Source: Bacteroidota bacterium (GTDB lineage Bacteria; Bacteroidota; Bacteroidia; B-17B0; Aurantibacillaceae). From it: DNA of 64,000 nt. The stretch spans positions 186,001 to 250,000 of the forward strand of contig JAAFIQ010000002.1 in NCBI GenBank assembly GCA_013298715.1, given 5' to 3'. A program made the translations under genes and the position numbers. This document shows positions 1 through 64,000 of the stretch, piece after piece. The stretch's first letter is position 1. Each line of letters begins with the position of its first letter. The notes beneath the pieces were generated by a model. That model saw nothing but the letters and a program-made list of their open reading frames with translations. It made no database searches and had not been told where the DNA came from.

Positions 1-1692
1 GCCGTTCCAACGCAGTTCTCTACTTCGCTCGGCTTGCTTGCCTTGTTCGTTGTTGCTTGTTTGGTAAACCTCGCTGCCCCAACGGTTAAATACTGTAAGT
101 TTAGCGCTTTGTACATTTGGTATTTTAATCAATAACTCATCGTTATAGCCATCTCCGGTTATTGTAATTACTTGTGGTAATTGCAAGTTGGGTGGTTTAC
201 AAGTATCAGGTATAGAAATGTAAATACTATCTTTTAATTTATAAGGGCAATAAGTATTATCAGTTGTGTTAAAATTATTTATTGTTATTGAGTAATACGT
301 ATTGTTTGTAATTGATGCGGTGGCATTACTAATAGTATTACTCGTATACAAATTCATAGGTTGCCACTCATAATTAAAGCTTGTGGTTGGTGTATTAATT
401 GCCGTAAAATTTAATTCATCCCAAAGGCAGCTAATGCTATTGGTTAAACTAATTTTTGGGCTTATTGTATAGCTTGGTTTTATACTTATATTAACTGTTG
501 CAGTAGTGTTATAACCACATCTACTCTTTGTTAAACTATAAGTAATAGTTGATAGTGCGGTAATGGTTGGCTGTGCACAGTTTGTACAACTTAAACCTAA
601 AGGCGGTTGCCATGTATAGTTATAGTTTATGTCATTATCTGAACAAAGGGTATTGGTTTGATTAGCACACAAAGTTTGATTGCTCAGCGATTCAATTATA
701 ACAGGGCTGTTATAAATAGTAATATAAACACTATCTTTTGTTGTAGCACTGCACTGTTGTTTGGTTAAATAATAGGTTATGTTACCCGTAGGTGTAATTA
801 TTGGATTAGGACAATTGCTACAACTTAAACCAGTTGTGGGTTGCCAACTATAGGTAGCATCCCAAGTACTATCTGTGCCTAAAGTATAGGTTGAGCCAGC
901 ACATAGTGTAATTGTTTTTTGTTGAGCTGCTTTGGCTGGGTTAATCTCTACTACTGATACATCGTCTAGGTAGTAATATGCATTATCATAGTTTGCCGAC
1001 CCAGAAATAGGTTTTGTAATTTGAAATGTAGTGTTTGCATCGTTTCTAAAATTACCTATCCCCATGTGATATTCAGACCCGTTGGCTAAATAAGTTCCTT
1101 GTATTTTAATCCAATTAATGGTGTCTGAAATAATACTACTGCTTTCTAATATAGGTGTTGTAAATGTTATAGCGCTAAAAGGTGTTGGTATGGGGTAAAA
1201 GTTTTTAATAGAATCTGCTTTAAAAAAACAACCAATGTTGCTAATTGCTACTCGGCTTCTTTCTGTCAAGCTTACATGTAGTGTTATGCAATATAGTTTG
1301 TTTGCAGATAGTTTTTGTTTTAGTTGAACAGCAATATTCTCTCTTGTTGTTGGCGTATAATTATATACATACACTCCAAACCCAGCGTAAGCATTACCAG
1401 TTTTCGGAACTTGATAACCAACAATATTAGAAGGTATAGAAAGTGATGGATTAGTGGCACAAGTATTGAAATAATCAGGTGAAGTAAAATAATCAATCCG
1501 ATACCAAAATTTAGACTGATTAATTTGATTGAACGAGCCGTTAAACACAGGACATGAATTCAACTCCTCGAAAGAGTAGTTCTGAACCAGGTTGTTTACA
1601 CCTTGAGATTTGAGTTTATGGCATAAAGAGATAAAAACAAGGAGAGTAAAAACTCTCCTTGTTTTTGATGCATATTTAATTTTAATATACAC
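1..1692 (-). CDS. Large secreted protein with gliding-motility-associated (CHU_C) C-terminal domain, 3' end outside window
   Basis: The reading frame is open on the minus strand from the proposed start to the left edge, so the C-terminus is missing. The start is taken as GTG at 1692-1690, because the next residues form a signal peptide (KTRR, then the hydrophobic core VFTLLVFISLC, then KSQG) and no ATG lies in frame. The mature protein opens with NLVQNYSFEELNSCP, a common opening for Bacteroidota surface proteins. Ig-like segments follow, each with paired cysteines (for example GLSCSNCPNP and GLSCTNCAQP). The visible end, ITGDGYNDELL then VFNRWGSEVY, is a CHU_C domain used for type IX secretion. 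It lies 8 bp after the 1401-aa gene in the same direction. The function is presumably adhesive; the substrate is unknown. Confidence 0.8.
   Translation of the reverse strand, partial: MYIKIKYASKTRRVFTLLVFISLCHKLKSQGVNNLVQNYSFEELNSCPVFNGSFNQINQSKFWYRIDYFTSPDYFNTCATNPSLSIPSNIVGYQVPKTGNAYAGFGVYVYNYTPTTRENIAVQLKQKLSANKLYCITLHVSLTERSRVAISNIGCFFKADSIKNFYPIPTPFSAITFTTPILESSSIISDTINWIKIQGTYLANGSEYHMGIGNFRNDANTTFQITKPISGSANYDNAYYYLDDVSVVEINPAKAAQQKTITLCAGSTYTLGTDSTWDATYSWQPTTGLSCSNCPNPIITPTGNITYYLTKQQCSATTKDSVYITIYNSPVIIESLSNQTLCANQTNTLCSDNDINYNYTWQPPLGLSCTNCAQPTITALSTITYSLTKSRCGYNTTATVNISIKPSYTISPKISLTNSISCLWDELNFTAINTPTTSFNYEWQPMNLYTSNTISNATASITNNTYYSITINNFNTTDNTYCPYKLKDSIYISIPDTCKPPNLQLPQVITITGDGYNDELLIKIPNVQSAKLTVFNRWGSEVYQTSNNEQGKQAERSRELRWNG
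1633..1666 (-). terminator. Perfect 14-bp stem hairpin with T-rich arm
   Basis: Bases 1633-1646 and 1653-1666 are perfect reverse complements around a 6-base loop, with runs of A and T at the two ends. On the minus strand it lies about 34 bp after the stop of the 1401-aa gene and looks like an intrinsic terminator. It also falls inside the inferred signal-peptide coding sequence of the next gene. It may therefore act as an attenuator rather than a simple end of transcription. Confidence 0.55.
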
Positions 1693-1699
1693 TTTGGTT

Positions 1700-4600
1700 T
1701 TATTTATTAATAATCAATTTATCTGTTTTAATGAGTTTACCCTCACTCATTATTTTATAAATATAAGTTCCACTTTTAAGCTCACTTACATTTAATTTAG
1801 TTTGGCTGCTTAGCGGCATTTCAATTACCGTTTGCCCTATAACATTGTAAATATAAAGTGTAGCATTACTTAACTCAGTAGTAATTGTAACCTCTGTTTG
1901 GGCAGGGTTAGGGTACAATTTGGTAGTTAAGGCTTCTTTACTTTCGTTTAATGCGGTATTACTGTTTACACTAAACCTACTGCCGCTTGCTTGTATGTTT
2001 GGTAAATTAAATTCGCAAGGGTTGCTGTATTCAATACTATCGTTATAGTGTTTTAGTAAAGCACGGCTTTGGTAAACGGCATTACCATCTGTAAACGGGC
2101 ATAATTGCGCTAGGTTTTGTAAACTCGTTATTTGAGCTGGTGCAACCAATGCAGGTGAGGTTAAAAATACTTGGTAAATAGCGTTGAATGTTTTTTGATT
2201 TTGTTCAACCACATTACTTGGGTTTACTTGTGCATTAATTGCTTGTGCTTGCGCAATGGTGTTGGTATTTCCAGTAGCAGCTAATCTGTAAACCAAGCTA
2301 TCAATCCTGTAGAAATGTCCATAATTACCATTACTATTATTAACCATAAAGTTCGTATAGCCAGCTATGTTAGCATTGCTATAATTATCCTTTTTAAATA
2401 CTTCGTACACACTTTTACGAGCTATACCATTAGCATTGCCCGTATTGGCACCAAAGTTAACTACTGAATTTACAAATGGCGGTACACCGCGGCTTAGGCG
2501 TTGAAAAATATTCATAGGTGCTGCATTACAAGACGAAAAGCCAGTAGAATTATTTGAGAATGGCGAAAATGGAGTTGAAGGTGGAGTTATTTGAAAAAGA
2601 TTTACAAATGGATAGTAATTATTAGTATTAATAGCCGCCCCTTGGTAATCTATTTGTGAGCCACTACTTCCAAATTGTGCATAGGTATCGGCACCACCTA
2701 TAAAATATAAAAAGTCGCCAAATTCATTATCTGCTGTATAAATGTTGCCGCCCTGGGGGAAATTAATAGGCCCTACGAAACCGCTATTATCCAAAAATAT
2801 ACCTAAAAAGCAAGGGTCTGCTGGGTTTACATTTAATTTATTGCGGTAAATGCGGCTTGGGCTTGTTCCTTGAAACTTCATGGCTGCGCCTGCACCTTTA
2901 ATATCGTTTTCGCAAAACAGGTTGTTTACACTGTTTTCTGCAAACATACCAAAGGTAGAGGCAACACCGCTATTGCTTGGGAACACATTGGTGGTGTTAA
3001 ATTTAATTTCGCAAGCATCGCTACCTTGCAACCACACGTTAGCATTAAAGGTGTTGGCAGGCGGTGGTATAATGTTAATTATATTATTGCTAATTTGTGC
3101 GCCTTCAATATTAATACCATAAACGCCAAAAAGTTTACCGTTTAGTGTGTTGTTTCTTACATAATAATCGGCTGTGGTTGGTTTATTTAATTCGTTTAAA
3201 TACACATAGTAATTAAAGCGTGGCCTGCTGAAAGAGGTGTTGTTTGATGTATTGTTTTCAAATCGCACGTCTATCCTTTGGTTATTAATAGCATACAAGT
3301 CGTACAAGCATTGGGTAAAACTATTATTGGTTATACGGCTAGTAGGTATGTTTGCACCAGAATTAATGCTATACACGTGGTTAGCATAAGCACTAATACT
3401 ATTAAAGTTATTATTAGCCACATTAAAGGTACTTTGTGCTGTGGCCACTACACCGTTTTGTGAGGTAATAAATGTGTTGGTGTAAATGGCTGCATTGTTA
3501 TTACCTGTGGTGTTAAACCCAACATTGCCGCGGGTAGTACTTAAAAATACACCTGCTGAGGGTCCGTTTAAATCTAGTGGGCTACCTAAACCACGCATTA
3601 AATTAAACACGCTGTTATAAACCCCCATGCGCGAGCTAGTTGCGGTAACACCAATGCGCAAATTATCAAACACATTGCGGTAATTGGTTTGGTTGGTGGT
3701 GTTGTTACTAAAATCACCAATTTGTAAATTTTGTGTCGCACTTGGCCTACCTGTGTTTATAAACTGAACTCCGAATTGACCACGTAAACTGGTTGGTAAA
3801 CCTAAGGAGGCACTACCTTTTAAAAACACTGTTGGGTAAGTTTGTAAAGTAGCCAAATCATAGTTGGGTTGGTATTGCCAAGGAGTGGTATTGTTTAAAT
3901 TAAAGCCTGGGGGTAGTACACGGCAAGTAACTAAATTACCTCTAAATACGAAATTGCTCATTGGTCTGTTTGAGATTAACACTGCACAGAAGTTGTTGTT
4001 AAATAAAACGTTTTCTATGGAAATGCCAGGGTGTGGTGTATTTGGGTTAAATGAACTACCATTTCTAACTGCATACTGCGCGTCTTCGATTACGGAGTTT
4101 GTAATATTTAAAACTGCAAGACTAAAAATACCTTGCCAGTTTTTGCAGCCTCTAAAATAACATCTATCAATCGTTAAATTATTGGCATTTTGTACAAAAG
4201 AGGCGGCATCGCTAAATAATAAGTTGGCATTAAAAAAAGTAAGGTTGCTGGCAGTAATATTTAAATAACCACTTACTGCAATTACAGAACTAATTACGTT
4301 ACCAGAGGGTGCTGCAATATTAATTCCAGAGTATGTAGCATTTTGCACCAAGTTAGCCCAAGGGGTCGAATTAGGCGAATTAAAAGGAACAAGTGTCACA
4401 TTGTTAAAATAGAATGCACCCACTCTAGGAGAAAATCGACAACATTCAAGTCCTGAAATTTCAAAAATGTTAAACGCACTGGCGCAACCATTTGTGGTAC
4501 TGACAGTGTAACTTTGAACACCGTTAGGGAGATTAACTGTAACTGGATTTCCAATAATATTGCCTGGTTGCCAAGTATAAGTCGCATTAGGGTTCCCGTT

Positions 4601-5905
4601 ATTTGCTGTCAACGTTGTACCTTGCCCCGCGCATCCGTTCACTGGGCTAGCTAATATGTTTGGTGTAATTATATTATTAGGCAATACTGTTACTGTTTGA
4701 ATTAAGGAACATGAACAAACCACTGAATCTACCTGCTGCCCAGTGCCATTAACAGTGCCAAAAAGTTGGAGTCCTTTGGTAACTTTTACTGTATAGGTGC
4801 CCGCTGAAATGCCGTTAGGAAAACAATTTCCAAAGCTTGTAACACCAAGACTATTTGTAACTTGACAGATATTATTTGAAACAGGGAAATAAAGATAATT
4901 TAGGCCATTGGTAGGAGGTGGTGGTAAAGGTGGGAGTGGCGTTGTAAAACAAAAAGGTTGATTTGCGCACAAAGGTTGCGGAATTGTAAGGTTGCAAGAT
5001 AAGTTTGTAACATTAACAATTATTGGGTCGCAAGAACAACCTGCTAAATCATTTACTGTTAATGTTGGAGTAACTGGCAGTGGTGTACAAGTATAATTTG
5101 AAACGATTGTATATTGTGTCGCCCCAGGTATGTTACCTAAATTAATTGCAACAGTTCCTTGTGAACCAGATGAAACAGAGAAGGTTGTGCCAGGAACATT
5201 AGGAAATATGTAAAATATGGTATTAGGTATACAAAAAGTTCCCGAATTACCGTCAAAAGACCCATTATTTGCGTAACCTAAATATAAATTCTCACAAGTT
5301 GTTAATGAAAAGTTACATATATAGCTATTAGGAGCGCTGGTTGAAGTATCACCAGTTTGAATATTTTTTAGACAAGACCCAGAAAATCCATTATATGACC
5401 AATTACCAGTTATACTTGCGATTAAAGTAGTTGTAGTTAATGTTAGTGGCTGAGTTCCCCAATAAAAACCACATTCTATGGGTGCTGCCAAATTCAATGC
5501 AAAAACACTTGGCGTATTTTCTGTACTTCTTCTAGAAACTTTTATTGAATAGGTGCTGTTTAACGTTAAGCTACCAATTGCAAGGTTTAATGTACTATCA
5601 TTAAAATTACTAAGGCTATCAGCTGCCATCAATGCTAAGTTCCCGCATACACCTTGGTAAAATTCAATTTTTTCAATTTTGTTTTGAGGATTGTTTGAAT
5701 AGTTGATAAGATTTATGTTTAAATTAATTGAACTAGCCAAGTAACTAAACCATCCAACGTTACTTTGGGTTACTACATTACTGTATGTACCATTGGTTAA
5801 TGCTGCCGCAGCAGAACAAGTTGGGCTTGCTAATTGGGCATTGAATGAGTTTGAAAGTGTTAAGAAAACAATTAAACTCAGTAAATATTTTAATTTGGAT
5901 ATCAT
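1700..5905 (-). CDS. T9SS-secreted parallel beta-helix protein
   Basis: The product is 1401 aa. Residues 1-23 are a signal peptide ending NSFNAQ. Residues about 25-480 are rich in Cys, Pro, Thr and Asn, with Ig-like blocks. Residues about 530-1150 contain many Asn-rich turns (for example NNAAIYTNTF and RNNTLNGKLFGVYG) typical of a right-handed parallel beta-helix. The last 75 residues (LYPNPAQTEVTI, then GTYIYKI, ending TDKLIINK) are a type A T9SS sorting domain. The protein is therefore expected to be exported and anchored at the cell surface. Beta-helix folds are often polysaccharide-active or adhesive, but no catalytic signature could be identified. A 355-bp non-coding region with a palindromic element lies upstream. 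Confidence 0.85.
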   Translation of the reverse strand: MISKLKYLLSLIVFLTLSNSFNAQLASPTCSAAAALTNGTYSNVVTQSNVGWFSYLASSINLNINLINYSNNPQNKIEKIEFYQGVCGNLALMAADSLSNFNDSTLNLAIGSLTLNSTYSIKVSRRSTENTPSVFALNLAAPIECGFYWGTQPLTLTTTTLIASITGNWSYNGFSGSCLKNIQTGDTSTSAPNSYICNFSLTTCENLYLGYANNGSFDGNSGTFCIPNTIFYIFPNVPGTTFSVSSGSQGTVAINLGNIPGATQYTIVSNYTCTPLPVTPTLTVNDLAGCSCDPIIVNVTNLSCNLTIPQPLCANQPFCFTTPLPPLPPPPTNGLNYLYFPVSNNICQVTNSLGVTSFGNCFPNGISAGTYTVKVTKGLQLFGTVNGTGQQVDSVVCSCSLIQTVTVLPNNIITPNILASPVNGCAGQGTTLTANNGNPNATYTWQPGNIIGNPVTVNLPNGVQSYTVSTTNGCASAFNIFEISGLECCRFSPRVGAFYFNNVTLVPFNSPNSTPWANLVQNATYSGINIAAPSGNVISSVIAVSGYLNITASNLTFFNANLLFSDAASFVQNANNLTIDRCYFRGCKNWQGIFSLAVLNITNSVIEDAQYAVRNGSSFNPNTPHPGISIENVLFNNNFCAVLISNRPMSNFVFRGNLVTCRVLPPGFNLNNTTPWQYQPNYDLATLQTYPTVFLKGSASLGLPTSLRGQFGVQFINTGRPSATQNLQIGDFSNNTTNQTNYRNVFDNLRIGVTATSSRMGVYNSVFNLMRGLGSPLDLNGPSAGVFLSTTRGNVGFNTTGNNNAAIYTNTFITSQNGVVATAQSTFNVANNNFNSISAYANHVYSINSGANIPTSRITNNSFTQCLYDLYAINNQRIDVRFENNTSNNTSFSRPRFNYYVYLNELNKPTTADYYVRNNTLNGKLFGVYGINIEGAQISNNIINIIPPPANTFNANVWLQGSDACEIKFNTTNVFPSNSGVASTFGMFAENSVNNLFCENDIKGAGAAMKFQGTSPSRIYRNKLNVNPADPCFLGIFLDNSGFVGPINFPQGGNIYTADNEFGDFLYFIGGADTYAQFGSSGSQIDYQGAAINTNNYYPFVNLFQITPPSTPFSPFSNNSTGFSSCNAAPMNIFQRLSRGVPPFVNSVVNFGANTGNANGIARKSVYEVFKKDNYSNANIAGYTNFMVNNSNGNYGHFYRIDSLVYRLAATGNTNTIAQAQAINAQVNPSNVVEQNQKTFNAIYQVFLTSPALVAPAQITSLQNLAQLCPFTDGNAVYQSRALLKHYNDSIEYSNPCEFNLPNIQASGSRFSVNSNTALNESKEALTTKLYPNPAQTEVTITTELSNATLYIYNVIGQTVIEMPLSSQTKLNVSELKSGTYIYKIMSEGKLIKTDKLIINK

Positions 5906-5994
5906 TTTTTTAATAATTAAAGTTAATAATTTATTGAATAAAGTTTTAGTTCCAGATTCTCATTGTTTTTTCACCTTCCTTTCTTAAAAAATTA

Positions 5995-6180
5995 GGCGTG
6001 TGCCTCAGTTGTTCAGTTAATGTTTCAAGGTACTTCGACGAACCAAGCAAATTAAAAAAACAGAAAGAAGCACACGCCATAGGAGGCGTGTAACTTACTA
6101 ACTGTTCTTCTATGCTTGTTTAAAGAAATTGTCGAAGTTTCTGAAACAAGAAGAACCGATTAAGCAACGCTTAATATTTT
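5995..6180. ncRNA. Long imperfect palindrome, candidate structured RNA
   Basis: The 355-bp gap between the beta-helix gene and the transposase contains nested complementary blocks centred near 6083: GTTC 6011-6014 with GAAC 6153-6156, TGTTTC 6021-6026 with GAAACA 6143-6148, ACTTCGAC 6032-6039 with GTCGAAGT 6131-6138, CAAGCA 6044-6049 with TGCTTG 6113-6118, AGAAAGAA 6062-6069 with TTCTTCT 6105-6111, and ACACGCC 6072-6078 with GGCGTGT 6085-6091. This gives one hairpin of about 146 nt with internal loops. A second GGCGTGTGC at 5995-6003 competes for 6070-6078. A small ATTAAGC/GCTTAAT hairpin at 6159-6174 with a T-rich tail could end a plus-strand transcript. The size resembles 6S-like RNAs, but family and strand are not established. 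A mobile palindrome is the alternative. Confidence 0.3.
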
Positions 6181-6209
6181 AGTTTAAAGTATTTATACGT
6201 TTAGTCACA

Positions 6210-6217
6210 ATCAAAAT
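6210..6217. repeat. Left 8-bp target-site duplication of the IS1595-family element
   Basis: The sequence ATCAAAAT directly abuts the left terminal repeat, and the same 8 bases follow the right terminal repeat at 7189-7196. An 8-bp duplication is the usual length for IS1595-family transposition. Confidence 0.85.
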
Positions 6218-6242
6218 TTTGAATATCCTATAATTTACCTAA
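6218..6242 (+). repeat. Left terminal inverted repeat of the IS
   Basis: It starts TTTGAATATCC and matches the reverse complement of 7164-7188 at 24 of 25 positions. Confidence 0.88.
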
Positions 6243-6260
6243 AATGATTAAATTCGCACT

Positions 6261-7160
6261 ATGACATTATTAGAGTTTAACAAAACCTTTAAAACAGAGA
6301 AGAGTTGCCGACTTCACTTTAAAAAAGTACGAGACAAAGAAGGAGTAATTTGCAAAAAATGTAAATGTACATATCATTATTGGTTACAATACAAAGAACA
6401 GTACCAATGCAAAGCATGTGGTTTTCGTACTACCTTGCGAAGCGGTACAGTAATGGAAGACAGCAAACTTCCATTTAAAACTTGGTACATGATTATGATG
6501 TTGATGAGCGCTACCAAGAAAGGATTTTCAGCTTCTGAAATTCAACGCCAAGTTGGTCATAAGCGTTATGAAACAATATGGAATATAGTACACAAACTCC
6601 GTATAGTGATGGGTAAGCGAGAGGATTTGTATAAATTACACGATATTATTGAATTTGATGAAGGACATTTTGAAGTTGAAACCTCCAAAAGGGTAAAAGG
6701 CAATTTAAAAAGAGGTAAAGGTTCGCAACGTCAAAAGCAAGTAGCTGTAATGGCCGAGTCAACCCCTTTAGAAGATGTAAAGAGAAATAAAAAATCGAGT
6801 CACGTTCGTTTTTTTAAGATGAAAGTATTGGAAACTGCCAAATCCGAAGATATTAATGAAACCGTAAAAGAATCAATAGCAGAGAAAAGTATTGTACTAA
6901 GCGATAAAGCAACAACATATGTAGATATATCAAAATATGTTGAAACACATTTAACCGAAAAGTCTGGAAAGGAGACAACAGTGAGCACTCTAAAGTGGGT
7001 TCATATTGCAATAGCAAATGCAAAGAGGAATTTTTTAGGAATCTATCACAAAATAAAAGGAAAGTATTTGCAAAATTATTTAAATGAATTTGTGTACAAA
7101 CTCAATCGTCGATATTTTAAATCTAACCTCTTTGATAGACTAATTGTAGCTTCGGTTTAA
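6261..7160 (+). CDS. IS1595-family (ISXO2-like) transposase
   Basis: The product is 299 aa. Residues about 30-60 hold a zinc-ribbon with two CxxC pairs (CKKC and CKAC). A helix-turn-helix-like segment follows (ASEIQRQVGHKRYETIW). The catalytic domain begins with EFDEGHFEVE (first Asp), has a second Asp in VLSDKATTY, and ends with the conserved segment WVHIAIANAKRNFLGIYH and YLNEFVYKLNRRYF, which fits the ISXO2-type DDE fold. The length is normal for the family and there are no frameshifts. It catalyses cut-and-paste movement of the surrounding 971-bp element. Confidence 0.93.
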   Translation: MTLLEFNKTFKTEKSCRLHFKKVRDKEGVICKKCKCTYHYWLQYKEQYQCKACGFRTTLRSGTVMEDSKLPFKTWYMIMMLMSATKKGFSASEIQRQVGHKRYETIWNIVHKLRIVMGKREDLYKLHDIIEFDEGHFEVETSKRVKGNLKRGKGSQRQKQVAVMAESTPLEDVKRNKKSSHVRFFKMKVLETAKSEDINETVKESIAEKSIVLSDKATTYVDISKYVETHLTEKSGKETTVSTLKWVHIAIANAKRNFLGIYHKIKGKYLQNYLNEFVYKLNRRYFKSNLFDRLIVASV

Positions 7161-7163
7161 ATG

Positions 7164-7188
7164 TTAGGTAAATTAAAGGATATTCAAA
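7164..7188 (-). repeat. Right terminal inverted repeat of the IS
   Basis: It is the reverse complement of the left end with one mismatch, and it begins 4 bp after the transposase stop codon. The second copy of the 8-bp target duplication follows at 7189-7196. Confidence 0.88.
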
Positions 7189-7395
7189 ATCAAAATTAAG
7201 ATTATTTTTTTGAATTGCAAATTTTTGTTAATTAAATTTCTCTTGTGTTTAAGGACTAAATAAGAAGAGAGAAACTAGCATAATTAAGGAAATAACAATC
7301 CCATCAAAAGATGAATTTCAAAAGATAAAATCGCATCGAGTTGTTACTTAATGGTTGCAATCAAGTAATTGTATGTTATTGGTTAGGTGTTAATA

Positions 7396-9009
7396 CTAAA
7401 CCAAAATCGTTACCGGATTTTCGATAAATGCTTTTAAGGTTTGTAAAAAGGCTGAGCCTAAAGCGCCATCCACACTACGGTGGTCGCTGGCTAAAGTAAC
7501 CTTCATTATATTTCCAGGCACAACGGCATTGTTTTTTACAACGGGTACTTGTTTTATAGCACCTACGCTTAGTATACAACTTTCAGGACTATTAATAATT
7601 GAGGTGAATGATTCTATACCAAACATTCCTAAATTAGAAATGGTAAAGGTGTTGCCTTCCCAATATTGCGGTTGTAATTTTTTATCTTTTGCACGTTTGC
7701 CTAAATCTTTTGCTTCTGCACTTATTTGCGACAAACTTTTTTGATCAGCAAAGCGAATAACCGGAACTAATAAACCATCTTCAATAGCAACAGCCATGCC
7801 AATATGTATGTGATGATTGTAACGTATTTTATCGCCCATCCAGGCAGAGTTTACTTTAGGGTGTTTGCGTAAAGCCGCAGCACTTGCTTTTATAACAATA
7901 TCGTTAAACGAAATTTTTACTTCGCTAATTTTATTCATGGCTTCGCGCGCTGCTATGGCATTATCCATGTCGATATCAATGGTTAAATAATAATGCGGCG
8001 CGGTGCTTTTACTTTCACTTAAACGTTTAGCAATAACTTTACGCATTTGTGAAACAGGTTCATCTGTAAAGCTTTCAGTTCCTAATGAAACAGAACTAAC
8101 GGTTTGCACATGAGCGTTTGTTGAGGTTGAAGCAACACTTTTATAATTCTCAATATCTGCTTTCGTAATACGGCCATTATCGCCTGTACCTGTAACGTTT
8201 TTTAAATCAATCCCTTTTTCTTTTGCCAAGGCTTTTGCAAGAGGTGATGCTTTAATTCGTGAGTCGTTCTGCGTAATGCTTGGTGCTGAATTAGTGGTTG
8301 CTGTAGAGGTTGAACTTGTTTCATTTTTAGCTAATTCTTTTTTGGTGCTTTCTGAATTTTTTCCGCTAGTTGCATTTAATGTTGCTAAAATCGCGTTAAC
8401 ATCTTCTCCACCTTTTCCTAAAATAGCAATGAGTGCATCTACAGGTACACTTTGTTTTTCTTGAACGCCAACATGTATCAAAACACCATCTTGAAAACTT
8501 TCGAACTCCATAGTGGCTTTGTCAGTAGCAATATCTGCAAGTAATTCACCACTTTTAATTTTGTCGCCTACCTTTTTGTGCCATTTTTCTAAAACACCTT
8601 CTGTCATTGTATCGCTTAGTTTAGGCATACGCACAATTTCAACACCAGCTGGAAGTGAAGCTTGATGAGTAGTAGGTGTTATATTTTCTTCTTTTTTTGT
8701 ATCTTGAATAGCTGAAGGTTTAGAATTTGAAACTTCGGTTTTAGAATTTAAAACTCCCGAAATATCTTCGCCAACATTACCTAAAATTGCAATAATAGAA
8801 TCTACAGGAACAGCTTGTTTTTCTTGCACGCCAATGTGTAAAAGCACACCGTCTTGAAACGACTCAAACTCCATGGTTGCTTTATCGGTTTCAATATCGG
8901 CAAGTAACTCGCCGCTTTTTACTTTATCTCCAACTTTTTTGTGCCATTTTGCAATTACCCCATCTGTCATGGTATCGCTTAATTTGGGCATTCTAACAAT
9001 TTCTGCCAT
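7396..9009 (-). CDS. aceF: Pyruvate dehydrogenase complex E2, dihydrolipoamide acetyltransferase
   Basis: The product is 537 aa. Two lipoyl domains (residues about 1-80 and 124-205) each carry the lipoylated lysine in the motif TDKATMEFES (about K43 and K165). A linker rich in Ser, Thr and Ala follows, then a peripheral-subunit-binding domain (about 255-290, SPLAKALAKEKGIDL then GTGDNGRIT). The acyltransferase core (about 310-537) contains the active-site motif DHRSVDGA near the C-terminus. It transfers acetyl groups from E1 to CoA in the cytoplasm. It lies 75 bp downstream of the E1-alpha gene on the same strand, which supports a pyruvate rather than 2-oxoglutarate or branched-chain substrate. 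E1-beta and E3 are not in the window. Confidence 0.93.
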   Translation of the reverse strand: MAEIVRMPKLSDTMTDGVIAKWHKKVGDKVKSGELLADIETDKATMEFESFQDGVLLHIGVQEKQAVPVDSIIAILGNVGEDISGVLNSKTEVSNSKPSAIQDTKKEENITPTTHQASLPAGVEIVRMPKLSDTMTEGVLEKWHKKVGDKIKSGELLADIATDKATMEFESFQDGVLIHVGVQEKQSVPVDALIAILGKGGEDVNAILATLNATSGKNSESTKKELAKNETSSTSTATTNSAPSITQNDSRIKASPLAKALAKEKGIDLKNVTGTGDNGRITKADIENYKSVASTSTNAHVQTVSSVSLGTESFTDEPVSQMRKVIAKRLSESKSTAPHYYLTIDIDMDNAIAAREAMNKISEVKISFNDIVIKASAAALRKHPKVNSAWMGDKIRYNHHIHIGMAVAIEDGLLVPVIRFADQKSLSQISAEAKDLGKRAKDKKLQPQYWEGNTFTISNLGMFGIESFTSIINSPESCILSVGAIKQVPVVKNNAVVPGNIMKVTLASDHRSVDGALGSAFLQTLKAFIENPVTILV

Positions 9010-9084
9010 AATTTTATTTTAGATTTATGATTTTAGATTTATCAAGTATTTTTTAAATCTTAAAACCTCGTTCTTAAATTAATT

Positions 9085-10095
9085 TTATTCTACAATAAAT
9101 GGATAATTAGGTTCTGAATAAACATCTTTAAACAATTCATCAACTTCTGGGTAAGGACTTTCTTCGGCAAACTGAACGCTTTCATCAACTAGCGCTTTTA
9201 CTCGTGCTTCAACGGCTTCAATACCTGCTTCGTCAATCCATTTATTGGCTTGTAAGGTAGCAACTACTTTTAAAATTGGGTCTTGTTCTTGATATTCTTT
9301 CACCTCATCTTTAGTACGGTAAGTTTGTGCATCGCTCATGCTATGCCCTTTGTAACGATACGTTTTCATTTCTAAAAATGTTGGTCCATCACCTCTGCGC
9401 GCGCGCGCTACAGCCTCTTCCATTGCTTCGTGAACGGCTTCAACGGTTAAACCATCTACTGGTTTACTTGGCATATCGTAAGCTAAACCTAGTTTCCATA
9501 ATTCGGTTACATTACTGGTGCGCTCTACAGAAGTTCCCATAGCGTACTGGTTATTTTCTACTATAAAAACTACGGGTAACTTCCAAGTCATAGCCATATT
9601 AAAGGCTTCGTGCAATGCACCTTGGCGCACAGCACCATCGCCCATCGAGCAAACGCATACATTATCAGTCCCCAAATATTTTTCGGCAAAGGCAATTCCT
9701 GCACCTAATGGAACTTGTCCGCCAACAATACCGTGGCCACCAACAAAACCATGTTCTTTGCTAAAAATGTGCATACTACCACCCTTGCCTTTGCTGCAGC
9801 CAGTAATTTTAGCATACATTTCAGCCATTACGTATTTAGGATGTAGACCTAAGCCAATAGGATGAGCATGATCACGATAAGCTGTAATGTGTTTATCGCC
9901 AACTTTTGTGGCGCTTACAGTTCCCGCAACAATGGCTTCTTGGCCAATGTATAAATGGCAAAAGCCTTTAATTTTTTGTTGAACATAAACTTGTCCTGTT
10001 TTTTCTTCAAATTTTCGCATTAAGAGCATGCTTTCGTACCAATTAAGGTATTGCTCTTTGGTAAACTTAGATTTTGCGCCAGTAGATTTAGCCAT
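9085..10095 (-). CDS. pdhA: Pyruvate dehydrogenase E1 component subunit alpha
   Basis: The product is 336 aa, the normal length for a free-standing E1 alpha subunit. The thiamine-diphosphate motif is clear: MGDGAVRQGALHEAFN about 30 residues before ENNQYAMGTSVER. It also has the substrate-channel segment FCHLYIGQEAIV and the conserved YRYKGHSMSDAQTYR. With E1-beta it decarboxylates pyruvate and reductively acetylates the lipoyl groups of the adjacent E2. It is the upstream gene of a two-gene pdhA-aceF unit. A promoter probably lies in the 632-bp non-coding region upstream. Confidence 0.94.
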   Translation of the reverse strand: MAKSTGAKSKFTKEQYLNWYESMLLMRKFEEKTGQVYVQQKIKGFCHLYIGQEAIVAGTVSATKVGDKHITAYRDHAHPIGLGLHPKYVMAEMYAKITGCSKGKGGSMHIFSKEHGFVGGHGIVGGQVPLGAGIAFAEKYLGTDNVCVCSMGDGAVRQGALHEAFNMAMTWKLPVVFIVENNQYAMGTSVERTSNVTELWKLGLAYDMPSKPVDGLTVEAVHEAMEEAVARARRGDGPTFLEMKTYRYKGHSMSDAQTYRTKDEVKEYQEQDPILKVVATLQANKWIDEAGIEAVEARVKALVDESVQFAEESPYPEVDELFKDVYSEPNYPFIVE

Positions 10096-10727
10096 AACTA
10101 ATTAAAAGTAAACCTCAAATTTAATATAAAAAAGTGGTGAAACATAGAGGAAGTAAAAAAAATAAAATGGATATAATGAAATGTATTGAGCAACCATTTT
10201 TTTAAAAAGTAAGTGAATATTAAATATGGTCTGCTCTTAAACACAAGAATACTTTTTCTTTTAACTTTTTTTCTTGGATAAAAAAAGTTTCAAAAAAATC
10301 AAGTCGCCGCGAACGACTACCCTCACTTAATTTTTCTTGAAAATTCAATCGACGTAACTTTTATTTTGCCAAGAAAATTCCCAAAAGCAAAATAAAAAAA
10401 CGACAAGCGCCCTCGATGAATTTTTAAAGAAAAATTAATTCTCGCCTGTCTTGCCACGCGCGGAGACAGGCCAGCGCAGGCAATCCGTCATCAATTGAAA
10501 TTCATAAAAAGTGCAATCTATTTTTTAATTTTAATGCAAGGTTTTTTTAATGGATTTTCTAGCATTTGTGATATTTACCCTTTCAGATGATTTTTAATTT
10601 TTTCACTATAAGCCTTGCTATAGTTAACTTTTTAGTATTTGATCATACTCTAAATACTTAGTTCTATGCGCGTGTTTATTTGGTAGTATTCATTTTTTGA
10701 TGAGATTAGTTTTAAAAAGTACCTATT
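10096..10727. other. 632-bp non-coding region with nested inverted repeats
   Basis: I find no credible gene here. It contains a nested palindromic element (10327-10438), a GC-rich hairpin (10444-10471: GCCTGTCT and AGACAGGC around a 12-base loop), and a small palindrome around AGTCGCCGCGAACGACT near 10304. The remainder is AT-rich, with short A and T runs and no clear promoter. It lies upstream of the pdhA-aceF pair and downstream of a small secreted-protein gene. Confidence 0.6.
10327..10438. repeat. Nested inverted-repeat element, about 112 bp
   Basis: Outer arms 10327-10338 (TTAATTTTTCTT) and 10427-10438 are perfect complements. Inner arms 10359-10369 (TTTTATTTTGC) and 10387-10397 are also perfect complements, with partial pairing between the two sets. 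A GC-rich hairpin follows directly. The arrangement resembles dispersed non-autonomous palindromic repeats and is comparable in style to the 16.5-kb element, but no identical copy lies in this window. Confidence 0.5.
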
Positions 10728-11189
10728 TTATGAATTAATTTTTAATAATTCCTTATAGTTATAAAGCCGAACGTATGCTACCTTTAGTTTTGATAAATCG
10801 CAGACCAATTTTTTGTTATTAAGCGTCATACATTTTCCGTTTTGTTTGATGGCAATTTTTAAGACAAGGTATGTTTTTTCACCTTCTTTTTTGGTAACCC
10901 CATCTGTATAAAAGTACCAGGTATCAGGTAGTTTGCACCCAAAAAAACTAATTTGTAAACTTAATTTTTTATTTGCAATTTTTGCATATTTTGCTATGTC
11001 TTTAATACCATCCAAAGGCCTACTTTGATGCATTGGATAACCGTTGTGCGTTCCAATAGAATCTATAAAAAATCCGTCAGATTTTATGGTATCTATTTTT
11101 GATGTTGTTATTAGACTTAATTTGCTCTCGTTTTGGCCAAATATTTTAACCGAGAGAGTAATTAAAGTAAACATTAGTAGATGTTTCAT
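10728..11189 (-). CDS. Small secreted protein of unknown function
   Basis: The product is 153 aa with an N-terminal signal peptide (MKHLLMFTLITLSVKIFGQ, cleavage after GQ). There is no lipobox cysteine. The mature part has mixed beta-type sequence and two scattered Cys, with no domain recognised by eye. It is 11 bp downstream of the thioesterase gene on the same strand, so the two may be co-transcribed, but no functional link is evident. It is probably periplasmic. Confidence 0.6.
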   Translation of the reverse strand: MKHLLMFTLITLSVKIFGQNESKLSLITTSKIDTIKSDGFFIDSIGTHNGYPMHQSRPLDGIKDIAKYAKIANKKLSLQISFFGCKLPDTWYFYTDGVTKKEGEKTYLVLKIAIKQNGKCMTLNNKKLVCDLSKLKVAYVRLYNYKELLKINS

Positions 11190-11200
11190 GCTAAAATAAA

Positions 11201-11764
11201 TTAAAATGTAAAACTAAAATTACAGCGTTCGCCTGCTAACAATTTTTTATCCATTTCGTTTTTAATACTTGTTTTTGCATTATCCAATTCAACTTTATAA
11301 ACTTGTTTAATTTGTTTACGTTTTATAGCTTCAATAAATCGCCTTACATCTTCTTCATTATTTAACGTTAAGCCTGGTACTTTAATCGGTTTGCCTTCAT
11401 CGTTTTTTGCAACCATAGTAAAGTAGGAGGTGTTGGTATGTTTTACTGTTCCGATTTTAAAATTTTCTGAAATAACTTTTATACCAACTACTAACGATGT
11501 GTTACCAACATAATTTACGCTTGCAAACATACTGACCATGTCGCCAACATCTACAGGCTCCAAAAACTCAACATTTTCAACAGATACGGTTACACAGTAG
11601 CTTCCGGCATGTTTTGATGCGCAGGCGTATGCAACTTTATCCATAAGTGATAATAAAATACCACCATGTATTTTTCCACCAAAGTTGGCATAAGCAGGAA
11701 TCATAAGCTCTGTAAGCGTTGTTTGCGAGTAGCTCACAGGTTTAAAGTCTAATTCTGATTGCAT
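11201..11764 (-). CDS. Acyl-CoA thioesterase, hotdog fold (YciA/BACH type)
   Basis: The product is 187 aa. The single hotdog domain spans residues about 10-130 and shows the family features: ANFGGKIHGGILLSLMDKVAYACASKH (Asn and the GG-helix near the active site), VENVEFLEPVDVGDMV, and later KHTNTSYFTMVA. A C-terminal extension of about 50 residues is Lys-rich. The family hydrolyses acyl-CoAs to free acid and CoA in the cytoplasm. Chain-length preference cannot be read from sequence. The gene stands between a small secreted-protein gene and a decayed T9SS adhesin. Confidence 0.85.
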   Translation of the reverse strand: MQSELDFKPVSYSQTTLTELMIPAYANFGGKIHGGILLSLMDKVAYACASKHAGSYCVTVSVENVEFLEPVDVGDMVSMFASVNYVGNTSLVVGIKVISENFKIGTVKHTNTSYFTMVAKNDEGKPIKVPGLTLNNEEDVRRFIEAIKRKQIKQVYKVELDNAKTSIKNEMDKKLLAGERCNFSFTF

Positions 11765-11805
11765 GAATTTGTAAATTACTTTTTATAGACATAAACTTAA
11801 ATAAA

Positions 11806-11837
11806 AAAGTCCAGATTATACGTATAATCCGGACTTT
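11806..11837 (-). terminator. Intrinsic terminator downstream of the T9SS pseudogene
   Basis: AAAGTCC 11806-11812 pairs with GGACTTT 11831-11837, and GATTATAC 11814-11821 pairs with GTATAATC 11822-11829, with one mismatch between the blocks. On the minus strand the stem is followed by six T residues. It lies 18 bp after the stop at 11855. Confidence 0.75.
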
Positions 11838-11854
11838 AAAATTGTTAAGGAGTT

Positions 11855-14448
11855 TTATTCTACAACTATTTTTTTAATAGTTTTTTGTGTGTCTTTTTCA
11901 ATTTCAATAAAGTATAAACCTTTGCTAAATTGACTAGTATTCACTTTTGCTGAATTTTCATTGATTCTATTGCCACTTATTTTTTTACCTAAAGCATCAA
12001 AAATGGTATAGGCAAATGATCCAGGCAATTCAATAACAAAATCTAAACTTGCAGGATTTGGATAAACAGCAACTGATGCATCAAGATTTGTTTTCGCAAT
12101 ACCAAGACAAGGGCTCACGGATTGAGTAAAATTGCATTAGATCTACAACCGCTAGCATTTGCTCCTGTTACGGTATAAATGGTGGTAGAAGTTGGAGAAA
12201 CAGCAATTGAACTACCATTAGCGTTTGTACTCCAGGTATAAGTAATAGCGCCGTTAGCAGTTAGGCTTGCAGTGCTGCCAGTGCATAGGATTGTGGAAGT
12301 GCTCTGAATAGTAACAGTAGGACTGCTTGCAATGCCAAGTGAAATTGTAGTATTTGAATTACAAGATGAGTTGGTGCCAATTACAGAATAAGTTGTAGGG
12401 CTTGATGGGTTAACGCTAACTGAAGCCCCACTCAAATTTCCTGGAAGCCAAGTGTAAGTTGTAGCACCGCTTGCCGTTAATGTAACAGAGTTTCCGGGAC
12501 AAACACTTGGAGAGGATGCAGTAACATTAACTGTAAATGCCGGAACAACATTCATTGTATGAAAAAGAGTGGCAGAACAACTTCCAATGCTTCCAGTTAC
12601 AGTATATAGCGTAAGTGCTGTTGGTGTTACAACGATTGAAGAGGTTGTAAGATTTCCCGGATTCCAAACATAATTAGTTGCACCTGAAGCAGCAAGGGTT
12701 GCAGATGACCCTGCGCAAATAGATGATGGAGCAGAAATTGTTATAGCTGGGGTAGCACCAACGTTAACGGTGTAAGTTACAGATGCACTTCCTGTATTGC
12801 CTGAAGCAATTAAACTTACAGATTGTATGCCTGCTGCCGAAAAACTAAATACGGCATTACCCGCATTTGATGTATTAGGTGTTGCATTTGTTGCTGTCCA
12901 AGTATACGTGCTTGCATTTACTGACGTATTGGTAAATGTAACTGAGTTGCTTGTACAAACTTGACTAAGTAAAATAAAGTTTGCCGTTGGTGATGCAGCT
13001 GCACAGGTTCCTTGTAAATTAGCTTTAATTCCTAAGAATCCTAGATTTGGATTTTGTGCTAAAAGTGCACCTCCAGTTATGGCGCTACTATATAGTACTA
13101 ACGAAGGTGTAACCAAAGCTGAGGTGCTAGGCACTGCTGCAAGAGGAAAATAACCTTATGTATTTGATGGTTGCGCCAAACCAATATAGTAATCTGTAGA
13201 AGCTAGAACTTGTGTAGGAGCAAAAGTGAAAGTATTGTAGACTCCTAAATTCGCATTTCCAACAGTAATTGTATTAGATGTTGCAAGAATTGTTCCTAAC
13301 GAATTACAGACTACTGCATATAAGCTATTGCTCAAATTTGTTGTTGGAGAGGAAATTGCAATATCTGTAGAAACTAAAGTATTTGTTCCAGCGAATTGGA
13401 CCCTATTTAAAAGTAAACCAGAACCCGTATTAAAACCAATTCCATTTGTAAAAGTTGTGCTTGTAACATTTGGTCCAAGAGCTTGTACATTGCAGGTTAA
13501 AGTTTGCGTCCACGATTGAAGATTATTAGTATTTATTTGGTCATTAGGAACGGAAACATTAATTGTATTAATGCCTGTTAATCCGCTTGATATTGGAAAT
13601 GGTGCGAAGGTAACTGAGGCGGTATTTCCTGCTGCTAAACTGGCAACGGTGAATGTATTAGCAAACGTTACAGCTCCTGATACGTTTAAAGAGACAGGAA
13701 TATTGTTTAATGTTGTATTTGAATTATTATTAACTAACGCTTGCACCGCATGTGATGTTCCGTTACTTGTTGCAAGAATTGCTGGTGTGGCAATATAATT
13801 TACCGACACATCGTTGGTAACCGTATTCACCGAGCCAAAGCGGAAAGCAGGACGGAATGCCGTTGAACCTAAAGTTGCAGGTGCAACTGAGCTATTTGCT
13901 GCAGCCGTTAACCCGCCACCAGCAATTGAATTGTTAGCTGCATACGTTGCAGGTGTTAATGAGTTGGTGAAAGGGCCTGCCGAAATCCAATCGTAAGCAA
14001 CATACATGGCGCCTCCAGTATAATTAAACGCGCTGGCTAGAGGTAAATCAACAAATGTTGCCGTAGCAGCAACTGGAATTGTCATGTTACCGTTGTAAAC
14101 TGTGGTCATACCAGTTATAGCGGTAGCAAAAATGTTACTTTTTGTGTTAGTTGCATCGTTGGTTAACTGAAAATAAACAACCATAGAACCCGTAACCGGT
14201 GCCACCGTTACACCATTGGTGTAGTTAAATCCAAATGAGGAAAGTAAAGCCGATAGACCACCTGCTGCCATCTCTGCAGCTGAAACATAAAACACTCCTC
14301 TCATAGTGGTATGTCATACTGTTCCATTCGGGGCTCGAACTTGGGTTGTTGATCCATTATCCGGAGGAGCATTAAAGATGTTAGAAACATGACCGAACGA
14401 CATCACGGCCGCTACACAAATCACAAGAGTTAAAGTAATTTTTTTCAT
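11855..14448 (-). pseudogene. Decayed T9SS-secreted adhesin with Ig-like repeats
   Basis: Four collinear segments make one former gene. The N-terminus starts at ATG 14448 (MKKITLTLVICVAAV, signal peptide) and runs to a TGA at 14316-14314. The paralogue at 14623-16335 has Gly there (APNGTVGHT against APNGTV-stop-HTT). A second in-frame stop, TAA at 13158-13156, replaces Val of the paralogue (SNTVGYFP against SNT-stop-GYFP). A frameshift near 12117 moves the C-terminal 87 codons to another frame. The first half matches the paralogue. The second half adds Ig-like repeats of about 80 aa (for example SICAGSSATLAASGATNYVW). The end, VYPNPASLDFVI then KTIKKIVVE, is a T9SS sorting domain. Three lesions suggest loss of function, and assembly error is unlikely to explain all of them. 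Confidence 0.82.
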
Positions 14449-14570
14449 GCTTTAGGTTTGTTTAATGATTAAAAGATTCAACTGTTTTTTTAAATAAATT
14501 TTTATTTAAAGTAAATATAAGAAAAAAAACGTATCAATTATGTATGTTTTAGTTTTTTAATTTGAAATAA

Positions 14571-14607
14571 AAAAAAAGCGAATGTTGTTCAACATTCGCC
14601 TTTTTTT
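14571..14607 (-). terminator. Strong intrinsic terminator after the 570-aa T9SS gene
   Basis: A perfect 10-bp stem, GCGAATGTTG at 14578-14587 with CAACATTCGC at 14590-14599, encloses a 2-base loop. It is flanked by A and T runs on both sides, so it could also work bidirectionally. The gene on the minus strand ends at 14623. Confidence 0.85.
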
Positions 14608-14622
14608 AAATAGAGATTTTTA

Positions 14623-16335
14623 TTATTTTTCAATAACCAATTTTTGTGTTGATTTTTGAGAGCCATTTGTTACTGTTACAAAATAAACTCCTGTGGTTAA
14701 ATTACTTGTGTTAATAGAATTTGTTTCTGTAGCTTTCGAAACTGATAGAACTACTTGTCCTAAAGCATTTATAATGTTAATACTTGCGTTGTCTACATTT
14801 GCTATAGAAACTGTTAAGTTATCTTTTGCAGGATTAGGATATACATTCATGTTTACGATGTTGTTTTTAATATCTTTCACCCCACCTGTTAATAAGCATG
14901 ACCCTTGGAAAATAGCCTTTATACCTAAGAAACCTAAGCTAGATTGCTGAGGAGCAGGGTTGCCACCAACTAAAGGAATAGAATACAAGGTTTGCATTGG
15001 AGGTACATTTGTAGCACTTGTAAACGAAGCAACAGGGAAATAGCCTACAGTATTTGATGTTTGTGCTAAACCAATGTAATAATCTGTGTTAGGTGTAACT
15101 GTAAAAGGAGTTGCCAACGTATACGAAGTGTAAGTGCTGTAGTTTGCAGGAGCTAAAACAATTGTATTTGTTGTGGCAACAATTCCACCAGTTCCGTTAA
15201 TAACAGCAGCATAAGTAGAATTACCAGCATTGGTTGCTCCATTAGATATTGCAATTGAAATTGCTTCTATAGTCCCGGTTGCATCAAAAGACATTCTATT
15301 AGCTAGAAAGCCAGACCCAGTATTGAATCCAATTCCATTTCCAAATAAAGAACCTGTAACATCTGGACCAGCTGCCTGTTCTTTGCAATTAATAAATTGT
15401 GTAATTGTTTTAACGTTGTTAAAATTAGCCTGGTCAGGTAAAACACTCACTGAAACGTTAGTTACACCAGTTAAGGTAGAAGCCATATTAAACGGACTAA
15501 ATGTCACAAGCGAAGTTGCTCCAGCGGCTAAACTAGGTATAATAACCGCATTGGTATGTGTAACAGCGCCAGTTACACTAACACCTACGGCAACATTGTT
15601 AATTACTGTGTTTGAGTTGTTAGCAACCAAAGCTTTTATAGCATGAGTTGTGCTAGATTTGGTAGATAAACGTTGTGGGCTAGAAATGTAATCCACTGAA
15701 ATGTCATTACCAATCGAATTTGGTGTACCAAAACGCAGAAGCGGACGGAAAGTAGTGTTTCCTAAAGTTAATGTTGCTACTGCGGTAAGTGAACTTACAG
15801 CGCCAGTTGCACCAAGGACAGTTGGAGATGCTGTAAACATTGTATAAACTGCTGGTAATGTGCTAGTAGCTATGGCTGCAGTATATTCGTATGCAACGTT
15901 TAAAGCTGTGCCGGGAACATAATTAAAAATTGATGGTAACTGTAAGTCAACCGGACCCGCTGAAGTTGGAACATTATACGTACCTGTATAAATATTTGTC
16001 ATACCTGCTGTGTTATAAACTAACCCTCCTGTATAACTGGTAGCAGCCGTAGTTTGCAAATAAACCGCTAAAGTTCCACTTGCTGGGGCTCCAGTTCCAG
16101 AAGTAAGCACGAAGCCGAATGAACTAATTGTTGGTGTTGTAATTGCTGCCAAATCCGCTGCTGGAACAAAATACTGAGCGCGTAAAACAGTATGCCCAAC
16201 AGTGCCATTCGGCGCACGTGTAGGTGAAGTGCCATTCCCAGTTGGATTCGGTATCGTTGCGACGATGTTAACTTGAGCAAATGCTCCTAAACTGGATAGC
16301 ACGCCAGCGATAATTGATAAAGTAGATTTTTTCAT
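14623..16335 (-). CDS. T9SS-secreted surface protein, intact paralogue of the neighbouring pseudogene
   Basis: The product is 570 aa. Residues 1-21 are a signal peptide (ending SSLGAFAQ). Two beta-sandwich-like regions follow (about 40-210 and 215-480), rich in Thr, Ser, Asn and Ala, with CARDB-like text (KALVANNSNTVINNVAVGVSV). The last 75 residues (VYPNPAKDNLTVSI, GVYFVTV, QKLVIEK) are a type A T9SS sorting domain. The gene is tandem with the decayed homologue downstream. It has its own strong terminator and a 480-bp upstream gap. It is probably a surface adhesin or structural protein; no enzymatic motif is visible. Confidence 0.85.
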   Translation of the reverse strand: MKKSTLSIIAGVLSSLGAFAQVNIVATIPNPTGNGTSPTRAPNGTVGHTVLRAQYFVPAADLAAITTPTISSFGFVLTSGTGAPASGTLAVYLQTTAATSYTGGLVYNTAGMTNIYTGTYNVPTSAGPVDLQLPSIFNYVPGTALNVAYEYTAAIATSTLPAVYTMFTASPTVLGATGAVSSLTAVATLTLGNTTFRPLLRFGTPNSIGNDISVDYISSPQRLSTKSSTTHAIKALVANNSNTVINNVAVGVSVTGAVTHTNAVIIPSLAAGATSLVTFSPFNMASTLTGVTNVSVSVLPDQANFNNVKTITQFINCKEQAAGPDVTGSLFGNGIGFNTGSGFLANRMSFDATGTIEAISIAISNGATNAGNSTYAAVINGTGGIVATTNTIVLAPANYSTYTSYTLATPFTVTPNTDYYIGLAQTSNTVGYFPVASFTSATNVPPMQTLYSIPLVGGNPAPQQSSLGFLGIKAIFQGSCLLTGGVKDIKNNIVNMNVYPNPAKDNLTVSIANVDNASINIINALGQVVLSVSKATETNSINTSNLTTGVYFVTVTNGSQKSTQKLVIEK

Positions 16336-16819
16336 TGTGTTTTGATTAAATTTATTTAGCTAAAATAATAAAAATTAGTTAACCTTGGTGTTAAAATTAA
16401 ATAATATAATAGTGATTCATCTGGGTTACATTTCTACTGCAATAATAAATATTTAGGGTTCACTCAAAAACGCAAATATGCCAATTGACAAGGGATTGGA
16501 GGGTTAAATCTCTTTTTAAGTGCAAACCTTTTTGGACTTTTTAAGGAAAATCCTTACAGATAAAACTTAGTTTCCTTTGCGTTTTTAGCTTGATAAAAAT
16601 TAACTGACTCGTCGTTAGCCCTGCTTGCCGCAGGCAGGTCAGCTCGAAGTATTTCTATACATCTTCACTTCGCTGCCTCGATTCAGTTAATTTTTATCTA
16701 TTTTGAGTGAACCCTATTTAAGGAAAAAAAGTTTAAATGAATATTACTTTCAGGGTGTTCAAACTTAGGGCTTGATCTTTGCAAAAAGTCAGTATAAACA
16801 AATAGTTCAATGCTAAAAT
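16336..16819. other. 484-bp non-coding region between the T9SS gene and the TPR/phosphatase gene
   Basis: No credible gene is visible. The central 263 bp are a nested inverted-repeat element. The rest is AT-rich, with no recognisable RNA gene. The promoter of the T9SS gene should lie between about 16336 and 16450 on the minus strand, but no clear -33/-7 pair was found. Confidence 0.6.
16454..16716. repeat. 263-bp nested inverted-repeat (MITE-like) element
   Basis: Terminal 16-bp perfect inverted repeats lie at 16454-16469 (TAGGGTTCACTCAAAA) and 16701-16716. A second pair of perfect 16-bp arms lies at 16592-16607 (GATAAAAATTAACTGA) and 16683-16698. A third, 11-bp pair lies at 16466-16476 (AAAAACGCAAA) and 16576-16586. 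A GC-rich hairpin at 16620-16634 (CCTGC, five-base loop, GCAGG) sits in the inner part. It has no coding capacity. The layout suggests a non-autonomous mobile repeat, and the flanks show no clear target duplication. Confidence 0.6.
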
Positions 16820-19111
16820 TTATATTTTTATACCAATCAAAGTAATATCATCAATTTGTTCTGCTCCACCCATCCAATCTTTTAAAGTAGATTCTAGAAT
16901 CACTTTTTGCTGATGCATAGGTAAACCTGTATTCTTTAATAATAATTCTTTTAGATTTTTACTCATGAATTTTTTACCTCTCTCACCACCAAATTGATCT
17001 GGATAACCATCTGTTAAAGTGTAAATAACATCGCCTTTTCTTAAATCTATTTCTTGTTGTGTAAAGGACTGATCTTGTTTATCATGCTTGCCAACAGGCA
17101 TTTTATCTGGTTTTATTTCTATCATAGTTGTCTCAAGCACACCAATCTCTGAAGAACGAGTTATCCAAACGGGGTTATTGGCAGCTGCAATACACAACTT
17201 ACCGTTTTCAAAATCGAAACAAAGTAAACTACAATCCATACCATCTTTACCTCCATCAGCACTGCCATCTTTTTTTAAACGATCAATAATTGTTTCTCGA
17301 GTTGCGTTCAATATATCAGCAGGATTTTTATGGGTCTCAATTGCTTTTTCTAAACTTGTAATATTTAACAAACTCATGATTGCACCTGGTACACCATGGC
17401 CAGTGCTATCTGCTGTTACTAGAACAAATTTATTGCAACCCTTTGGTTCTTGGATAGTACCGCTCCAATAAAAATCACCGCTCACAACGTCTTTTGGTTT
17501 AAACAAAATAAAATAATCTGGCAAATTAGAATCTAAAATTTCTTTTGTGGCTAAAAAACTTCGTTGAATTCTTTCAGCATAATTAATACTATCGCTTATT
17601 TCCTTGTGCTTTTCCTCCACCAAATGTTTTTGGATAGTAATAATTTCATTTTGTCTTTGAGTTTCTTTTTCTTTTAGTTCAATAATTTGTTTTTGTTTTT
17701 TGGTTACTTGAAAACGATTTACCATAAAAATTGAAAACAGTAGCACTAATGCTAGCCCTGAGTATAAAGCATAACGTATAGTTTCTTCTTGTTTCAATTG
17801 TAGTTTAGTAATTTTTTTCTCTTCATTGGTCTTTAAACTATCTGCTAAAGCTTTGGTTTGATATTCGATTTGGTATTGAGATTTTAGAATGGCTTTTTTA
17901 TTGATATCGTTATTTAAGCTGTCTTTTAATTTATAATATTCTGTTAAAAAAAATAAAGCTTGTTTGTCGTTGGATTTCATTGTGTAAAGTTTATACAACA
18001 AGTGTACATTTAATTGTAAATCAGTTAAGCTATTTTGTTCTTTTAATAGATTATACGCTCTTTTCAGAGCATCTTCAGCTTTATTAAAATTGCCAGTTTT
18101 AATGTAAAGTTCACCAACTATACTTAAAACATTTGCTAAATTTTTAAAATCTCTTATCTGCTCGCTCATTAATTTGGCGCTGTCTAAATAATGTAATGCC
18201 ACGTCATATTTTTCATCTTTAAAATACTTTCCACCAATTGCGGCCATTGCCATCGCAGTTCCTTGCACATCTCCAATTTCTTGTTTGATTTTTTTACACA
18301 ACTCTAAATTTTTCAACCCATCATTGTCATTTTTTTGATTAAGCTGCAGTACTCCAATGCTCATTAAGTTGTTTGAGTAACCAATTTTATCGTTAATTTT
18401 ACTAAAAAAATAGGAACTTTTTTGGTAACTTGAAATAGCTTTTTCAATCTCATTTGCGCTCGAATAAATACCACCAATATTATGAAGCACATTAGCGCTT
18501 CCTTGAAAGTCGTTGATTGAATTGTATATATTCAAAGATTTCATGTTGTAATCTAACGACATTTTTGTATCTCCTCTGCTACTATATATTACAGCAATAG
18601 AACTTAAGGTATTCGCTATTCCTTGCACATCGTTAATGTTTTTTCGAATATTTAAACTCCTATTGAAAAATGATATAGCTGAATCAAATTGAAAAATGTT
18701 TGTATATAGAATACCAATGTTTTCTATGGATTTCGCCATTCCAATAGAATCAAAAATTTTAGATCGAATAACTAAACTTTTATTATAATAGATTAGTGCT
18801 GAGTCAATATTGCCTTTGTTTCTAAATAAATATCCTTTGATATTAAGTGCATTTGCGTAATATCTGAGAAAAATTAACTGCTTTTCTTTATCGGAATTAA
18901 ACTTTTTTAAAAAGATTTCTGATTGGCTTAACAACTTACTGCCATACAATTCTCTATTCTCAGATGATTTTTTGGCGATTTCATAAAGTATAAAACACTT
19001 CAGAGTATCCGACTTCGTTCTATTGTAAACTTGCATTAACGAATCAATATTTTGCGCAGTGGTAAGTTTTACAAAATAGAAAAAAAAGAGTAAAGAGATT
19101 TTTAGTTTCAT
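16820..19111 (-). CDS. TPR-containing membrane sensor with SpoIIE/PP2C phosphatase domain
   Basis: The product is 763 aa. Residues 1-19 are a signal peptide (ending KLTTAQ). About eight TPR units span 60-400 (repeated GNIDSALIYYNKSL-like units). A single membrane helix lies at about 445-465 (ALYSGLALVLLFSIFMV), and a charged coiled coil follows at about 470-520. The C-terminal SpoIIE domain (530-763) has the metal-binding motifs DVVSGDFYW, TADSTGHGVPGAIMS, DGMDCSLLCFD and TLTDGYPDQFGG. The TPRs are predicted in the periplasm and the phosphatase in the cytoplasm. The family dephosphorylates anti-anti-sigma-type proteins. No partner STAS or kinase gene is nearby. It is divergent from the icmF-type gene. 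Confidence 0.88.
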   Translation of the reverse strand: MKLKISLLFFFYFVKLTTAQNIDSLMQVYNRTKSDTLKCFILYEIAKKSSENRELYGSKLLSQSEIFLKKFNSDKEKQLIFLRYYANALNIKGYLFRNKGNIDSALIYYNKSLVIRSKIFDSIGMAKSIENIGILYTNIFQFDSAISFFNRSLNIRKNINDVQGIANTLSSIAVIYSSRGDTKMSLDYNMKSLNIYNSINDFQGSANVLHNIGGIYSSANEIEKAISSYQKSSYFFSKINDKIGYSNNLMSIGVLQLNQKNDNDGLKNLELCKKIKQEIGDVQGTAMAMAAIGGKYFKDEKYDVALHYLDSAKLMSEQIRDFKNLANVLSIVGELYIKTGNFNKAEDALKRAYNLLKEQNSLTDLQLNVHLLYKLYTMKSNDKQALFFLTEYYKLKDSLNNDINKKAILKSQYQIEYQTKALADSLKTNEEKKITKLQLKQEETIRYALYSGLALVLLFSIFMVNRFQVTKKQKQIIELKEKETQRQNEIITIQKHLVEEKHKEISDSINYAERIQRSFLATKEILDSNLPDYFILFKPKDVVSGDFYWSGTIQEPKGCNKFVLVTADSTGHGVPGAIMSLLNITSLEKAIETHKNPADILNATRETIIDRLKKDGSADGGKDGMDCSLLCFDFENGKLCIAAANNPVWITRSSEIGVLETTMIEIKPDKMPVGKHDKQDQSFTQQEIDLRKGDVIYTLTDGYPDQFGGERGKKFMSKNLKELLLKNTGLPMHQQKVILESTLKDWMGGAEQIDDITLIGIKI

Positions 19112-19239
19112 GTTTTATTGGTTTGTTTTTCTTGATAACATATATCGCTATCGCCAAAGTAAAATAAAATTAACGAAAAACATACCTTTCGTAATAGTAA
19201 AAAAACAATTAAATTTAAGCCTCCAATTTATTATAATTT

Positions 19240-22200
19240 ATGATTGAAACTAACTTATACCAAACTAAACATAAAATTCGCATTGTAACGGCTGCTGCCT
19301 TATTTGACGGACATGATGCTGCCATTAACATTATGCGTCGTGTTATGCAAAGCACTGGTGCCGAAATTATTCACCTTGGTCACGATAGAAGCGTACAAGA
19401 AATTGTGGATTGCGCCATTCAAGAAGATGCAAACGCTATTGCTATTACAAGCTACCAAGGCGGGCATAACGAGTATTTTAAATACATGTACGATTTATTA
19501 AAAGAGCGTGGTTGTGGACATATCAAAATTTTTGGAGGTGGAGGTGGAACTATTCTCCCTTCTGAAATTGAAGATTTACATAAACATGGCATTACTCGTA
19601 TTTATCACCCTGATGATGGGCGCAGCATGGGTTTACAAGGCATGATTAACGATGTGTTGAAACAAAGTGATTTTGCAACAGGTGCTAATTTGAACGGAGA
19701 AGTAACACACTTAACCGCTAAAGAACATAAATCTATTGCAAAATTAATTTCGGCTGCCGAAAATTTTAATGAAGAAAATAAAGCTGTATTTGCAAAAATT
19801 GCCGAAGATGCTAAAAAATCTACCACACCTGTATTAGGTATTACTGGTACTGGTGGGGCTGGTAAATCATCGTTAGTAGATGAATTAGTGCGTCGTTTTT
19901 TAGTTGATTTTCCAGATAAAGAAATCGGAATTGTATCGGTTGATCCAAGTAAACGTAAAACAGGTGGTGCATTATTAGGCGATCGCATCCGCATGAACTC
20001 AATCAAAAATCCGCGTGTGTATATGCGCTCGTTGGCTACACGTCAAAGTAATTTGGCATTGAGCAAATATGTACAAGATGCGATTAATATTTTAAAAGTT
20101 GCAGGTTACGATTTAGTAATTATCGAAACAGCTGGTATTGGGCAAAGCGATACCGAAATTATTGAACATAGCAATATGAGTTTGTACATTATGACGCCCG
20201 AATTTGGTGCAGCTACTCAACTCGAAAAAATTGATATGTTAGAGTTTGCCGATATTGTTGCCATTAATAAATTTGATAAACGTGGGGCTTTAGATGCCTT
20301 GCGTGATGTAAAAAAACAATACCGTCGTAATCATAATTTATGGGATGCCGATGAAGCTACATTGCCTGTATATGGCACTATTGCCTCTCAATTTAACGAC
20401 CCAGGCATGAATCGCTTATACAAAGCCATGATGGATAAGTTAGTAGAAAAAACAAATTGCGATTTAAAATCAAATTTTGTGATTACTAACGAAATGAGTG
20501 AAAAGATTTATATCATTCCTCCTGCTCGTACACGTTACTTAAGTGAAATTTCTGAAACTAGTCGTGGATATGATAAATGGGCTAATACACAAAGTGAAAT
20601 AGCATTTAAATTGCAAAGTATTAATAACACTATTGAGAATTTAAAAACATCTAAAATAGATGACAAAGATAGAGTTATTAAAACTTTACAAGAAGAAGCC
20701 GAGCGTGTAAGTTTAGATTTAGACCCTCGTAATTTAAAGGCTTTACAAGGTTTTGAAGAGAAAAAGAAAAATTACCAAAACGAATTTTATATTTTTAAAG
20801 TTCGTGATAAAGAAATAAAAATTAAAACGCATTACGAAAGTTTATCTCACTCACAAATTCCAAAAGTAGCAGTTCCAAAATATACTGGTTGGGGCGATAT
20901 TTTAAAATGGAGTTTGCGCGAAAATTTTCCGGGCGAGTTTCCTTATACTTCTGGCATTTATCCGTTTAAACGTGAAGGAGAAGACCCAACCCGTATGTTT
21001 GCAGGTGAAGGCGGACCAGAGCGTACCAACAAACGTTTTCATTATGTAAGTAAAGGATTGCCCGCAGCCCGCTTAAGTACAGCGTTTGATAGCGTTACCT
21101 TATATGGAAATGATCCTGATCATCGTCCGGATATTTACGGTAAAGTTGGAAATAGTGGTGTAAGTGTGTGTTGTTTGGATGATGCGAAAAAATTATATAG
21201 TGGTTTTAATTTAGCCGATCCAAAAACATCGGTAAGTATGACCATCAATGGTCCAGCTGCAACCATTGCTGCGTTTTTTATGAATGCCGCTATTGACCAA
21301 CAATGCGAGCTTTACATTAAAGAAAATAATTTAGAAAAAGAAGTTGAAAAAAAGATTGCAGATATTTATAAATCTAAAGGCACAAAACGTCCTACTTATA
21401 ACGAAGCTGAATTACCCGAAGGAAACAATGGCTTAGGCTTAATGTTATTAGGTGTTACAGGCGATATGGTTTTACCTGCCGATGTATATGAAAAAATAAA
21501 AACAACTACTTTAGCGCAAGTGCGAGGAACGGTACAAGCCGATATTTTAAAAGAAGATCAAGCGCAAAACACTTGTATTTTTAGTACTGAGTTTAGCTTA
21601 CGTGTAATGGGCGATGTACAACAATATTTTATTGATAAAAATGTACGTAACTTTTATTCAGTAAGTATTAGTGGGTATCATATTGCTGAAGCGGGTGCTA
21701 ATCCTATCTCTCAGTTGGCATTTACATTGAGTAATGGTTTTACTTTTGTTGAGTATTATTTAAGCAGAGGCATGAACATTAACGATTTTGCGCCTAACTT
21801 ATCGTTCTTTTTTAGTAATGGTATTGACCCTGAATATAGTGTAATTGGTCGTGTAGCCCGCCGTATATGGGCAAAAGCCATGAAACAAAAATATGGTGGA
21901 AACGAACGCAGCCAAATGTTGAAATATCATATTCAAACAAGCGGACGTAGTTTACATGCGCAAGAAATTGATTTTAATGATATTCGTACCACCTTACAAG
22001 CGTTGTATGCCATTTACGATAATTGTAATTCCTTACACACAAATGCTTACGATGAAGCTATTACCACTCCAACCGAAGAAAGTGTGCGCCGGGCTATGGC
22101 TATTCAGTTAATAATTAATCGTGAATTAGGTTTAGCAAAAAACGAAAATCCTTTACAAGGTTCATTTATTATTGAAGAACTAACCGACTTAGTAGAAGAA

Positions 22201-22623
22201 GCGGTATTAACTGAGTTTGATAGAATTACCGAACGTGGTGGTGTATTAGGTGCAATGGAAACCATGTACCAACGCAGTAAAATACAAGAAGAAAGTTTGT
22301 ATTACGAAACGTTGAAACACAATGGCGAGTATCCGTTAATTGGAGTGAATACATTTTTAAGTAGCAAAGGAAGTCCAACGGTATTACCACGCGAAGTAAT
22401 ACGCAGTACTACTGAAGAAAAAGAAGCGCAAATTGCCACGCGTAATAATTTATGGGCAACCAATAAAGATAAGAGTGCAGAGGTATTAAGAACTTTGCAG
22501 CAACGCGCCATCCAAAATCAAAATTTATTTGAAGGGTTGATGGAAGCGGTAAAGTATTGCAGCTTAGGACAAATTACAAATGCCTTGTTTGAGGTGGGGG
22601 GGCAATACCGACGAAATATGTAA
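19240..22623 (+). CDS. icmF: Fused B12-dependent acyl-CoA mutase with G-protein chaperone (IcmF type)
   Basis: The product is 1127 aa, the length of fused isobutyryl-CoA mutases. Residues about 10-150 are the cobalamin-binding domain, with the base-off motif [10 protein letters not shown] and a glycine-rich loop. Residues about 185-420 are a MeaB-like GTPase (Walker [28 protein letters not shown]). The mutase barrel covers about 560-1127, with [21 protein letters not shown], close to IcmF and unlike the TxYxxRPWT of methylmalonyl-CoA mutase. It interconverts branched and linear acyl-CoAs such as isobutyryl- and butyryl-CoA, and the GTPase guards B12 loading. Substrate is inferred. It is followed after 7 bp by a toxin-like remnant. 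Confidence 0.88.
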
Positions 22624-22630
22624 AATGTAA

Positions 22631-23199
22631 ATGCCAAATTTATACATCATAGCAGGTTGCAATGGCGCTGGAAAAACAACCGCAAGTTACACGCTTTTGC
22701 CTGAAGTGTTAAATGTAAATGAATTTGTAAATGCAGATAATATTGCAAAAGGCTTATCTCCATTTAATGTTGAAGGTGTAGCCATTGAATCTGCTCGTAT
22801 TATGCTAACTCGTATAGAGGAGTTACTGATTAAAAAAATTGATTTTGCCATAGAAACTACCTTAGCTAGTAAAAGTTCGCTTCATTAATAAAACGAGCAA
22901 AGCTTTTAGGTTATGAGGTTCATTTGGTTTTCTTTTGGTTAAACTCTGTTGAATTAGCAAAGGAGCGAGTAAAACAACGTGTATTAAATGGCGGACATTC
23001 TATTCCAGATGATGTAATTGAAAGAAGGTATAAAGCAGGAATTAAAAATTTGAATACTATTTTTTGTAACTTAGTTGATAGTTGGCGAATTTATGATAAT
23101 TCTAAAAATGAGACTGAATTAATTGCAGAAAAAGGACTTAAGAGTGATTTACAAATTGCTGACATTGAAAAGTATAAATTAATAACAAATGGAAAATAA
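22631..23199 (+). pseudogene. Frameshifted zeta-toxin-like P-loop kinase
   Basis: The first 85 codons encode MPNLYIIAGCNGAGKTTAS (Walker A GCNGAGKTT) and end AIETTLASKSSLH at a TAA at 22886. The remainder continues in another frame from about 22876 (FASLIKRAKLLGYEVHLVFF, then a 3' half with IERRYKAGIKNL and DNSKNETELIAEK). Restoring one T in the run at 22876-22877 gives a continuous product of about 189 aa. The joined sequence matches the AAA/zeta-toxin family of Bacteroidota, which phosphorylates small substrates such as UDP-sugars or is of unknown target. Catalysis is presumably lost, because the P-loop is separated from the rest. A small ORF overlaps its 3' end. Confidence 0.8.
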
Positions 23200-23359
23200 A
23201 AATAATATATCGGAATTAACTTTAAAAATTTCCAAAGGCTTAAAAATTGCTTATGAGAAATTAGTGATTGAAAAAGCCAAAGTTGATGGTGAACTTATTT
23301 TTTGTGAGGATGGCAAAATTATCCGTGTTAAAGCAAAAGACTTACTGAAAAATTTATAG
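23189..23359 (+). CDS. Small partner protein of the zeta-toxin-like gene (putative antitoxin)
   Basis: The product is 56 aa, starting MENKNNISELTLKISKGLKI and ending KAKDLLKNL at a TAG. It overlaps the end of the toxin-like remnant by 11 bp. It is highly charged (rich in Lys and Glu). Residues 40-56 (EDGKIIRVKAKDLL) resemble the short protein often encoded next to zeta-like toxins in this phylum. Overlap and arrangement, not demonstrated activity, suggest an antitoxin or co-regulated partner. This ORF is intact although the toxin gene is frameshifted. Confidence 0.55.
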   Translation: MENKNNISELTLKISKGLKIAYEKLVIEKAKVDGELIFCEDGKIIRVKAKDLLKNL

Positions 23360-23564
23360 AACCTTTTTAGAGTCAATACGTCAGATAGTTCGTCAATAAA
23401 ATCAACTTCTACGATCTAATTACTTTTGTCCCATCTTCAATATTATTTCCTGCAATATAGCCAGATTTTAATCCACCTAAAACGACCCCTAAAAAACCAC
23501 TCAGGGCTGGGAACGATTCCTTTATTTTCTTTACTAAACAGCCATCCGGTTGTCCTTGAAACAA

Positions 23565-24167
23565 TCACTTTTTTCTGTCATCTGTAATTTTCCCGGTTTC
23601 CAAATCAAAATAAAGACCTCCTAAATAAGCAGTATATGGTTGGTAAAAATCACTGCCTTTAGTAAGTATTACTTTATTTCCTTCCATACCATGAATACCG
23701 TATGTTTCATCCAGTTCAAAATCTTCATTTTTTATGTTGTCGTTTTTAATTGAAAATTTCATAATAAACCCGCGCTCATCTTCAAAGTAACTTTGAGTGG
23801 TTGATACTATCCAAATAGTGCCGTTTGAAGAAATGTACATTTTAGGTTTATCTTGTATTTTGCTTACTGGAGATTTGAATTTTAATTTGTGTAAAGATTT
23901 GTTCGCAATACTATCAAATAATTCTAAAAAATAGCCGTGATGCGAAGTTCCTGTTTGCTTTTCACCAGTAGCAATTTTATTAGAGTAACCTCTGGTTTTT
24001 TCCGAAAATTTAAGAATTTTATCCTTACCATTAATAGTAATATAGCTTTGCTTAATAGGATACTCTGTTGCCAAGAAATCCAGGGTAAACCAAACCACCA
24101 AAAATATGCTAGTAATCATCGCTACAAACCCAATAACAGATTTACTTTTGCTCTTTTTTTCTTCCAT
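23565..24167 (-). CDS. Membrane-anchored protein of unknown function, interrupted by an in-frame TGA
   Basis: The product is 200 aa with one N-terminal membrane helix (residues about 10-32, VIGFVAMITSIFLVVWFTLDF) and a beta-rich extracytoplasmic domain. After the TGA at 23567-23565 the same frame stays open for 51 more codons to a TAG at 23411-23409. These encode a hydrophobic segment (ALSGFLGVVLGGLKSGYIAG) that looks like natural protein, so the original gene was probably about 251 aa. The truncated form lacks this tail. The function was not recognised. A run of PA2928-like beta repeats is possible but was not verified. Confidence 0.6.
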   Translation of the reverse strand: MEEKKSKSKSVIGFVAMITSIFLVVWFTLDFLATEYPIKQSYITINGKDKILKFSEKTRGYSNKIATGEKQTGTSHHGYFLELFDSIANKSLHKLKFKSPVSKIQDKPKMYISSNGTIWIVSTTQSYFEDERGFIMKFSIKNDNIKNEDFELDETYGIHGMEGNKVILTKGSDFYQPYTAYLGGLYFDLETGKITDDRKK

Positions 24168-24403
24168 TTCTTTTTTCGTAAAGTTTTTAGCTTGATAGCT
24201 TTTTATAGTTATATCAAATATAACAATTAATAGTGTTGTTAGATAGTGAAGACAGAGTAATTCGTTTTATAACCAAAGATTTACTGAAAAAATTATAAGC
24301 CACAATTAAAATAAATGTACACCTCAAATAAAGAGTAAAATTTCAAATTATTTACCAACAGCCATATTAATTTCCTAACTCCATTCTAATTTAATTTAAA
24401 ATT

Positions 24404-25216
24404 TTACAATTTAATTGCTAAATAATTTGTGGTTAAAAAAACTTCATGCGTTTCATTATAAGTATGTATTTCATGCAGGTCATTTTTTAAAATTCTATAA
24501 ATTTTATATTTATCTTTTAATAGGTAAAAAAAATCTTTAAAAAAAGTTCTGGCGTCTATATTACAACCACCAAACTCAAATTGAATAAAGTTGATTTTTC
24601 CGTGCTCAATCATATTTTTTGCACCTTTTAAGGCACTCAACTCATGCCCCTCAATGTCTAATTTTAATAAGTGTATTTGCTCAATTTTATTTTTTATACA
24701 ATACGCATCAATGGTGGTTAAATAGATTTCCTCAGTCCCATCAAGTTTAATACCAAAGTGGTCTAGGTTTCTTTGATAAACAGATGCTAACAACGAAATT
24801 TCCGAATTTGTGTAGAGTTTTTGGCGCTCTTCAATGTTACTAAATCCAATATTGTTAGAGATTATACTCTGAATGTTTTTTGTGTTCTCTAAAAGCAATG
24901 GAAAGGTAGTTCTAGAAGGTTCAAAAGTATATATACTAACTCCTAGTTTAAATATTTTTGATGCGGCCACTGAATAACCACCAATATTAGCTCCAACATC
25001 AAATATTACTAATGCCTGTTCGTTTTTAAAATAATTATTAATAAAATTAAGAACCTGTAATTCGCCACTAGTATTGAAAACACCACCATTACCAAAATTC
25101 ATTTTTTTAAGTGCTAACTGAAAAATTTTTTCCCAGAGTTGTTGATTTTTTATTTTGGATAAAATTTTAAAAATAACTTGGAAAGGAATTTTTTGGATTT
25201 TTTTGAATAGCATCAA
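24404..25216 (-). CDS. FkbM family S-adenosylmethionine methyltransferase
   Basis: The product is 270 aa. The SAM-binding motif is IFDVGANIGGYSV (residues about 90-102). The family signatures KLDIEGHELSALKGA (about 195) and FIQFEFGG (about 222) follow. FkbM enzymes methylate hydroxyl groups of sugars or polyketides, and in this phylum they are often part of surface-polysaccharide loci. No other polysaccharide genes adjoin it here, so the substrate is unknown. The start is preceded by 150 bp of non-coding DNA. Ile- and Lys-rich composition matches the surroundings. Confidence 0.85.
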   Translation of the reverse strand: MMLFKKIQKIPFQVIFKILSKIKNQQLWEKIFQLALKKMNFGNGGVFNTSGELQVLNFINNYFKNEQALVIFDVGANIGGYSVAASKIFKLGVSIYTFEPSRTTFPLLLENTKNIQSIISNNIGFSNIEERQKLYTNSEISLLASVYQRNLDHFGIKLDGTEEIYLTTIDAYCIKNKIEQIHLLKLDIEGHELSALKGAKNMIEHGKINFIQFEFGGCNIDARTFFKDFFYLLKDKYKIYRILKNDLHEIHTYNETHEVFLTTNYLAIKL

Positions 25217-25368
25217 TTGTGTTTTTACTGCTAATTTTGAATTAATTCAAAACTTGGTTTATATTTCAAATGTAAAGATTAGAATTTGAGCCGGCAAATG
25301 AAGAAATTACAGGTGGATGGATAAAGTTAGATTTTACCTAATTTAGTTGCACGCCTGTTATTTTTCTA

Positions 25369-25851
25369 TTACGGACTCAAATTTATTTCAGTTGCGGAAA
25401 TTAATACCTCAGTGTGGTGATGACCAGTTTGTGCGCAAAACAGTTTACCTTTAACAAGCAATTTCTTATAAAAATAATTCTCAAGATTAAGATTTGTAAG
25501 TAGTTGAATTTTGCTAACATTCGTTTTGGTTTCATTAACCACATCACTGCTATCTGCCTTAATTGTTATAGGATTATCTATTAGAAGGATTGGGCAAATT
25601 TCTTTTTTGTCGCTTAGTGTATCTTCACCAAAAGTTGGAGGGCACCAAAAATTTTCTTTGGTCAAGGTTCCTGTTATGATAGATATTGCAGGTTCGTATT
25701 GATAGTTTGTTGGTAGTTCTTTTTTGTTTTCAATTATTGCTTCATGCTTTTCTTCTTGCTTTTCTTCTTCTTTACTCGCCTCAGTTGAACAGCTAGTAAT
25801 GAAGAGCGCTATAACTATTAGTTTTTTTATGTTTAATTTTGAGATTGGCAT
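25369..25851 (-). CDS. Lipoprotein of unknown function
   Basis: The product is 160 aa with a lipoprotein signal peptide (KKLIVIALFITSCSTEAS, lipobox cysteine at about residue 21). A highly acidic and Lys-rich linker follows (about 27-50, EEEKQEEKHEAIIENKKE), then a globular domain of about 110 residues containing a Trp-Cys pair (ENFWCPPTFGEDTL) and GKLFCAQTGHHHTEVLISATE. Anchoring in the inner or outer membrane is expected. The HHH segment and Cys residues could bind metal, but this is only a guess. No family was recognised. Confidence 0.6.
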   Translation of the reverse strand: MPISKLNIKKLIVIALFITSCSTEASKEEEKQEEKHEAIIENKKELPTNYQYEPAISIITGTLTKENFWCPPTFGEDTLSDKKEICPILLIDNPITIKADSSDVVNETKTNVSKIQLLTNLNLENYFYKKLLVKGKLFCAQTGHHHTEVLISATEINLSP

Positions 25852-25997
25852 TTTATTTTTTTATTGAATATTTGGTAAATTTATTAATAAGTTATTTTTT
25901 AATATGGACTGTAACCTAAGGCTATAAATGTTGAAAAGTTAGTCTGATTAAATTTTGATAAAGGATACGAATCATTCCCTCTGAGCATCTTCTTCCA

Positions 25998-26576
25998 TCA
26001 TTGGTTTGATAGATCGTAGGCGTAATTCAGCATTAACGAAACACAAATCCGTTTGATAGTTAATTTAGGTACTAAGGTTACTTTTGGCGCGAAGTATGGG
26101 TTTTTTAATCGTAAATTATCATCTCCTGTTATTCTTGTTCTACCAGTATTAAAGCCTGCGTATACATTTAATCTGAAAATTTTAGCGTTTTTTAAAATTG
26201 CTTTCCCAAATCCCATATTCCAACAAAAGCCTGACAGTGTGGCGACCAAGGTGTCATTAAAAGTTACTTTGTTTGGTATGTAAAAACTTAATCCATATTC
26301 ACAGTTAGCGCGAATTCTTGGAGTGAATGAAGTATGGTAATCACGCATACCAATTCCTACTTGTTGTAAAGGTCGGTGAGGATTGAATGAATTGAACGTA
26401 TTTAATTGGTTATAGAAATTTTTATTGAATACTGTATTTCCATAATAAAACTCGAATGTGATAGGATGCGAGGTCTTTTTTTTAGTTGTGGATTTTTTCT
26501 TTTTTTGTTGTCCATAACAAACAGTAGTAAGTAATAGAAGTATAATTAGTAAACGTTTTGACAAAATAAAACTCAC
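25998..26576 (-). CDS. Putative outer-membrane beta-barrel protein, interrupted by an in-frame TGA
   Basis: The product is 192 aa with a signal peptide (residues 1-22, ending TVCYGQ) and a basic linker (KKKKSTTKKK). The mature part has repeated amphipathic strands (for example NVYAGFNTGRT, FAPKVTLVP). After TGA 26000-25998 the frame stays open for 32 codons (WKKMLRGNDSYPLSKF then FIALGYSPY) and ends at TAA 25899. A terminal Tyr after a strand is typical for outer-membrane barrels, so the visible end is probably premature. The truncated protein would lack its last strand. Confidence 0.6.
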   Translation of the reverse strand: MSFILSKRLLIILLLLTTVCYGQQKKKKSTTKKKTSHPITFEFYYGNTVFNKNFYNQLNTFNSFNPHRPLQQVGIGMRDYHTSFTPRIRANCEYGLSFYIPNKVTFNDTLVATLSGFCWNMGFGKAILKNAKIFRLNVYAGFNTGRTRITGDDNLRLKNPYFAPKVTLVPKLTIKRICVSLMLNYAYDLSNQ

Positions 26577-26595
26577 TTAAAATAACAAGACATTT

Positions 26596-26635
26596 CGAGA
26601 TTTTTATTTCTTTTAGTAGAAGTTTAAAAATCTCG
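26596..26635. repeat. Small inverted repeat in the gap upstream of the barrel-protein gene
   Basis: CGAGATTTTTA at 26596-26606 and TAAAAATCTCG at 26625-26635 are perfect complements. A second pair, GTAGAAG 26616-26622 and CTTCTAC 26638-26644, overlaps this arrangement. There is no adjacent T-run, so a terminator is not clear. It may be an operator-like site or hairpin in the leader of the gene starting at 26576. Confidence 0.35.
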
Positions 26636-26730
26636 TTCTTCTACCAAATATAGTGATTTCTAATAAATGTGTAATGGCGTTTTTAGCTTAGGGGTAAATT
26701 CCAATTCTTTGTTTTGAGAGCCATTAAAAA

Positions 26731-27309
26731 TTACTTTTGTTGGTTATTCACAATTTCGAGAGAATCTAATTTTCTATAGTAATTCTGCAAAGCCATATCA
26801 TATTCTATATTACTAGGATTTTCAAAAGCGCGAATTTTTAGCCTTGCTAATTCTGGGTCGTTATGATGCTGCATATTTATTAAGGTAGAATTAGAAACTA
26901 AAAAGAAGGTTACACCTAATATCAACCAAAAAACAATCCTCGTTAAATAATTTTTATAGTAGGCTTTTAAATCCTCCTTACAATTTCTTTTTAATATCAA
27001 AGTAATAACAAATAGAATTAAGGTCAATATGAAAGAAAACACTAATTGAATTTGAGCGCCAGGCCAAAACATTACTTTAAATAAAATTCCGTTTGGAATT
27101 ATTGCAAGAGCCATTCCTCCAATTATTGAGAAAGCAATATTTTGATTCTTTAATGATTTGTCTGAGAAAAAATAGAATGCCAATGGAAAATAGAGAATAG
27201 AAATAGTTACAGATGATAGTATCAACAGAATTGAATGTCCAGGAATATTAAACAACTTGGCAACTATCGCCAGAATAAATATTGAGGTCATTACTTTTTC
27301 TGTTCTCAT
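26731..27309 (-). CDS. Four-helix integral membrane protein of unknown function
   Basis: The product is 192 aa with membrane helices at about 8-30, 34-52, 60-80 (IAFSIIGGMALAIIPNGILF) and 88-108, plus a possible fifth at about 124-146. A cytoplasmic or periplasmic charged tail of about 45 residues follows (RAFENPSNIEYDMALQNYYRKL). The GldL family has a similar helix pattern, but key features are missing, so it is left unnamed. It precedes the GIN-domain lipoprotein on the same strand with a 50-bp gap. Confidence 0.55.
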   Translation of the reverse strand: MRTEKVMTSIFILAIVAKLFNIPGHSILLILSSVTISILYFPLAFYFFSDKSLKNQNIAFSIIGGMALAIIPNGILFKVMFWPGAQIQLVFSFILTLILFVITLILKRNCKEDLKAYYKNYLTRIVFWLILGVTFFLVSNSTLINMQHHNDPELARLKIRAFENPSNIEYDMALQNYYRKLDSLEIVNNQQK

Positions 27310-27357
27310 GGTGATTTTTATTTGAATTTATAATTGAATTTTAGCAAAGTGATTAAG

Positions 27358-28098
27358 TTAATCTTGCTTAATCAATTCACCTTTTCCTTCTTCGTTGTAA
27401 AAATTGTTTATTACGCTCGGGTTGCCTTTGTAATATATATTTCCATCGCGCCAAATATTGCATTCAAATTTTGGAGTGTTGGTTAAGTCTAAATATGTAT
27501 CGCCGTAACTAATTGTTTCAACGAAGGCATAGTTGTTTATTTTTAAATCCGGAGCATATAAAAAGTTGGTGCCAGACATATAACCAAAAAATAAGTTTGT
27601 GGTGCCAGTTACATAAATTGTTCCGTTACCGTGCGAACTGGTGCTTATTTGTGTATAGTTCCCTCTTATTTTTGTTTCGCCAGAATTTTCGGCTCTTATA
27701 TAAATTGTATCTTGATTGAAATCATTTACACTAATTGTTTGCACGCCTATATGTTTTAAATACTTCACATAAGGTGCATAAACATTAACAACAATTTGTT
27801 TTTTGTACCCTCTTACAAAATTACATGTGTTATTGTTTTGAATGGTTAGCCTTCCATCTTTTACTTTAGTTTTTATATTCGATAATAAATTTTTACCTGC
27901 ATTTACTTCAATTTTCGCTTCGGTGCTTTGGTAAATGTTAACTTCTATGTTATCGTAAACCTCAATGGCATTAATGGGTTCAAGCGTTCTAACTTCTGTT
28001 GTTTGAGCACCGTTTCCTTTAAAGCAATCGCCTCTGTTTTCTTTTTTACAAGAAAAGAATCCGACAAAAATTAAAACTATTAAAACAATTTTTTTCAT
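27358..28098 (-). CDS. GIN (DUF2807) domain lipoprotein
   Basis: The product is 246 aa. The signal peptide carries a lipobox (FVGFFSCKKENRGDC, Cys at about 17). The mature protein is an all-beta DUF2807/GIN domain with repeated strands (EVYDNIEVNIYQS, RLTIQNNNTCNFVRG, KIRGNYTQISTSS). The domain forms a parallel beta-helix or solenoid at the surface, but its role is unknown. Its start codon coincides with the stop of the deacylase-like gene at 28098, so the two are translated in tandem from one transcript. It is probably anchored in the outer membrane. Confidence 0.75.
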   Translation of the reverse strand: MKKIVLIVLIFVGFFSCKKENRGDCFKGNGAQTTEVRTLEPINAIEVYDNIEVNIYQSTEAKIEVNAGKNLLSNIKTKVKDGRLTIQNNNTCNFVRGYKKQIVVNVYAPYVKYLKHIGVQTISVNDFNQDTIYIRAENSGETKIRGNYTQISTSSHGNGTIYVTGTTNLFFGYMSGTNFLYAPDLKINNYAFVETISYGDTYLDLTNTPKFECNIWRDGNIYYKGNPSVINNFYNEEGKGELIKQD

Positions 28099-29216
28099 TA
28101 AAAATTTAGTTTATACCCTAGTCCGTACTCAAAGTTATACGCTACTGCAAAGTGGGTGCGCAAACCCATGTGCACAACCAAGCCATTTTTTGCATAATAT
28201 CTTAAAGATAGTTTTGAAGTAATTCGACCATCTGGTCCAACTTTATCGTAAAAATAATAACCAGTTTCTAAAGGTATACTCAAACGGCCAATGTTATAGG
28301 AATAACCAACCATAACAGCCGCACGCAACATATTTAAACCATTGCCTTCATTATTGTTTATAGCCTTGTAATCATTTAAATAATTTTGATCAGCGAATAA
28401 ACTTACACCTGCACTCCACTTATGGGTATTGCGCACATTGCGTTGGTATAAAAAGTTTACAGAGTAGCTATAAAGGTGTTGTTGGTTTATTTCGCGTTGG
28501 TTAAATCCTGCGGCAGCGTATAAAAATAATTCATTTTTTGATTTTACTTTTGTGTTAGAGTCAACAGCAGCAATAGCAATAGATTTTAATTTCGATGGTT
28601 TAAAATTAATATTCATACCAAGGTTTAATGTAAGTAAATTTAAACCAAGGTTAGGATTTCTTGTTCTGCCGTTACTTAAGTGTGAAAAATTGAAACCAGG
28701 TTCCAATCGTAAGTTTTTAGAAATTGGTAATTGCCAAAACCATTTGAATTGAACATATTGATTTACATGACTTCCAATAGCAATATTCTTTTGATTTGTG
28801 AAAACATCGAAGGGTTTGGTAAAGTAAGATAAACCCCAGCAAACGCGCATTATAACACGAGATGATTTTTCTCGTTTGTTAAGCGGAATTTCTATGAAAG
28901 GGGCAATTACATAACCAAAGCCGAGCTCTTGCGGGTTTCTAAAATCTATTACCTGAGTTGTAATTCCTAAATCGGGTTTGTTATTTTCTATATGCCATAA
29001 TTTATTTCCAATGGTTGGTTTCACAAAATTAAGCTCATAAATTGTTGGGTAGCCTTTTACCAAATGCCCAATGGTATTACGGTGAACTAAAATTATTCCG
29101 GTTTGAACTACTGGTTTAATATACCAGCCAGGGTAGGCAGTAATTCCGTTCTGTGCAGAGCTTACAAAACAAAATAGAAGTTGGGTATAAATGGCTATTT
29201 TAAAAAGTACGCGCAA
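28098..29216 (-). CDS. Acyloxyacyl hydrolase, PagL-like lipid A deacylase family
   Basis: The product is 372 aa with a signal peptide (ending CFVSSAQ). The PagL-type signature FSHLSNGRTRNPNLGLN lies near residue 180 and contains the His and Ser of the proposed catalytic pair. An 8-strand outer-membrane barrel in about 20-230 is plausible, with a longer C-terminal extension in this phylum. The family removes the 3-O-acyl chain of lipid A and so changes outer-membrane properties. The stop overlaps the start of the GIN-domain lipoprotein gene, which suggests coupled expression. Confidence 0.8.
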   Translation of the reverse strand: MRVLFKIAIYTQLLFCFVSSAQNGITAYPGWYIKPVVQTGIILVHRNTIGHLVKGYPTIYELNFVKPTIGNKLWHIENNKPDLGITTQVIDFRNPQELGFGYVIAPFIEIPLNKREKSSRVIMRVCWGLSYFTKPFDVFTNQKNIAIGSHVNQYVQFKWFWQLPISKNLRLEPGFNFSHLSNGRTRNPNLGLNLLTLNLGMNINFKPSKLKSIAIAAVDSNTKVKSKNELFLYAAAGFNQREINQQHLYSYSVNFLYQRNVRNTHKWSAGVSLFADQNYLNDYKAINNNEGNGLNMLRAAVMVGYSYNIGRLSIPLETGYYFYDKVGPDGRITSKLSLRYYAKNGLVVHMGLRTHFAVAYNFEYGLGYKLNF

Positions 29217-29297
29217 GAATTATTCAAAGATAGTTAAAAATGGTTTTGTTGCAAATTAAGAAAAAAACAAAACCAGATTGAAAACAGATTTAACCAA

Positions 29298-29885
29298 TTA
29301 TTTTTTATTCTTTAATTCTTGCATTATTTGATTATCCGATTTTCCTAAAAATTTTAAAGCACCTTTAGCGTTACTTGCCCATTCGCTTTTTGGATAATTC
29401 GCAATTATTTCTTTGTAAATTTTTTCGGCTTCTAACTCGTTATTCAAAAAGGTTTCATCATCATACAATTGTGCCAGTAGGAACATGGCGGCTGGCAAAT
29501 TTTTAAAGTTAGGATAATTGTTTATGCATCTTTCTAATACAACTTTTGCTTGCGATACATTATTAACCGAACGTGCTATTTGTGCTGTTTTAATTAAAAA
29601 TATTGGCGCTGTGCTATCATTCTGACAGAAATAAGCAAAATCAGTAAAGGCTTTAATTGCTGTATTCGCAACAGTATTGTCAACATCTATTGCGTGCATA
29701 ATAATACTGTCTTGTTTTTTTGCAAGTTTCCAATACGTTTCACAATCATTTGTAATTGCATTAACGGTATCAATTACTACTAAGCTATCTTTTTTTTCTT
29801 TTGTTTGAGTTGAGGTTTCATCTTTGTTTGAACCACAAGCAACACAAAAAATTAGAACGCAAAGTATTTGAATAATTTTTTTCAA
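29298..29885 (-). CDS. TPR lipoprotein
   Basis: The product is 195 aa with a lipobox (VLIFCVACGSNKDE, Cys at about 17) and a Lys- and Asp-rich linker. Tetratricopeptide-like helices cover about 60-190, with a TPR-like unit ELEAEKIYKEIIANYPKSEWASNAKGALKFLG near the end, in the manner of BamD/YbgF relatives. It is 1 bp downstream of the deformylase gene (29887) on the same strand and so probably shares its transcript. The substrate is unknown. A role in envelope assembly is possible. Confidence 0.7.
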   Translation of the reverse strand: MKKIIQILCVLIFCVACGSNKDETSTQTKEKKDSLVVIDTVNAITNDCETYWKLAKKQDSIIMHAIDVDNTVANTAIKAFTDFAYFCQNDSTAPIFLIKTAQIARSVNNVSQAKVVLERCINNYPNFKNLPAAMFLLAQLYDDETFLNNELEAEKIYKEIIANYPKSEWASNAKGALKFLGKSDNQIMQELKNKK

Positions 29886-29886
29886 C

Positions 29887-30492
29887 TTATTTTTTTGGGC
29901 GATACACTTTAATTTTATAATCGGCGCTTACTTTGCCTTTGCTAATATCGTTTAATTTGCCTGCGATTAACTTGCGTTTAAACGGACTGATAATATCGGT
30001 GAATAACTTTCCTTCAATATGGTCGTATTCGTGTTGAATAACGCGAGCAATAACGCCATTATATTTTTCCACATGCTTTACAAATTTTTCGTCGTAATAT
30101 TCAATCTCAATTTCGGGTTTACGACTTACATCTTCTCTTATTTTTGGAATACTTAAACAACCTTCGCTAAATTTCCATTCTTCACCACTTTCATTCAAAA
30201 TTTTTGCATTAATAAAAACTTTTTTAAATGCGGCTAATTCTTTTTTTTGTGCAGGTGTAAATTCCTCATCGTCATCATCATCATCACTGCTTTCAGCAAA
30301 AGGACCTGTATCAACAATAAATAAACGAATGGCTTTACCTACTTGTGGTGCTGCCAAACCTACTCCCTTGGCTTTGTACATGGTTTCAAACATGTCTTTA
30401 ATTAACTGTTCTAGTCCAGGTTCGGTTTTTTCAATATTTGTCCCTATTTTTCTTAAAACAGGATCTCCGTACACAACAATCGGTAATACCAT
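29887..30492 (-). CDS. def: Peptide deformylase
   Basis: The product is 201 aa. All three family motifs are present: GVGLAAPQVG (residues about 42-51), EGCLSIP (about 108, metal-binding Cys) and QHEYDHIEGKL (about 155, His-Glu-His). It removes the N-formyl group from nascent proteins and needs a metal ion. An acidic insertion (SSDDDDDDEEFTPAQKKE, about residues 68-85) is seen between motifs 1 and 2 and is common in this phylum. It is upstream of the TPR lipoprotein gene. The IMP dehydrogenase gene lies just upstream (59 bp). Confidence 0.95.
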   Translation of the reverse strand: MVLPIVVYGDPVLRKIGTNIEKTEPGLEQLIKDMFETMYKAKGVGLAAPQVGKAIRLFIVDTGPFAESSDDDDDDEEFTPAQKKELAAFKKVFINAKILNESGEEWKFSEGCLSIPKIREDVSRKPEIEIEYYDEKFVKHVEKYNGVIARVIQHEYDHIEGKLFTDIISPFKRKLIAGKLNDISKGKVSADYKIKVYRPKK

Positions 30493-30550
30493 ATTAAAGT
30501 TTTTAGTTATGAGTTGTAAAATTTAACTACGAGTTTAATACTATTTATTA

Positions 30551-32112
<1,562 letters not shown>

Positions 32113-32140
32113 AGTAGGTTTTATATTTCAAAGTTATATC

Positions 32141-34561
32141 TTAAACCAATGCAAGCTTTAAAACCTCTTCCATTTTGGTAACATAATTAAACGTTAATCC
32201 TTTTAAATAATCGGGTTTTATATCTTCTACATCAACTTTATTATCAATGCATAAAATTATTTCCTTAATACCTGCTCTTTTTGCTGCAAGTAATTTTTCT
32301 TTAATGCCACCAACTGGTAATACTTTCCCTCTTAATGTTATTTCACCTGTCATAGCAAGCGCTTTTTTAACTTTACGTTTTGTTAAAGCGCTTGCTAATG
32401 AGGTTAACATGGCAATACCTGCGCTTGGCCCATCTTTTGGGGTGGCACCTTCTGGAACGTGTATGTGTACGTTTAATTGTTCAATTTCTTCGGTGGTTGT
32501 ATTAACAAGCTGAGGATGAGCTTTTAGATACTCTAAGGCCAAAACGGCACTTTCTTTCATTACATCTCCTAAATTACCTGTAAGTGTTAGTTTTCCGTTT
32601 TTACTTTTGCTTAAACTTGTTTCAATAAATAAAATATCACCGCCTACCTGTGTCCAAGCCAAACCAGTAACCACGCCAATAATATCGTTGCCTTGGTACT
32701 TACTTTTTAAATGTGTTGGCCCTAATAATTTTAAAACAGTTTCTTCGTTTAGCTTTGGCAAGTCCTCTTGTTTTGCAAGGTGCACTGCCATACTACGCGT
32801 AAGTTTGTTTAATTTTTTTTCAAGATTACGCACGCCGCTTTCCGCGGTATAATTTTCAATGATGTACTCTAATACTTTATCTGTAATTTTTAATTGCGAT
32901 TTTTTTAAGCCGTTTTCTTCAACTTGTTTTGGTAATAAATGATTTTTAGCGATCATTAATTTTTCTTCAACAGTGTAGCCATTCACCTCAATAATTTCCA
33001 TTCTATCGCGCAACGCAGGTTGTATTGAAGAAAGATTGTTGCAGGTTGCTATAAACATTACTTTACTTAAATCGTAATCTAATTCTAAAAAATTATCATA
33101 AAATGTGCTGTTTTGTTCGGGGTCTAACACCTCCAGCAGAGCAGATGAAGGATCGCCGTGATAATCGCTTCCAACTTTATCAATCTCATCTAAAATAAAA
33201 ACTGGGTTATTGCTTTGTACCTTTTTTAGGTTTTGAAGTATGCGCCCTGGCATGGCCCCGATGTAGGTTTTGCGGTGACCTCGTATTTCGCTCTCGTCTT
33301 TTAAGCCACCTAAACTCATGCGTACATATTTTCGGTTAAGGGCTTTTGCTATACTTTTTCCTAAGCTGGTTTTACCAACGCCAGGAGGACCGTATAAGCA
33401 AATAATTGGTGATTTTAAATCGCCTTTTAATTTTAATACAGCCAAGTGTTCAATAATTCTTTCTTTTACTTTTTCTAAACCAAAGTGGTCTTCGTTTAAA
33501 ACTTTATCAGCATTATTTAAATCAAAATTATCTTGGGTGTTTTCGTTCCAAGGCAATTCTAACATAAGTTCAATGTAATTGGTTTGAATACCGTACTCGG
33601 CAGCATTTGGGTTCATGCGGCGTAGTTTCGATAACTGTTTTTCAAACGTTTCTTTTACAGTGTCGTTCCATTTTTTGGTTTTGGCTTTTTCAACGTAGCC
33701 ATTTATTTCTTGCTCAAAATTATTACCGCCGAGCTCTTCTTGTATGGTTTTAATTTGCTGATTTAAAAAGTACTCACGTTGTTGTTTATCTAAATCTTGC
33801 TTAGTTTTATTCTGGATTTGATTTTTTAATTCGGCAACTTGAAATTCTTTATTCAAGTATTCAAGCACCAACATACTTCGTTCTTTTAAATCCGATACCT
33901 CTAACATCTTTTGTTTATCGGATGTTTGAGCATTCATATTATTGCTAATGAAATTTACTAAAAATGCAGGGCTATCAATATTATTAATAGCAAAACCTGC
34001 ATCGCTAGGAATATTGGGCGATATACGGATTATTTCTTGTGAGGTTTCTTTAAGATTTGATACAATTGCATCAAATTCTTTATCTTTTTCAATTGGCTTT
34101 ACATCAGGATAAGCTTCAACTCTGGCCTTGTGATAAGGTTCTGTTTGTGTAAATTCAAGTATTTTGAAACGTTTTTTTCCTTGAATAATTATGGTTGTGT
34201 CTCCATTAGGCATACGTAACATTTTAATAATAAAAGCAACGGTGCCAACTTTATGTAAATCATCAATTCCCGGATCTTCAACGCTATCACTAATTTGAGC
34301 AACTACGCCAATAGTTTTATCACCTTTATTGTAATCTTTAATTAGTTGAATGGATTTATCGCGCCCAACAGTAATTGGAATAACCACTCCAGGGAATAAA
34401 ACAGTATTACGTAACGGTAATATTGGCAGAATTTCAGGAACTTTTTCGTTCTGCATTGAGTCTTCATCCTCAGTGCTTAGCAAAGGAATAAAGTCTGTAT
34501 CGTCATCAATCCCTTTGTTTAAGCTAAAATCGTTTATATCTCCAAAAATATCCATGTTCAA
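32141..34561 (-). CDS. lon: ATP-dependent protease Lon
   Basis: The product is 806 aa. The N-terminal substrate-binding domain covers about 40-240. The AAA module follows (Walker A GPPGVGKTSLGK at about 390, Walker B VFILDEIDKV). The C-terminal protease has the Ser in PKDGPSAGIAML and the Lys in GGIKEKLLAAKRAG, the Ser-Lys dyad of Lon. It degrades misfolded and regulatory proteins in the cytoplasm. Length is normal. A short Asp-rich N-terminal extension precedes the conserved region. A terminator follows. Confidence 0.96.
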   Translation of the reverse strand: MNMDIFGDINDFSLNKGIDDDTDFIPLLSTEDEDSMQNEKVPEILPILPLRNTVLFPGVVIPITVGRDKSIQLIKDYNKGDKTIGVVAQISDSVEDPGIDDLHKVGTVAFIIKMLRMPNGDTTIIIQGKKRFKILEFTQTEPYHKARVEAYPDVKPIEKDKEFDAIVSNLKETSQEIIRISPNIPSDAGFAINNIDSPAFLVNFISNNMNAQTSDKQKMLEVSDLKERSMLVLEYLNKEFQVAELKNQIQNKTKQDLDKQQREYFLNQQIKTIQEELGGNNFEQEINGYVEKAKTKKWNDTVKETFEKQLSKLRRMNPNAAEYGIQTNYIELMLELPWNENTQDNFDLNNADKVLNEDHFGLEKVKERIIEHLAVLKLKGDLKSPIICLYGPPGVGKTSLGKSIAKALNRKYVRMSLGGLKDESEIRGHRKTYIGAMPGRILQNLKKVQSNNPVFILDEIDKVGSDYHGDPSSALLEVLDPEQNSTFYDNFLELDYDLSKVMFIATCNNLSSIQPALRDRMEIIEVNGYTVEEKLMIAKNHLLPKQVEENGLKKSQLKITDKVLEYIIENYTAESGVRNLEKKLNKLTRSMAVHLAKQEDLPKLNEETVLKLLGPTHLKSKYQGNDIIGVVTGLAWTQVGGDILFIETSLSKSKNGKLTLTGNLGDVMKESAVLALEYLKAHPQLVNTTTEEIEQLNVHIHVPEGATPKDGPSAGIAMLTSLASALTKRKVKKALAMTGEITLRGKVLPVGGIKEKLLAAKRAGIKEIILCIDNKVDVEDIKPDYLKGLTFNYVTKMEEVLKLALV

Positions 34562-34638
34562 AAAAAATTAGTCAATATGTTACTCATAAATTGTGCCACC
34601 AAAATTTTACGCCTTAATGGCAGATTTAGAAATAGGTC

Positions 34639-34908
34639 TTATCCTTTTAAAATTAACTTGATTACAAACTGTGAAATTAAAATAAATGTAACGCTTGAAA
34701 ACCAAATAACGAGTGTTTTTGGTCCGTTTTTAAAATTGTAAATAAGGTGTAAAATAAGATAAATTAATAAAAGCAAAAAGGGAATTACAGAGGCGTTGTA
34801 ATTTAAGGAGTCTAAAATGTTCCCTTTTAACAAAGCCGAAAATGCCCGTTGTGTTCCACACCCCGGGCATTCTACTCCTAAATATTTTACAAAAACACAG
34901 GGTAACAT
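34639..34908 (-). CDS. DUF2752 family membrane protein
   Basis: The product is 89 aa if it starts at ATG 34908, which overlaps the upstream stop (TAATG). The longer frame to 35019 overlaps the upstream gene and lacks family similarity. The motif CVFVKYLGVECPGCGTQRAFSALL is the DUF2752 signature (CxxCG). Two membrane helices follow (about 48-64 and 72-86). The function is unknown. The pairing with the CCC-motif protein is common in this phylum, and the overlap implies translational coupling. Confidence 0.7.
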   Translation of the reverse strand: MLPCVFVKYLGVECPGCGTQRAFSALLKGNILDSLNYNASVIPFLLLLIYLILHLIYNFKNGPKTLVIWFSSVTFILISQFVIKLILKG

Positions 34909-35315
34909 TAATGCATGTTTGCCCAAGGCATGGCAGTAATTGCAGTGCCTACGAACGCTAAAACAACAATAACATAAAGCATGTATAATGCGCTTAAGCA
35001 AAGTCCGATAATGGCACAAACCCTACCAGCTTTTAAATTATTAAACGAGGTTAAATCAAAATTTTCTGGATTTGCCTTGTAAAGGGCCATATCTTTTTTT
35101 GCCAATACCAAAGCGATAATACCGCACGTTAATCCTACAATACCCCAACAAAAACAGGTAGGTATAGATATAATACCTAAAACTAGCACGGCTACCGAGT
35201 TTGGTAACTTACGCTTTGGAGCAAAGTTGTTTTGATTGTTATTAAAATTGTTGTTGTTATTACCGCCGTTATTTGCGTTTAAATCTTCTGGTTTGGTTAG
35301 GTTGATGTTTGACAT
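34908..35315 (-). CDS. CCC-motif membrane protein
   Basis: The product is 135 aa. An Asn-rich N-terminus (about 13-30) precedes two hydrophobic segments, PNSVAVLVLGIISIPTCFCW and, after a charged loop, VCAIIGLCLSALYMLYVIVV. Cysteines in both segments (CFCW, GLTCG, GRVC, GLC) match the CCC-motif family of Bacteroidota (DUF4190-like). Its role is unknown. Its stop overlaps the start of the DUF2752 gene. It is divergent from the MBL hydrolase gene. Confidence 0.68.
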   Translation of the reverse strand: MSNINLTKPEDLNANNGGNNNNNFNNNQNNFAPKRKLPNSVAVLVLGIISIPTCFCWGIVGLTCGIIALVLAKKDMALYKANPENFDLTSFNNLKAGRVCAIIGLCLSALYMLYVIVVLAFVGTAITAMPWANMH

Positions 35316-35524
35316 TGTTTTTATTTTTTTGAACTCTAAATAACGTAATTAATTTTGAATGTCGAAAATTTTATTTTAAAAGTTATAGATTTCTTAACTG
35401 GCTACCAGGTTCTTAAGCAATGCTTATTACTCAATTTAAACGTTTTATTTTTGAAATTAAAGGTAGATTGATGTGAAACAACTTTATTGAGAAAAATATA
35501 TTCTTTACATTTATAGATTAAAAA

Positions 35525-36295
35525 ATGCAGGCAATTAAAATTACTTTTTTAGGAACTGGAACTTCGCAAGGTGTTCCGGTAATTTCCTGTAACTGTGAGG
35601 TTTGTTGTAGCAAGGATAAGAAAGATTCGAGGTTAAGAACTTCTATTTTGGTAGAAAGTAAAACAACGTGTTTTGTGATTGATACTGGCCCTGATTTCAG
35701 ACAACAGTGTTTAAAACTTGACTTAAAAAAGTTAGATGCAGTTTTGTTTACCCATGAGCATAAGGATCATACTGCCGGTTTAGATGATGTACGTGCATTC
35801 AATTATTTTCAAAAGCGAGTAATGCCAATTTATTCTACAAATCGAGTTCAAACTGCAATAAGAAGAGAATTTGCTTATGCCTTTGAAGGCCTTGATTACC
35901 CCGGTATACCGCAAATTGAATTAATTGAATTTGATAATGAACCATTTTATATTGGGGATATTTTGGTTGAGCCAATTAACGTACTTCATTACAAATTGCC
36001 TGTAAAGGCTTTTAAAATAAACAATTTTGTATATATAACGGATGCAAATTTTATTGATGAAGGTGAACAAAAAAAAATAAAATATTGCGATGTACTGGTT
36101 TTAAATGCGCTAAGGCATGAGCCGCACATATCACACTTTACATTGAGTGAAGCTATTGAATTATCTCAAAAACTTAAGGCAAAAAAAACATATTTTACAC
36201 ATATTTCTCATCAACTTGGCACACACGCCAGTGCAAGCAAATTGCTCCCTCAAACTATTGAACTAGCTTGTGATGGTTTACAACTTATAATTTAA
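35525..36295 (+). CDS. MBL-fold metallo-hydrolase (PhnP-like)
   Basis: The product is 256 aa. The metallo-beta-lactamase motif FTHEHKDHTAGLDDVR (residues about 78-94) gives HxHxDH. The N-terminus has a Cys cluster SCNCEVCCS (about 21-29), the structural zinc site of PhnP-type phosphodiesterases. A late FTHISHQLGTH contributes metal ligands. It is expected to cleave a phosphodiester of small cyclic or nucleotide substrates, but the exact substrate is unknown. It is 2 bp upstream of the fRMsr gene and probably in one operon. Confidence 0.82.
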   Translation: MQAIKITFLGTGTSQGVPVISCNCEVCCSKDKKDSRLRTSILVESKTTCFVIDTGPDFRQQCLKLDLKKLDAVLFTHEHKDHTAGLDDVRAFNYFQKRVMPIYSTNRVQTAIRREFAYAFEGLDYPGIPQIELIEFDNEPFYIGDILVEPINVLHYKLPVKAFKINNFVYITDANFIDEGEQKKIKYCDVLVLNALRHEPHISHFTLSEAIELSQKLKAKKTYFTHISHQLGTHASASKLLPQTIELACDGLQLII

Positions 36296-36297
36296 TT

Positions 36298-36774
36298 ATG
36301 GCAGAAGATTTATTAATAAATGCAACTACTAAAGAAGGAAAATACAAGGAATTAATACCGCAAGTTAAAGCTTTAATTAGTCATGAAGCGGATTTAATTG
36401 CAAATCTTGGAAATATTTGTGCTGCTTTAAAATTTGGAATGAATTTTTTTTGGGTTGGTTTTTATTTTGTTAAGAATGATGAACTAGTTTTAGGCCCTTT
36501 TCAGGGTCCGGTTGCTTGCACCCGTATTAAAAAAGGTAAAGGTGTTTGTGGTACCTCGTGGCAAAAAAACGAAGTAATTATTGTGCCCGATGTTGAAAAA
36601 TTTGAGGGACATATTGCTTGTAGTAGTTTAAGTAAAAGTGAAATTGTATTACCAATTTATAATTCTAAAAATGAGTTTATTGGCGTTTTAGATGTTGATA
36701 GCGAAGCGTTGGCTACTTTTGATGAAGTGGACGAAAAGTTTTTAAATGAGGTTTTGGGGTTAATTAAATTTTGA
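36298..36774 (+). CDS. msrC: GAF-domain free methionine-(R)-sulfoxide reductase
   Basis: The product is 158 aa. A single GAF domain carries the three redox cysteines expected for fRMsr: PVACTRIKKGKGVCGTSWQ and, later, GHIACSSLSKSEIVLPI. It reduces free Met-R-sulfoxide with a thioredoxin-type donor. It is tightly linked to the MBL hydrolase gene upstream. The stop is TGA, one of only two TGA stops used by intact genes in the window. The glycosyltransferase gene starts 17 bp later. Confidence 0.85.
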   Translation: MAEDLLINATTKEGKYKELIPQVKALISHEADLIANLGNICAALKFGMNFFWVGFYFVKNDELVLGPFQGPVACTRIKKGKGVCGTSWQKNEVIIVPDVEKFEGHIACSSLSKSEIVLPIYNSKNEFIGVLDVDSEALATFDEVDEKFLNEVLGLIKF

Positions 36775-36790
36775 CAAAGAAATTCACAGG

Positions 36791-37885
36791 ATGTCAAAAG
36801 TATTAATACTCTGTGCGCATCGCCCAAACCGCTCTCCTAGCCAGCGTTATAGATTTGAGCAGTATTTATCTTTTTTAAAACAAAATGGATTTGAATTTAC
36901 TTGGAGTTTTTTATTGAATGAAAAAGACGATGTGTTGTTTTATAGTAAAGGAAATTTTTTTCAAAAAGTAATTATTCTTTTAAAAACCGTTTTAAAACGG
37001 TTGTTTGAGATGAATAGTTATAAAAATTATGATATTATTTTTATACAACGTGAGGCTCAATTTTTAGGGACAAGTTTTTTTGAAAAAAGAGCGTTTAAGA
37101 GTGGAGCAAAGGTAATTTTTGATTTTGATGATAGTATTTGGTTAGCCGATACAAGTCCTGGAAACAAAAAATTTGAATTCGTAAAAAAGCCACAAAAGTT
37201 TTTTAATAACTTAAAATTTGCTCATGTTGTATTTGCTGGAAACGATTATTTAAAGCAGAAAGCAGAGCCATTTAATAGTAATACAATTTTAATTCCAACA
37301 ACAATTGATACTGATTTTCATAAACCATTTCAAAAAAATAATTCAACAAATAAGATTATAATTGGCTGGAGCGGAAGCATAAGTACCATAAAACATTTTG
37401 AAATGTTAGAGAGTGTACTAGAAAAAATTCAAAAAAAGTATGCAGATGAAGTTGAGATTAAAATTATTGGACAAGGAAATTATAAAAGCGAAAAATTAAA
37501 AGTTACATCTGTGGGTTGGAGTGCCGATACTGAGGTTCAAGAATTAAATTCATTTGATATAGGAATTATGCCTCTGCCAAATGATGAATGGGCAAATGGT
37601 AAATGTGGTTTAAAAGGCTTGTCTTACATGGCTTGTGGAGTTTCAACGGTTATGAGCAATGTAGGTGTAAATAATAAACTTATTGAGCATGGTAAAAACG
37701 GATTTCTTTGTTCAAATGATGCGGAATGGCTGGAATTATTAGAAGTATTAATTCAAAACAAATTATTGAGAGAAACATTAGGTGAGCAAGGTAGAAAAAC
37801 CATAGAACGCGAGTACTCTGTAAATGCCAATAAAGACAAATATTTACAGGTTTTTAAAAATTTGAGTCAGGGAAATTTTCAGTAG
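36791..37885 (+). CDS. Glycosyltransferase, family 4-like
   Basis: The product is 364 aa with a GT-B layout. The N-terminal half has MSKVLILCAHRPNRSPSQRYR and an IFDFDDSIWL segment. The C-terminal half has IIIGWSGSISTIKHF, the GT4-type region FDIGIMPLPNDEWANGKCGLKGLSYMACG and GKNGFLCSNDAEWLE. It transfers a sugar from a nucleotide donor, probably to envelope glycan or lipid. Donor and acceptor are unknown. It is convergent with the GT39-type gene 18 bp downstream. No polysaccharide cluster is seen. Confidence 0.82.
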   Translation: MSKVLILCAHRPNRSPSQRYRFEQYLSFLKQNGFEFTWSFLLNEKDDVLFYSKGNFFQKVIILLKTVLKRLFEMNSYKNYDIIFIQREAQFLGTSFFEKRAFKSGAKVIFDFDDSIWLADTSPGNKKFEFVKKPQKFFNNLKFAHVVFAGNDYLKQKAEPFNSNTILIPTTIDTDFHKPFQKNNSTNKIIIGWSGSISTIKHFEMLESVLEKIQKKYADEVEIKIIGQGNYKSEKLKVTSVGWSADTEVQELNSFDIGIMPLPNDEWANGKCGLKGLSYMACGVSTVMSNVGVNNKLIEHGKNGFLCSNDAEWLELLEVLIQNKLLRETLGEQGRKTIEREYSVNANKDKYLQVFKNLSQGNFQ

Positions 37886-37903
37886 ATGAGCTAAAATGAG
37901 TTA

Positions 37904-39622
37904 TTAATTTGGCTTCCTTAAATAAAATGAAAAACCGTTTTTAGAATACAGTTTTTTAAAGTCAGCAATCTCTTCTAAATCTTTTTCATTATCTACTTTA
38001 CAAACAATAAATGCAGGTTTGTCTATTTTACCACGTTTCATCCATTGTAAGTTTGCGGTAGCATAGCTAGTAATTCTTGAGTTTCCTTCTTTCTCGAATT
38101 GATCTAAAAAATTTTCTATGTGTATTTTTTGATCAGAATTTACATAATGACTTGGTTTTCTATCAGTATAAAATAGATAAGCGTAACTTTTGAATCTTTG
38201 AGTTTCAGTATAGCAATCTATATTTTTAATTTGTTTGTAAAATTCAATAGCGGCATGCTGCGAATATTGCTCAATTTTAGGAATAAAAACATTAACAGCT
38301 GTAACTAAAAATACGGTTAGTGCACTAAATCCTAAAGTTAATAGTTGGTAGTGCTTTTTAAGAACGCCTTTATAAATAAACAAAAGTGCGAGAAATAAGA
38401 GTACAGCAATAAACCATTCAAATCCATTCCAATATACATCGGCTTTTATATTTCCAAGCGTGAATTTATCGGATATAGAAATAAGTTGAAGTAGTGACTC
38501 TTTATAAAAGTTGATAGTACCTAAAACAATGAATGCGCCAATTAATAGTATTGATAAAAACCAATATAGTATTGATTGGTATTTTTTAAATGTAATATTT
38601 AAATTGCTTATCGCTAATGCTGCAATAAATGTAATTGGGAAATAGCACAGCGAGGAGTAATGTACAATTTTTGTTTTTATGATAGAAAATAAAATTAACA
38701 CTACCCAAAACAATAAAAGTAATATGAGGCGAACATGTTTTTGAAATGGAGTGAGGCTTTCTGTATTTCTATAATTATTAATGAAGAAAATAGAAGCTGG
38801 AAAACAACCCACTAATAGTACAATAACATGGTAGTAAAAAGGCCCATCGTGGCCAGCATCGGCTGTTTCGGCTAAACGTTTTTGATAAATTAAAAATTCT
38901 AAAATAATATCTTTATTCCCATTTAGGTATAATCCCAAAAACCAACTTCCACTTATAACTAAGGTTGATAAAATAAAAAGTAAAAACGTTTTACTTTTTA
39001 AGAACAGCCATTGCTTTTTTAGAATAATAAATAAAAGCATTATCAATCCAACAATAACTATGGCAGCGGGGCCTTTTGTAAGAACAGCAATTCCTAAAAA
39101 AAGACCAGCGAGTGAGGCATTTTTATACTTTGATTTTGAGTTAAAATCGTTAAGTGTAATAGCAATATGTAGTAAACTTAAAAAAATGAAGTAATTAAAC
39201 CAAGGGTCAATCAAGCCTGCTCTGAAATAGAGGTGTGGTAAAATAGTTGAGCCATAGAGGAGACACCAAAAAAAGCCTACTTTTATAGTAAAATATTTTT
39301 TACCTAAATAAAAAAGTGTCATCAATGTTACAATACCACATACTGCATTTGGTAAACGTGCGGCAAATTCGTTTATACCAAATAGTTGCATACATAGGGC
39401 TTGCATCCAAATAAACACAGGCGGTTTTTCCCAAAATGGCTGATAATTTAATTGTACTTTACTATAATTTCCTGAAACAATCATTTCGCGAGCACACTCC
39501 GCAAAATTTATTTCATCCCAATCAAACAGAGGGCAGTTACCAATTAGCGGAATAAAGGTTAGACCTGAAATTATACCAATTAATAGTAATGATAGTGTAT
39601 TATTTTTTAAAATACGTTCCAT
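37904..39622 (-). CDS. Glycosyltransferase family 39 (ArnT/PMT-like) membrane protein
   Basis: The product is 572 aa with about eleven membrane helices. The first loop carries the acidic family motif FDWDEINFAECAREM, which holds the catalytic Asp, followed by QPFWEKPPVFIWMQ. The C-terminus is a soluble domain of about 120 residues. Enzymes of this family use polyprenyl-phosphate sugars to modify lipid A or other envelope components. It sits in an operon-like run (39624 to 42800, all minus) with PAP2, MazG, DUF2461 and AI-2E genes. PAP2 is also a lipid phosphatase, which is consistent with envelope work. Confidence 0.85.
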   Translation of the reverse strand: MERILKNNTLSLLLIGIISGLTFIPLIGNCPLFDWDEINFAECAREMIVSGNYSKVQLNYQPFWEKPPVFIWMQALCMQLFGINEFAARLPNAVCGIVTLMTLFYLGKKYFTIKVGFFWCLLYGSTILPHLYFRAGLIDPWFNYFIFLSLLHIAITLNDFNSKSKYKNASLAGLFLGIAVLTKGPAAIVIVGLIMLLFIILKKQWLFLKSKTFLLFILSTLVISGSWFLGLYLNGNKDIILEFLIYQKRLAETADAGHDGPFYYHVIVLLVGCFPASIFFINNYRNTESLTPFQKHVRLILLLLFWVVLILFSIIKTKIVHYSSLCYFPITFIAALAISNLNITFKKYQSILYWFLSILLIGAFIVLGTINFYKESLLQLISISDKFTLGNIKADVYWNGFEWFIAVLLFLALLFIYKGVLKKHYQLLTLGFSALTVFLVTAVNVFIPKIEQYSQHAAIEFYKQIKNIDCYTETQRFKSYAYLFYTDRKPSHYVNSDQKIHIENFLDQFEKEGNSRITSYATANLQWMKRGKIDKPAFIVCKVDNEKDLEEIADFKKLYSKNGFSFYLRKPN

Positions 39623-39623
39623 T

Positions 39624-40271
39624 TTACTTTTTTATCATTGCACGATTTAATTTTTGAAACTTATTTTTTTGAATAATAAAAAAATAGAAAGCTGCTGCGA
39701 AGCCAGTTCCTATAATACTTCCCGCACTTATATCAACCAACCAATGCTGAGATAAATAGGTTCTGCTAAAAGCTGTGAGAAGAGCCAATAACAAAAATAA
39801 AAATTTAAAGGAATTTTTAGTTGCAAAAAAACTTAAACACATAAAAATAGCAAAGGCTTGTGTGCTATGTCCGCTAGGGAAACTATTGAAGAGGTGCAAG
39901 TTAACATGAGGCACGTAAGTGATTTTTTCGCGGCATATCCATTGAAAAACAAACCAAGGACGATTAATATCATCGTAAAACGTGTACTTTAATAAATTTG
40001 CCAAGCCGGTTGATAATAGCAATGTTAAGAGAGTTGTTACACCAAAACGTAAGTTATAAAATAGAATTAATAAAATTAAAAAGGGTGCTACTAAACCGTC
40101 TCCTAAATAAGTTATATAAAAGAAAAAAGTATCCATAAAATTATTTCCGACTAATTTATTTATTGCCAAATGAATTTGCACCTTACCGCTAGTGAGCATA
40201 AAGTAAGATGCAGTAACAAGAAGAAAAAAGTATATTGTTAGTGTGAATTTATTTTCTTTTAAAAAACTCAT
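39624..40271 (-). CDS. PAP2-superfamily lipid phosphatase
   Basis: The product is 215 aa from ATG 40271, which overlaps the MazG stop as ATGA. The longer frame to 40292 is less likely. Membrane helices and the three family motifs are visible: KYTFYDDINRP, SFPSGHSTQAFA and SRTYLSQHWLVDI. These give the catalytic His residues. It likely dephosphorylates undecaprenyl pyrophosphate or phosphatidic acid. Only one base separates it from the GT39 gene, supporting a shared transcript. Confidence 0.85.
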   Translation of the reverse strand: MSFLKENKFTLTIYFFLLVTASYFMLTSGKVQIHLAINKLVGNNFMDTFFFYITYLGDGLVAPFLILLILFYNLRFGVTTLLTLLLSTGLANLLKYTFYDDINRPWFVFQWICREKITYVPHVNLHLFNSFPSGHSTQAFAIFMCLSFFATKNSFKFLFLLLALLTAFSRTYLSQHWLVDISAGSIIGTGFAAAFYFFIIQKNKFQKLNRAMIKK

Positions 40272-41038
40272 TGTTTTTTTGCTTCCTCCCAATATTTATC
40301 AAGCTCTTCGAGCTTACAATCTGCTATTTGTTTACCTTGATCTTTCACTTTTGATTCCATGTAATTAAAGCGATTTATGAATTTTTTATTTGTTGCTTCT
40401 AATGCGTCTTCAGGATTTATATTTAAAAAACGTGCGTAATTGATGAGTGAAAACAGCACATCGCCAAACTCTTTTTCAGCAAGAGCAGTATTTTTTTGTT
40501 TTACTTCTGCCTCAAATTCATTTAATTCTTCTTTTACTTTTTCAAATACTTGTTCTGGTTTTTCCCAATCAAAACCTACGGCGCGAGCTTTTTCTTGAAT
40601 TCTGTATGCCTTTAATAAGGCTGGCATGCTGTTTGGCACACCACTTAAAACAGTTTTGTTTCCGTTCGCCTCTTTCTGTTTTAGCTGTTCCCAATTTTGT
40701 TTTACATCTTCTTCATTTTCAACTTTTACATCACCATAAATATGCGGATGTCTGAAAATTAATTTTTCGCAAAGAGAATCAATTACATCTTTAATATTAA
40801 ATGTATTTGTTTCGCTGGCAATACGGCTATAAAAAACTATATGAAGCAATAAATCGCCTAGCTCTTTCTTAACCTCGTTCAAATCATTTTTTAAAATGGC
40901 GTCGCTCAATTCAAAAGTTTCCTCAATTGTTAAATGTCTTATGCTTTCAATGGTTTGTTTTTTATCCCACGGACATAGCTCGCGCAATTCATCCATTATT
41001 TTCAGTAGCTTTAAAAAAGATTCAGCTTTATCGTTCAT
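40268..41038 (-). CDS. mazG: MazG nucleoside triphosphate pyrophosphohydrolase
   Basis: The product is 256 aa with two MazG domains. The first (about 20-120) has the EExxE motif TIEETFELSDAI and KKELGDLLLHIVFYSR. The second (about 160-245) has KVKEELNEFEAEV and EKEFGDVLFSLINYARF. It hydrolyses NTPs to NMP and PPi, mainly as house-cleaning. The stop is TGA and shares four bases with the PAP2 gene start. Length is typical for the full-length family. Confidence 0.93.
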   Translation of the reverse strand: MNDKAESFLKLLKIMDELRELCPWDKKQTIESIRHLTIEETFELSDAILKNDLNEVKKELGDLLLHIVFYSRIASETNTFNIKDVIDSLCEKLIFRHPHIYGDVKVENEEDVKQNWEQLKQKEANGNKTVLSGVPNSMPALLKAYRIQEKARAVGFDWEKPEQVFEKVKEELNEFEAEVKQKNTALAEKEFGDVLFSLINYARFLNINPEDALEATNKKFINRFNYMESKVKDQGKQIADCKLEELDKYWEEAKKQ

Positions 41039-41054
41039 GTTTGTGGGGTGTAAA

Positions 41055-41714
41055 TTATTTTGCTGTTGCTTGGCGCAAATAGTCTAAAAATGGTGTCATT
41101 GCTTTATACACCAAAGAAATTTCTTTAACAAAATTGTTATCAAGAATTTGCGAATCTTTTAAATTATACAATAAAATAAAATGTTTGTTTTTTAAAAGCT
41201 CTAAATGTTTATGTTCTTTATCATAACCTTTTGGTACTGTTTTAAGTTTGCCATCTTCATCAATTCCTTTAAAATATTTTTTAAACGATGTGGCAGTTAA
41301 AATTTTTAATAGAGCGTCACCGTTATAATCAATCTCCTGACGTAAGGCTTGTAAAACCTCAGGTTCGGGCATATAAACACCTCCTGCTAAAAAACTTTTA
41401 CCTGGCTCAATGTGCAAATAGTAACCTGCTAATAATGATTTTTTTCCTCCTGGGTTAATGCTTGCACCCATATTGGTTTTATAAGGACTTTTATCTTTAC
41501 TAAAACGAACGTCTTTATAAATTCTAAATGTACATTTTTTTGCTTCTAGGTTTACATCTATTTGTTTATCAAATTTAGAAATAGCTGTGATTGTTGGTTG
41601 AACAATACTTTCAAAGGTTTCTTTGGCTTGCAGGTAGCTATTTTTATTCAAATCAAACCACTCTTTATTGTTGTTTTTACTCAACTGTTTTAAAAAATTT
41701 AATACTTCTTTCAT
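41055..41714 (-). CDS. DUF2461 family protein
   Basis: The product is 219 aa. Family features include FLKQLSKNNNKEWFDLNK at the start, FRIYKDVRFSKDKSPYKTN around residue 65, and GGVYMPEPEVLQALR. It is soluble and cytoplasmic, with no signal peptide. The family (TIGR02453) has no established function. It is in the minus-strand run between MazG and the AI-2E transporter, 3 bp from the latter's stop, so probably co-transcribed. Confidence 0.85.
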   Translation of the reverse strand: MKEVLNFLKQLSKNNNKEWFDLNKNSYLQAKETFESIVQPTITAISKFDKQIDVNLEAKKCTFRIYKDVRFSKDKSPYKTNMGASINPGGKKSLLAGYYLHIEPGKSFLAGGVYMPEPEVLQALRQEIDYNGDALLKILTATSFKKYFKGIDEDGKLKTVPKGYDKEHKHLELLKNKHFILLYNLKDSQILDNNFVKEISLVYKAMTPFLDYLRQATAK

Positions 41715-41717
41715 AAA

Positions 41718-42800
41718 TTATTCTTCGATTGTATCGCTAATTTTTTTGAAAAATTTCAAATGGGTTAAAAATTCTTTTGCTATGATTCTAAGAAGGGTAT
41801 AAACAGGCAAGGCTACAATCATTCCTAAAATGCCACCTAATGTGCCCGCCATAAGGGTAACAATAAAAATTTCTAATGGGTGAGCTTTTACTGAATTGGA
41901 GAAAATGTAAGGCTGAATTAAAAATCCATCTAATAAATTAACACTCAATAAAGTAAAAAATAGTTTGTTAATGGTTGGTCCAATCAATTCATAAGTACCA
42001 GCGCTTATACATCCACTTGCACCTAAAAATATTGCCAGTACCATAGTAGTTGCGCTACCTACGTATGGAATAATATTAAGTATACCTGCTAAAAAAGCAA
42101 TTAACAATGCATTTTTAATTCCTAAAATACTTAGGGCTGTAAAAATTAAAGTACCAACAATAAACATATCTAAAAATAAAGCAGCAAAATAATTGCTTAA
42201 CATTTTTTTACTTGTGCGCATAATATCTTTCATTTCGCTTTCTGCAGAGTTTGGCGTAATTAGTAAAATACTTTGTTTTACAATTAATTCATCTTTTAAA
42301 AAGAAAAAGGTAATAAATAATACACATAGAGTGCCACCAATAAAAGTTCCTAAATATTTTGTTACATTATTTAAAAGTGAAGAAACGTTTATTTGTTGAG
42401 TAATGCTGGTGGCTTGCGCGGCCATATTTTTTTTGAGTTCAGCTTCGCCCCCAAGTTTTAATAGTAGGTTTTTGATTGAAGGAAACTGCTCTAAACAATT
42501 ATGAAGTACGTCGTAAAAATTTAGAGTAGATAATAAATTAATTTCGTTTATGAGTGGCGGAATTATAAGGAAAAATAGACCAACAAAAACTGTTATAATA
42601 ATAAGAATTGTAATAATTGCAGCAATGGTGTCAGGTAATTTTTTTGTACCTAATTTTATTTTTTCTAAACGGTAAGTTATTGGATAGGTGATTAAAAATA
42701 AAACCAGGGCAATAGTTAGATACACAATTACGTTAAAAAACAGATAGCAAACTGCTAATAAACTAATAACACCTAATATGCGCCAAATATTAATTTTCAT
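41718..42800 (-). CDS. AI-2E family transporter
   Basis: The product is 360 aa with about seven to eight membrane helices in the AI-2E/UPF0118 arrangement. Two helices occur at the start, and a long amphipathic region covers about 80-180. The family region AGILNIIPYVGSATTMV appears near residue 240, then HPLEIFIVTLMAGTLGGILG. The family includes exporters of quorum signals and Na+/H+ antiporters, and the substrate cannot be read from sequence. It is the first gene of the run. A TATATTTG element lies 6 bp upstream of its ATG. Confidence 0.82.
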   Translation of the reverse strand: MKINIWRILGVISLLAVCYLFFNVIVYLTIALVLFLITYPITYRLEKIKLGTKKLPDTIAAIITILIIITVFVGLFFLIIPPLINEINLLSTLNFYDVLHNCLEQFPSIKNLLLKLGGEAELKKNMAAQATSITQQINVSSLLNNVTKYLGTFIGGTLCVLFITFFFLKDELIVKQSILLITPNSAESEMKDIMRTSKKMLSNYFAALFLDMFIVGTLIFTALSILGIKNALLIAFLAGILNIIPYVGSATTMVLAIFLGASGCISAGTYELIGPTINKLFFTLLSVNLLDGFLIQPYIFSNSVKAHPLEIFIVTLMAGTLGGILGMIVALPVYTLLRIIAKEFLTHLKFFKKISDTIEE

Positions 42801-42805
42801 CCAAA

Positions 42806-42813
42806 CAAATATA
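42806..42813 (-). promoter_or_regulatory. Candidate -7 element for the AI-2E gene
   Basis: The minus strand reads TATATTTG, which matches the Bacteroidota TAnnTTTG consensus. It lies 6 bp before the ATG at 42800. The transcript would be almost leaderless. No clear TTTG -33 element was found, so support is moderate. Confidence 0.45.
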
Positions 42814-42825
42814 CCTTATTTATTA

Positions 42826-42833
42826 TAAATTTG
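42826..42833 (+). promoter_or_regulatory. Candidate -7 element for the GWxTD gene
   Basis: TAAATTTG matches TAnnTTTG and lies 12 bp before the ATG at 42845. It is 12 bp from a similar element on the opposite strand, so two divergent promoters share the 44-bp gap. A -33 TTTG is not obvious. Confidence 0.45.
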
Positions 42834-42844
42834 TAATCTAGTAA

Positions 42845-44119
42845 ATGACGAAGTTTAGTATTATACTGTTGGTGTTTTTTATGGCATTTTGTAGTAGCAA
42901 TAAGCGCACATACAACATCAAACCCACCAAAAGTATTGTAAATCCTGATAATGAGCTACTTGAAGCCAATGCTGTGGCTTATCACTTAAACGATACGTTA
43001 ACACAAGTTTATTTACAAATAATTAACGAAAATTTAGTGTATAAACGAGCGGATACTACTACGGCTTTTTACGCCGAGGTAAAAGTGTTTTATAAATTAC
43101 TTGCTGATGAATACTCAAAAAAAATAATTGATAGTGGTAGTTATTTTTTAGTAGATAGAGCTGAGGATAAAGTTGTTGAGAAAGGCTTGAATAGTAAGTT
43201 TAAGATAAAATGTAAGGAAGGAAGTAATTATTATCTTGAAGTTTTTATTTTTGATTTGAATAAAAAAATTAAACATCTAAAAGCTATTTCAATAAACAAA
43301 AAGGATAAATTAAACGAACAAAATTTTTTAGTTACTTGCAATAATAATGTTGCGTATAAAGCCAATTTTTTGGCAGGACAAGAAGTAGAAATCAAAACAA
43401 GCCATACTAATTTTTCTAGTTTTTACGTTGATTGTTTTAAAAAAGAATTTGGACCTGCTTTACCGCCATTTTCATTAAAACCAACCGATCCATACAAATA
43501 TAAGCCTGACAGTAGTTTTGCAATCACCCCTTCCTCTAATATAATTAACCTAAAAATGCCTGAAAGAGGGTTTTATCATATTCGATTAAAAGATTACAGT
43601 AATGAAGGTTTAACTCTTTTTACATACGATGAAACCTACCCAGGAGTTAGTAACAGCGCTGAAATGATTTATTGTACACGTTACATTATGAATAAACAAG
43701 AGTTTGAAGAGTGTAAAAGCGCAACCGATAGTAAAGCGTCAATTGATAAATTTTGGATTGCACTCGCAGGCAGTAATGATAGAGCAAAAGAACTATTAAA
43801 GCGCTACTACGGTCGTGTAAAAGAGGCAAATAAATATTATGCAAGTTATGCCGAAGGTTGGAAAAGTGATAGAGGAATGATTTATATAATTTATGGGAAG
43901 CCAACAAACGTTTATAAAAATTATAACAGCGAAACATGGGTTTATGGCATTGAAACTAACCCTGCTAGTATTAGGTACATATTTAAAAAAGCAGAAAATC
44001 CGTTTAGCAACAATGATTTTATTTTAGAACGAAGCCAATTTTTTAAGGATGCTTGGTATACAGCAGTTGACTATTGGCGACAAGGTAGGGTTTACACCAG
44101 CGCTTTGCATGAGCGATAG
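42845..44119 (+). CDS. GWxTD domain lipoprotein
   Basis: The product is 424 aa. The N-terminus carries a lipobox (VFFMAFCSSNKR, Cys near residue 16). The C-terminal GWxTD domain has the signature AEGWKSDRGMIYIIYGKP around residue 340 and later ETWVYG. The family is found in Bacteroidota and other phyla, often next to secretion or envelope genes, with unknown function. It is probably anchored in a membrane facing the periplasm. A convergent POT transporter gene follows after 55 bp. Confidence 0.83.
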   Translation: MTKFSIILLVFFMAFCSSNKRTYNIKPTKSIVNPDNELLEANAVAYHLNDTLTQVYLQIINENLVYKRADTTTAFYAEVKVFYKLLADEYSKKIIDSGSYFLVDRAEDKVVEKGLNSKFKIKCKEGSNYYLEVFIFDLNKKIKHLKAISINKKDKLNEQNFLVTCNNNVAYKANFLAGQEVEIKTSHTNFSSFYVDCFKKEFGPALPPFSLKPTDPYKYKPDSSFAITPSSNIINLKMPERGFYHIRLKDYSNEGLTLFTYDETYPGVSNSAEMIYCTRYIMNKQEFEECKSATDSKASIDKFWIALAGSNDRAKELLKRYYGRVKEANKYYASYAEGWKSDRGMIYIIYGKPTNVYKNYNSETWVYGIETNPASIRYIFKKAENPFSNNDFILERSQFFKDAWYTAVDYWRQGRVYTSALHER

Positions 44120-44173
44120 ATTTTGTTGAAAAAGAGCTAATAACAAGATGAGGTATATTTTAGCCCAATCTAT

Positions 44174-45676
44174 TTAATTCACTTTTCCCATCAACTTTTT
44201 CATAAAGGGTGCAATTATAATTATTGAAACACCAATTATTAAAGAATAGAGTGCTAATTGCTGATAGCCCTGGGCATAAACATTTAGCTTTTCTAAGTTG
44301 GTTGAATGTTCTGATGCCTCAGCAATATTTGCGCCAAGTAATCCTGCAAAGTATTGACCATAAGCGCTGGCTAAAAACCACATACCCATAATTACTGCTT
44401 GCAATTTTTGAGGTGATAATTTTGTCATAACACTCATCCCAATTGGAGATAAGCACAATTCGCCAAAAGTAATAATAAACCAACCAAACGTAAATAAATT
44501 CAACGATGTTTTTCCATCAGGCGATGCAAAAAATTTACAGGTATAAAAAATATAAAAGCCAATTGCTACAAATAAAAATCCTAAACCAAATTTTACAATG
44601 GTGTTTGGTTCTTTCTTTTTCTTGGCCAACCACAACCAAAACAAACCAAGCAAGGATGCAAAAATAATTACGAATAATGAGTTGGCTGAATTATTAACAC
44701 CGTTAGGATCGTTTTCAAATCCAAGTAAGTTATTATCTAAATTATTAGCAGCAAAAAAGCTTAAAGAGCCGCCGCTTTGTTCAAAAAATGCCCAAAAGAA
44801 AATTGAAAATACCATGAATAATAATGCTGCAACTAATTTTTTATTCTCTTCAGGATTGAAACTTTTCATTTCGTATAAAACATACAGTACAGAAGCAGGC
44901 CCAACTATGTACATAAAAATATCAGTGTATTCTGTTTTTGAAACCATCAAAATTATAATCGGAATAATTAAAATTGAGCTCGCGTAAGTAATTACTTCTT
45001 GCATTAATTTTTTTTGTTTTGGTAAATTAAGTAAAGGGCTTAATCCTATTGGTCCAAGTGTATGTTGTGTTCTTGTAAAGGTTAATAAACTAATTACCAT
45101 CACCACAGATGCCAGGCCAAATGCCACGTTCCACTCTAAACCCTGAGGAATCATATCTGCAAACATCACGCGTTTACCAACATTAATACAAAGCAATCCT
45201 CCAAAAAAAGCTCCTAGGTTTACTCCTGCATAAAATAAAGAAAAGCCTGCATCCGACCTATTGTCGCCCTCCTTGTAAAGTTGACCAACAATAGAAGAAA
45301 TATTAGGTTTAAAAAATCCAGTCCCAACAATATTAAATGCAATACCAATAAAGAAAAATTCTTTAGGATTAATCGCTAACACTACGCTACCAACAATCAT
45401 AAGTATTCCGCCCCAAAATAACGATTTGCGTTTGCCTAAAATTTTATCAGCCAATAAACCACCAATAAATGTAAATGCATAAACAAAAGCCTGCGATGCG
45501 CCGTATTGCAAACCTGCTTCTTTTTCATTCATGCCAAGTTGATTTACCATAAAAAATGCCAGCATGCCGCGCATGCCATAGTAGGAAAAACGTTCCCACA
45601 TTTCGCTGAAAAATAAATACCATAATTGTTTTGGGTATTTACCTTTAAAATTTTGTATTTGTTCTAGTGATTGCAT
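44174..45676 (-). CDS. POT family di/tripeptide transporter
   Basis: The product is 500 aa with 12 or more membrane helices. The family signatures are MWERFSYYGMRGMLAFF (residues about 26-42), DKILGKRKSLFWGG, GTGFFKPNISSIVGQLY and SLFYAGVNLGAFFG. It imports di- and tripeptides with protons. A second gene of the same family lies upstream (46339-48057), separated by the GxxExxY gene and a direct-repeat cluster. The pair points to peptide use as a nutrient source. Confidence 0.92.
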   Translation of the reverse strand: MQSLEQIQNFKGKYPKQLWYLFFSEMWERFSYYGMRGMLAFFMVNQLGMNEKEAGLQYGASQAFVYAFTFIGGLLADKILGKRKSLFWGGILMIVGSVVLAINPKEFFFIGIAFNIVGTGFFKPNISSIVGQLYKEGDNRSDAGFSLFYAGVNLGAFFGGLLCINVGKRVMFADMIPQGLEWNVAFGLASVVMVISLLTFTRTQHTLGPIGLSPLLNLPKQKKLMQEVITYASSILIIPIIILMVSKTEYTDIFMYIVGPASVLYVLYEMKSFNPEENKKLVAALLFMVFSIFFWAFFEQSGGSLSFFAANNLDNNLLGFENDPNGVNNSANSLFVIIFASLLGLFWLWLAKKKKEPNTIVKFGLGFLFVAIGFYIFYTCKFFASPDGKTSLNLFTFGWFIITFGELCLSPIGMSVMTKLSPQKLQAVIMGMWFLASAYGQYFAGLLGANIAEASEHSTNLEKLNVYAQGYQQLALYSLIIGVSIIIIAPFMKKLMGKVN

Positions 45677-45690
45677 GTTATTGAACTTTT

Positions 45691-45861
45691 TGAACGCAGA
45701 TGACGCTGATTTTTATGATTTGATTTTGATAGAACGCAGATGATGCTTATTAATATGATTTCGTATGATTTTTAATGTTTTAAATGAACGCAGATGACGC
45801 TGATTAATATGATTTATTAAGATTTTTGTTTGAGCGTAGATTACTAAGATTAATGTGAATT
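45691..45861. repeat. Four degenerate direct repeats of about 30 bp
   Basis: Copies at 45691-45720, 45730-45760, 45785-45814 and 45831-45861 share the pattern GAACGCAGATGACGCTGATT followed by an AT-rich end with ATGATT. The first and third are most alike and the fourth is the most diverged. Spacing between copy starts is 39, 55 and 46 bp, so they are not a CRISPR array. They lie between a POT gene and the GxxExxY gene, whose stop at 45861 touches the last copy. Confidence 0.75.
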
Positions 45862-46259
45862 TATTTTGTTGTTGTTTTATTTGAGAATACTTTACGTTTT
45901 ATTTCTGGTTTTTTGCCAAAGTTTAAAAGCAAACCAACTTCTATGTCTGTTGCTTTTAGGTAATTTATCAATTGGTATTCGTGTTCTTCGCATAAGGTTT
46001 CGCTTGCTTTTAATTCGATAATAACTAAATCTTCAACAACCAAATCTGCAAAATAATTTCCTACTTCTCTTTCTTCATAAAATACTTTTATTGGCTTTTG
46101 TTTTTCAGTCTTTAAGTTTAATGCTGTTAATTCAATATATAGAGCATTTTCATAAACTTTTTCTAAAAAACCATAACCAAGAGTATTATAAACTTTATAA
46201 AATGCGCCAATAATTTTGTCAGTAATTTCCGAATGTTTATAGTTTTCTAAATCTAACAT
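45861..46259 (-). CDS. GxxExxY family protein
   Basis: The product is 132 aa with the family motif GYGFLEKVYENAL (residues about 28-40). The PD-(D/E)XK nuclease-like core is suggested by GNYFADLVVEDLVIIELKAS (about 77-96). The family is widespread in Bacteroidota, often beside short DNA repeats, and its function is not established. The fold resembles nucleases of mobile elements. It lies between two POT transporter genes on the same strand and does not seem linked to them. Confidence 0.82.
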   Translation of the reverse strand: MLDLENYKHSEITDKIIGAFYKVYNTLGYGFLEKVYENALYIELTALNLKTEKQKPIKVFYEEREVGNYFADLVVEDLVIIELKASETLCEEHEYQLINYLKATDIEVGLLLNFGKKPEIKRKVFSNKTTTK

Positions 46260-46338
46260 TATTCATTAAAGAAATCATAAAGTATCTTAACAATGTGGGT
46301 TATCAGCGTGCTTGAATTTCTATAGTTCAGCTTGCATT

Positions 46339-48057
46339 TTATTTAACACCATGCATTAATTTTTTGAGAACTGGAGAAAGTAAAAATAGTATAGCAGAAG
46401 CAATACCACAAAATATTACAAACACCATAAAAAATTCATATAAATTATGAATTTCAAATCCAATAAATGTAGGGTTGACAGAACTAATTTTATTATCATC
46501 CAACAATTTTAATTGATCAGCTGTTAATGTAATAGATTTATTTAATACCGCTTGTAAATCAATACCTAATTCTTTTGCTTTGTTAAATTTATCTCCTGTT
46601 GCAGGCAGAATAGCTCCAAGTGATCCTGCTAGCGCATAACCTGCTGCATTTGATAAAAAAAATACTCCATAAAGCAAAGACGCAAATCGTTTTGGAGATA
46701 ATTTTCCAACGAGTGATAAACCAATAGGAGATAAGCATAACTCACCACACGTTTGAATAAGATATAGAAGAATTAGCCACCAAATGCCAAGTAAACCATT
46801 ATTTCCTAAATCTTTTACATTATGTGCAATAATAAAATAACTAATTGCAATTAATGCTAAACCGTAAGCTTGTTTTACAGGAGATATTGGTTCGCGACCT
46901 TTGTTATTTAATTTGCCCCAAAACCAGCTAAATGGAAAGGCTAGCATTACAACAAAAAGTCCGTTAAAAATTTGCACCATTGAAGCTGGCATTTGCCAAC
47001 CAAACAAAAATGTTCTATCTGTTTGATTATCGGCTATAAAAGTTAATGATGAGCCAGCCTGCTCAAATGCTGCCCAAAAGAAAATTACAAAAAACGAAAC
47101 AATATAAATAACATAAATTCTATGACGTTCAATTTTAGTTAAAGTAGTATCTGAAATAATAAGGCCAGCAAGTGTTATCCCACTTGAGTAAATTATTGGA
47201 TAAATTATAGTCTTTACGAAATTTTTTCCATCCAACATGTATCTGAAAACGAAAAATAAAACAATAAATGAAAAAGCTGCAATAATTAAAGACTTGGTTG
47301 AAAATTTAGCTTCGTTCGCTTCTTCGCCTTCCTTTGATATTTCTTTAATTTTAGATGGTTTGGCGCCTAAAGGCTCGCCTGAAGGAGTTACAACATATTT
47401 ATTTTTCAATAAAAGGAAAATCACAGTACCTAAAATCATGGCAATTGATGCTGCTAAAAAGCCCCATTTAAATGCGTGTACATCTCTAACCATAGTTAAA
47501 ACCCCATCTGCACCGATTACTTCATTTTTAACATCTCCAATTAATGGGCAAAGCCATTGGCTAAATAATGCTCCTAGATTAATTCCCATATAAAAAATTG
47601 TAAAAGCAGAATCTAACTTACTTTTTTCTTCTTTTGGATATAAGCTACCCACCATACTTGAAATGTTGGGTTTAAAAAATCCGTTGCCAAAAATTATTAT
47701 AACTAAAGCTGTCCAAGTTAATGCCGTCGCAGAACTTAAACTTGATGAAAATATGGAAGCACTGATAAATAATAACAATTGTCCAATAGCCATCATAGTA
47801 CCCCCTAACATTATACAATTCCTATTTCCTAAAAACTTGTCAGAAATAAAACCTCCTAACATAGGTGTTAAGTAGCACAACCCTAGGAAGCCACCATATA
47901 TCAATGAAACATCAGCTTCTTTCATTAATAAAGAATTGGTTAGGAATAAGGTTAATATGGCTCGCATGCCATAGAAATTAAATCTTTCCCACATTTCAGT
48001 CCCAAATAATACCCAAAGCCCCTTTGGATGCCCTTTTTGTGTTTGTGTTTGTTCCAT
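46339..48057 (-). CDS. POT family peptide transporter
   Basis: The product is 572 aa with 12-14 membrane helices. The signatures are MWERFNFYGMRAILTLF, GNGFFKPNISSMVGSLY and TIFYMGINLGALFSQW. It is longer than the 500-aa paralogue by extra loops around residues 170-265 and a C-terminal loop of about 45 residues. It is expected to import di- and tripeptides by proton symport. It is probably an old duplicate of the paralogue, as identity by eye is limited to motifs. Confidence 0.9.
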   Translation of the reverse strand: MEQTQTQKGHPKGLWVLFGTEMWERFNFYGMRAILTLFLTNSLLMKEADVSLIYGGFLGLCYLTPMLGGFISDKFLGNRNCIMLGGTMMAIGQLLLFISASIFSSSLSSATALTWTALVIIIFGNGFFKPNISSMVGSLYPKEEKSKLDSAFTIFYMGINLGALFSQWLCPLIGDVKNEVIGADGVLTMVRDVHAFKWGFLAASIAMILGTVIFLLLKNKYVVTPSGEPLGAKPSKIKEISKEGEEANEAKFSTKSLIIAAFSFIVLFFVFRYMLDGKNFVKTIIYPIIYSSGITLAGLIISDTTLTKIERHRIYVIYIVSFFVIFFWAAFEQAGSSLTFIADNQTDRTFLFGWQMPASMVQIFNGLFVVMLAFPFSWFWGKLNNKGREPISPVKQAYGLALIAISYFIIAHNVKDLGNNGLLGIWWLILLYLIQTCGELCLSPIGLSLVGKLSPKRFASLLYGVFFLSNAAGYALAGSLGAILPATGDKFNKAKELGIDLQAVLNKSITLTADQLKLLDDNKISSVNPTFIGFEIHNLYEFFMVFVIFCGIASAILFLLSPVLKKLMHGVK

Positions 48058-48222
48058 AATATTTTTTAAGAATGGCTAAAGTACCATAAATTATTTATAA
48101 AGACAATAATTTTGGAGATAATTTTTGGCTATACATATTAGTAATTAAAGCCTAAAAGCTTAAGGAATTGAAGTATATTTTACTAAGCCTCTTCTTCGTT
48201 TTCAGAAAGTTCTTTTACAGCA

Positions 48223-49401
48223 TTAACTTAACTTTTGATAGGTTTGCCACCATCTATCGGGTATTTCGTTTGTTGTAGCAAGTTCGTAATCTTTGTAACT
48301 GCAAGGAATTAATGTATGTCTTTCAAACTTTAATCCTTTTGTTGGTGGGTAAGGTATTTCCATCCACCACCTATCGCTTTTTTTACTTTTGTAAAAATTA
48401 ATTTCATATTTTTCATCGTGCAATACCACATGAAATCTTAAATAATCAGGATTGGTGCGGCTTGGGAAATCATTTTTGCGGTTATAAAACCCATCTAAAA
48501 AACACCAAATCATTTGTGCAGCTAGGTGCGATGTTTTTCCACTAACATCAAATGTTGGATTAATTTCGTACAAACCCAAACTACTCAATTTATCGTTCAT
48601 ACCTGCGTAGCGCATCATTTGGCAAGCTTCCTCTGCATAAAAACCGTTTGGCGACGCATTTGGATTTGCAGGGGCGTCGCTATGTTTAATAGCTGTGATA
48701 TCAAAACTTATCATATCGGCTTGCCTTATTATTGGCTCCGATTCTTCAATTTTATCGCGCACTTGGCCAAGGCGGTAACTATCAAAGTATAATTTATTCA
48801 TCATGCCCAAGCTGGTTTGATCTACTAAATACGTTTGGTAACCAATGTTACTGTAGTTAAATAAATAATTGGGTTGATGTAAAATAATTTTCCCTAAATA
48901 AGAATTGTTTGTTATTTCATCATCAGGGTTACCTAAATCAAAAACGCTGTCAATAGCAACAATATTTATGGTTTGCTCTAAATCTTTATAACCTAAAAAC
49001 TGTGCGTAGGTTAAATCTTGCGAGCCTCCAATTATAATAGGAATAATATTTTTTCTTACCAAGGCATCTACAGTTGTTTTAACAGCAAAATAAGTATCAT
49101 CTGTAGTATTGCCAGGCATAATGTTTCCAAGATCAACTATTTTTAAATTAAAATCACCTTTAAATAATTTATACAAAAAGCCACGCACCTCATTAGGCGC
49201 CATATTACTACCAGTGTTGTTCGTGGAGTTTCTATCTTCACATACACCAATAAGTGCAATTTGTATTTCATCTAGTTCAGGAAAATCTGACTCTGCTTTA
49301 TGAAGTGTGATTAAATTTCCTAAATGATTTTCTGACAATGAATTATTTCCAAGAATATCTTCTAAATTAATTGGCGTAAAAAAATGTGCTATATCGCTCA
49401 T
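48223..49401 (-). CDS. Arginase/formimidoylglutamase-fold protein with altered metal site
   Basis: The product is 392 aa. The ureohydrolase fold is recognised from LIGVCEDRNSTNNTGSNMAP, IIGGSQDLTYAQF, VAIDSVFDLG and MISFDITAIKHSDAP. These correspond to GGDHS, DAHxD and SxDxDxxDP of arginases. The first motif has Gln for His, the second Val for His, and the third has lost its second Asp, so the dimanganese centre is probably incomplete. Related proteins are widespread in Bacteroidota and annotated as formimidoylglutamase; actual activity is uncertain. Confidence 0.8.
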   Translation of the reverse strand: MSDIAHFFTPINLEDILGNNSLSENHLGNLITLHKAESDFPELDEIQIALIGVCEDRNSTNNTGSNMAPNEVRGFLYKLFKGDFNLKIVDLGNIMPGNTTDDTYFAVKTTVDALVRKNIIPIIIGGSQDLTYAQFLGYKDLEQTINIVAIDSVFDLGNPDDEITNNSYLGKIILHQPNYLFNYSNIGYQTYLVDQTSLGMMNKLYFDSYRLGQVRDKIEESEPIIRQADMISFDITAIKHSDAPANPNASPNGFYAEEACQMMRYAGMNDKLSSLGLYEINPTFDVSGKTSHLAAQMIWCFLDGFYNRKNDFPSRTNPDYLRFHVVLHDEKYEINFYKSKKSDRWWMEIPYPPTKGLKFERHTLIPCSYKDYELATTNEIPDRWWQTYQKLS

Positions 49402-49518
49402 GCAGTTTTAGTTTTAACAACAGTTAAAAATAGGTGCAAGTGCTTTACAAAAATGGAATTGGAAATTTAGTAATGAATAAAGGAGTGTTAATTAGTTTAC
49501 ATTCAAAGTTGCATCAAC

Positions 49519-50025
49519 CTAAATTAAGTAAACAGCTTCTTTGTTTTTTTTACTAAAATCGGCCTCAATATGCTCTTGAAGTGTTGTGCTTAAGCGCAAG
49601 CCAACAAAATCAGCTTTTACAGGAAAGTTGGTATGACTTCTATCAACAAGAATAACTGTACTTAATTTTTTGAGCGGTTTATCTAAAAATAATTTTATGG
49701 CGTACATTAATGTTTTTCCACTATTAAGCACATCATCTACCAGAATCAACGTTTTGTTTTCTGAAAGTTTCACATCAAAATCTAACTCTGGGTTACCTTG
49801 CCAAGGGCTTTGTTTGTTGATTTTTATTTTCCCTAAAGTAATTTTTAGTTTAGAAATTTCTTTCAATTTTTCAGCAAGTTGTTGCGCTACCTTATAGCCA
49901 TTGCCATCAATACCAATTAGCAATAATTCTTTTTCTGAAAAATTATTTTCATACAATTCGTAAGCCAAACGGTTTAGCTTTTGTTGTATTTGTAAGGTGC
50001 TTAATATTTTTACTTTTTGTGGCAT
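49519..50025 (-). CDS. PyrR-like phosphoribosyltransferase
   Basis: The product is 168 aa with the PRPP-binding loop LILVDDVLNSGKTLMYA (about residues 92-108). The fold and length resemble PyrR and xanthine or uracil PRTases. No RNA-binding or attenuator target is visible nearby, so it is named only as a phosphoribosyltransferase. It lies 9 bp downstream of dapA. Substrate base is unknown. Confidence 0.78.
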   Translation of the reverse strand: MPQKVKILSTLQIQQKLNRLAYELYENNFSEKELLLIGIDGNGYKVAQQLAEKLKEISKLKITLGKIKINKQSPWQGNPELDFDVKLSENKTLILVDDVLNSGKTLMYAIKLFLDKPLKKLSTVILVDRSHTNFPVKADFVGLRLSTTLQEHIEADFSKKNKEAVYLI

Positions 50026-50034
50026 AGCAATGTT

Positions 50035-50910
50035 TTACTTCATTAATTTTTTCAACGTTTCTTTTACTTTGCTATTAGGCTCGCACAATGGTAAACGAAC
50101 ATAAGGTTGGCAGATGTTGAGTAAACTAAGCGCATACTTTATTCCTCCAGGATTACCATCTGCAAATAATTGATCAGTAATTTCAACTAAACTATAATGT
50201 AATTTTTGCGCATCTGTAAATTTATGTTTTAAACTCAAACGAACCATATCGCTGTATTGTTTTGGGTAAGCGTTTGCTACTACTGAGATTACACCAACAC
50301 CACCCGCAGCTATAACAGGTAAAGTTAAATTATCATCGCCACTTATTACCATAAAATCAGCAGGTTTATTTTTAATAATTTTCATTATTTGTTCAATATT
50401 TCCACTTGCTTCTTTTGTTGCAACAATATTTTTAAAATCTTTTGCAATACGTACTTGTGTTTCCCAGGTTACGTTGCTACCAGTACGTCCAGGAACGTTG
50501 TATAAAATTATATCTTTTTTGGTTGCACCAGCTACAGCTTTATAATGTTGGTAATACCCTTCTTGATTAGGTTTGTTATAATAAGGTGCTACAGATAATA
50601 TGGCTTCAAAAGCAGATAAATCTGTTTTTTTAATTGTATCAACAACTTCTTGCGTATTATTACCACCAATGCCTAAAACCAAAGGTAATTTTTTTGAATT
50701 TGTTTTTACAACGGTATCAATTACTAATTGCTTTTCTTCTTTACTTAGCGTTACACTTTCTCCCGTGGTTCCCATTACCACAATGTATTCAACCTTACCT
50801 GTATGCAAATGTTTTACCAATTTTTCTAACCCTACTACATCTACTTTACCTGATTTTGTAAACGGTGTTACAATTGCAACACCTGTGCCTATTAATTTTT
50901 TATTTCTCAT
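50035..50910 (-). CDS. dapA: 4-hydroxy-tetrahydrodipicolinate synthase
   Basis: The product is 291 aa. The TIM-barrel family signatures are GTTGESVTLSKEEK (residues about 46-59), PYYNKPNQEGYYQHY and LYNVPGRTG. The Schiff-base Lys lies in VATKEASGNIEQIM (about 164). It condenses pyruvate and aspartate semialdehyde in the lysine and diaminopimelate pathway. Length is normal. Its 5' end is one base from the stop of the lhgO gene, so they are co-transcribed. Confidence 0.94.
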   Translation of the reverse strand: MRNKKLIGTGVAIVTPFTKSGKVDVVGLEKLVKHLHTGKVEYIVVMGTTGESVTLSKEEKQLVIDTVVKTNSKKLPLVLGIGGNNTQEVVDTIKKTDLSAFEAILSVAPYYNKPNQEGYYQHYKAVAGATKKDIILYNVPGRTGSNVTWETQVRIAKDFKNIVATKEASGNIEQIMKIIKNKPADFMVISGDDNLTLPVIAAGGVGVISVVANAYPKQYSDMVRLSLKHKFTDAQKLHYSLVEITDQLFADGNPGGIKYALSLLNICQPYVRLPLCEPNSKVKETLKKLMK

Positions 50911-50911
50911 T

Positions 50912-52129
50912 TTATTTTAAATTAAAGTATTCTGTTGCCATGCGTGCAATTTCTCCGCCATACGCTAAACTCGCAGTAGCGGCTGGGCTTGGGCTATTAA
51001 TAACGTGCATTGCATTTCCGTTTTTTTCAATTTTAAAATCGTCTAACATTTCACCTTCTGGGCCTAAAGCCATAGCGCGTATGCCACAGCGGGCTGCAAC
51101 AATATCTTCCATTTGTAAATCTGGTATTAACTTGCGTAAGCGTTTTAAAAAATACGTTTTACTAAAAGCTCCGCGGTACTCATCTAAACCAAAACGCCAG
51201 TGTTTTGCGAAAAATTTCCAAGTTCCTCTGTAACCAAATGCTTCGGCAGTATCTTTAAAACTGAAGGCGGTTTTAGTATAACCTTCTCTATCAAAAACGA
51301 ATACTGCGTTAGGACCACATTCAACACCACCTTTAATCATACGTGTAAAGTGAACGCCTAAAAATGGAAATTTAGGGTTCGGCACAGGATAAATTAAATG
51401 GTTTACTTTACTTCTGCCTTTCTCTGTTAAATCATAGTAATCGCCTCTAAAGCCAACAATGGCGCTATCTGTTTTTGTTCCTTCTTTTTTTGTAATTCGA
51501 TCTGCTTGCAAGCCAGAAGTGGAGATTATGTATTTTCCAACAAATTTTCCTTTTTCTGTTATTACCGTTGTTGTATCTGTGCTTTTTTCAAACCCAATAA
51601 CCTTTTGCGAAGTCATTACTTTACTTCCGTTATTGGAGGCATTAATTAGTTCTTCATATTTTTTTGCAACGTCACCATAATCAATAATTCCCGTACAAGC
51701 AACGCGAATACCTGCAATACCTGTACAATGAGGCTCAATTTCTTTAATTTGGGCTGAGGTTATAAGTTCAACACCTTCTACACCATTTGCAATACCATTG
51801 TTGTAAACTTTGTGCATGTGTGGTAATTCGCTTTCATCTGTGGCAACAACAATTTTTCCGCAAATATCGTGTGCTATCTTATGCTCTTTTGCAAAAGTTA
51901 CTAGTTCACGTCGACCATTTACGCAGTTAATAGCTTTGTAAGAACCTGGCTTGTAATAAAGACCGCTATGAATAACGCCACTGTTGTGCGAGGTTTGGTG
52001 TGCGGCAACTTGATTCTCTTTTTCGAGTACTAAAATTTTTTTATTTGGGTGTTGTTTGTTTAATTTATGAGCAGTAGCTAAACCAACAATTCCACCTCCA
52101 ATAATTATAACATCAAATGTAGTTTCCAT
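50912..52129 (-). CDS. lhgO: L-2-hydroxyglutarate oxidase
   Basis: The product is 405 aa from ATG 52129 (METTFDVIIIGGG); the longer frame adds only five residues. It has an FAD-binding GxGxxG motif (IIIGGGIVGLATAHKL) and the DAO fold, with HQTSHNSGVIHSGLYYKPGS near residue 50, a family hallmark. It oxidises L-2-hydroxyglutarate to 2-oxoglutarate in metabolite repair. It lies upstream of dapA in one run. A TAATTTTG element occurs upstream on the minus strand (52142-52149). Confidence 0.9.
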   Translation of the reverse strand: METTFDVIIIGGGIVGLATAHKLNKQHPNKKILVLEKENQVAAHQTSHNSGVIHSGLYYKPGSYKAINCVNGRRELVTFAKEHKIAHDICGKIVVATDESELPHMHKVYNNGIANGVEGVELITSAQIKEIEPHCTGIAGIRVACTGIIDYGDVAKKYEELINASNNGSKVMTSQKVIGFEKSTDTTTVITEKGKFVGKYIISTSGLQADRITKKEGTKTDSAIVGFRGDYYDLTEKGRSKVNHLIYPVPNPKFPFLGVHFTRMIKGGVECGPNAVFVFDREGYTKTAFSFKDTAEAFGYRGTWKFFAKHWRFGLDEYRGAFSKTYFLKRLRKLIPDLQMEDIVAARCGIRAMALGPEGEMLDDFKIEKNGNAMHVINSPSPAATASLAYGGEIARMATEYFNLK

Positions 52130-52141
52130 ATAATTTTGTAG

Positions 52142-52149
52142 CAAAATTA
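52142..52149 (-). promoter_or_regulatory. Candidate -7 element for the lhgO-dapA run
   Basis: The minus strand reads TAATTTTG, matching TAnnTTTG, 12 bp before the ATG at 52129. The divergent gene starts at 52180. No clear -33 element is seen. Confidence 0.4.
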
Positions 52150-52179
52150 ATAATACATTTATGTTTTAATAATTTATTT

Positions 52180-52785
52180 ATGAAGATTATTTGCATAGGT
52201 CGAAATTACGCCGAACACGCCAAAGAAATGAAAGCCGATTTACCAACTGAACCAGTTTTTTTTATGAAGCCAGATACAGCATTGTTAAAAGAAGCAGATT
52301 TTTATTTACCCGATTTTACACAGGATTTGCACCATGAAATTGAATTAGTGTTAAAAATATGCAAAGCTGGTAAACATATTGAGGAGCAATTTGCGCACAA
52401 ATATTACAACGAAATTGGAATAGGAATTGATTTTACGGCACGCGATATTCAAGCAAAATGCAAAGAAAAAGGGCTTCCTTGGGAAAAAGCAAAAGCTTTT
52501 GACAACAGTGCACCAATTGGAGAGTTTGCGAGCAAAGATACATTAGAATTAAATAATATAAATTTTGAATTAAAAATAAATGGCGATTCGGAACAGATTG
52601 GAAATAGCAGTGATTTAATTTTTAGTTTTGATAAAGTTATTGCTTACGTTTCGCAGTTTGTAAGTTTAAAAGTAGGCGATTTAGTTTATACAGGCACGCC
52701 TGAAGGAGTTGGAAAAGTAAATATTGGAGACAAGTTAGAAGGATTTATGAACGGCAAAAAAATGCTTCAATTAACAATAAAATAA
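52180..52785 (+). CDS. Fumarylacetoacetate hydrolase family protein
   Basis: The product is 201 aa with the short FAH fold. Motifs include MKIICIGRNYAEHAKEM, EPVFFMKPDTAL, and the metal-binding Glu-rich segment HHEIELVLKI (about residues 51-60), then GIDFTARDIQ and YTGTPEGVGKV. Members cleave C-C bonds of diketo acids or decarboxylate oxaloacetate. The substrate is unknown. It is divergent from lhgO and followed after 26 bp by the lipoprotein gene. Confidence 0.88.
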   Translation: MKIICIGRNYAEHAKEMKADLPTEPVFFMKPDTALLKEADFYLPDFTQDLHHEIELVLKICKAGKHIEEQFAHKYYNEIGIGIDFTARDIQAKCKEKGLPWEKAKAFDNSAPIGEFASKDTLELNNINFELKINGDSEQIGNSSDLIFSFDKVIAYVSQFVSLKVGDLVYTGTPEGVGKVNIGDKLEGFMNGKKMLQLTIK

Positions 52786-52811
52786 GGAGTTTTATTCGTA
52801 AATTTACGGAT

Positions 52812-53534
52812 ATGAATCGCCTTAAAAATTTTCTTTTATTCTGCGGTGCGGTAACATTTATTTGTAGCTGTGCCAAAAAGAAAATTCCAGAAAATGATTC
52901 ATTATTGGGTTTAGATTATTATCCTACAGATATTGGAAAATTTGTAGTGTACGATGTGGATAGCACTGTTTACAAGGATTTACCATTATCTAACACAAAT
53001 TACAGATATCGAATTAAAGAAAAAATAACGAATGCATTTACTGATAATGAAGGGAAGGAAGCGTTGCGTTTAGAAAGATATATTAAAAAATTTAACCCTA
53101 ATAAGCCTTATGATAGTATACCTTATGTTATAAAGGAAGTTTGGATGATTAATGCCACAAAAAAATCTATTCAAATTTCTGAAAGAGATATACGTTATAC
53201 AAAATTAATTTTTCCAATTCAACAAGGTACTGTGTGGAATGGCAATGCGTTTAACACGATTGGTAACTGGGATTATAACTACGATTATATTGACAAAAAA
53301 GAAACTATTGGTTCAAAGACATTTGATAAGGTTTTAAAAGTAGAACAAAAAGAATTTATTTCGTTAATCAGTTTACAACGCTACACTGAAAAATATGCAA
53401 AAGGTGTTGGTTTAGTTTACCGAGAAATTACAGACATCACTTCTAACAATGTTGTTAGCGGCGTGCCAATAGAAAATAGAATTGAAACAGGAGTTATTTA
53501 TAAACAAACAATTATTGATTATGGAAAAGAATAA
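52812..53534 (+). CDS. Lipoprotein of unknown function preceding a T9SS subtilase
   Basis: The product is 240 aa. The signal peptide ends in a lipobox (GAVTFICSCAKK, Cys at about residue 20). The mature part is beta-rich, with DYYPTDIGKFVVYDVDSTVY and long loops. No domain was identified. It overlaps the start of the subtilase gene by 14 bp in another frame, so expression is coupled. It may be a partner or chaperone of the protease, but that is inference. Confidence 0.65.
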   Translation: MNRLKNFLLFCGAVTFICSCAKKKIPENDSLLGLDYYPTDIGKFVVYDVDSTVYKDLPLSNTNYRYRIKEKITNAFTDNEGKEALRLERYIKKFNPNKPYDSIPYVIKEVWMINATKKSIQISERDIRYTKLIFPIQQGTVWNGNAFNTIGNWDYNYDYIDKKETIGSKTFDKVLKVEQKEFISLISLQRYTEKYAKGVGLVYREITDITSNNVVSGVPIENRIETGVIYKQTIIDYGKE

Positions 53535-55167
53535 ATTATTTTTTAAAACTTTTTTTCTTTTAGCTTTTTTAGGAGCTATAAATACTAACGCTCAACAAAA
53601 GTATTGGGTAAAGTTTAAAGATAAAAACGGCACACCTTTTACAATAGGAAACCCTTCGGCTTATCTTAGTAATCAGGCGATACAGAGGAGAGCAACCTAT
53701 AACATTACTATCGATACTTATGATTTGCCTTGTACGCCAAGCTATATAAACCAAGTAGATAATGTGAGTGGAGTAACAATTTTGTATGCAAGCAAATGGA
53801 TTAACGGGGTTGTTATTTCAGCAACCTCTTCAGTAGCTTTAAACACAATTAATACATTTTCTTTTGTGTTAGGCTCTAATCCAGTAAACAGATTAAAAAT
53901 TAATTTACCAGATGTGTTTACATTTGAGGAATCTACTGCTTCTAATTTAAGAACGGTTTCTACGTCATCTACCTATTATGGTGGGTCTTACTGGCAAACA
54001 AAACAATTAAACTTAAAATGTTTGCACGACCAAGGTTATAAAGGACAAGGAATGGTAATTGGGGTAATGGATTCTGGTTTTGATAATGTACAAAATAATA
54101 ACGTGTTTGATAGTTTAAGAAATCGTGGAGGTATTATAGGAACACGCGATTTTGTAACAGGTGGTAACAGTGTTTACGAAGACGATGCGCATGGGGCGAT
54201 GGTATTGTCATGCATGGCAGCAGTTAAACCAAACGTAATTTATGGAAGTGCGCCTTTAGCAAATTATTGGTTGTTTAGAACAGAAGATGTTTCAACTGAA
54301 ACTATAAGTGAAGAATACAATTGGATTAGAGCGGCTGAATTTGCGGATAGTATTGGAATTGATGTACTAACAACATCTTTAGGATATACTACGTTCGATA
54401 ATGGATTAAATAACCACACACAATTACAATTAGATGGAAAAACAGCACCAATGAGCATTGCGGCTAATATTGCTGCAAGAAAAGGAATGTTGGTATTAAA
54501 CTCTGCTGGAAATGGCAACGGTTCTTCTTGGCCAAAAATTGGTATCCCTGCCGATGCCGATAGTATTTGTGCAGTTGGCGCAATTGATAGTTTAAGTAAT
54601 GTTACAAGTTTTAGCTCAATTGGTCCAACTTCGGATGGAAGAATAAAACCAGAATTAGTTGCAAGAGGTAGTAGAGCCTTCGTCTCTAATCCCAATTCAA
54701 GTGTAGGCTATGCAAACGGTACAAGTTTTTCTTGCCCAATTTTGGCGGGCGCTATGGCTTGTTTTTGGCAAGCACACAAATCTTATGATAATATTAAAGT
54801 GTTAGATACGTTAAAATTTACAGCTTCTCATTCACTCACACCAAATAACTCGCGCGGTTGGGGCACACCAGATATGTGTAAAATACCACCAATAAATTCG
54901 CCAGTAAAAATTAATGAAAATACTACTTCATTTGATAACATTATTATCAGTCCTAATCCTTCGAACGGTTTTTTTAACATACAATCTAGTTCAAAGCTAA
55001 TAGTTATAGAAGTTTTTTCAGTTACAGGAAATTCGATTTTGATTAAATCAAATCCTTTTAAATTAGCATCGATGAATTTTGATATAAGTTTTGCGCCAGC
55101 TGGAGTTTATTTTGTAAGAATTTTAACAAACTCAGGAATCGTAAATAAAAAAATAATTAAGCAATAA
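53521..55167 (+). CDS. T9SS-secreted subtilisin-like serine protease (S8)
   Basis: The product is 548 aa from ATG 53521, which starts a good signal peptide (MEKNKLFFKTFFLLAFLGAI, ending NAQ); the longer frame adds 13 residues. The catalytic triad is intact: Asp in IGVMDSGFD, His in EDDAHGAMVLSCMAA, Ser in NGTSFSCPILAGAMA. A propeptide-like region lies about residues 25-130. The C-terminus has ISPNPSNGFFNI, GVYFVRI and KKIIKQ, a type A sorting domain. It is secreted and probably digests proteins outside the cell, providing peptides for the POT transporters. Confidence 0.9.
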   Translation: MEKNKLFFKTFFLLAFLGAINTNAQQKYWVKFKDKNGTPFTIGNPSAYLSNQAIQRRATYNITIDTYDLPCTPSYINQVDNVSGVTILYASKWINGVVISATSSVALNTINTFSFVLGSNPVNRLKINLPDVFTFEESTASNLRTVSTSSTYYGGSYWQTKQLNLKCLHDQGYKGQGMVIGVMDSGFDNVQNNNVFDSLRNRGGIIGTRDFVTGGNSVYEDDAHGAMVLSCMAAVKPNVIYGSAPLANYWLFRTEDVSTETISEEYNWIRAAEFADSIGIDVLTTSLGYTTFDNGLNNHTQLQLDGKTAPMSIAANIAARKGMLVLNSAGNGNGSSWPKIGIPADADSICAVGAIDSLSNVTSFSSIGPTSDGRIKPELVARGSRAFVSNPNSSVGYANGTSFSCPILAGAMACFWQAHKSYDNIKVLDTLKFTASHSLTPNNSRGWGTPDMCKIPPINSPVKINENTTSFDNIIISPNPSNGFFNIQSSSKLIVIEVFSVTGNSILIKSNPFKLASMNFDISFAPAGVYFVRILTNSGIVNKKIIKQ

Positions 55168-55173
55168 AATTTT

Positions 55174-56427
55174 GTGATGACACATCCTGCAAAAGGTGCA
55201 GTAAATAAATTAATAATCGTTGCTGCCCTTGGCTATTTTGTAGATATATACGACCTTGTATTGTTTGGAATGGAGCGCGTGGCAAGTTTAAAATCAATAC
55301 TTGGTCCAACAATTACCGACCCAAAAGTACTAGACGAAACTGTTTCAAAAATTGGAAGCAGTTTAATGAATTACCAAATGATTGGCATGTTGGTTGGTGG
55401 TATTTTTTGGGGTGTTTTAGGCGATAAAAAAGGAAGACTTTCTGTTTTATTTGGAAGTATAATTACTTATTCATTAGCAAACATTGCTAATGGTTTTGTA
55501 AACGATGTTTTTTGGTACGGTGTGCTTAGGTTTGTTTCGGGTTTTGGTTTGGCAGGCGAACTTGGAGCTGGAATAACATTGGTGAGTGAAAGTATGAAGA
55601 AGGAAGATCGAGGGCTTGGAACTACAGTTGTTGCCTCGGTGGGCTTATTTGGTGCAGTAATTGCGGGCATTACCACCATTTATATTGATAATTGGCGCGT
55701 AAGTTATTTTATAGGTGGTGGCATGGGTTTATTGCTGTTATTACTTCGTATTGGTGTTTTTGAAAGCGGTATGTTTGCCAATTTGAAAGAAAATTCTAAT
55801 CTAAAAAAGGGAAATTTTTTCTATTTATTTTCTCATCCAAAATTAATTGTAAAATATTTAAACATTATTTTAGTTGCTGTGCCAGTTTGGTTTGTTATGT
55901 TTTTTTTGGTTCAGTTTGCTCCAGAAATGAGCAAAGCACTGGGATTAGAAGGTGGCCCAAAAGAGGCAAAAATTCCTATCATGGTTGCTTATATTGGCAT
56001 AACGCTTGGTGATGTTGCAAGTGGTTTATTGAGTCAGTTCTTAAAATCGCGAAAAAAAGTATTGGCATTGTTTATAAGCCTCACTCTAATTTTTACGGTG
56101 TTGTATTATTTATTTGCCAGTACATCGGTTGTAGTTTTTTATACACTAATTTTCTTTATTGGCTTTGCAACTGGTTATTGGGCGGTGTTTATGAGCAGTG
56201 CATCTGAGTTATTCGGTACAAATATTAGATCCACTGTTACAACTACAGCTCCAAACTTCGTGCGTGGTTCGGTTGTATTAATGACGTTGTTATTCTCTTA
56301 TTTATTACCGCAGCACGGTAGGGTAGAGGCTACTATTTACGTGGGTAGTGTAGTTTTTATTTTAGCTTTTGTCGCAAGTTATTTATTAGAAGAAACGTTT
56401 AATAAAGATTTAGATTATGTTGAATAA
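55174..56427 (+). CDS. MFS transporter
   Basis: The product is 417 aa with 12 membrane helices. The start IVAALGYFVDIYDLVLFG and the loop GVLGDKKGRLSVLFG (between helices 2 and 3) are typical of the metabolite:H+ symporter family of MFS. Substrate is unknown. It starts 7 bp after the subtilase stop, so may be in the same transcript. Its 3' end overlaps the CoA-binding gene start by 11 bp. Confidence 0.85.
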   Translation: MMTHPAKGAVNKLIIVAALGYFVDIYDLVLFGMERVASLKSILGPTITDPKVLDETVSKIGSSLMNYQMIGMLVGGIFWGVLGDKKGRLSVLFGSIITYSLANIANGFVNDVFWYGVLRFVSGFGLAGELGAGITLVSESMKKEDRGLGTTVVASVGLFGAVIAGITTIYIDNWRVSYFIGGGMGLLLLLLRIGVFESGMFANLKENSNLKKGNFFYLFSHPKLIVKYLNIILVAVPVWFVMFFLVQFAPEMSKALGLEGGPKEAKIPIMVAYIGITLGDVASGLLSQFLKSRKKVLALFISLTLIFTVLYYLFASTSVVVFYTLIFFIGFATGYWAVFMSSASELFGTNIRSTVTTTAPNFVRGSVVLMTLLFSYLLPQHGRVEATIYVGSVVFILAFVASYLLEETFNKDLDYVE

Positions 56428-56791
56428 ACTAAATAAACCAACCATGATAATTGGTGCGTCAAGCAATCCAGAACGTTATAGCTACAAAGCCTGTATTAGT
56501 TTATTAAAGCATAACCACTCAGTTTTTCCACTAGGAATAAAAGCTGGAAAAATTAATGACCTAGAAATAATTTTAGACCGACCAATAATTGAAAACGTAG
56601 TTACGGTCAGTCTTTACGTTTCAGAAAAAAACATGAGTACTTGGGAAGAATATATCTTAGCTTTAAAACCCAAACGGATCATTTTTAATCCAGGAACAGA
56701 AAATCTAAAATTTTCAGATAGAGCTACAAGTAAAGGAATTGAATGCCTTGAGGCGTGCACCTTGGTAATGTTAAGTATTGGCAATTATTAA
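56417..56791 (+). CDS. CoA-binding domain protein (YccU-like)
   Basis: The product is 124 aa with a single Rossmann-type CoA-binding domain (TMIIGASSNPERYSYKACI, then VTVSLYVSEKNMSTW and IIFNPGTEN). These small proteins bind CoA or a related nucleotide; their role is not established. It overlaps the MFS gene by 11 bp and is convergent with pheT after 2 bp. Confidence 0.8.
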   Translation: MLNKLNKPTMIIGASSNPERYSYKACISLLKHNHSVFPLGIKAGKINDLEIILDRPIIENVVTVSLYVSEKNMSTWEEYILALKPKRIIFNPGTENLKFSDRATSKGIECLEACTLVMLSIGNY

Positions 56792-56793
56792 AA

Positions 56794-59217
56794 TTAACGC
56801 AATTCTGCATTCAATTTTTGTTTGAAGTTATTTACCAATTTTTCCATCACCCCGTCAATTTGTTTATCAGTTAATGTGGCTTCTGTATCTTGTAGGGTAA
56901 AACTTAATGCGTAAGATTTTTTGTTACCCAATTTTTCACCTTCATAAATATCAAACAAGTTTACTTCTTTCAATATTTTTTTATCGGTTGCAAAAGCAAG
57001 TTCTTCTAACTGTTGGTATTTTATAGTTTTGTCTATCAATAATGCTAAATCTCTTCTTACACTTGGGAATTTGCTTGGTTCAACAAACTGAATTTTATGT
57101 TTTGAGTAAAGTTTTACCAATGCCTCAAAATTAAATTCTGCATAAAAAACAGGCTGATTTACATCGTTTTGTTTTGTTACTTTTTTTGAAACTTTTCCAA
57201 TTTCAGCAATAGATTTGTTGTTTACCAAAATGCTTAATCCGTTTTCAAAATTTCCAAATGTTGATTCAGAAAATTTTAAAGTAGTAATTCCCATTTTTTC
57301 CAAGAGTTTTATGGCAACAGATTTTAATAACATAAAATCGTTTTGTTGGTTTAAACCATAAGCATTTTCAGTAAAATTAGCTCCTGTAATAAATAGCGCT
57401 AGCACTTTGTTTTCAGAATATGGAAATTTCTCATTATTGGTTTTAAAATACGTTTTTCCTATTTCAAATAATTTTAAATCATTTTGTTTTCTGTTAATGT
57501 TGTAGGCAATTGTTTTTAATCCATCAAACAACAAGCTTTGTCTTAGCACTCCTAAATCAGTACTCAGTGGATTCAACATTTGTACGAGGCTCTCTTTTTG
57601 TTCGTAGTTATTTTCGTTGGTTAATGATAAACTCATTATTTCATTAAATCCGAATCCGCTCAAGGTATCTCCAATTAAGTTTTCTACAAGCAAATTAAAA
57701 TTTTTTGGTTCGGTTATAGCGCTGTATTTAATAAGTTTACTTGTTTCTATATTGTTGTAGCCATAAACGCGCATTACTTCTTCAATAACATCTGCTTCCC
57801 TTGTTACATCTGTTTTGTAAAGTGGCACGTTTAATAACAAGGCATCATTGCCTTCATTTTCAATTTCAATTCCTAATTCGGTTAAAATAAGTTTAATTAA
57901 ATTTCTATCAATTTTTTTCCCAATTAAAGCATCACAATTATTGTAAGAAAAAGCAATTCTGTTTGGGAGGAATTCTTCATGTTTTATATCCACCACATCC
58001 ATACTTAACGTGCCTCCTGCAATTTCTAAAATTAAATTAGCAGTTTTGTTAATTGCCGTTAAAACAAAATTCGGATCGGTTCCTCTTTCAAATCTGAATG
58101 AAGCGTCGGTTTTTAAGGCATGGTGCTTTGATGATTTACGAATATAAGCAGGATTAAAATAAGCACATTCAAGAAAAACAGAGGTTGTTGATTCGCTAAC
58201 ACCGCTGTTTAATCCACCAAATACACCAGCTAAGCACATAGGTTTAGCTTCATCGGCAATTACTAAATCATTTGTTTGTAATGTTCTTTCAACACCATCT
58301 AAGGTTACAAATTTTTCGTTTTCATTAGCTAAACGCACAATTACTTTTTTGCCAGAAATTTTATCATAATCAAAGGCATGTAAAGGTTGACCTAAATCAT
58401 GCAGAACGTAGTTTGTAATATCAACAATGTTATTAATTGGTTTTAATCCAATACTTATTAATTTGTTCTTTAACCATTCAGGGCTTGGTTTTACAGTAAC
58501 TCCAGAAATCACCATGCCAGCATAGCGCGGGCAGCTTTCTTTATGTAGCACTTCAATCTCTATTTTGTTTAAGTTGCTAGCATCTGGTAAAAAATTTGAA
58601 TGTTTAATTTGCAATTCACTTCCTAATTTATTTTTTCTCGCGGCAATTATTGATTTTAAATCGCGAGCTACACCGTAATGAGAGGTAGCGTCGCTTCTGT
58701 TTGGAGTTAATCCGATTTCAAAAACTGTATCGTTTTGTAAATTGTAAAGGTTTGCAATAGGTTCACCTATAGTTGCGGTTTCATCTAACACAATAATGCC
58801 AGCGTGGCTTTTACCAAGTCCTATTTCATCTTCAGCACAAAGCATACCTTCACTTAAGGCGCCTCTTATTTTTGATTTTTTAATTTCGAAGGGTTCTCCT
58901 TCTAACGGAAATAATTTTGTACCAATTGTTGCAACAACAACTTTTTGATTTTGAGCAACGTTTGGCGCACCACACACAATAGAGAGCAGGTTTTCTGAAC
59001 CTACATCAACAGTAGTTAAACTGAGTTTATCAGCGTCTGGGTGTTTTTCGCAAGAAATAACTTTGCCAACAACCAAACCTTTTAATCCACCTTTAACGTT
59101 TTCAACCTCCTCAATGCCTTCTACTTCTAACCCACTAGAGGTAAGCAATTCAGCCACCTCTTGTGGTGTTTCTTCAAAATTTAAAATATCTTTTAACCAA
59201 CTGTACGAAATTTTCAT
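56794..59217 (-). CDS. pheT: Phenylalanyl-tRNA synthetase beta subunit
   Basis: The product is 807 aa, normal for the long PheT. The N-terminal tRNA-binding domain (about 40-150, VVGKVISCEKHPDADKLS) is followed by B3/B4, then B5 (about 405-475) and the catalytic-like core. The C-terminal FDX-ACB domain is seen at about 715-805 (FPSVRRDLALLIDKTI). With PheS (not in the window) it charges tRNA-Phe. The start is preceded by 60 bp of AT-rich sequence shared with the divergent GldN-like gene. Confidence 0.95.
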   Translation of the reverse strand: MKISYSWLKDILNFEETPQEVAELLTSSGLEVEGIEEVENVKGGLKGLVVGKVISCEKHPDADKLSLTTVDVGSENLLSIVCGAPNVAQNQKVVVATIGTKLFPLEGEPFEIKKSKIRGALSEGMLCAEDEIGLGKSHAGIIVLDETATIGEPIANLYNLQNDTVFEIGLTPNRSDATSHYGVARDLKSIIAARKNKLGSELQIKHSNFLPDASNLNKIEIEVLHKESCPRYAGMVISGVTVKPSPEWLKNKLISIGLKPINNIVDITNYVLHDLGQPLHAFDYDKISGKKVIVRLANENEKFVTLDGVERTLQTNDLVIADEAKPMCLAGVFGGLNSGVSESTTSVFLECAYFNPAYIRKSSKHHALKTDASFRFERGTDPNFVLTAINKTANLILEIAGGTLSMDVVDIKHEEFLPNRIAFSYNNCDALIGKKIDRNLIKLILTELGIEIENEGNDALLLNVPLYKTDVTREADVIEEVMRVYGYNNIETSKLIKYSAITEPKNFNLLVENLIGDTLSGFGFNEIMSLSLTNENNYEQKESLVQMLNPLSTDLGVLRQSLLFDGLKTIAYNINRKQNDLKLFEIGKTYFKTNNEKFPYSENKVLALFITGANFTENAYGLNQQNDFMLLKSVAIKLLEKMGITTLKFSESTFGNFENGLSILVNNKSIAEIGKVSKKVTKQNDVNQPVFYAEFNFEALVKLYSKHKIQFVEPSKFPSVRRDLALLIDKTIKYQQLEELAFATDKKILKEVNLFDIYEGEKLGNKKSYALSFTLQDTEATLTDKQIDGVMEKLVNNFKQKLNAELR

Positions 59218-59280
59218 GCCTAATTAATGTTACGTTTTTTTTATTTTTACTTATAATAAAGCATTAAAGATACAATTAAA

Positions 59281-60135
59281 TTGAGTTTGTATAAAATCAT
59301 AATTACTTTAGTTTTTATAACTATCGCCAACAATTATTGTGCGCAAAATAAGGATGTTTTTGGAAATCCAATTTATGACTTTACCGTAAATAATTGTTTT
59401 ATTGATTCATTATATAAGCCCAGTGTTACCAGTAAAAAAGTAAAGTCAAACAAAATTCTGAAAAGTACTACTTACTGGCGCACAATAAGTTTTGAAGCAT
59501 TGGAAGTAGAAACCCCTAAAAAGAAGTTTAAAGGTTGTGAACAAGTTAGTTTTTTTGAAATAATTAAATTTGGCATACTCGAAAAAAATTTAAAAGCCTT
59601 TGTGAGTGATGATTTTAGTGAGGCACCTAAAGGTTTTTTAAGCAAAGAAGATTTTAAGAAAAATTTGATTTATTGCGATACAGTTTTTGAATCTTATTTT
59701 GATGAACAAGGACTTGAGGCGAAGAAAACTTCAATTAAAAAAGGTTATTTAAGTGGAAATGAAGTAAAAAGTTTTTTGTTAAAAGAAGATTGGTATTTGG
59801 ATAGTTATAGCGGCAAGCTAAATAAAAAAATAATTGGAATTGCACCATTGATGGTTAACAAAGTGAGTAAAAAAGTATTACCGATTTGTTGGATTTATTT
59901 TGATGAATGGCTTAATTTTTTTAAGCAATTTAAAACAAAAAATTATTTAGGTGATAATGGGTTAACGTTTTACGATGCCCTTGTGGATGGTGTTTTTAAG
60001 AGTAAAATAAGTAAGGAAAGTAATTTAAAAGAAGTGAAAGTGAAGAACGATAGGCGTGGAAATCAATCCTTAATTGAAAGTGAATTTATAAAGGAAAAAG
60101 TGAGAAACAGTGAGTCGGATTTATTTCAGTATTAA
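59281..60135 (+). CDS. GldN/PorN-like protein, not in a gldKLMN cluster
   Basis: The product is 284 aa from a TTG start at 59281 (upstream frame has no ATG). It has a signal peptide (ending NNYCAQ). GldN features are seen: TYWRTISFEAL, FFEIIKFGILEKNLKAF, LKEDWYLDSYSG followed by IIGIAPL, PICWIYFDEWLNFF, and TFYDALVDGVFKSKISKESN. GldN/PorN forms the periplasmic ring of the type IX secretion machine with GldK. No gldKLM genes adjoin it, so this may be a paralogue. It is divergent from pheT. Confidence 0.72.
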   Translation: MSLYKIIITLVFITIANNYCAQNKDVFGNPIYDFTVNNCFIDSLYKPSVTSKKVKSNKILKSTTYWRTISFEALEVETPKKKFKGCEQVSFFEIIKFGILEKNLKAFVSDDFSEAPKGFLSKEDFKKNLIYCDTVFESYFDEQGLEAKKTSIKKGYLSGNEVKSFLLKEDWYLDSYSGKLNKKIIGIAPLMVNKVSKKVLPICWIYFDEWLNFFKQFKTKNYLGDNGLTFYDALVDGVFKSKISKESNLKEVKVKNDRRGNQSLIESEFIKEKVRNSESDLFQY

Positions 60136-60142
60136 GTTTTTA

Positions 60143-60496
60143 TTATTTAACATTTATAACAAATTTTTTTTGAGCCGCTGTGTCTTGGTATCTTAATTTT
60201 GTAAACTCTAATGTGCAAGTTCCTATAGCCGATGTTTCAAATAAGAAATCAATTCCTTTTTCGTTGCCACGCCATACTTGATTTAAATTAGATACAATTT
60301 CATTTGTACTTTTTTGATTTAAAATCCATGTGTAACCTGAATTATGTTCTTCTTGTAAATTTATTTTAAACTCAGAGTTTAATTTGTACATGTTGTTTGC
60401 AGGAGCTTCAAGTGCTATGGGTTTGCCATTACAAGCAGCAATAAATAGCAAACAAAGCGCAGTTAAATTGTTAAATATCTTTTTCTTAAAAACCAT
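60143..60496 (-). CDS. Chagasin-family (I42) protease inhibitor lipoprotein
   Basis: The product is 117 aa from ATG 60496, which begins a lipoprotein signal (NNLTALCLLFIAACNGKP, lipobox Cys at about 22). The longer upstream frame is less likely. The motif HNSGYTWIL matches the NPTTGYxW loop of I42/chagasin inhibitors, and the all-beta body ends QKKFVINVK. The family inhibits cysteine proteases of the papain class. Its start lies inside the end of the VWA gene (34-bp overlap), so translation may be coupled. Confidence 0.75.
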   Translation of the reverse strand: MVFKKKIFNNLTALCLLFIAACNGKPIALEAPANNMYKLNSEFKINLQEEHNSGYTWILNQKSTNEIVSNLNQVWRGNEKGIDFLFETSAIGTCTLEFTKLRYQDTAAQKKFVINVK

Positions 60497-62505
60497 TCTG
60501 AAATAAAAATTAATACTATTAAAGCAAACAACCATTTTAGCTCAATTATTGGGTTGGTATTGGTTTGCGAGTAGGTAATTGGTTTTATGGTTTCGTTGCT
60601 TTCAATTAATTTTTGTAAATCTTTTATGTTTGTGTATGGTAAAAATTTACCACCAGTTTTTATAGCAATTTGATTTAATAATTTATGATTTGCGACCGTA
60701 TTAATTTTTTCTGATACAACCGGATTTACAATTAATACACCAGTTTTACTAAACAATTCATTATTTAATTTTACTTTGGCAGAGTATGTGTATTCATCTG
60801 CTGGCAGGTTGCCAAGGTTTAACTTGTAGGCATTTGAAGTTTTACTAAACGTATAATTAAATTGTTTTTTTTGTGCGTTTGTAAGTGTTAATGTTACATC
60901 AGGTTCATTAACCAACTCATAACTTTTATTGTAAAGCTCTGCTGCAAAATCAACAAGTTCATTTTCATTTATAATTTTTGGAGCGTTGATTCTAAAAAAA
61001 CTTTTATCACTTTTAAGAGCTAAGTATTGAATTGTTTTACTTATTAATTCAGAAAATAAGTTGTTATTATCATGGTCAGCAAAATCACGCAACTTCCAGC
61101 GCCAAAGGCCATCGCCAATAAAATTAGCAATTTTAAGTCCGTTAATTTCTTCAAATGTTAATACAGGATTTTCTGTTTCAACGCTTCCAATTTTTTGATT
61201 CAATAAACTATTTTCTCCATTCTTTACAGGATAATTTCCAAATGGAACTTGCAAAGCAGGAAATTCTTTCAAATAATTTTTTAATTCATTACTAATTGTA
61301 AACAAACCAAAAGAAGGAATCCCATAAGGTTCAATTTCATTCGATTTAAAGTTGTTTGATTGACCTGTTACACAATTAATTTTCCAATACGGCACATTAT
61401 TATTTTTACAGTTATTAAATAAATTTATATTAATGTTTTCATCACCACCATGAATGATCACCAAAGCATATTGCTTTAATGGTTTATTAAATTCATTAGC
61501 TAATCCGGATTCAATTTCATAAGTTCCTAAATTACTTAGCACTTCTTTAATTGCTGCAATGTCAGGGTGCGGAGCGTTAGCTATAATTGCTATTTTTTCG
61601 CGGTTATCAATTACATCAATAATAAAACTTTGTGTATTATTATTAATATTTTTTTCGCCTTCAAAAATTGTTACCTGAACAGAATACTTTTGAATACCAG
61701 GTTTAGTGGCGTTTACAGTAAAATTAATCGTACTTAATTGTTCTGCCGAAACTAAATTTATCTTTTGTTCGCTTAGCTTATTTCCATTTTGAAGCAATGT
61801 AACTAAGGCGCTAGCATTATTAATTTTATTGCTTGTAACTATTGCTTCTACCGGAAAAACATTACCCAAATAAGCAACAGAATTTGTATTAATTTTCTTA
61901 ATAGCTATGTCCTTTACTTCGGTTGTATCACCTGTTCCTACGCAATAAATAGGAAATCCCAACTTATCGCAATTAAATAGAGGGCTACTCCCTTTGTTAT
62001 AAATACCATCACTTACAACTATAAGCGCTCCAATAGATTGATTGCTGAAATTATTTTCTACATTCGAAAATAGATTGCTTAAATCTGTTTCTTTTTTGTT
62101 GAATAAAAAAAAATCTTCTGCTGTGTTTGTCGTTTCTGCAAATTGTAAAATTTTTGTTTCAAATTTTTCTGAAAAGCTTTTACTAAGTTCACTAATGTTT
62201 TTTATAAGATTGTTTTTTATTTCTGCACTATCTTTATTACAAATCATACTTGCAGAATTATCAATTCCAAAAATGATTAATGGTCGTTGGGTTTCGGTAA
62301 CTAAGCGTTTTAAAAAAAATTGTAAGAGTAAAAAGCAAAGCAGGGTAGTTCCAACAAAGCGTAAAACAAAAAGAATTTGAATTATTGATTTTGAAGCGTC
62401 AGTATTTTTTTTGTTTTTAAAATATACAAGACAAGAAATAATTGCTCCAAATGCAAGGCAAAGCAGTAAATAATACCAAGGACTATTTAAAATTAATTGT
62501 TTAAT
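60463..62505 (-). CDS. VWA-like membrane protein with non-ATG start
   Basis: An ATG at 62247 would give 594 aa but would cut away two membrane helices and the metal-site motif. The frame stays open upstream to a TAA at about 62514 and codes IKQLILNSPWYYLLLCL, a second helix (ILFVLRFVGTTLLCFLLLQFF) and FGIDNSASM, a MIDAS-like DxSxS site. The only start candidates are ATT at 62505 or other near-cognate codons, giving about 680 aa. The C-terminus has a single helix (WLFALIVLIFISEWFL). The layout resembles BatA/aerotolerance-like proteins. Its last bases overlap the inhibitor gene. Confidence 0.7.
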   Translation of the reverse strand: MKQLILNSPWYYLLLCLAFGAIISCLVYFKNKKNTDASKSIIQILFVLRFVGTTLLCFLLLQFFLKRLVTETQRPLIIFGIDNSASMICNKDSAEIKNNLIKNISELSKSFSEKFETKILQFAETTNTAEDFFLFNKKETDLSNLFSNVENNFSNQSIGALIVVSDGIYNKGSSPLFNCDKLGFPIYCVGTGDTTEVKDIAIKKINTNSVAYLGNVFPVEAIVTSNKINNASALVTLLQNGNKLSEQKINLVSAEQLSTINFTVNATKPGIQKYSVQVTIFEGEKNINNNTQSFIIDVIDNREKIAIIANAPHPDIAAIKEVLSNLGTYEIESGLANEFNKPLKQYALVIIHGGDENININLFNNCKNNNVPYWKINCVTGQSNNFKSNEIEPYGIPSFGLFTISNELKNYLKEFPALQVPFGNYPVKNGENSLLNQKIGSVETENPVLTFEEINGLKIANFIGDGLWRWKLRDFADHDNNNLFSELISKTIQYLALKSDKSFFRINAPKIINENELVDFAAELYNKSYELVNEPDVTLTLTNAQKKQFNYTFSKTSNAYKLNLGNLPADEYTYSAKVKLNNELFSKTGVLIVNPVVSEKINTVANHKLLNQIAIKTGGKFLPYTNIKDLQKLIESNETIKPITYSQTNTNPIIELKWLFALIVLIFISEWFLRKRYLTI

Positions 62506-62525
62506 GCGATAAAGTTAAACTATTT

Positions 62526-63272
62526 TTAGGTTAACATGCCACCACAGATGTTAATACATTGACCTGTTATGTAAGTACTTAAATCACTGGCTAAAAATAA
62601 TGTTAAATTGGCTACATCTTCAGATGTTCCTCCACGCTTTAATGGAATAGAATCGCGCCATTGTTGAACAATTTTCTCGTCTAATGCGCCTGTCATTTCA
62701 GTCTCTATAAAGCCTGGTGCAATTGCATTACAGCGTATGTTACGTGAGCCTAATTCTAAAGCAATAGACTTGGTAAAGCCTATTATACCTGCTTTACTGG
62801 CTGAGTAATTGCTTTGTCCGGCATTTCCTTTTACACCAACAACCGAACTCATATTAATTATTGAGCCTTTTTTAGCTTTAAGCATAGGGCGTTGCACGGC
62901 TTTGGTTAAATTAAATACAGACTTTAAATTCGCGTTTAAAACCTCGTCCCATTGTTGCTCGCTCATACGCATTAATAATGTATCGCGGGTTATGCCTGCG
63001 TTATTTACCAAAATATCTATAGTTCCAAACTCAGCAACAACTTCATTTACGAGCGCATCGGCAGCTGCAAAATTACCAGCGTCGCTTTTATAGCCTTTGG
63101 CTTTAACCCCTAGGCTAGTTAATTCTGCTTCAAGTGCAATAGCTTTCTCTTCGCTACTTGCGTAGGTAAACGCAACATTAGCACCATTTTTTGCAAACGA
63201 AAGGGCAATACCTTTGCCAATCCCGCGGGTTGCGCCTGTAATTAAGGCGACTTTATTTTGTAATAAATTCAT
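62526..63272 (-). CDS. fabG: 3-oxoacyl-ACP reductase FabG
   Basis: The product is 248 aa, typical SDR length. The NAD(P)-binding motif TGATRGIGKGIA (residues about 12-23), NNAG (about 90) and the catalytic YSASK (about 155) are present, with Ser in NMSSVVG upstream. The C-terminus QCINICGGMLT is usual for FabG. It reduces 3-oxoacyl-ACP with NADPH in fatty acid synthesis. It ends about 20 bp upstream of the inferred VWA start, so the two may share a transcript. Confidence 0.92.
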   Translation of the reverse strand: MNLLQNKVALITGATRGIGKGIALSFAKNGANVAFTYASSEEKAIALEAELTSLGVKAKGYKSDAGNFAAADALVNEVVAEFGTIDILVNNAGITRDTLLMRMSEQQWDEVLNANLKSVFNLTKAVQRPMLKAKKGSIINMSSVVGVKGNAGQSNYSASKAGIIGFTKSIALELGSRNIRCNAIAPGFIETEMTGALDEKIVQQWRDSIPLKRGGTSEDVANLTLFLASDLSTYITGQCINICGGMLT

Positions 63273-63360
63273 AAATCCAAATGTTAAAAAAGCAAATTTA
63301 TAAGAATATTTATTTTCGTTTTTAACAGAATTTTAATTTGTGGCACAGTTATTGTAAAGT

Positions 63361-63391
63361 TTTGTTAAATTAAAAAGAAGTTCTATTTTTA
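63361..63391 (+). promoter_or_regulatory. Candidate promoter of the secreted-protein gene at 63413
   Basis: TTTG at 63361-63364 is followed after 19 bases by TATTTTTA at 63384-63391, a near match to the Bacteroidota TTTG-N19-TAnnTTTG pattern. The last T of the consensus is replaced by A. It is about 22 bp upstream of the ATG. Confidence 0.5.
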
Positions 63392-63412
63392 CAAACTATA
63401 AAAAAAAGAAAC

Positions 63413-64000
63413 ATGAAAAAAACAAAATTAATGATTGCGGTATTTTTTGTTTTGTTTACCGGAATAATCGGTAAACTGAACGCTCAAAGTACCGAGGCTA
63501 AAGCCCGATTGCTCTATGTATTTTCGCCAGACTCTTTGGCTGGTTTTAACGCTCAGGAAGTGAGTGCAGAAGCTGTAGCTAGAGGTGCTTATGGATTTGA
63601 ATTACAATCTTACATGTACTTTAAAAAACGTAAATTTATTGATAATAAATATAATTTAGTTCCATCGGTAAGTCGTAATTCAGTTGCTCCAATTAGCCCA
63701 TCTAAATTTTACAATAATTTAGGTCAACTTATTAATTTCAATAGAACTTCGGCTTTACCTAGTAGTGGAGCTTGTTCTAACGAAGATTTTGAAGATAATG
63801 CTGGTTTACCTACCCAAGTAGGTGGAGCTGTTAACGGCTGGAATTTATTCGGTGCTTTTGGTGCAAACTTTTGCAACCCTAATGCTACTGGTGGTACAAA
63901 CGTATATACTATATATGGAGGAGCTGTGGTTGACCCGTTAATACCTGTTGCGCATAGAACAGTAACCTCATATTTCTCAGCAACCTCATTAACTCAACCT
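63413..64000 (+). CDS. Secreted protein, 3' end outside window
   Basis: The frame starts ATGAAAAAAACA and is open to the right edge (196 codons). Residues 1-24 are a signal peptide (MIAVFFVLFTGIIGKLNAQ). The mature start STEAKARLLYVFSPDSLAGF is followed by Ser-, Asn- and Gly-rich sequence with SNEDFEDNAGLP, a pattern seen at the start of large Bacteroidota surface proteins. The partial sequence gives no further domain. Its C-terminus, which would show a T9SS tail, is not in the window. Confidence 0.7.
   Translation, partial: MKKTKLMIAVFFVLFTGIIGKLNAQSTEAKARLLYVFSPDSLAGFNAQEVSAEAVARGAYGFELQSYMYFKKRKFIDNKYNLVPSVSRNSVAPISPSKFYNNLGQLINFNRTSALPSSGACSNEDFEDNAGLPTQVGGAVNGWNLFGAFGANFCNPNATGGTNVYTIYGGAVVDPLIPVAHRTVTSYFSATSLTQP

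What the first reader, a model, noticed from the sequence alone, without database searches (positions are those of the whole stretch)
45691..46259. Direct repeats beside a GxxExxY gene
Four degenerate 30-bp repeats (GAACGCAGATGACGC core) lie next to a GxxExxY gene with nuclease-like motifs. Such repeats near this family recur in Bacteroidota, as far as I recall, and the family's function is unknown. The protein may bind, cut or spread the repeats.
Basis: partly seen in the sequence, partly recalled or inferred. Interest (0 to 1): 0.5.

Follow-up and report, generated by a model that had tools for sequence, protein, structure and literature searches.

The report
Nuclease gene inside cognate inverted repeats
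A small nuclease of unknown function sits between inverted arrays of short DNA repeats, each branch of the family has its own repeat sequence, and the same layout recurs in many bacterial phyla, which suggests that the nuclease acts on those repeats.

Summary
The repeats at 45684-45873 form one arm of an inverted pair; a decayed partner arm lies upstream of the GxxExxY gene at 46272-46309. Across 42 loci from the same bacterial family, plus 71 usable of 80 loci from many phyla, the flanks of GxxExxY genes are inverted copies far more often than those of control genes. The arms are arrays of 9-10-nt units. Unit sequence follows protein subfamily, also between phyla. All 11 genomes with a close relative of the window protein (74% identity or more) hold 6-25 repeat copies; the 19 genomes without any GxxExxY average 0.3. 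Gene-less hairpins and remnants occur. Arm mismatches show no G.U excess, so the arms look like DNA, not RNA stems. The protein is predicted as a minimal Cas4/RecB-like PD-(D/E)XK nuclease. Best reading: it works like a REP/RAYT pair, but with an unrelated nuclease that recognises and spreads its own repeats. Cutting and spreading are inferred. The unrelated 23S-IVS protein family TIGR02436 shows the same layout with different units.

The parts
45861..46259 (-). GxxExxY gene, 132 aa, predicted PD-(D/E)XK nuclease
   Evidence: TIGR04256 140 bits; PF13366 145 bits; AlphaFold2 pLDDT 92.9, pTM 0.86; E32, D71, E81, K83, Q95 (numbering) invariant in 71 sequences
45692..45731 (+). downstream arm, copy 1 (outermost)
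45732..45771 (+). downstream arm, copy 2
45786..45825 (+). downstream arm, copy 3
45832..45871 (+). downstream arm, copy 4 (degenerate, overlaps the gene's 3' end)
46272..46309 (-). decayed upstream arm, inverted relative to the downstream arm
   Evidence: 26 of 38 positions match; shuffles 21 of 5000; core found by pattern search; intact counterpart at the same site in G005
44174..45676 (-). downstream neighbour T1, oligopeptide:H+ symporter; host site only
   Evidence: TIGR00924 334 bits
46339..48057 (-). upstream neighbour T2, oligopeptide:H+ symporter; host site only
   Evidence: TIGR00924 278 bits

Best explanation
The gene and its flanks form a nuclease-plus-cognate-repeat element. Shown by sequence: GxxExxY genes lie between inverted arrays of 9-10-nt units; unit sequence goes with protein subfamily; genomes with the window subfamily carry more dispersed copies of its unit; elements are mostly inherited at fixed intercistronic sites and lost or reduced to gene-less hairpins. 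Inferred: the protein, a minimal Cas4/RecB-like PD-(D/E)XK nuclease, recognises its own unit (probably as a cruciform or single-stranded hairpin formed by the inverted arms), cleaves there, and the repair or copying that follows keeps the arms alike and occasionally places new arms or hairpins in other intergenic gaps. It would thus work like a REP/RAYT pair with an unrelated enzyme.
For: Inverted flanks: family loci median 19 vs 11 for 503 control genes, 23 of 42 at or above the control 99th percentile; phylum-wide 71 usable of 80 loci, median 23 vs 10, 33 of 71; mismatched locus pairs reach it in 3.9% and 1.5%. Period 9-10 nt, z 12 and 8. Protein identity vs arm similarity r=0.47, 0 of 2000 permutations, 87 of 122 loci; between phyla only r=0.32, 0 of 5000, 56 loci. 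Unit copy number: 17 genomes with the window subfamily at 58% identity or more have median 9; 51 with other GxxExxY median 0; 19 with none mean 0.3; control pattern 0 in all 87. No G.U excess in arm mismatches, 193 vs 178. Same site empty, occupied, or with gene-less remnants in congeners. Invariant catalytic residues and a Cas4-like fold.
Against: No target duplication, clean insertion event or movement was seen; elements are mainly vertical (33 of 62 distinct loci lie in 11 shared sites, and for 25 of the 33 the best match in another genome is at the same site). Shared ancestry of gene and arms explains part of the subfamily-unit link. Within-locus arm match barely exceeds cross-ortholog match (p 0.036, 7 of 11 sites). 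Exceptions to the copy-number link: G047 has 32 copies without a close relative; G034, G057 and G072 have 0-2 copies with a 60-72% relative. Some loci have no detectable inverted arms. The preference for co-directional neighbours is unexplained by a symmetric DNA element.
Confidence: 0.5

Rival explanations
1. IVS-like RNA element: both arms pair in the transcript of the host operon, RNase III removes the stem with the gene in its loop, and the protein is a passenger or helps the RNA spread.
For: TIGR02436, the protein family of 23S rRNA intervening sequences, has the same layout in the same genomes. Neighbours are co-directional in 36 of 40, 47 of 58 and 27 of 27 classified loci against 505 of 840 control genes. 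The Coxiella IVS has tandem heptamers before its S23p gene and is cut by RNase III (PMC4990558, passages).
Against: Arm mismatches show no G.U over A.C excess: 193 vs 178 gapped, 123 vs 118 ungapped. No RNA family other than a tRNA matches at 8 loci. Dispersed solo arms exist.
Confidence: 0.17
2. Operator/autoregulation: the protein binds the 9-10-nt units as a regulator of its own gene, and dispersed copies are further regulatory sites.
For: Unit spacing close to one helical turn; subfamily-specific units.
Against: The downstream arm is kept as well as the upstream one and arrays can extend far past the gene; catalytic residues are invariant; the fold is a nuclease core without an added DNA-binding domain.
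Confidence: 0.13
3. Passive association: the arrays are ordinary terminator or mRNA-stability repeats or insertion-tolerant gaps, and the nuclease has another job.
For: Empty versions of the window site often hold an ordinary terminator-like hairpin; elements sit in intercistronic gaps.
Against: Does not predict that unit sequence follows protein subfamily across phyla, or that copy number follows the matching subfamily.
Confidence: 0.13
4. Conventional transposon with terminal inverted repeats that moves as a whole.
For: Gene between inverted ends; up to 9 copies per genome.
Against: Paralogs in one genome have different arms; mainly vertical inheritance; 8 of 72,556 plasmids, 0 of 50,697 phages; 2 viral-contig loci; no target duplication seen.
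Confidence: 0.07

Closest known systems
REP/RAYT systems (REPtrons, TIRtrons; PMC3733652, passages read)
   Same: A nuclease-like gene flanked by inverted copies of a short repeat, different genes with different repeats; dispersed gene-less single and paired copies; mostly not self-propagating as a whole.
   Different: RAYTs are HUH tyrosine transposases, often with GTAG-tagged palindromes. Here the protein is a PD-(D/E)XK fold and the arms are arrays of 9-10-nt units.
23S rRNA intervening sequences with S23p/IVP (TIGR02436, PF05635; PMC4990558, passages read)
   Same: Small ORF in the loop between inverted ends, short tandem units before the ORF, sporadic presence. TIGR02436 genes in this bacterial family show the same layout between protein-coding genes.
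   Different: The window element is between two transporter genes, codes for an unrelated protein, and its kind shows no sign of RNA-level pairing.
Cas4/RecB-type PD-(D/E)XK nucleases
   Same: Fold: SSO0001 (4ic1) Foldseek E 3.2e-4 at best, VIA Z 10.0, 103 residues aligned; D, ExK and Q..Y residues conserved.
   Different: Stand-alone ~130 aa; only one cysteine, so no Cas4-type four-cysteine cluster; no cas gene among the neighbours examined.
MITEs (as a general kind, from recall)
   Same: Gene-less hairpins with the same arms.
   Different: No target duplications or parent transposase of a known family shown.

Membership tests
GxxExxY (TIGR04256) | score over curated cut-off | tested here: met
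   140 bits, cut-off 35
PD-(D/E)XK nuclease superfamily (PF13366) | family profile and fold | tested here: met
   145 bits, cut-off 22; predicted fold matches Cas4, lambda exonuclease, Hjc
PD-(D/E)XK nuclease superfamily (PF13366) | catalytic D and ExK kept | tested here: met
   D71, E81, K83 invariant in 71 sequences
PD-(D/E)XK nuclease superfamily (PF13366) | nuclease activity | not testable with these tools
   needs biochemistry
REPtron (REP + RAYT) | gene flanked by inverted copies of its repeat | tested here: met
   window arms
REPtron (REP + RAYT) | dispersed gene-less copies of the flanking repeat | tested here: met
REPtron (REP + RAYT) | HUH tyrosine transposase | tested here: not met
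   protein is PDDEXK_3 by profile and fold
23S rRNA IVS | lies in a 23S rRNA gene and codes for S23p | tested here: not met
   between two transporter genes; protein is TIGR04256
23S rRNA IVS | RNA stem cut by RNase III | tested here: inconclusive
   no G.U excess in arms; cutting not testable here
Cas4 | four-cysteine Fe-S cluster (feature from recall) | tested here: not met
   one cysteine in the 132-aa sequence
Holliday junction resolvase Hjc | Hjc fold | tested here: inconclusive
   Hjc rows at Z 5.9-6.8, not above other PD-(D/E)XK enzymes
Transposon with terminal inverted repeats | target-site duplication, recent whole-element copies | tested here: inconclusive
   no clean insertion boundary obtained

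The most novel reading that the evidence does not exclude
GxxExxY is the nuclease of a pan-bacterial class of repeat systems, independent of RAYTs, in which a Cas4/RecB-like enzyme recognises, maintains and disperses hairpins built of its own subfamily-specific 9-10-nt units; the 23S-IVS protein family TIGR02436 is a second, unrelated occupant of the same kind of element, so rRNA intervening sequences are a special case of a widespread intercistronic element.
Probability: 0.35. Interest if true: 0.9.

Novelty: new variant of a known kind. Interest (0 to 1): 0.75.

Why it matters
A very common bacterial gene family with no assigned function gains a testable substrate: its own flanking repeat. 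Many scattered intergenic repeats of the type CGCAGAT, CACGAAG, CACGGAT or ACAGGATT, in a dozen phylum- or class-level groups, would get a common explanation. The subfamily-specific pairing gives natural matched and mismatched enzyme-repeat sets, so the specificity question can be answered with ordinary binding and cleavage assays.

Tried and rejected
RNA-hairpin reading was my first model after seeing complementary arms; the G.U test does not support it (one search had a counting error in its totals, corrected). Holliday-junction resolvase was my second model; Hjc matches are not above other PD-(D/E)XK enzymes, and sequence search against solved structures gave nothing significant. Per-locus co-evolution of the arms was tested on orthologous sites and is weak: the unit itself is conserved between orthologs. 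Empty sites for two solo repeats of the window genome could not be defined, as the alignments stopped at the gap or the two sides lay on different contigs. Rfam at 8 loci: only a tRNA. PADLOC: only weak Cas4 hits, E 0.0017 at best. TIGR02436 search in the own genome was silent, as were its 14 controls; the later family-wide search found it in 75 of 87 genomes and again none in the own genome. The rest of the window showed no tRNA and only short unrelated tandem repeats.

Literature: GxxExxY in 2 papers (of one, PMC8934634, the single passage was read and concerns a gene beside a reverse transcriptase; the other was seen in the listing only); PF13366/PDDEXK_3 in 1 paper, listing only; six repeat strings in none; TIGR02436, TIGR04256 and three names of S23-type proteins in 4 papers; combined terms inverted repeats, intergenic, palindromic, Bacteroidetes (listing only). 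IVS search (listing; PMC4990558 passages read). REP/RAYT search (listing; PMC3733652 passages read). PMC10053308 and PMC10910872: passages only. The library holds open-access papers only, so absence is not proof.

Rows dropped: 9 of 80 phylum loci lacked 300-nt flanks (5 of 80 with 150 nt); 3 of 30 TIGR02436 loci had no parsed frame; 1 of 29 extra loci not parsed and 8 duplicates removed; 35 of 122 GxxExxY loci had too short flanks or an arm score under 17 and were not used, and the window's own stretch there is an AT-rich chance match, not its true arms. In one search loci without a phylum label were left out, and labels were assigned by me from the record titles. Match lists were cut by the tool. 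In one search, 4 of 30 rows could not be classified.

Full report
WHAT IS THERE. The window is G000:C12:186001-250000 of a 4.01-Mb genome. A GxxExxY gene (45861-46259, minus strand; TIGR04256 140 bits; PDDEXK_3 145 bits) lies between two oligopeptide transporter genes on the same strand (T2 46339-48057 upstream, T1 44174-45676 downstream). Four direct copies of a ~50-nt repeat fill the gap behind the gene. A pattern search with one mismatch finds only four matches in 64 kb against 0.16 expected: three of these copies and one inverted match on the other side of the gene. The upstream arm is decayed (26 of 38 positions, 21 of 5000 shuffles as good).

SAME SITE IN RELATIVES. In G005 the element sits between the same two transporters with one clean arm on each side, running from the T2 stop codon to the T1 start codon. 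The T2-T1 gap was read in 30 genomes of the family: 5 hold the gene with arms of this type (three more by coordinates, G064, G017, G040; G064 is also among the unclassified rows), 2 hold gene-less remnants of this type (G027, G028), 3 hold gene-less hairpins of another unit type (G053, G057, G058), 16 have a short gap without an element, often with an ordinary terminator-like hairpin, and 4 could not be classified. The genomes closest by T1 protein (G020 92%, G021 89%, G018 85%) lack it.

THE PATTERN IS GENERAL. GxxExxY occurs in 68 of 87 genomes of the family, up to 9 copies each. Reading 40 further loci showed arms such as AACCACTAAGACACTCAG // CTTAGTGCCTTAGTGGTTAA or GAACCATATAAGGCATGTAAG // CTTATATGGTTC, different between paralogs of one genome. 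A scan of one genome per species returned 80 loci from many phyla with the same layout, e.g. L094, L105, L143, L154, L158. Statistics: the 300 nt before the gene were aligned with the reverse complement of the 300 nt after it. Family: 42 loci, median 19, 503 control genes median 11; 23 of 42 reach the control 99th percentile. Phyla: 71 of 80 usable, median 23 vs 10; 33 of 71. Upstream and downstream flanks taken from different loci reach it in 3.9% and 1.5%. With 150-nt flanks, 26 of 42 and 57 of 75 score 15 or more against 2.4% and 2.7% of controls. Arms are periodic at 9 and 10 nt (z 12 and 8) with a weaker echo at 19.

PROTEIN AND REPEAT GO TOGETHER. Over 87 of 122 loci with arm score 17 or more, protein identity correlates with arm similarity between genomes (r=0.47, 0 of 2000 permutations); between phyla only, r=0.32, 0 of 5000 permutations, 56 loci. 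The window unit (AACGCWGATGACGCWGAT, 1 mismatch) was counted in 87 genomes; the reversed control pattern gave 0 everywhere. Seventeen genomes carry a GxxExxY at 58% or more identity to the window protein: median 9 copies, and all 11 at 74% or more have 6-25. The 51 genomes with only other GxxExxY have median 0 (5 of 51 have 6 or more), and the 19 without any have mean 0.3 (0 of 19). Exceptions: G047 (32 copies, no close relative) and G034, G057, G072 (0-2 copies despite a 60-72% relative). Genomes are related, so these p-values are optimistic.

DNA OR RNA. If the arms were kept as a stem in the transcript, G.U mismatches should exceed A.C mismatches. They do not: 193 vs 178 over 102 loci, or 123 vs 118 ungapped over 103. 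This favours DNA-level inverted repeats. Against a fully symmetric DNA element stands that neighbours are co-directional in 36 of 40, 47 of 58 and (TIGR02436) 27 of 27 classified loci against 505 of 840 control genes; needing host transcription for expression would explain it, but this is inference.

HOW OLD AND HOW MOBILE. Of 62 distinct loci, 33 lie in 11 sites where both neighbours are homologous in another genome, and for 25 of the 33 the best GxxExxY match in another genome is at the same site. So elements are mainly vertical with loss. They are rare on plasmids (8 of 72,556 records), absent from 50,697 phage records, and gave 2 loci in the viral-contig scan. Across orthologous sites within-locus arm matching exceeds cross-ortholog matching only slightly (37 pairs, 21 up, 14 down, p 0.036; 7 of 11 sites): the unit itself is conserved. 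Dispersed copies are mostly intergenic, single or as gene-less inverted pairs.

THE PROTEIN. AlphaFold2 gives a confident model (pLDDT 92.9, pTM 0.86) with a PD-(D/E)XK core; best matches are SSO0001 (4ic1; Foldseek E 3e-4; VIA Z 10.0, 103 residues; that it is a Cas4 protein is recalled), then restriction-like folds, with Hjc at Z 6.8. E32, D71, E81, K83 and Q95 are invariant in 71 sequences. That Q-x3-Y is a RecB/Cas4 motif is recalled, not from a call. The fold says nuclease, not which substrate.

A SECOND FAMILY WITH THE SAME LAYOUT. TIGR02436, the four-helix-bundle family of 23S rRNA intervening sequences, occurs in 75 of 87 genomes. Of 27 parsed loci (of 30), 14 score 17 or more with 150-nt flanks against 1.9% of controls, with other units such as AATAGGTATTAGGAATTAG. 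Arm composition separates the two families in 44 of 45 cases. The same gap, between genes that I read as thiG and thiH, holds GxxExxY in L085 and TIGR02436 in L183 (gene names by eye).

MECHANISM AND RANK. Best-supported: a nuclease with its cognate repeats, working like REP/RAYT pairs with an unrelated enzyme. Steps shown: layout, subfamily-specific units, copy-number link, DNA-type arms, predicted nuclease fold. Steps inferred: recognition, cutting, spreading. It is not a REPtron (no HUH transposase), not a 23S IVS, not Cas4. I found no paper on it in the open-access library.

Noticed in passing
L173-L202: TIGR02436 (23S-IVS type four-helix-bundle) genes in the same bacterial family sit in intercistronic gaps between inverted arrays of their own simple units.
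   Followed up: partly
L213, L214, L219 (T2-T1 gap of G053, G057, G058): The window's site holds gene-less hairpins with units that look like the TIGR02436 type; resemblance judged by eye.
   Followed up: no
L085, L066 versus L183: The same gap, read by eye as thiG-thiH, is occupied by GxxExxY in some genomes and by TIGR02436 in another.
   Followed up: partly
L026, L030, L069, L089 and others: Several GxxExxY genes carry one in-frame stop, so decay of the gene between recognisable arms is not rare.
   Followed up: no
G047: 32 copies of the window-type unit without a close relative of the window protein: an exception to the subfamily link.
   Followed up: no
L021:4540-4870: Behind the second GxxExxY gene of this genome lie several tandem ~60-bp copies of its own arm (CTTTGCGAGCTCTGCG type), read as a short spurious ORF.
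   Followed up: partly
L097, L099, L147, L157: Gene-less hairpins with the same arms stand directly beside gene-bearing elements.
   Followed up: no
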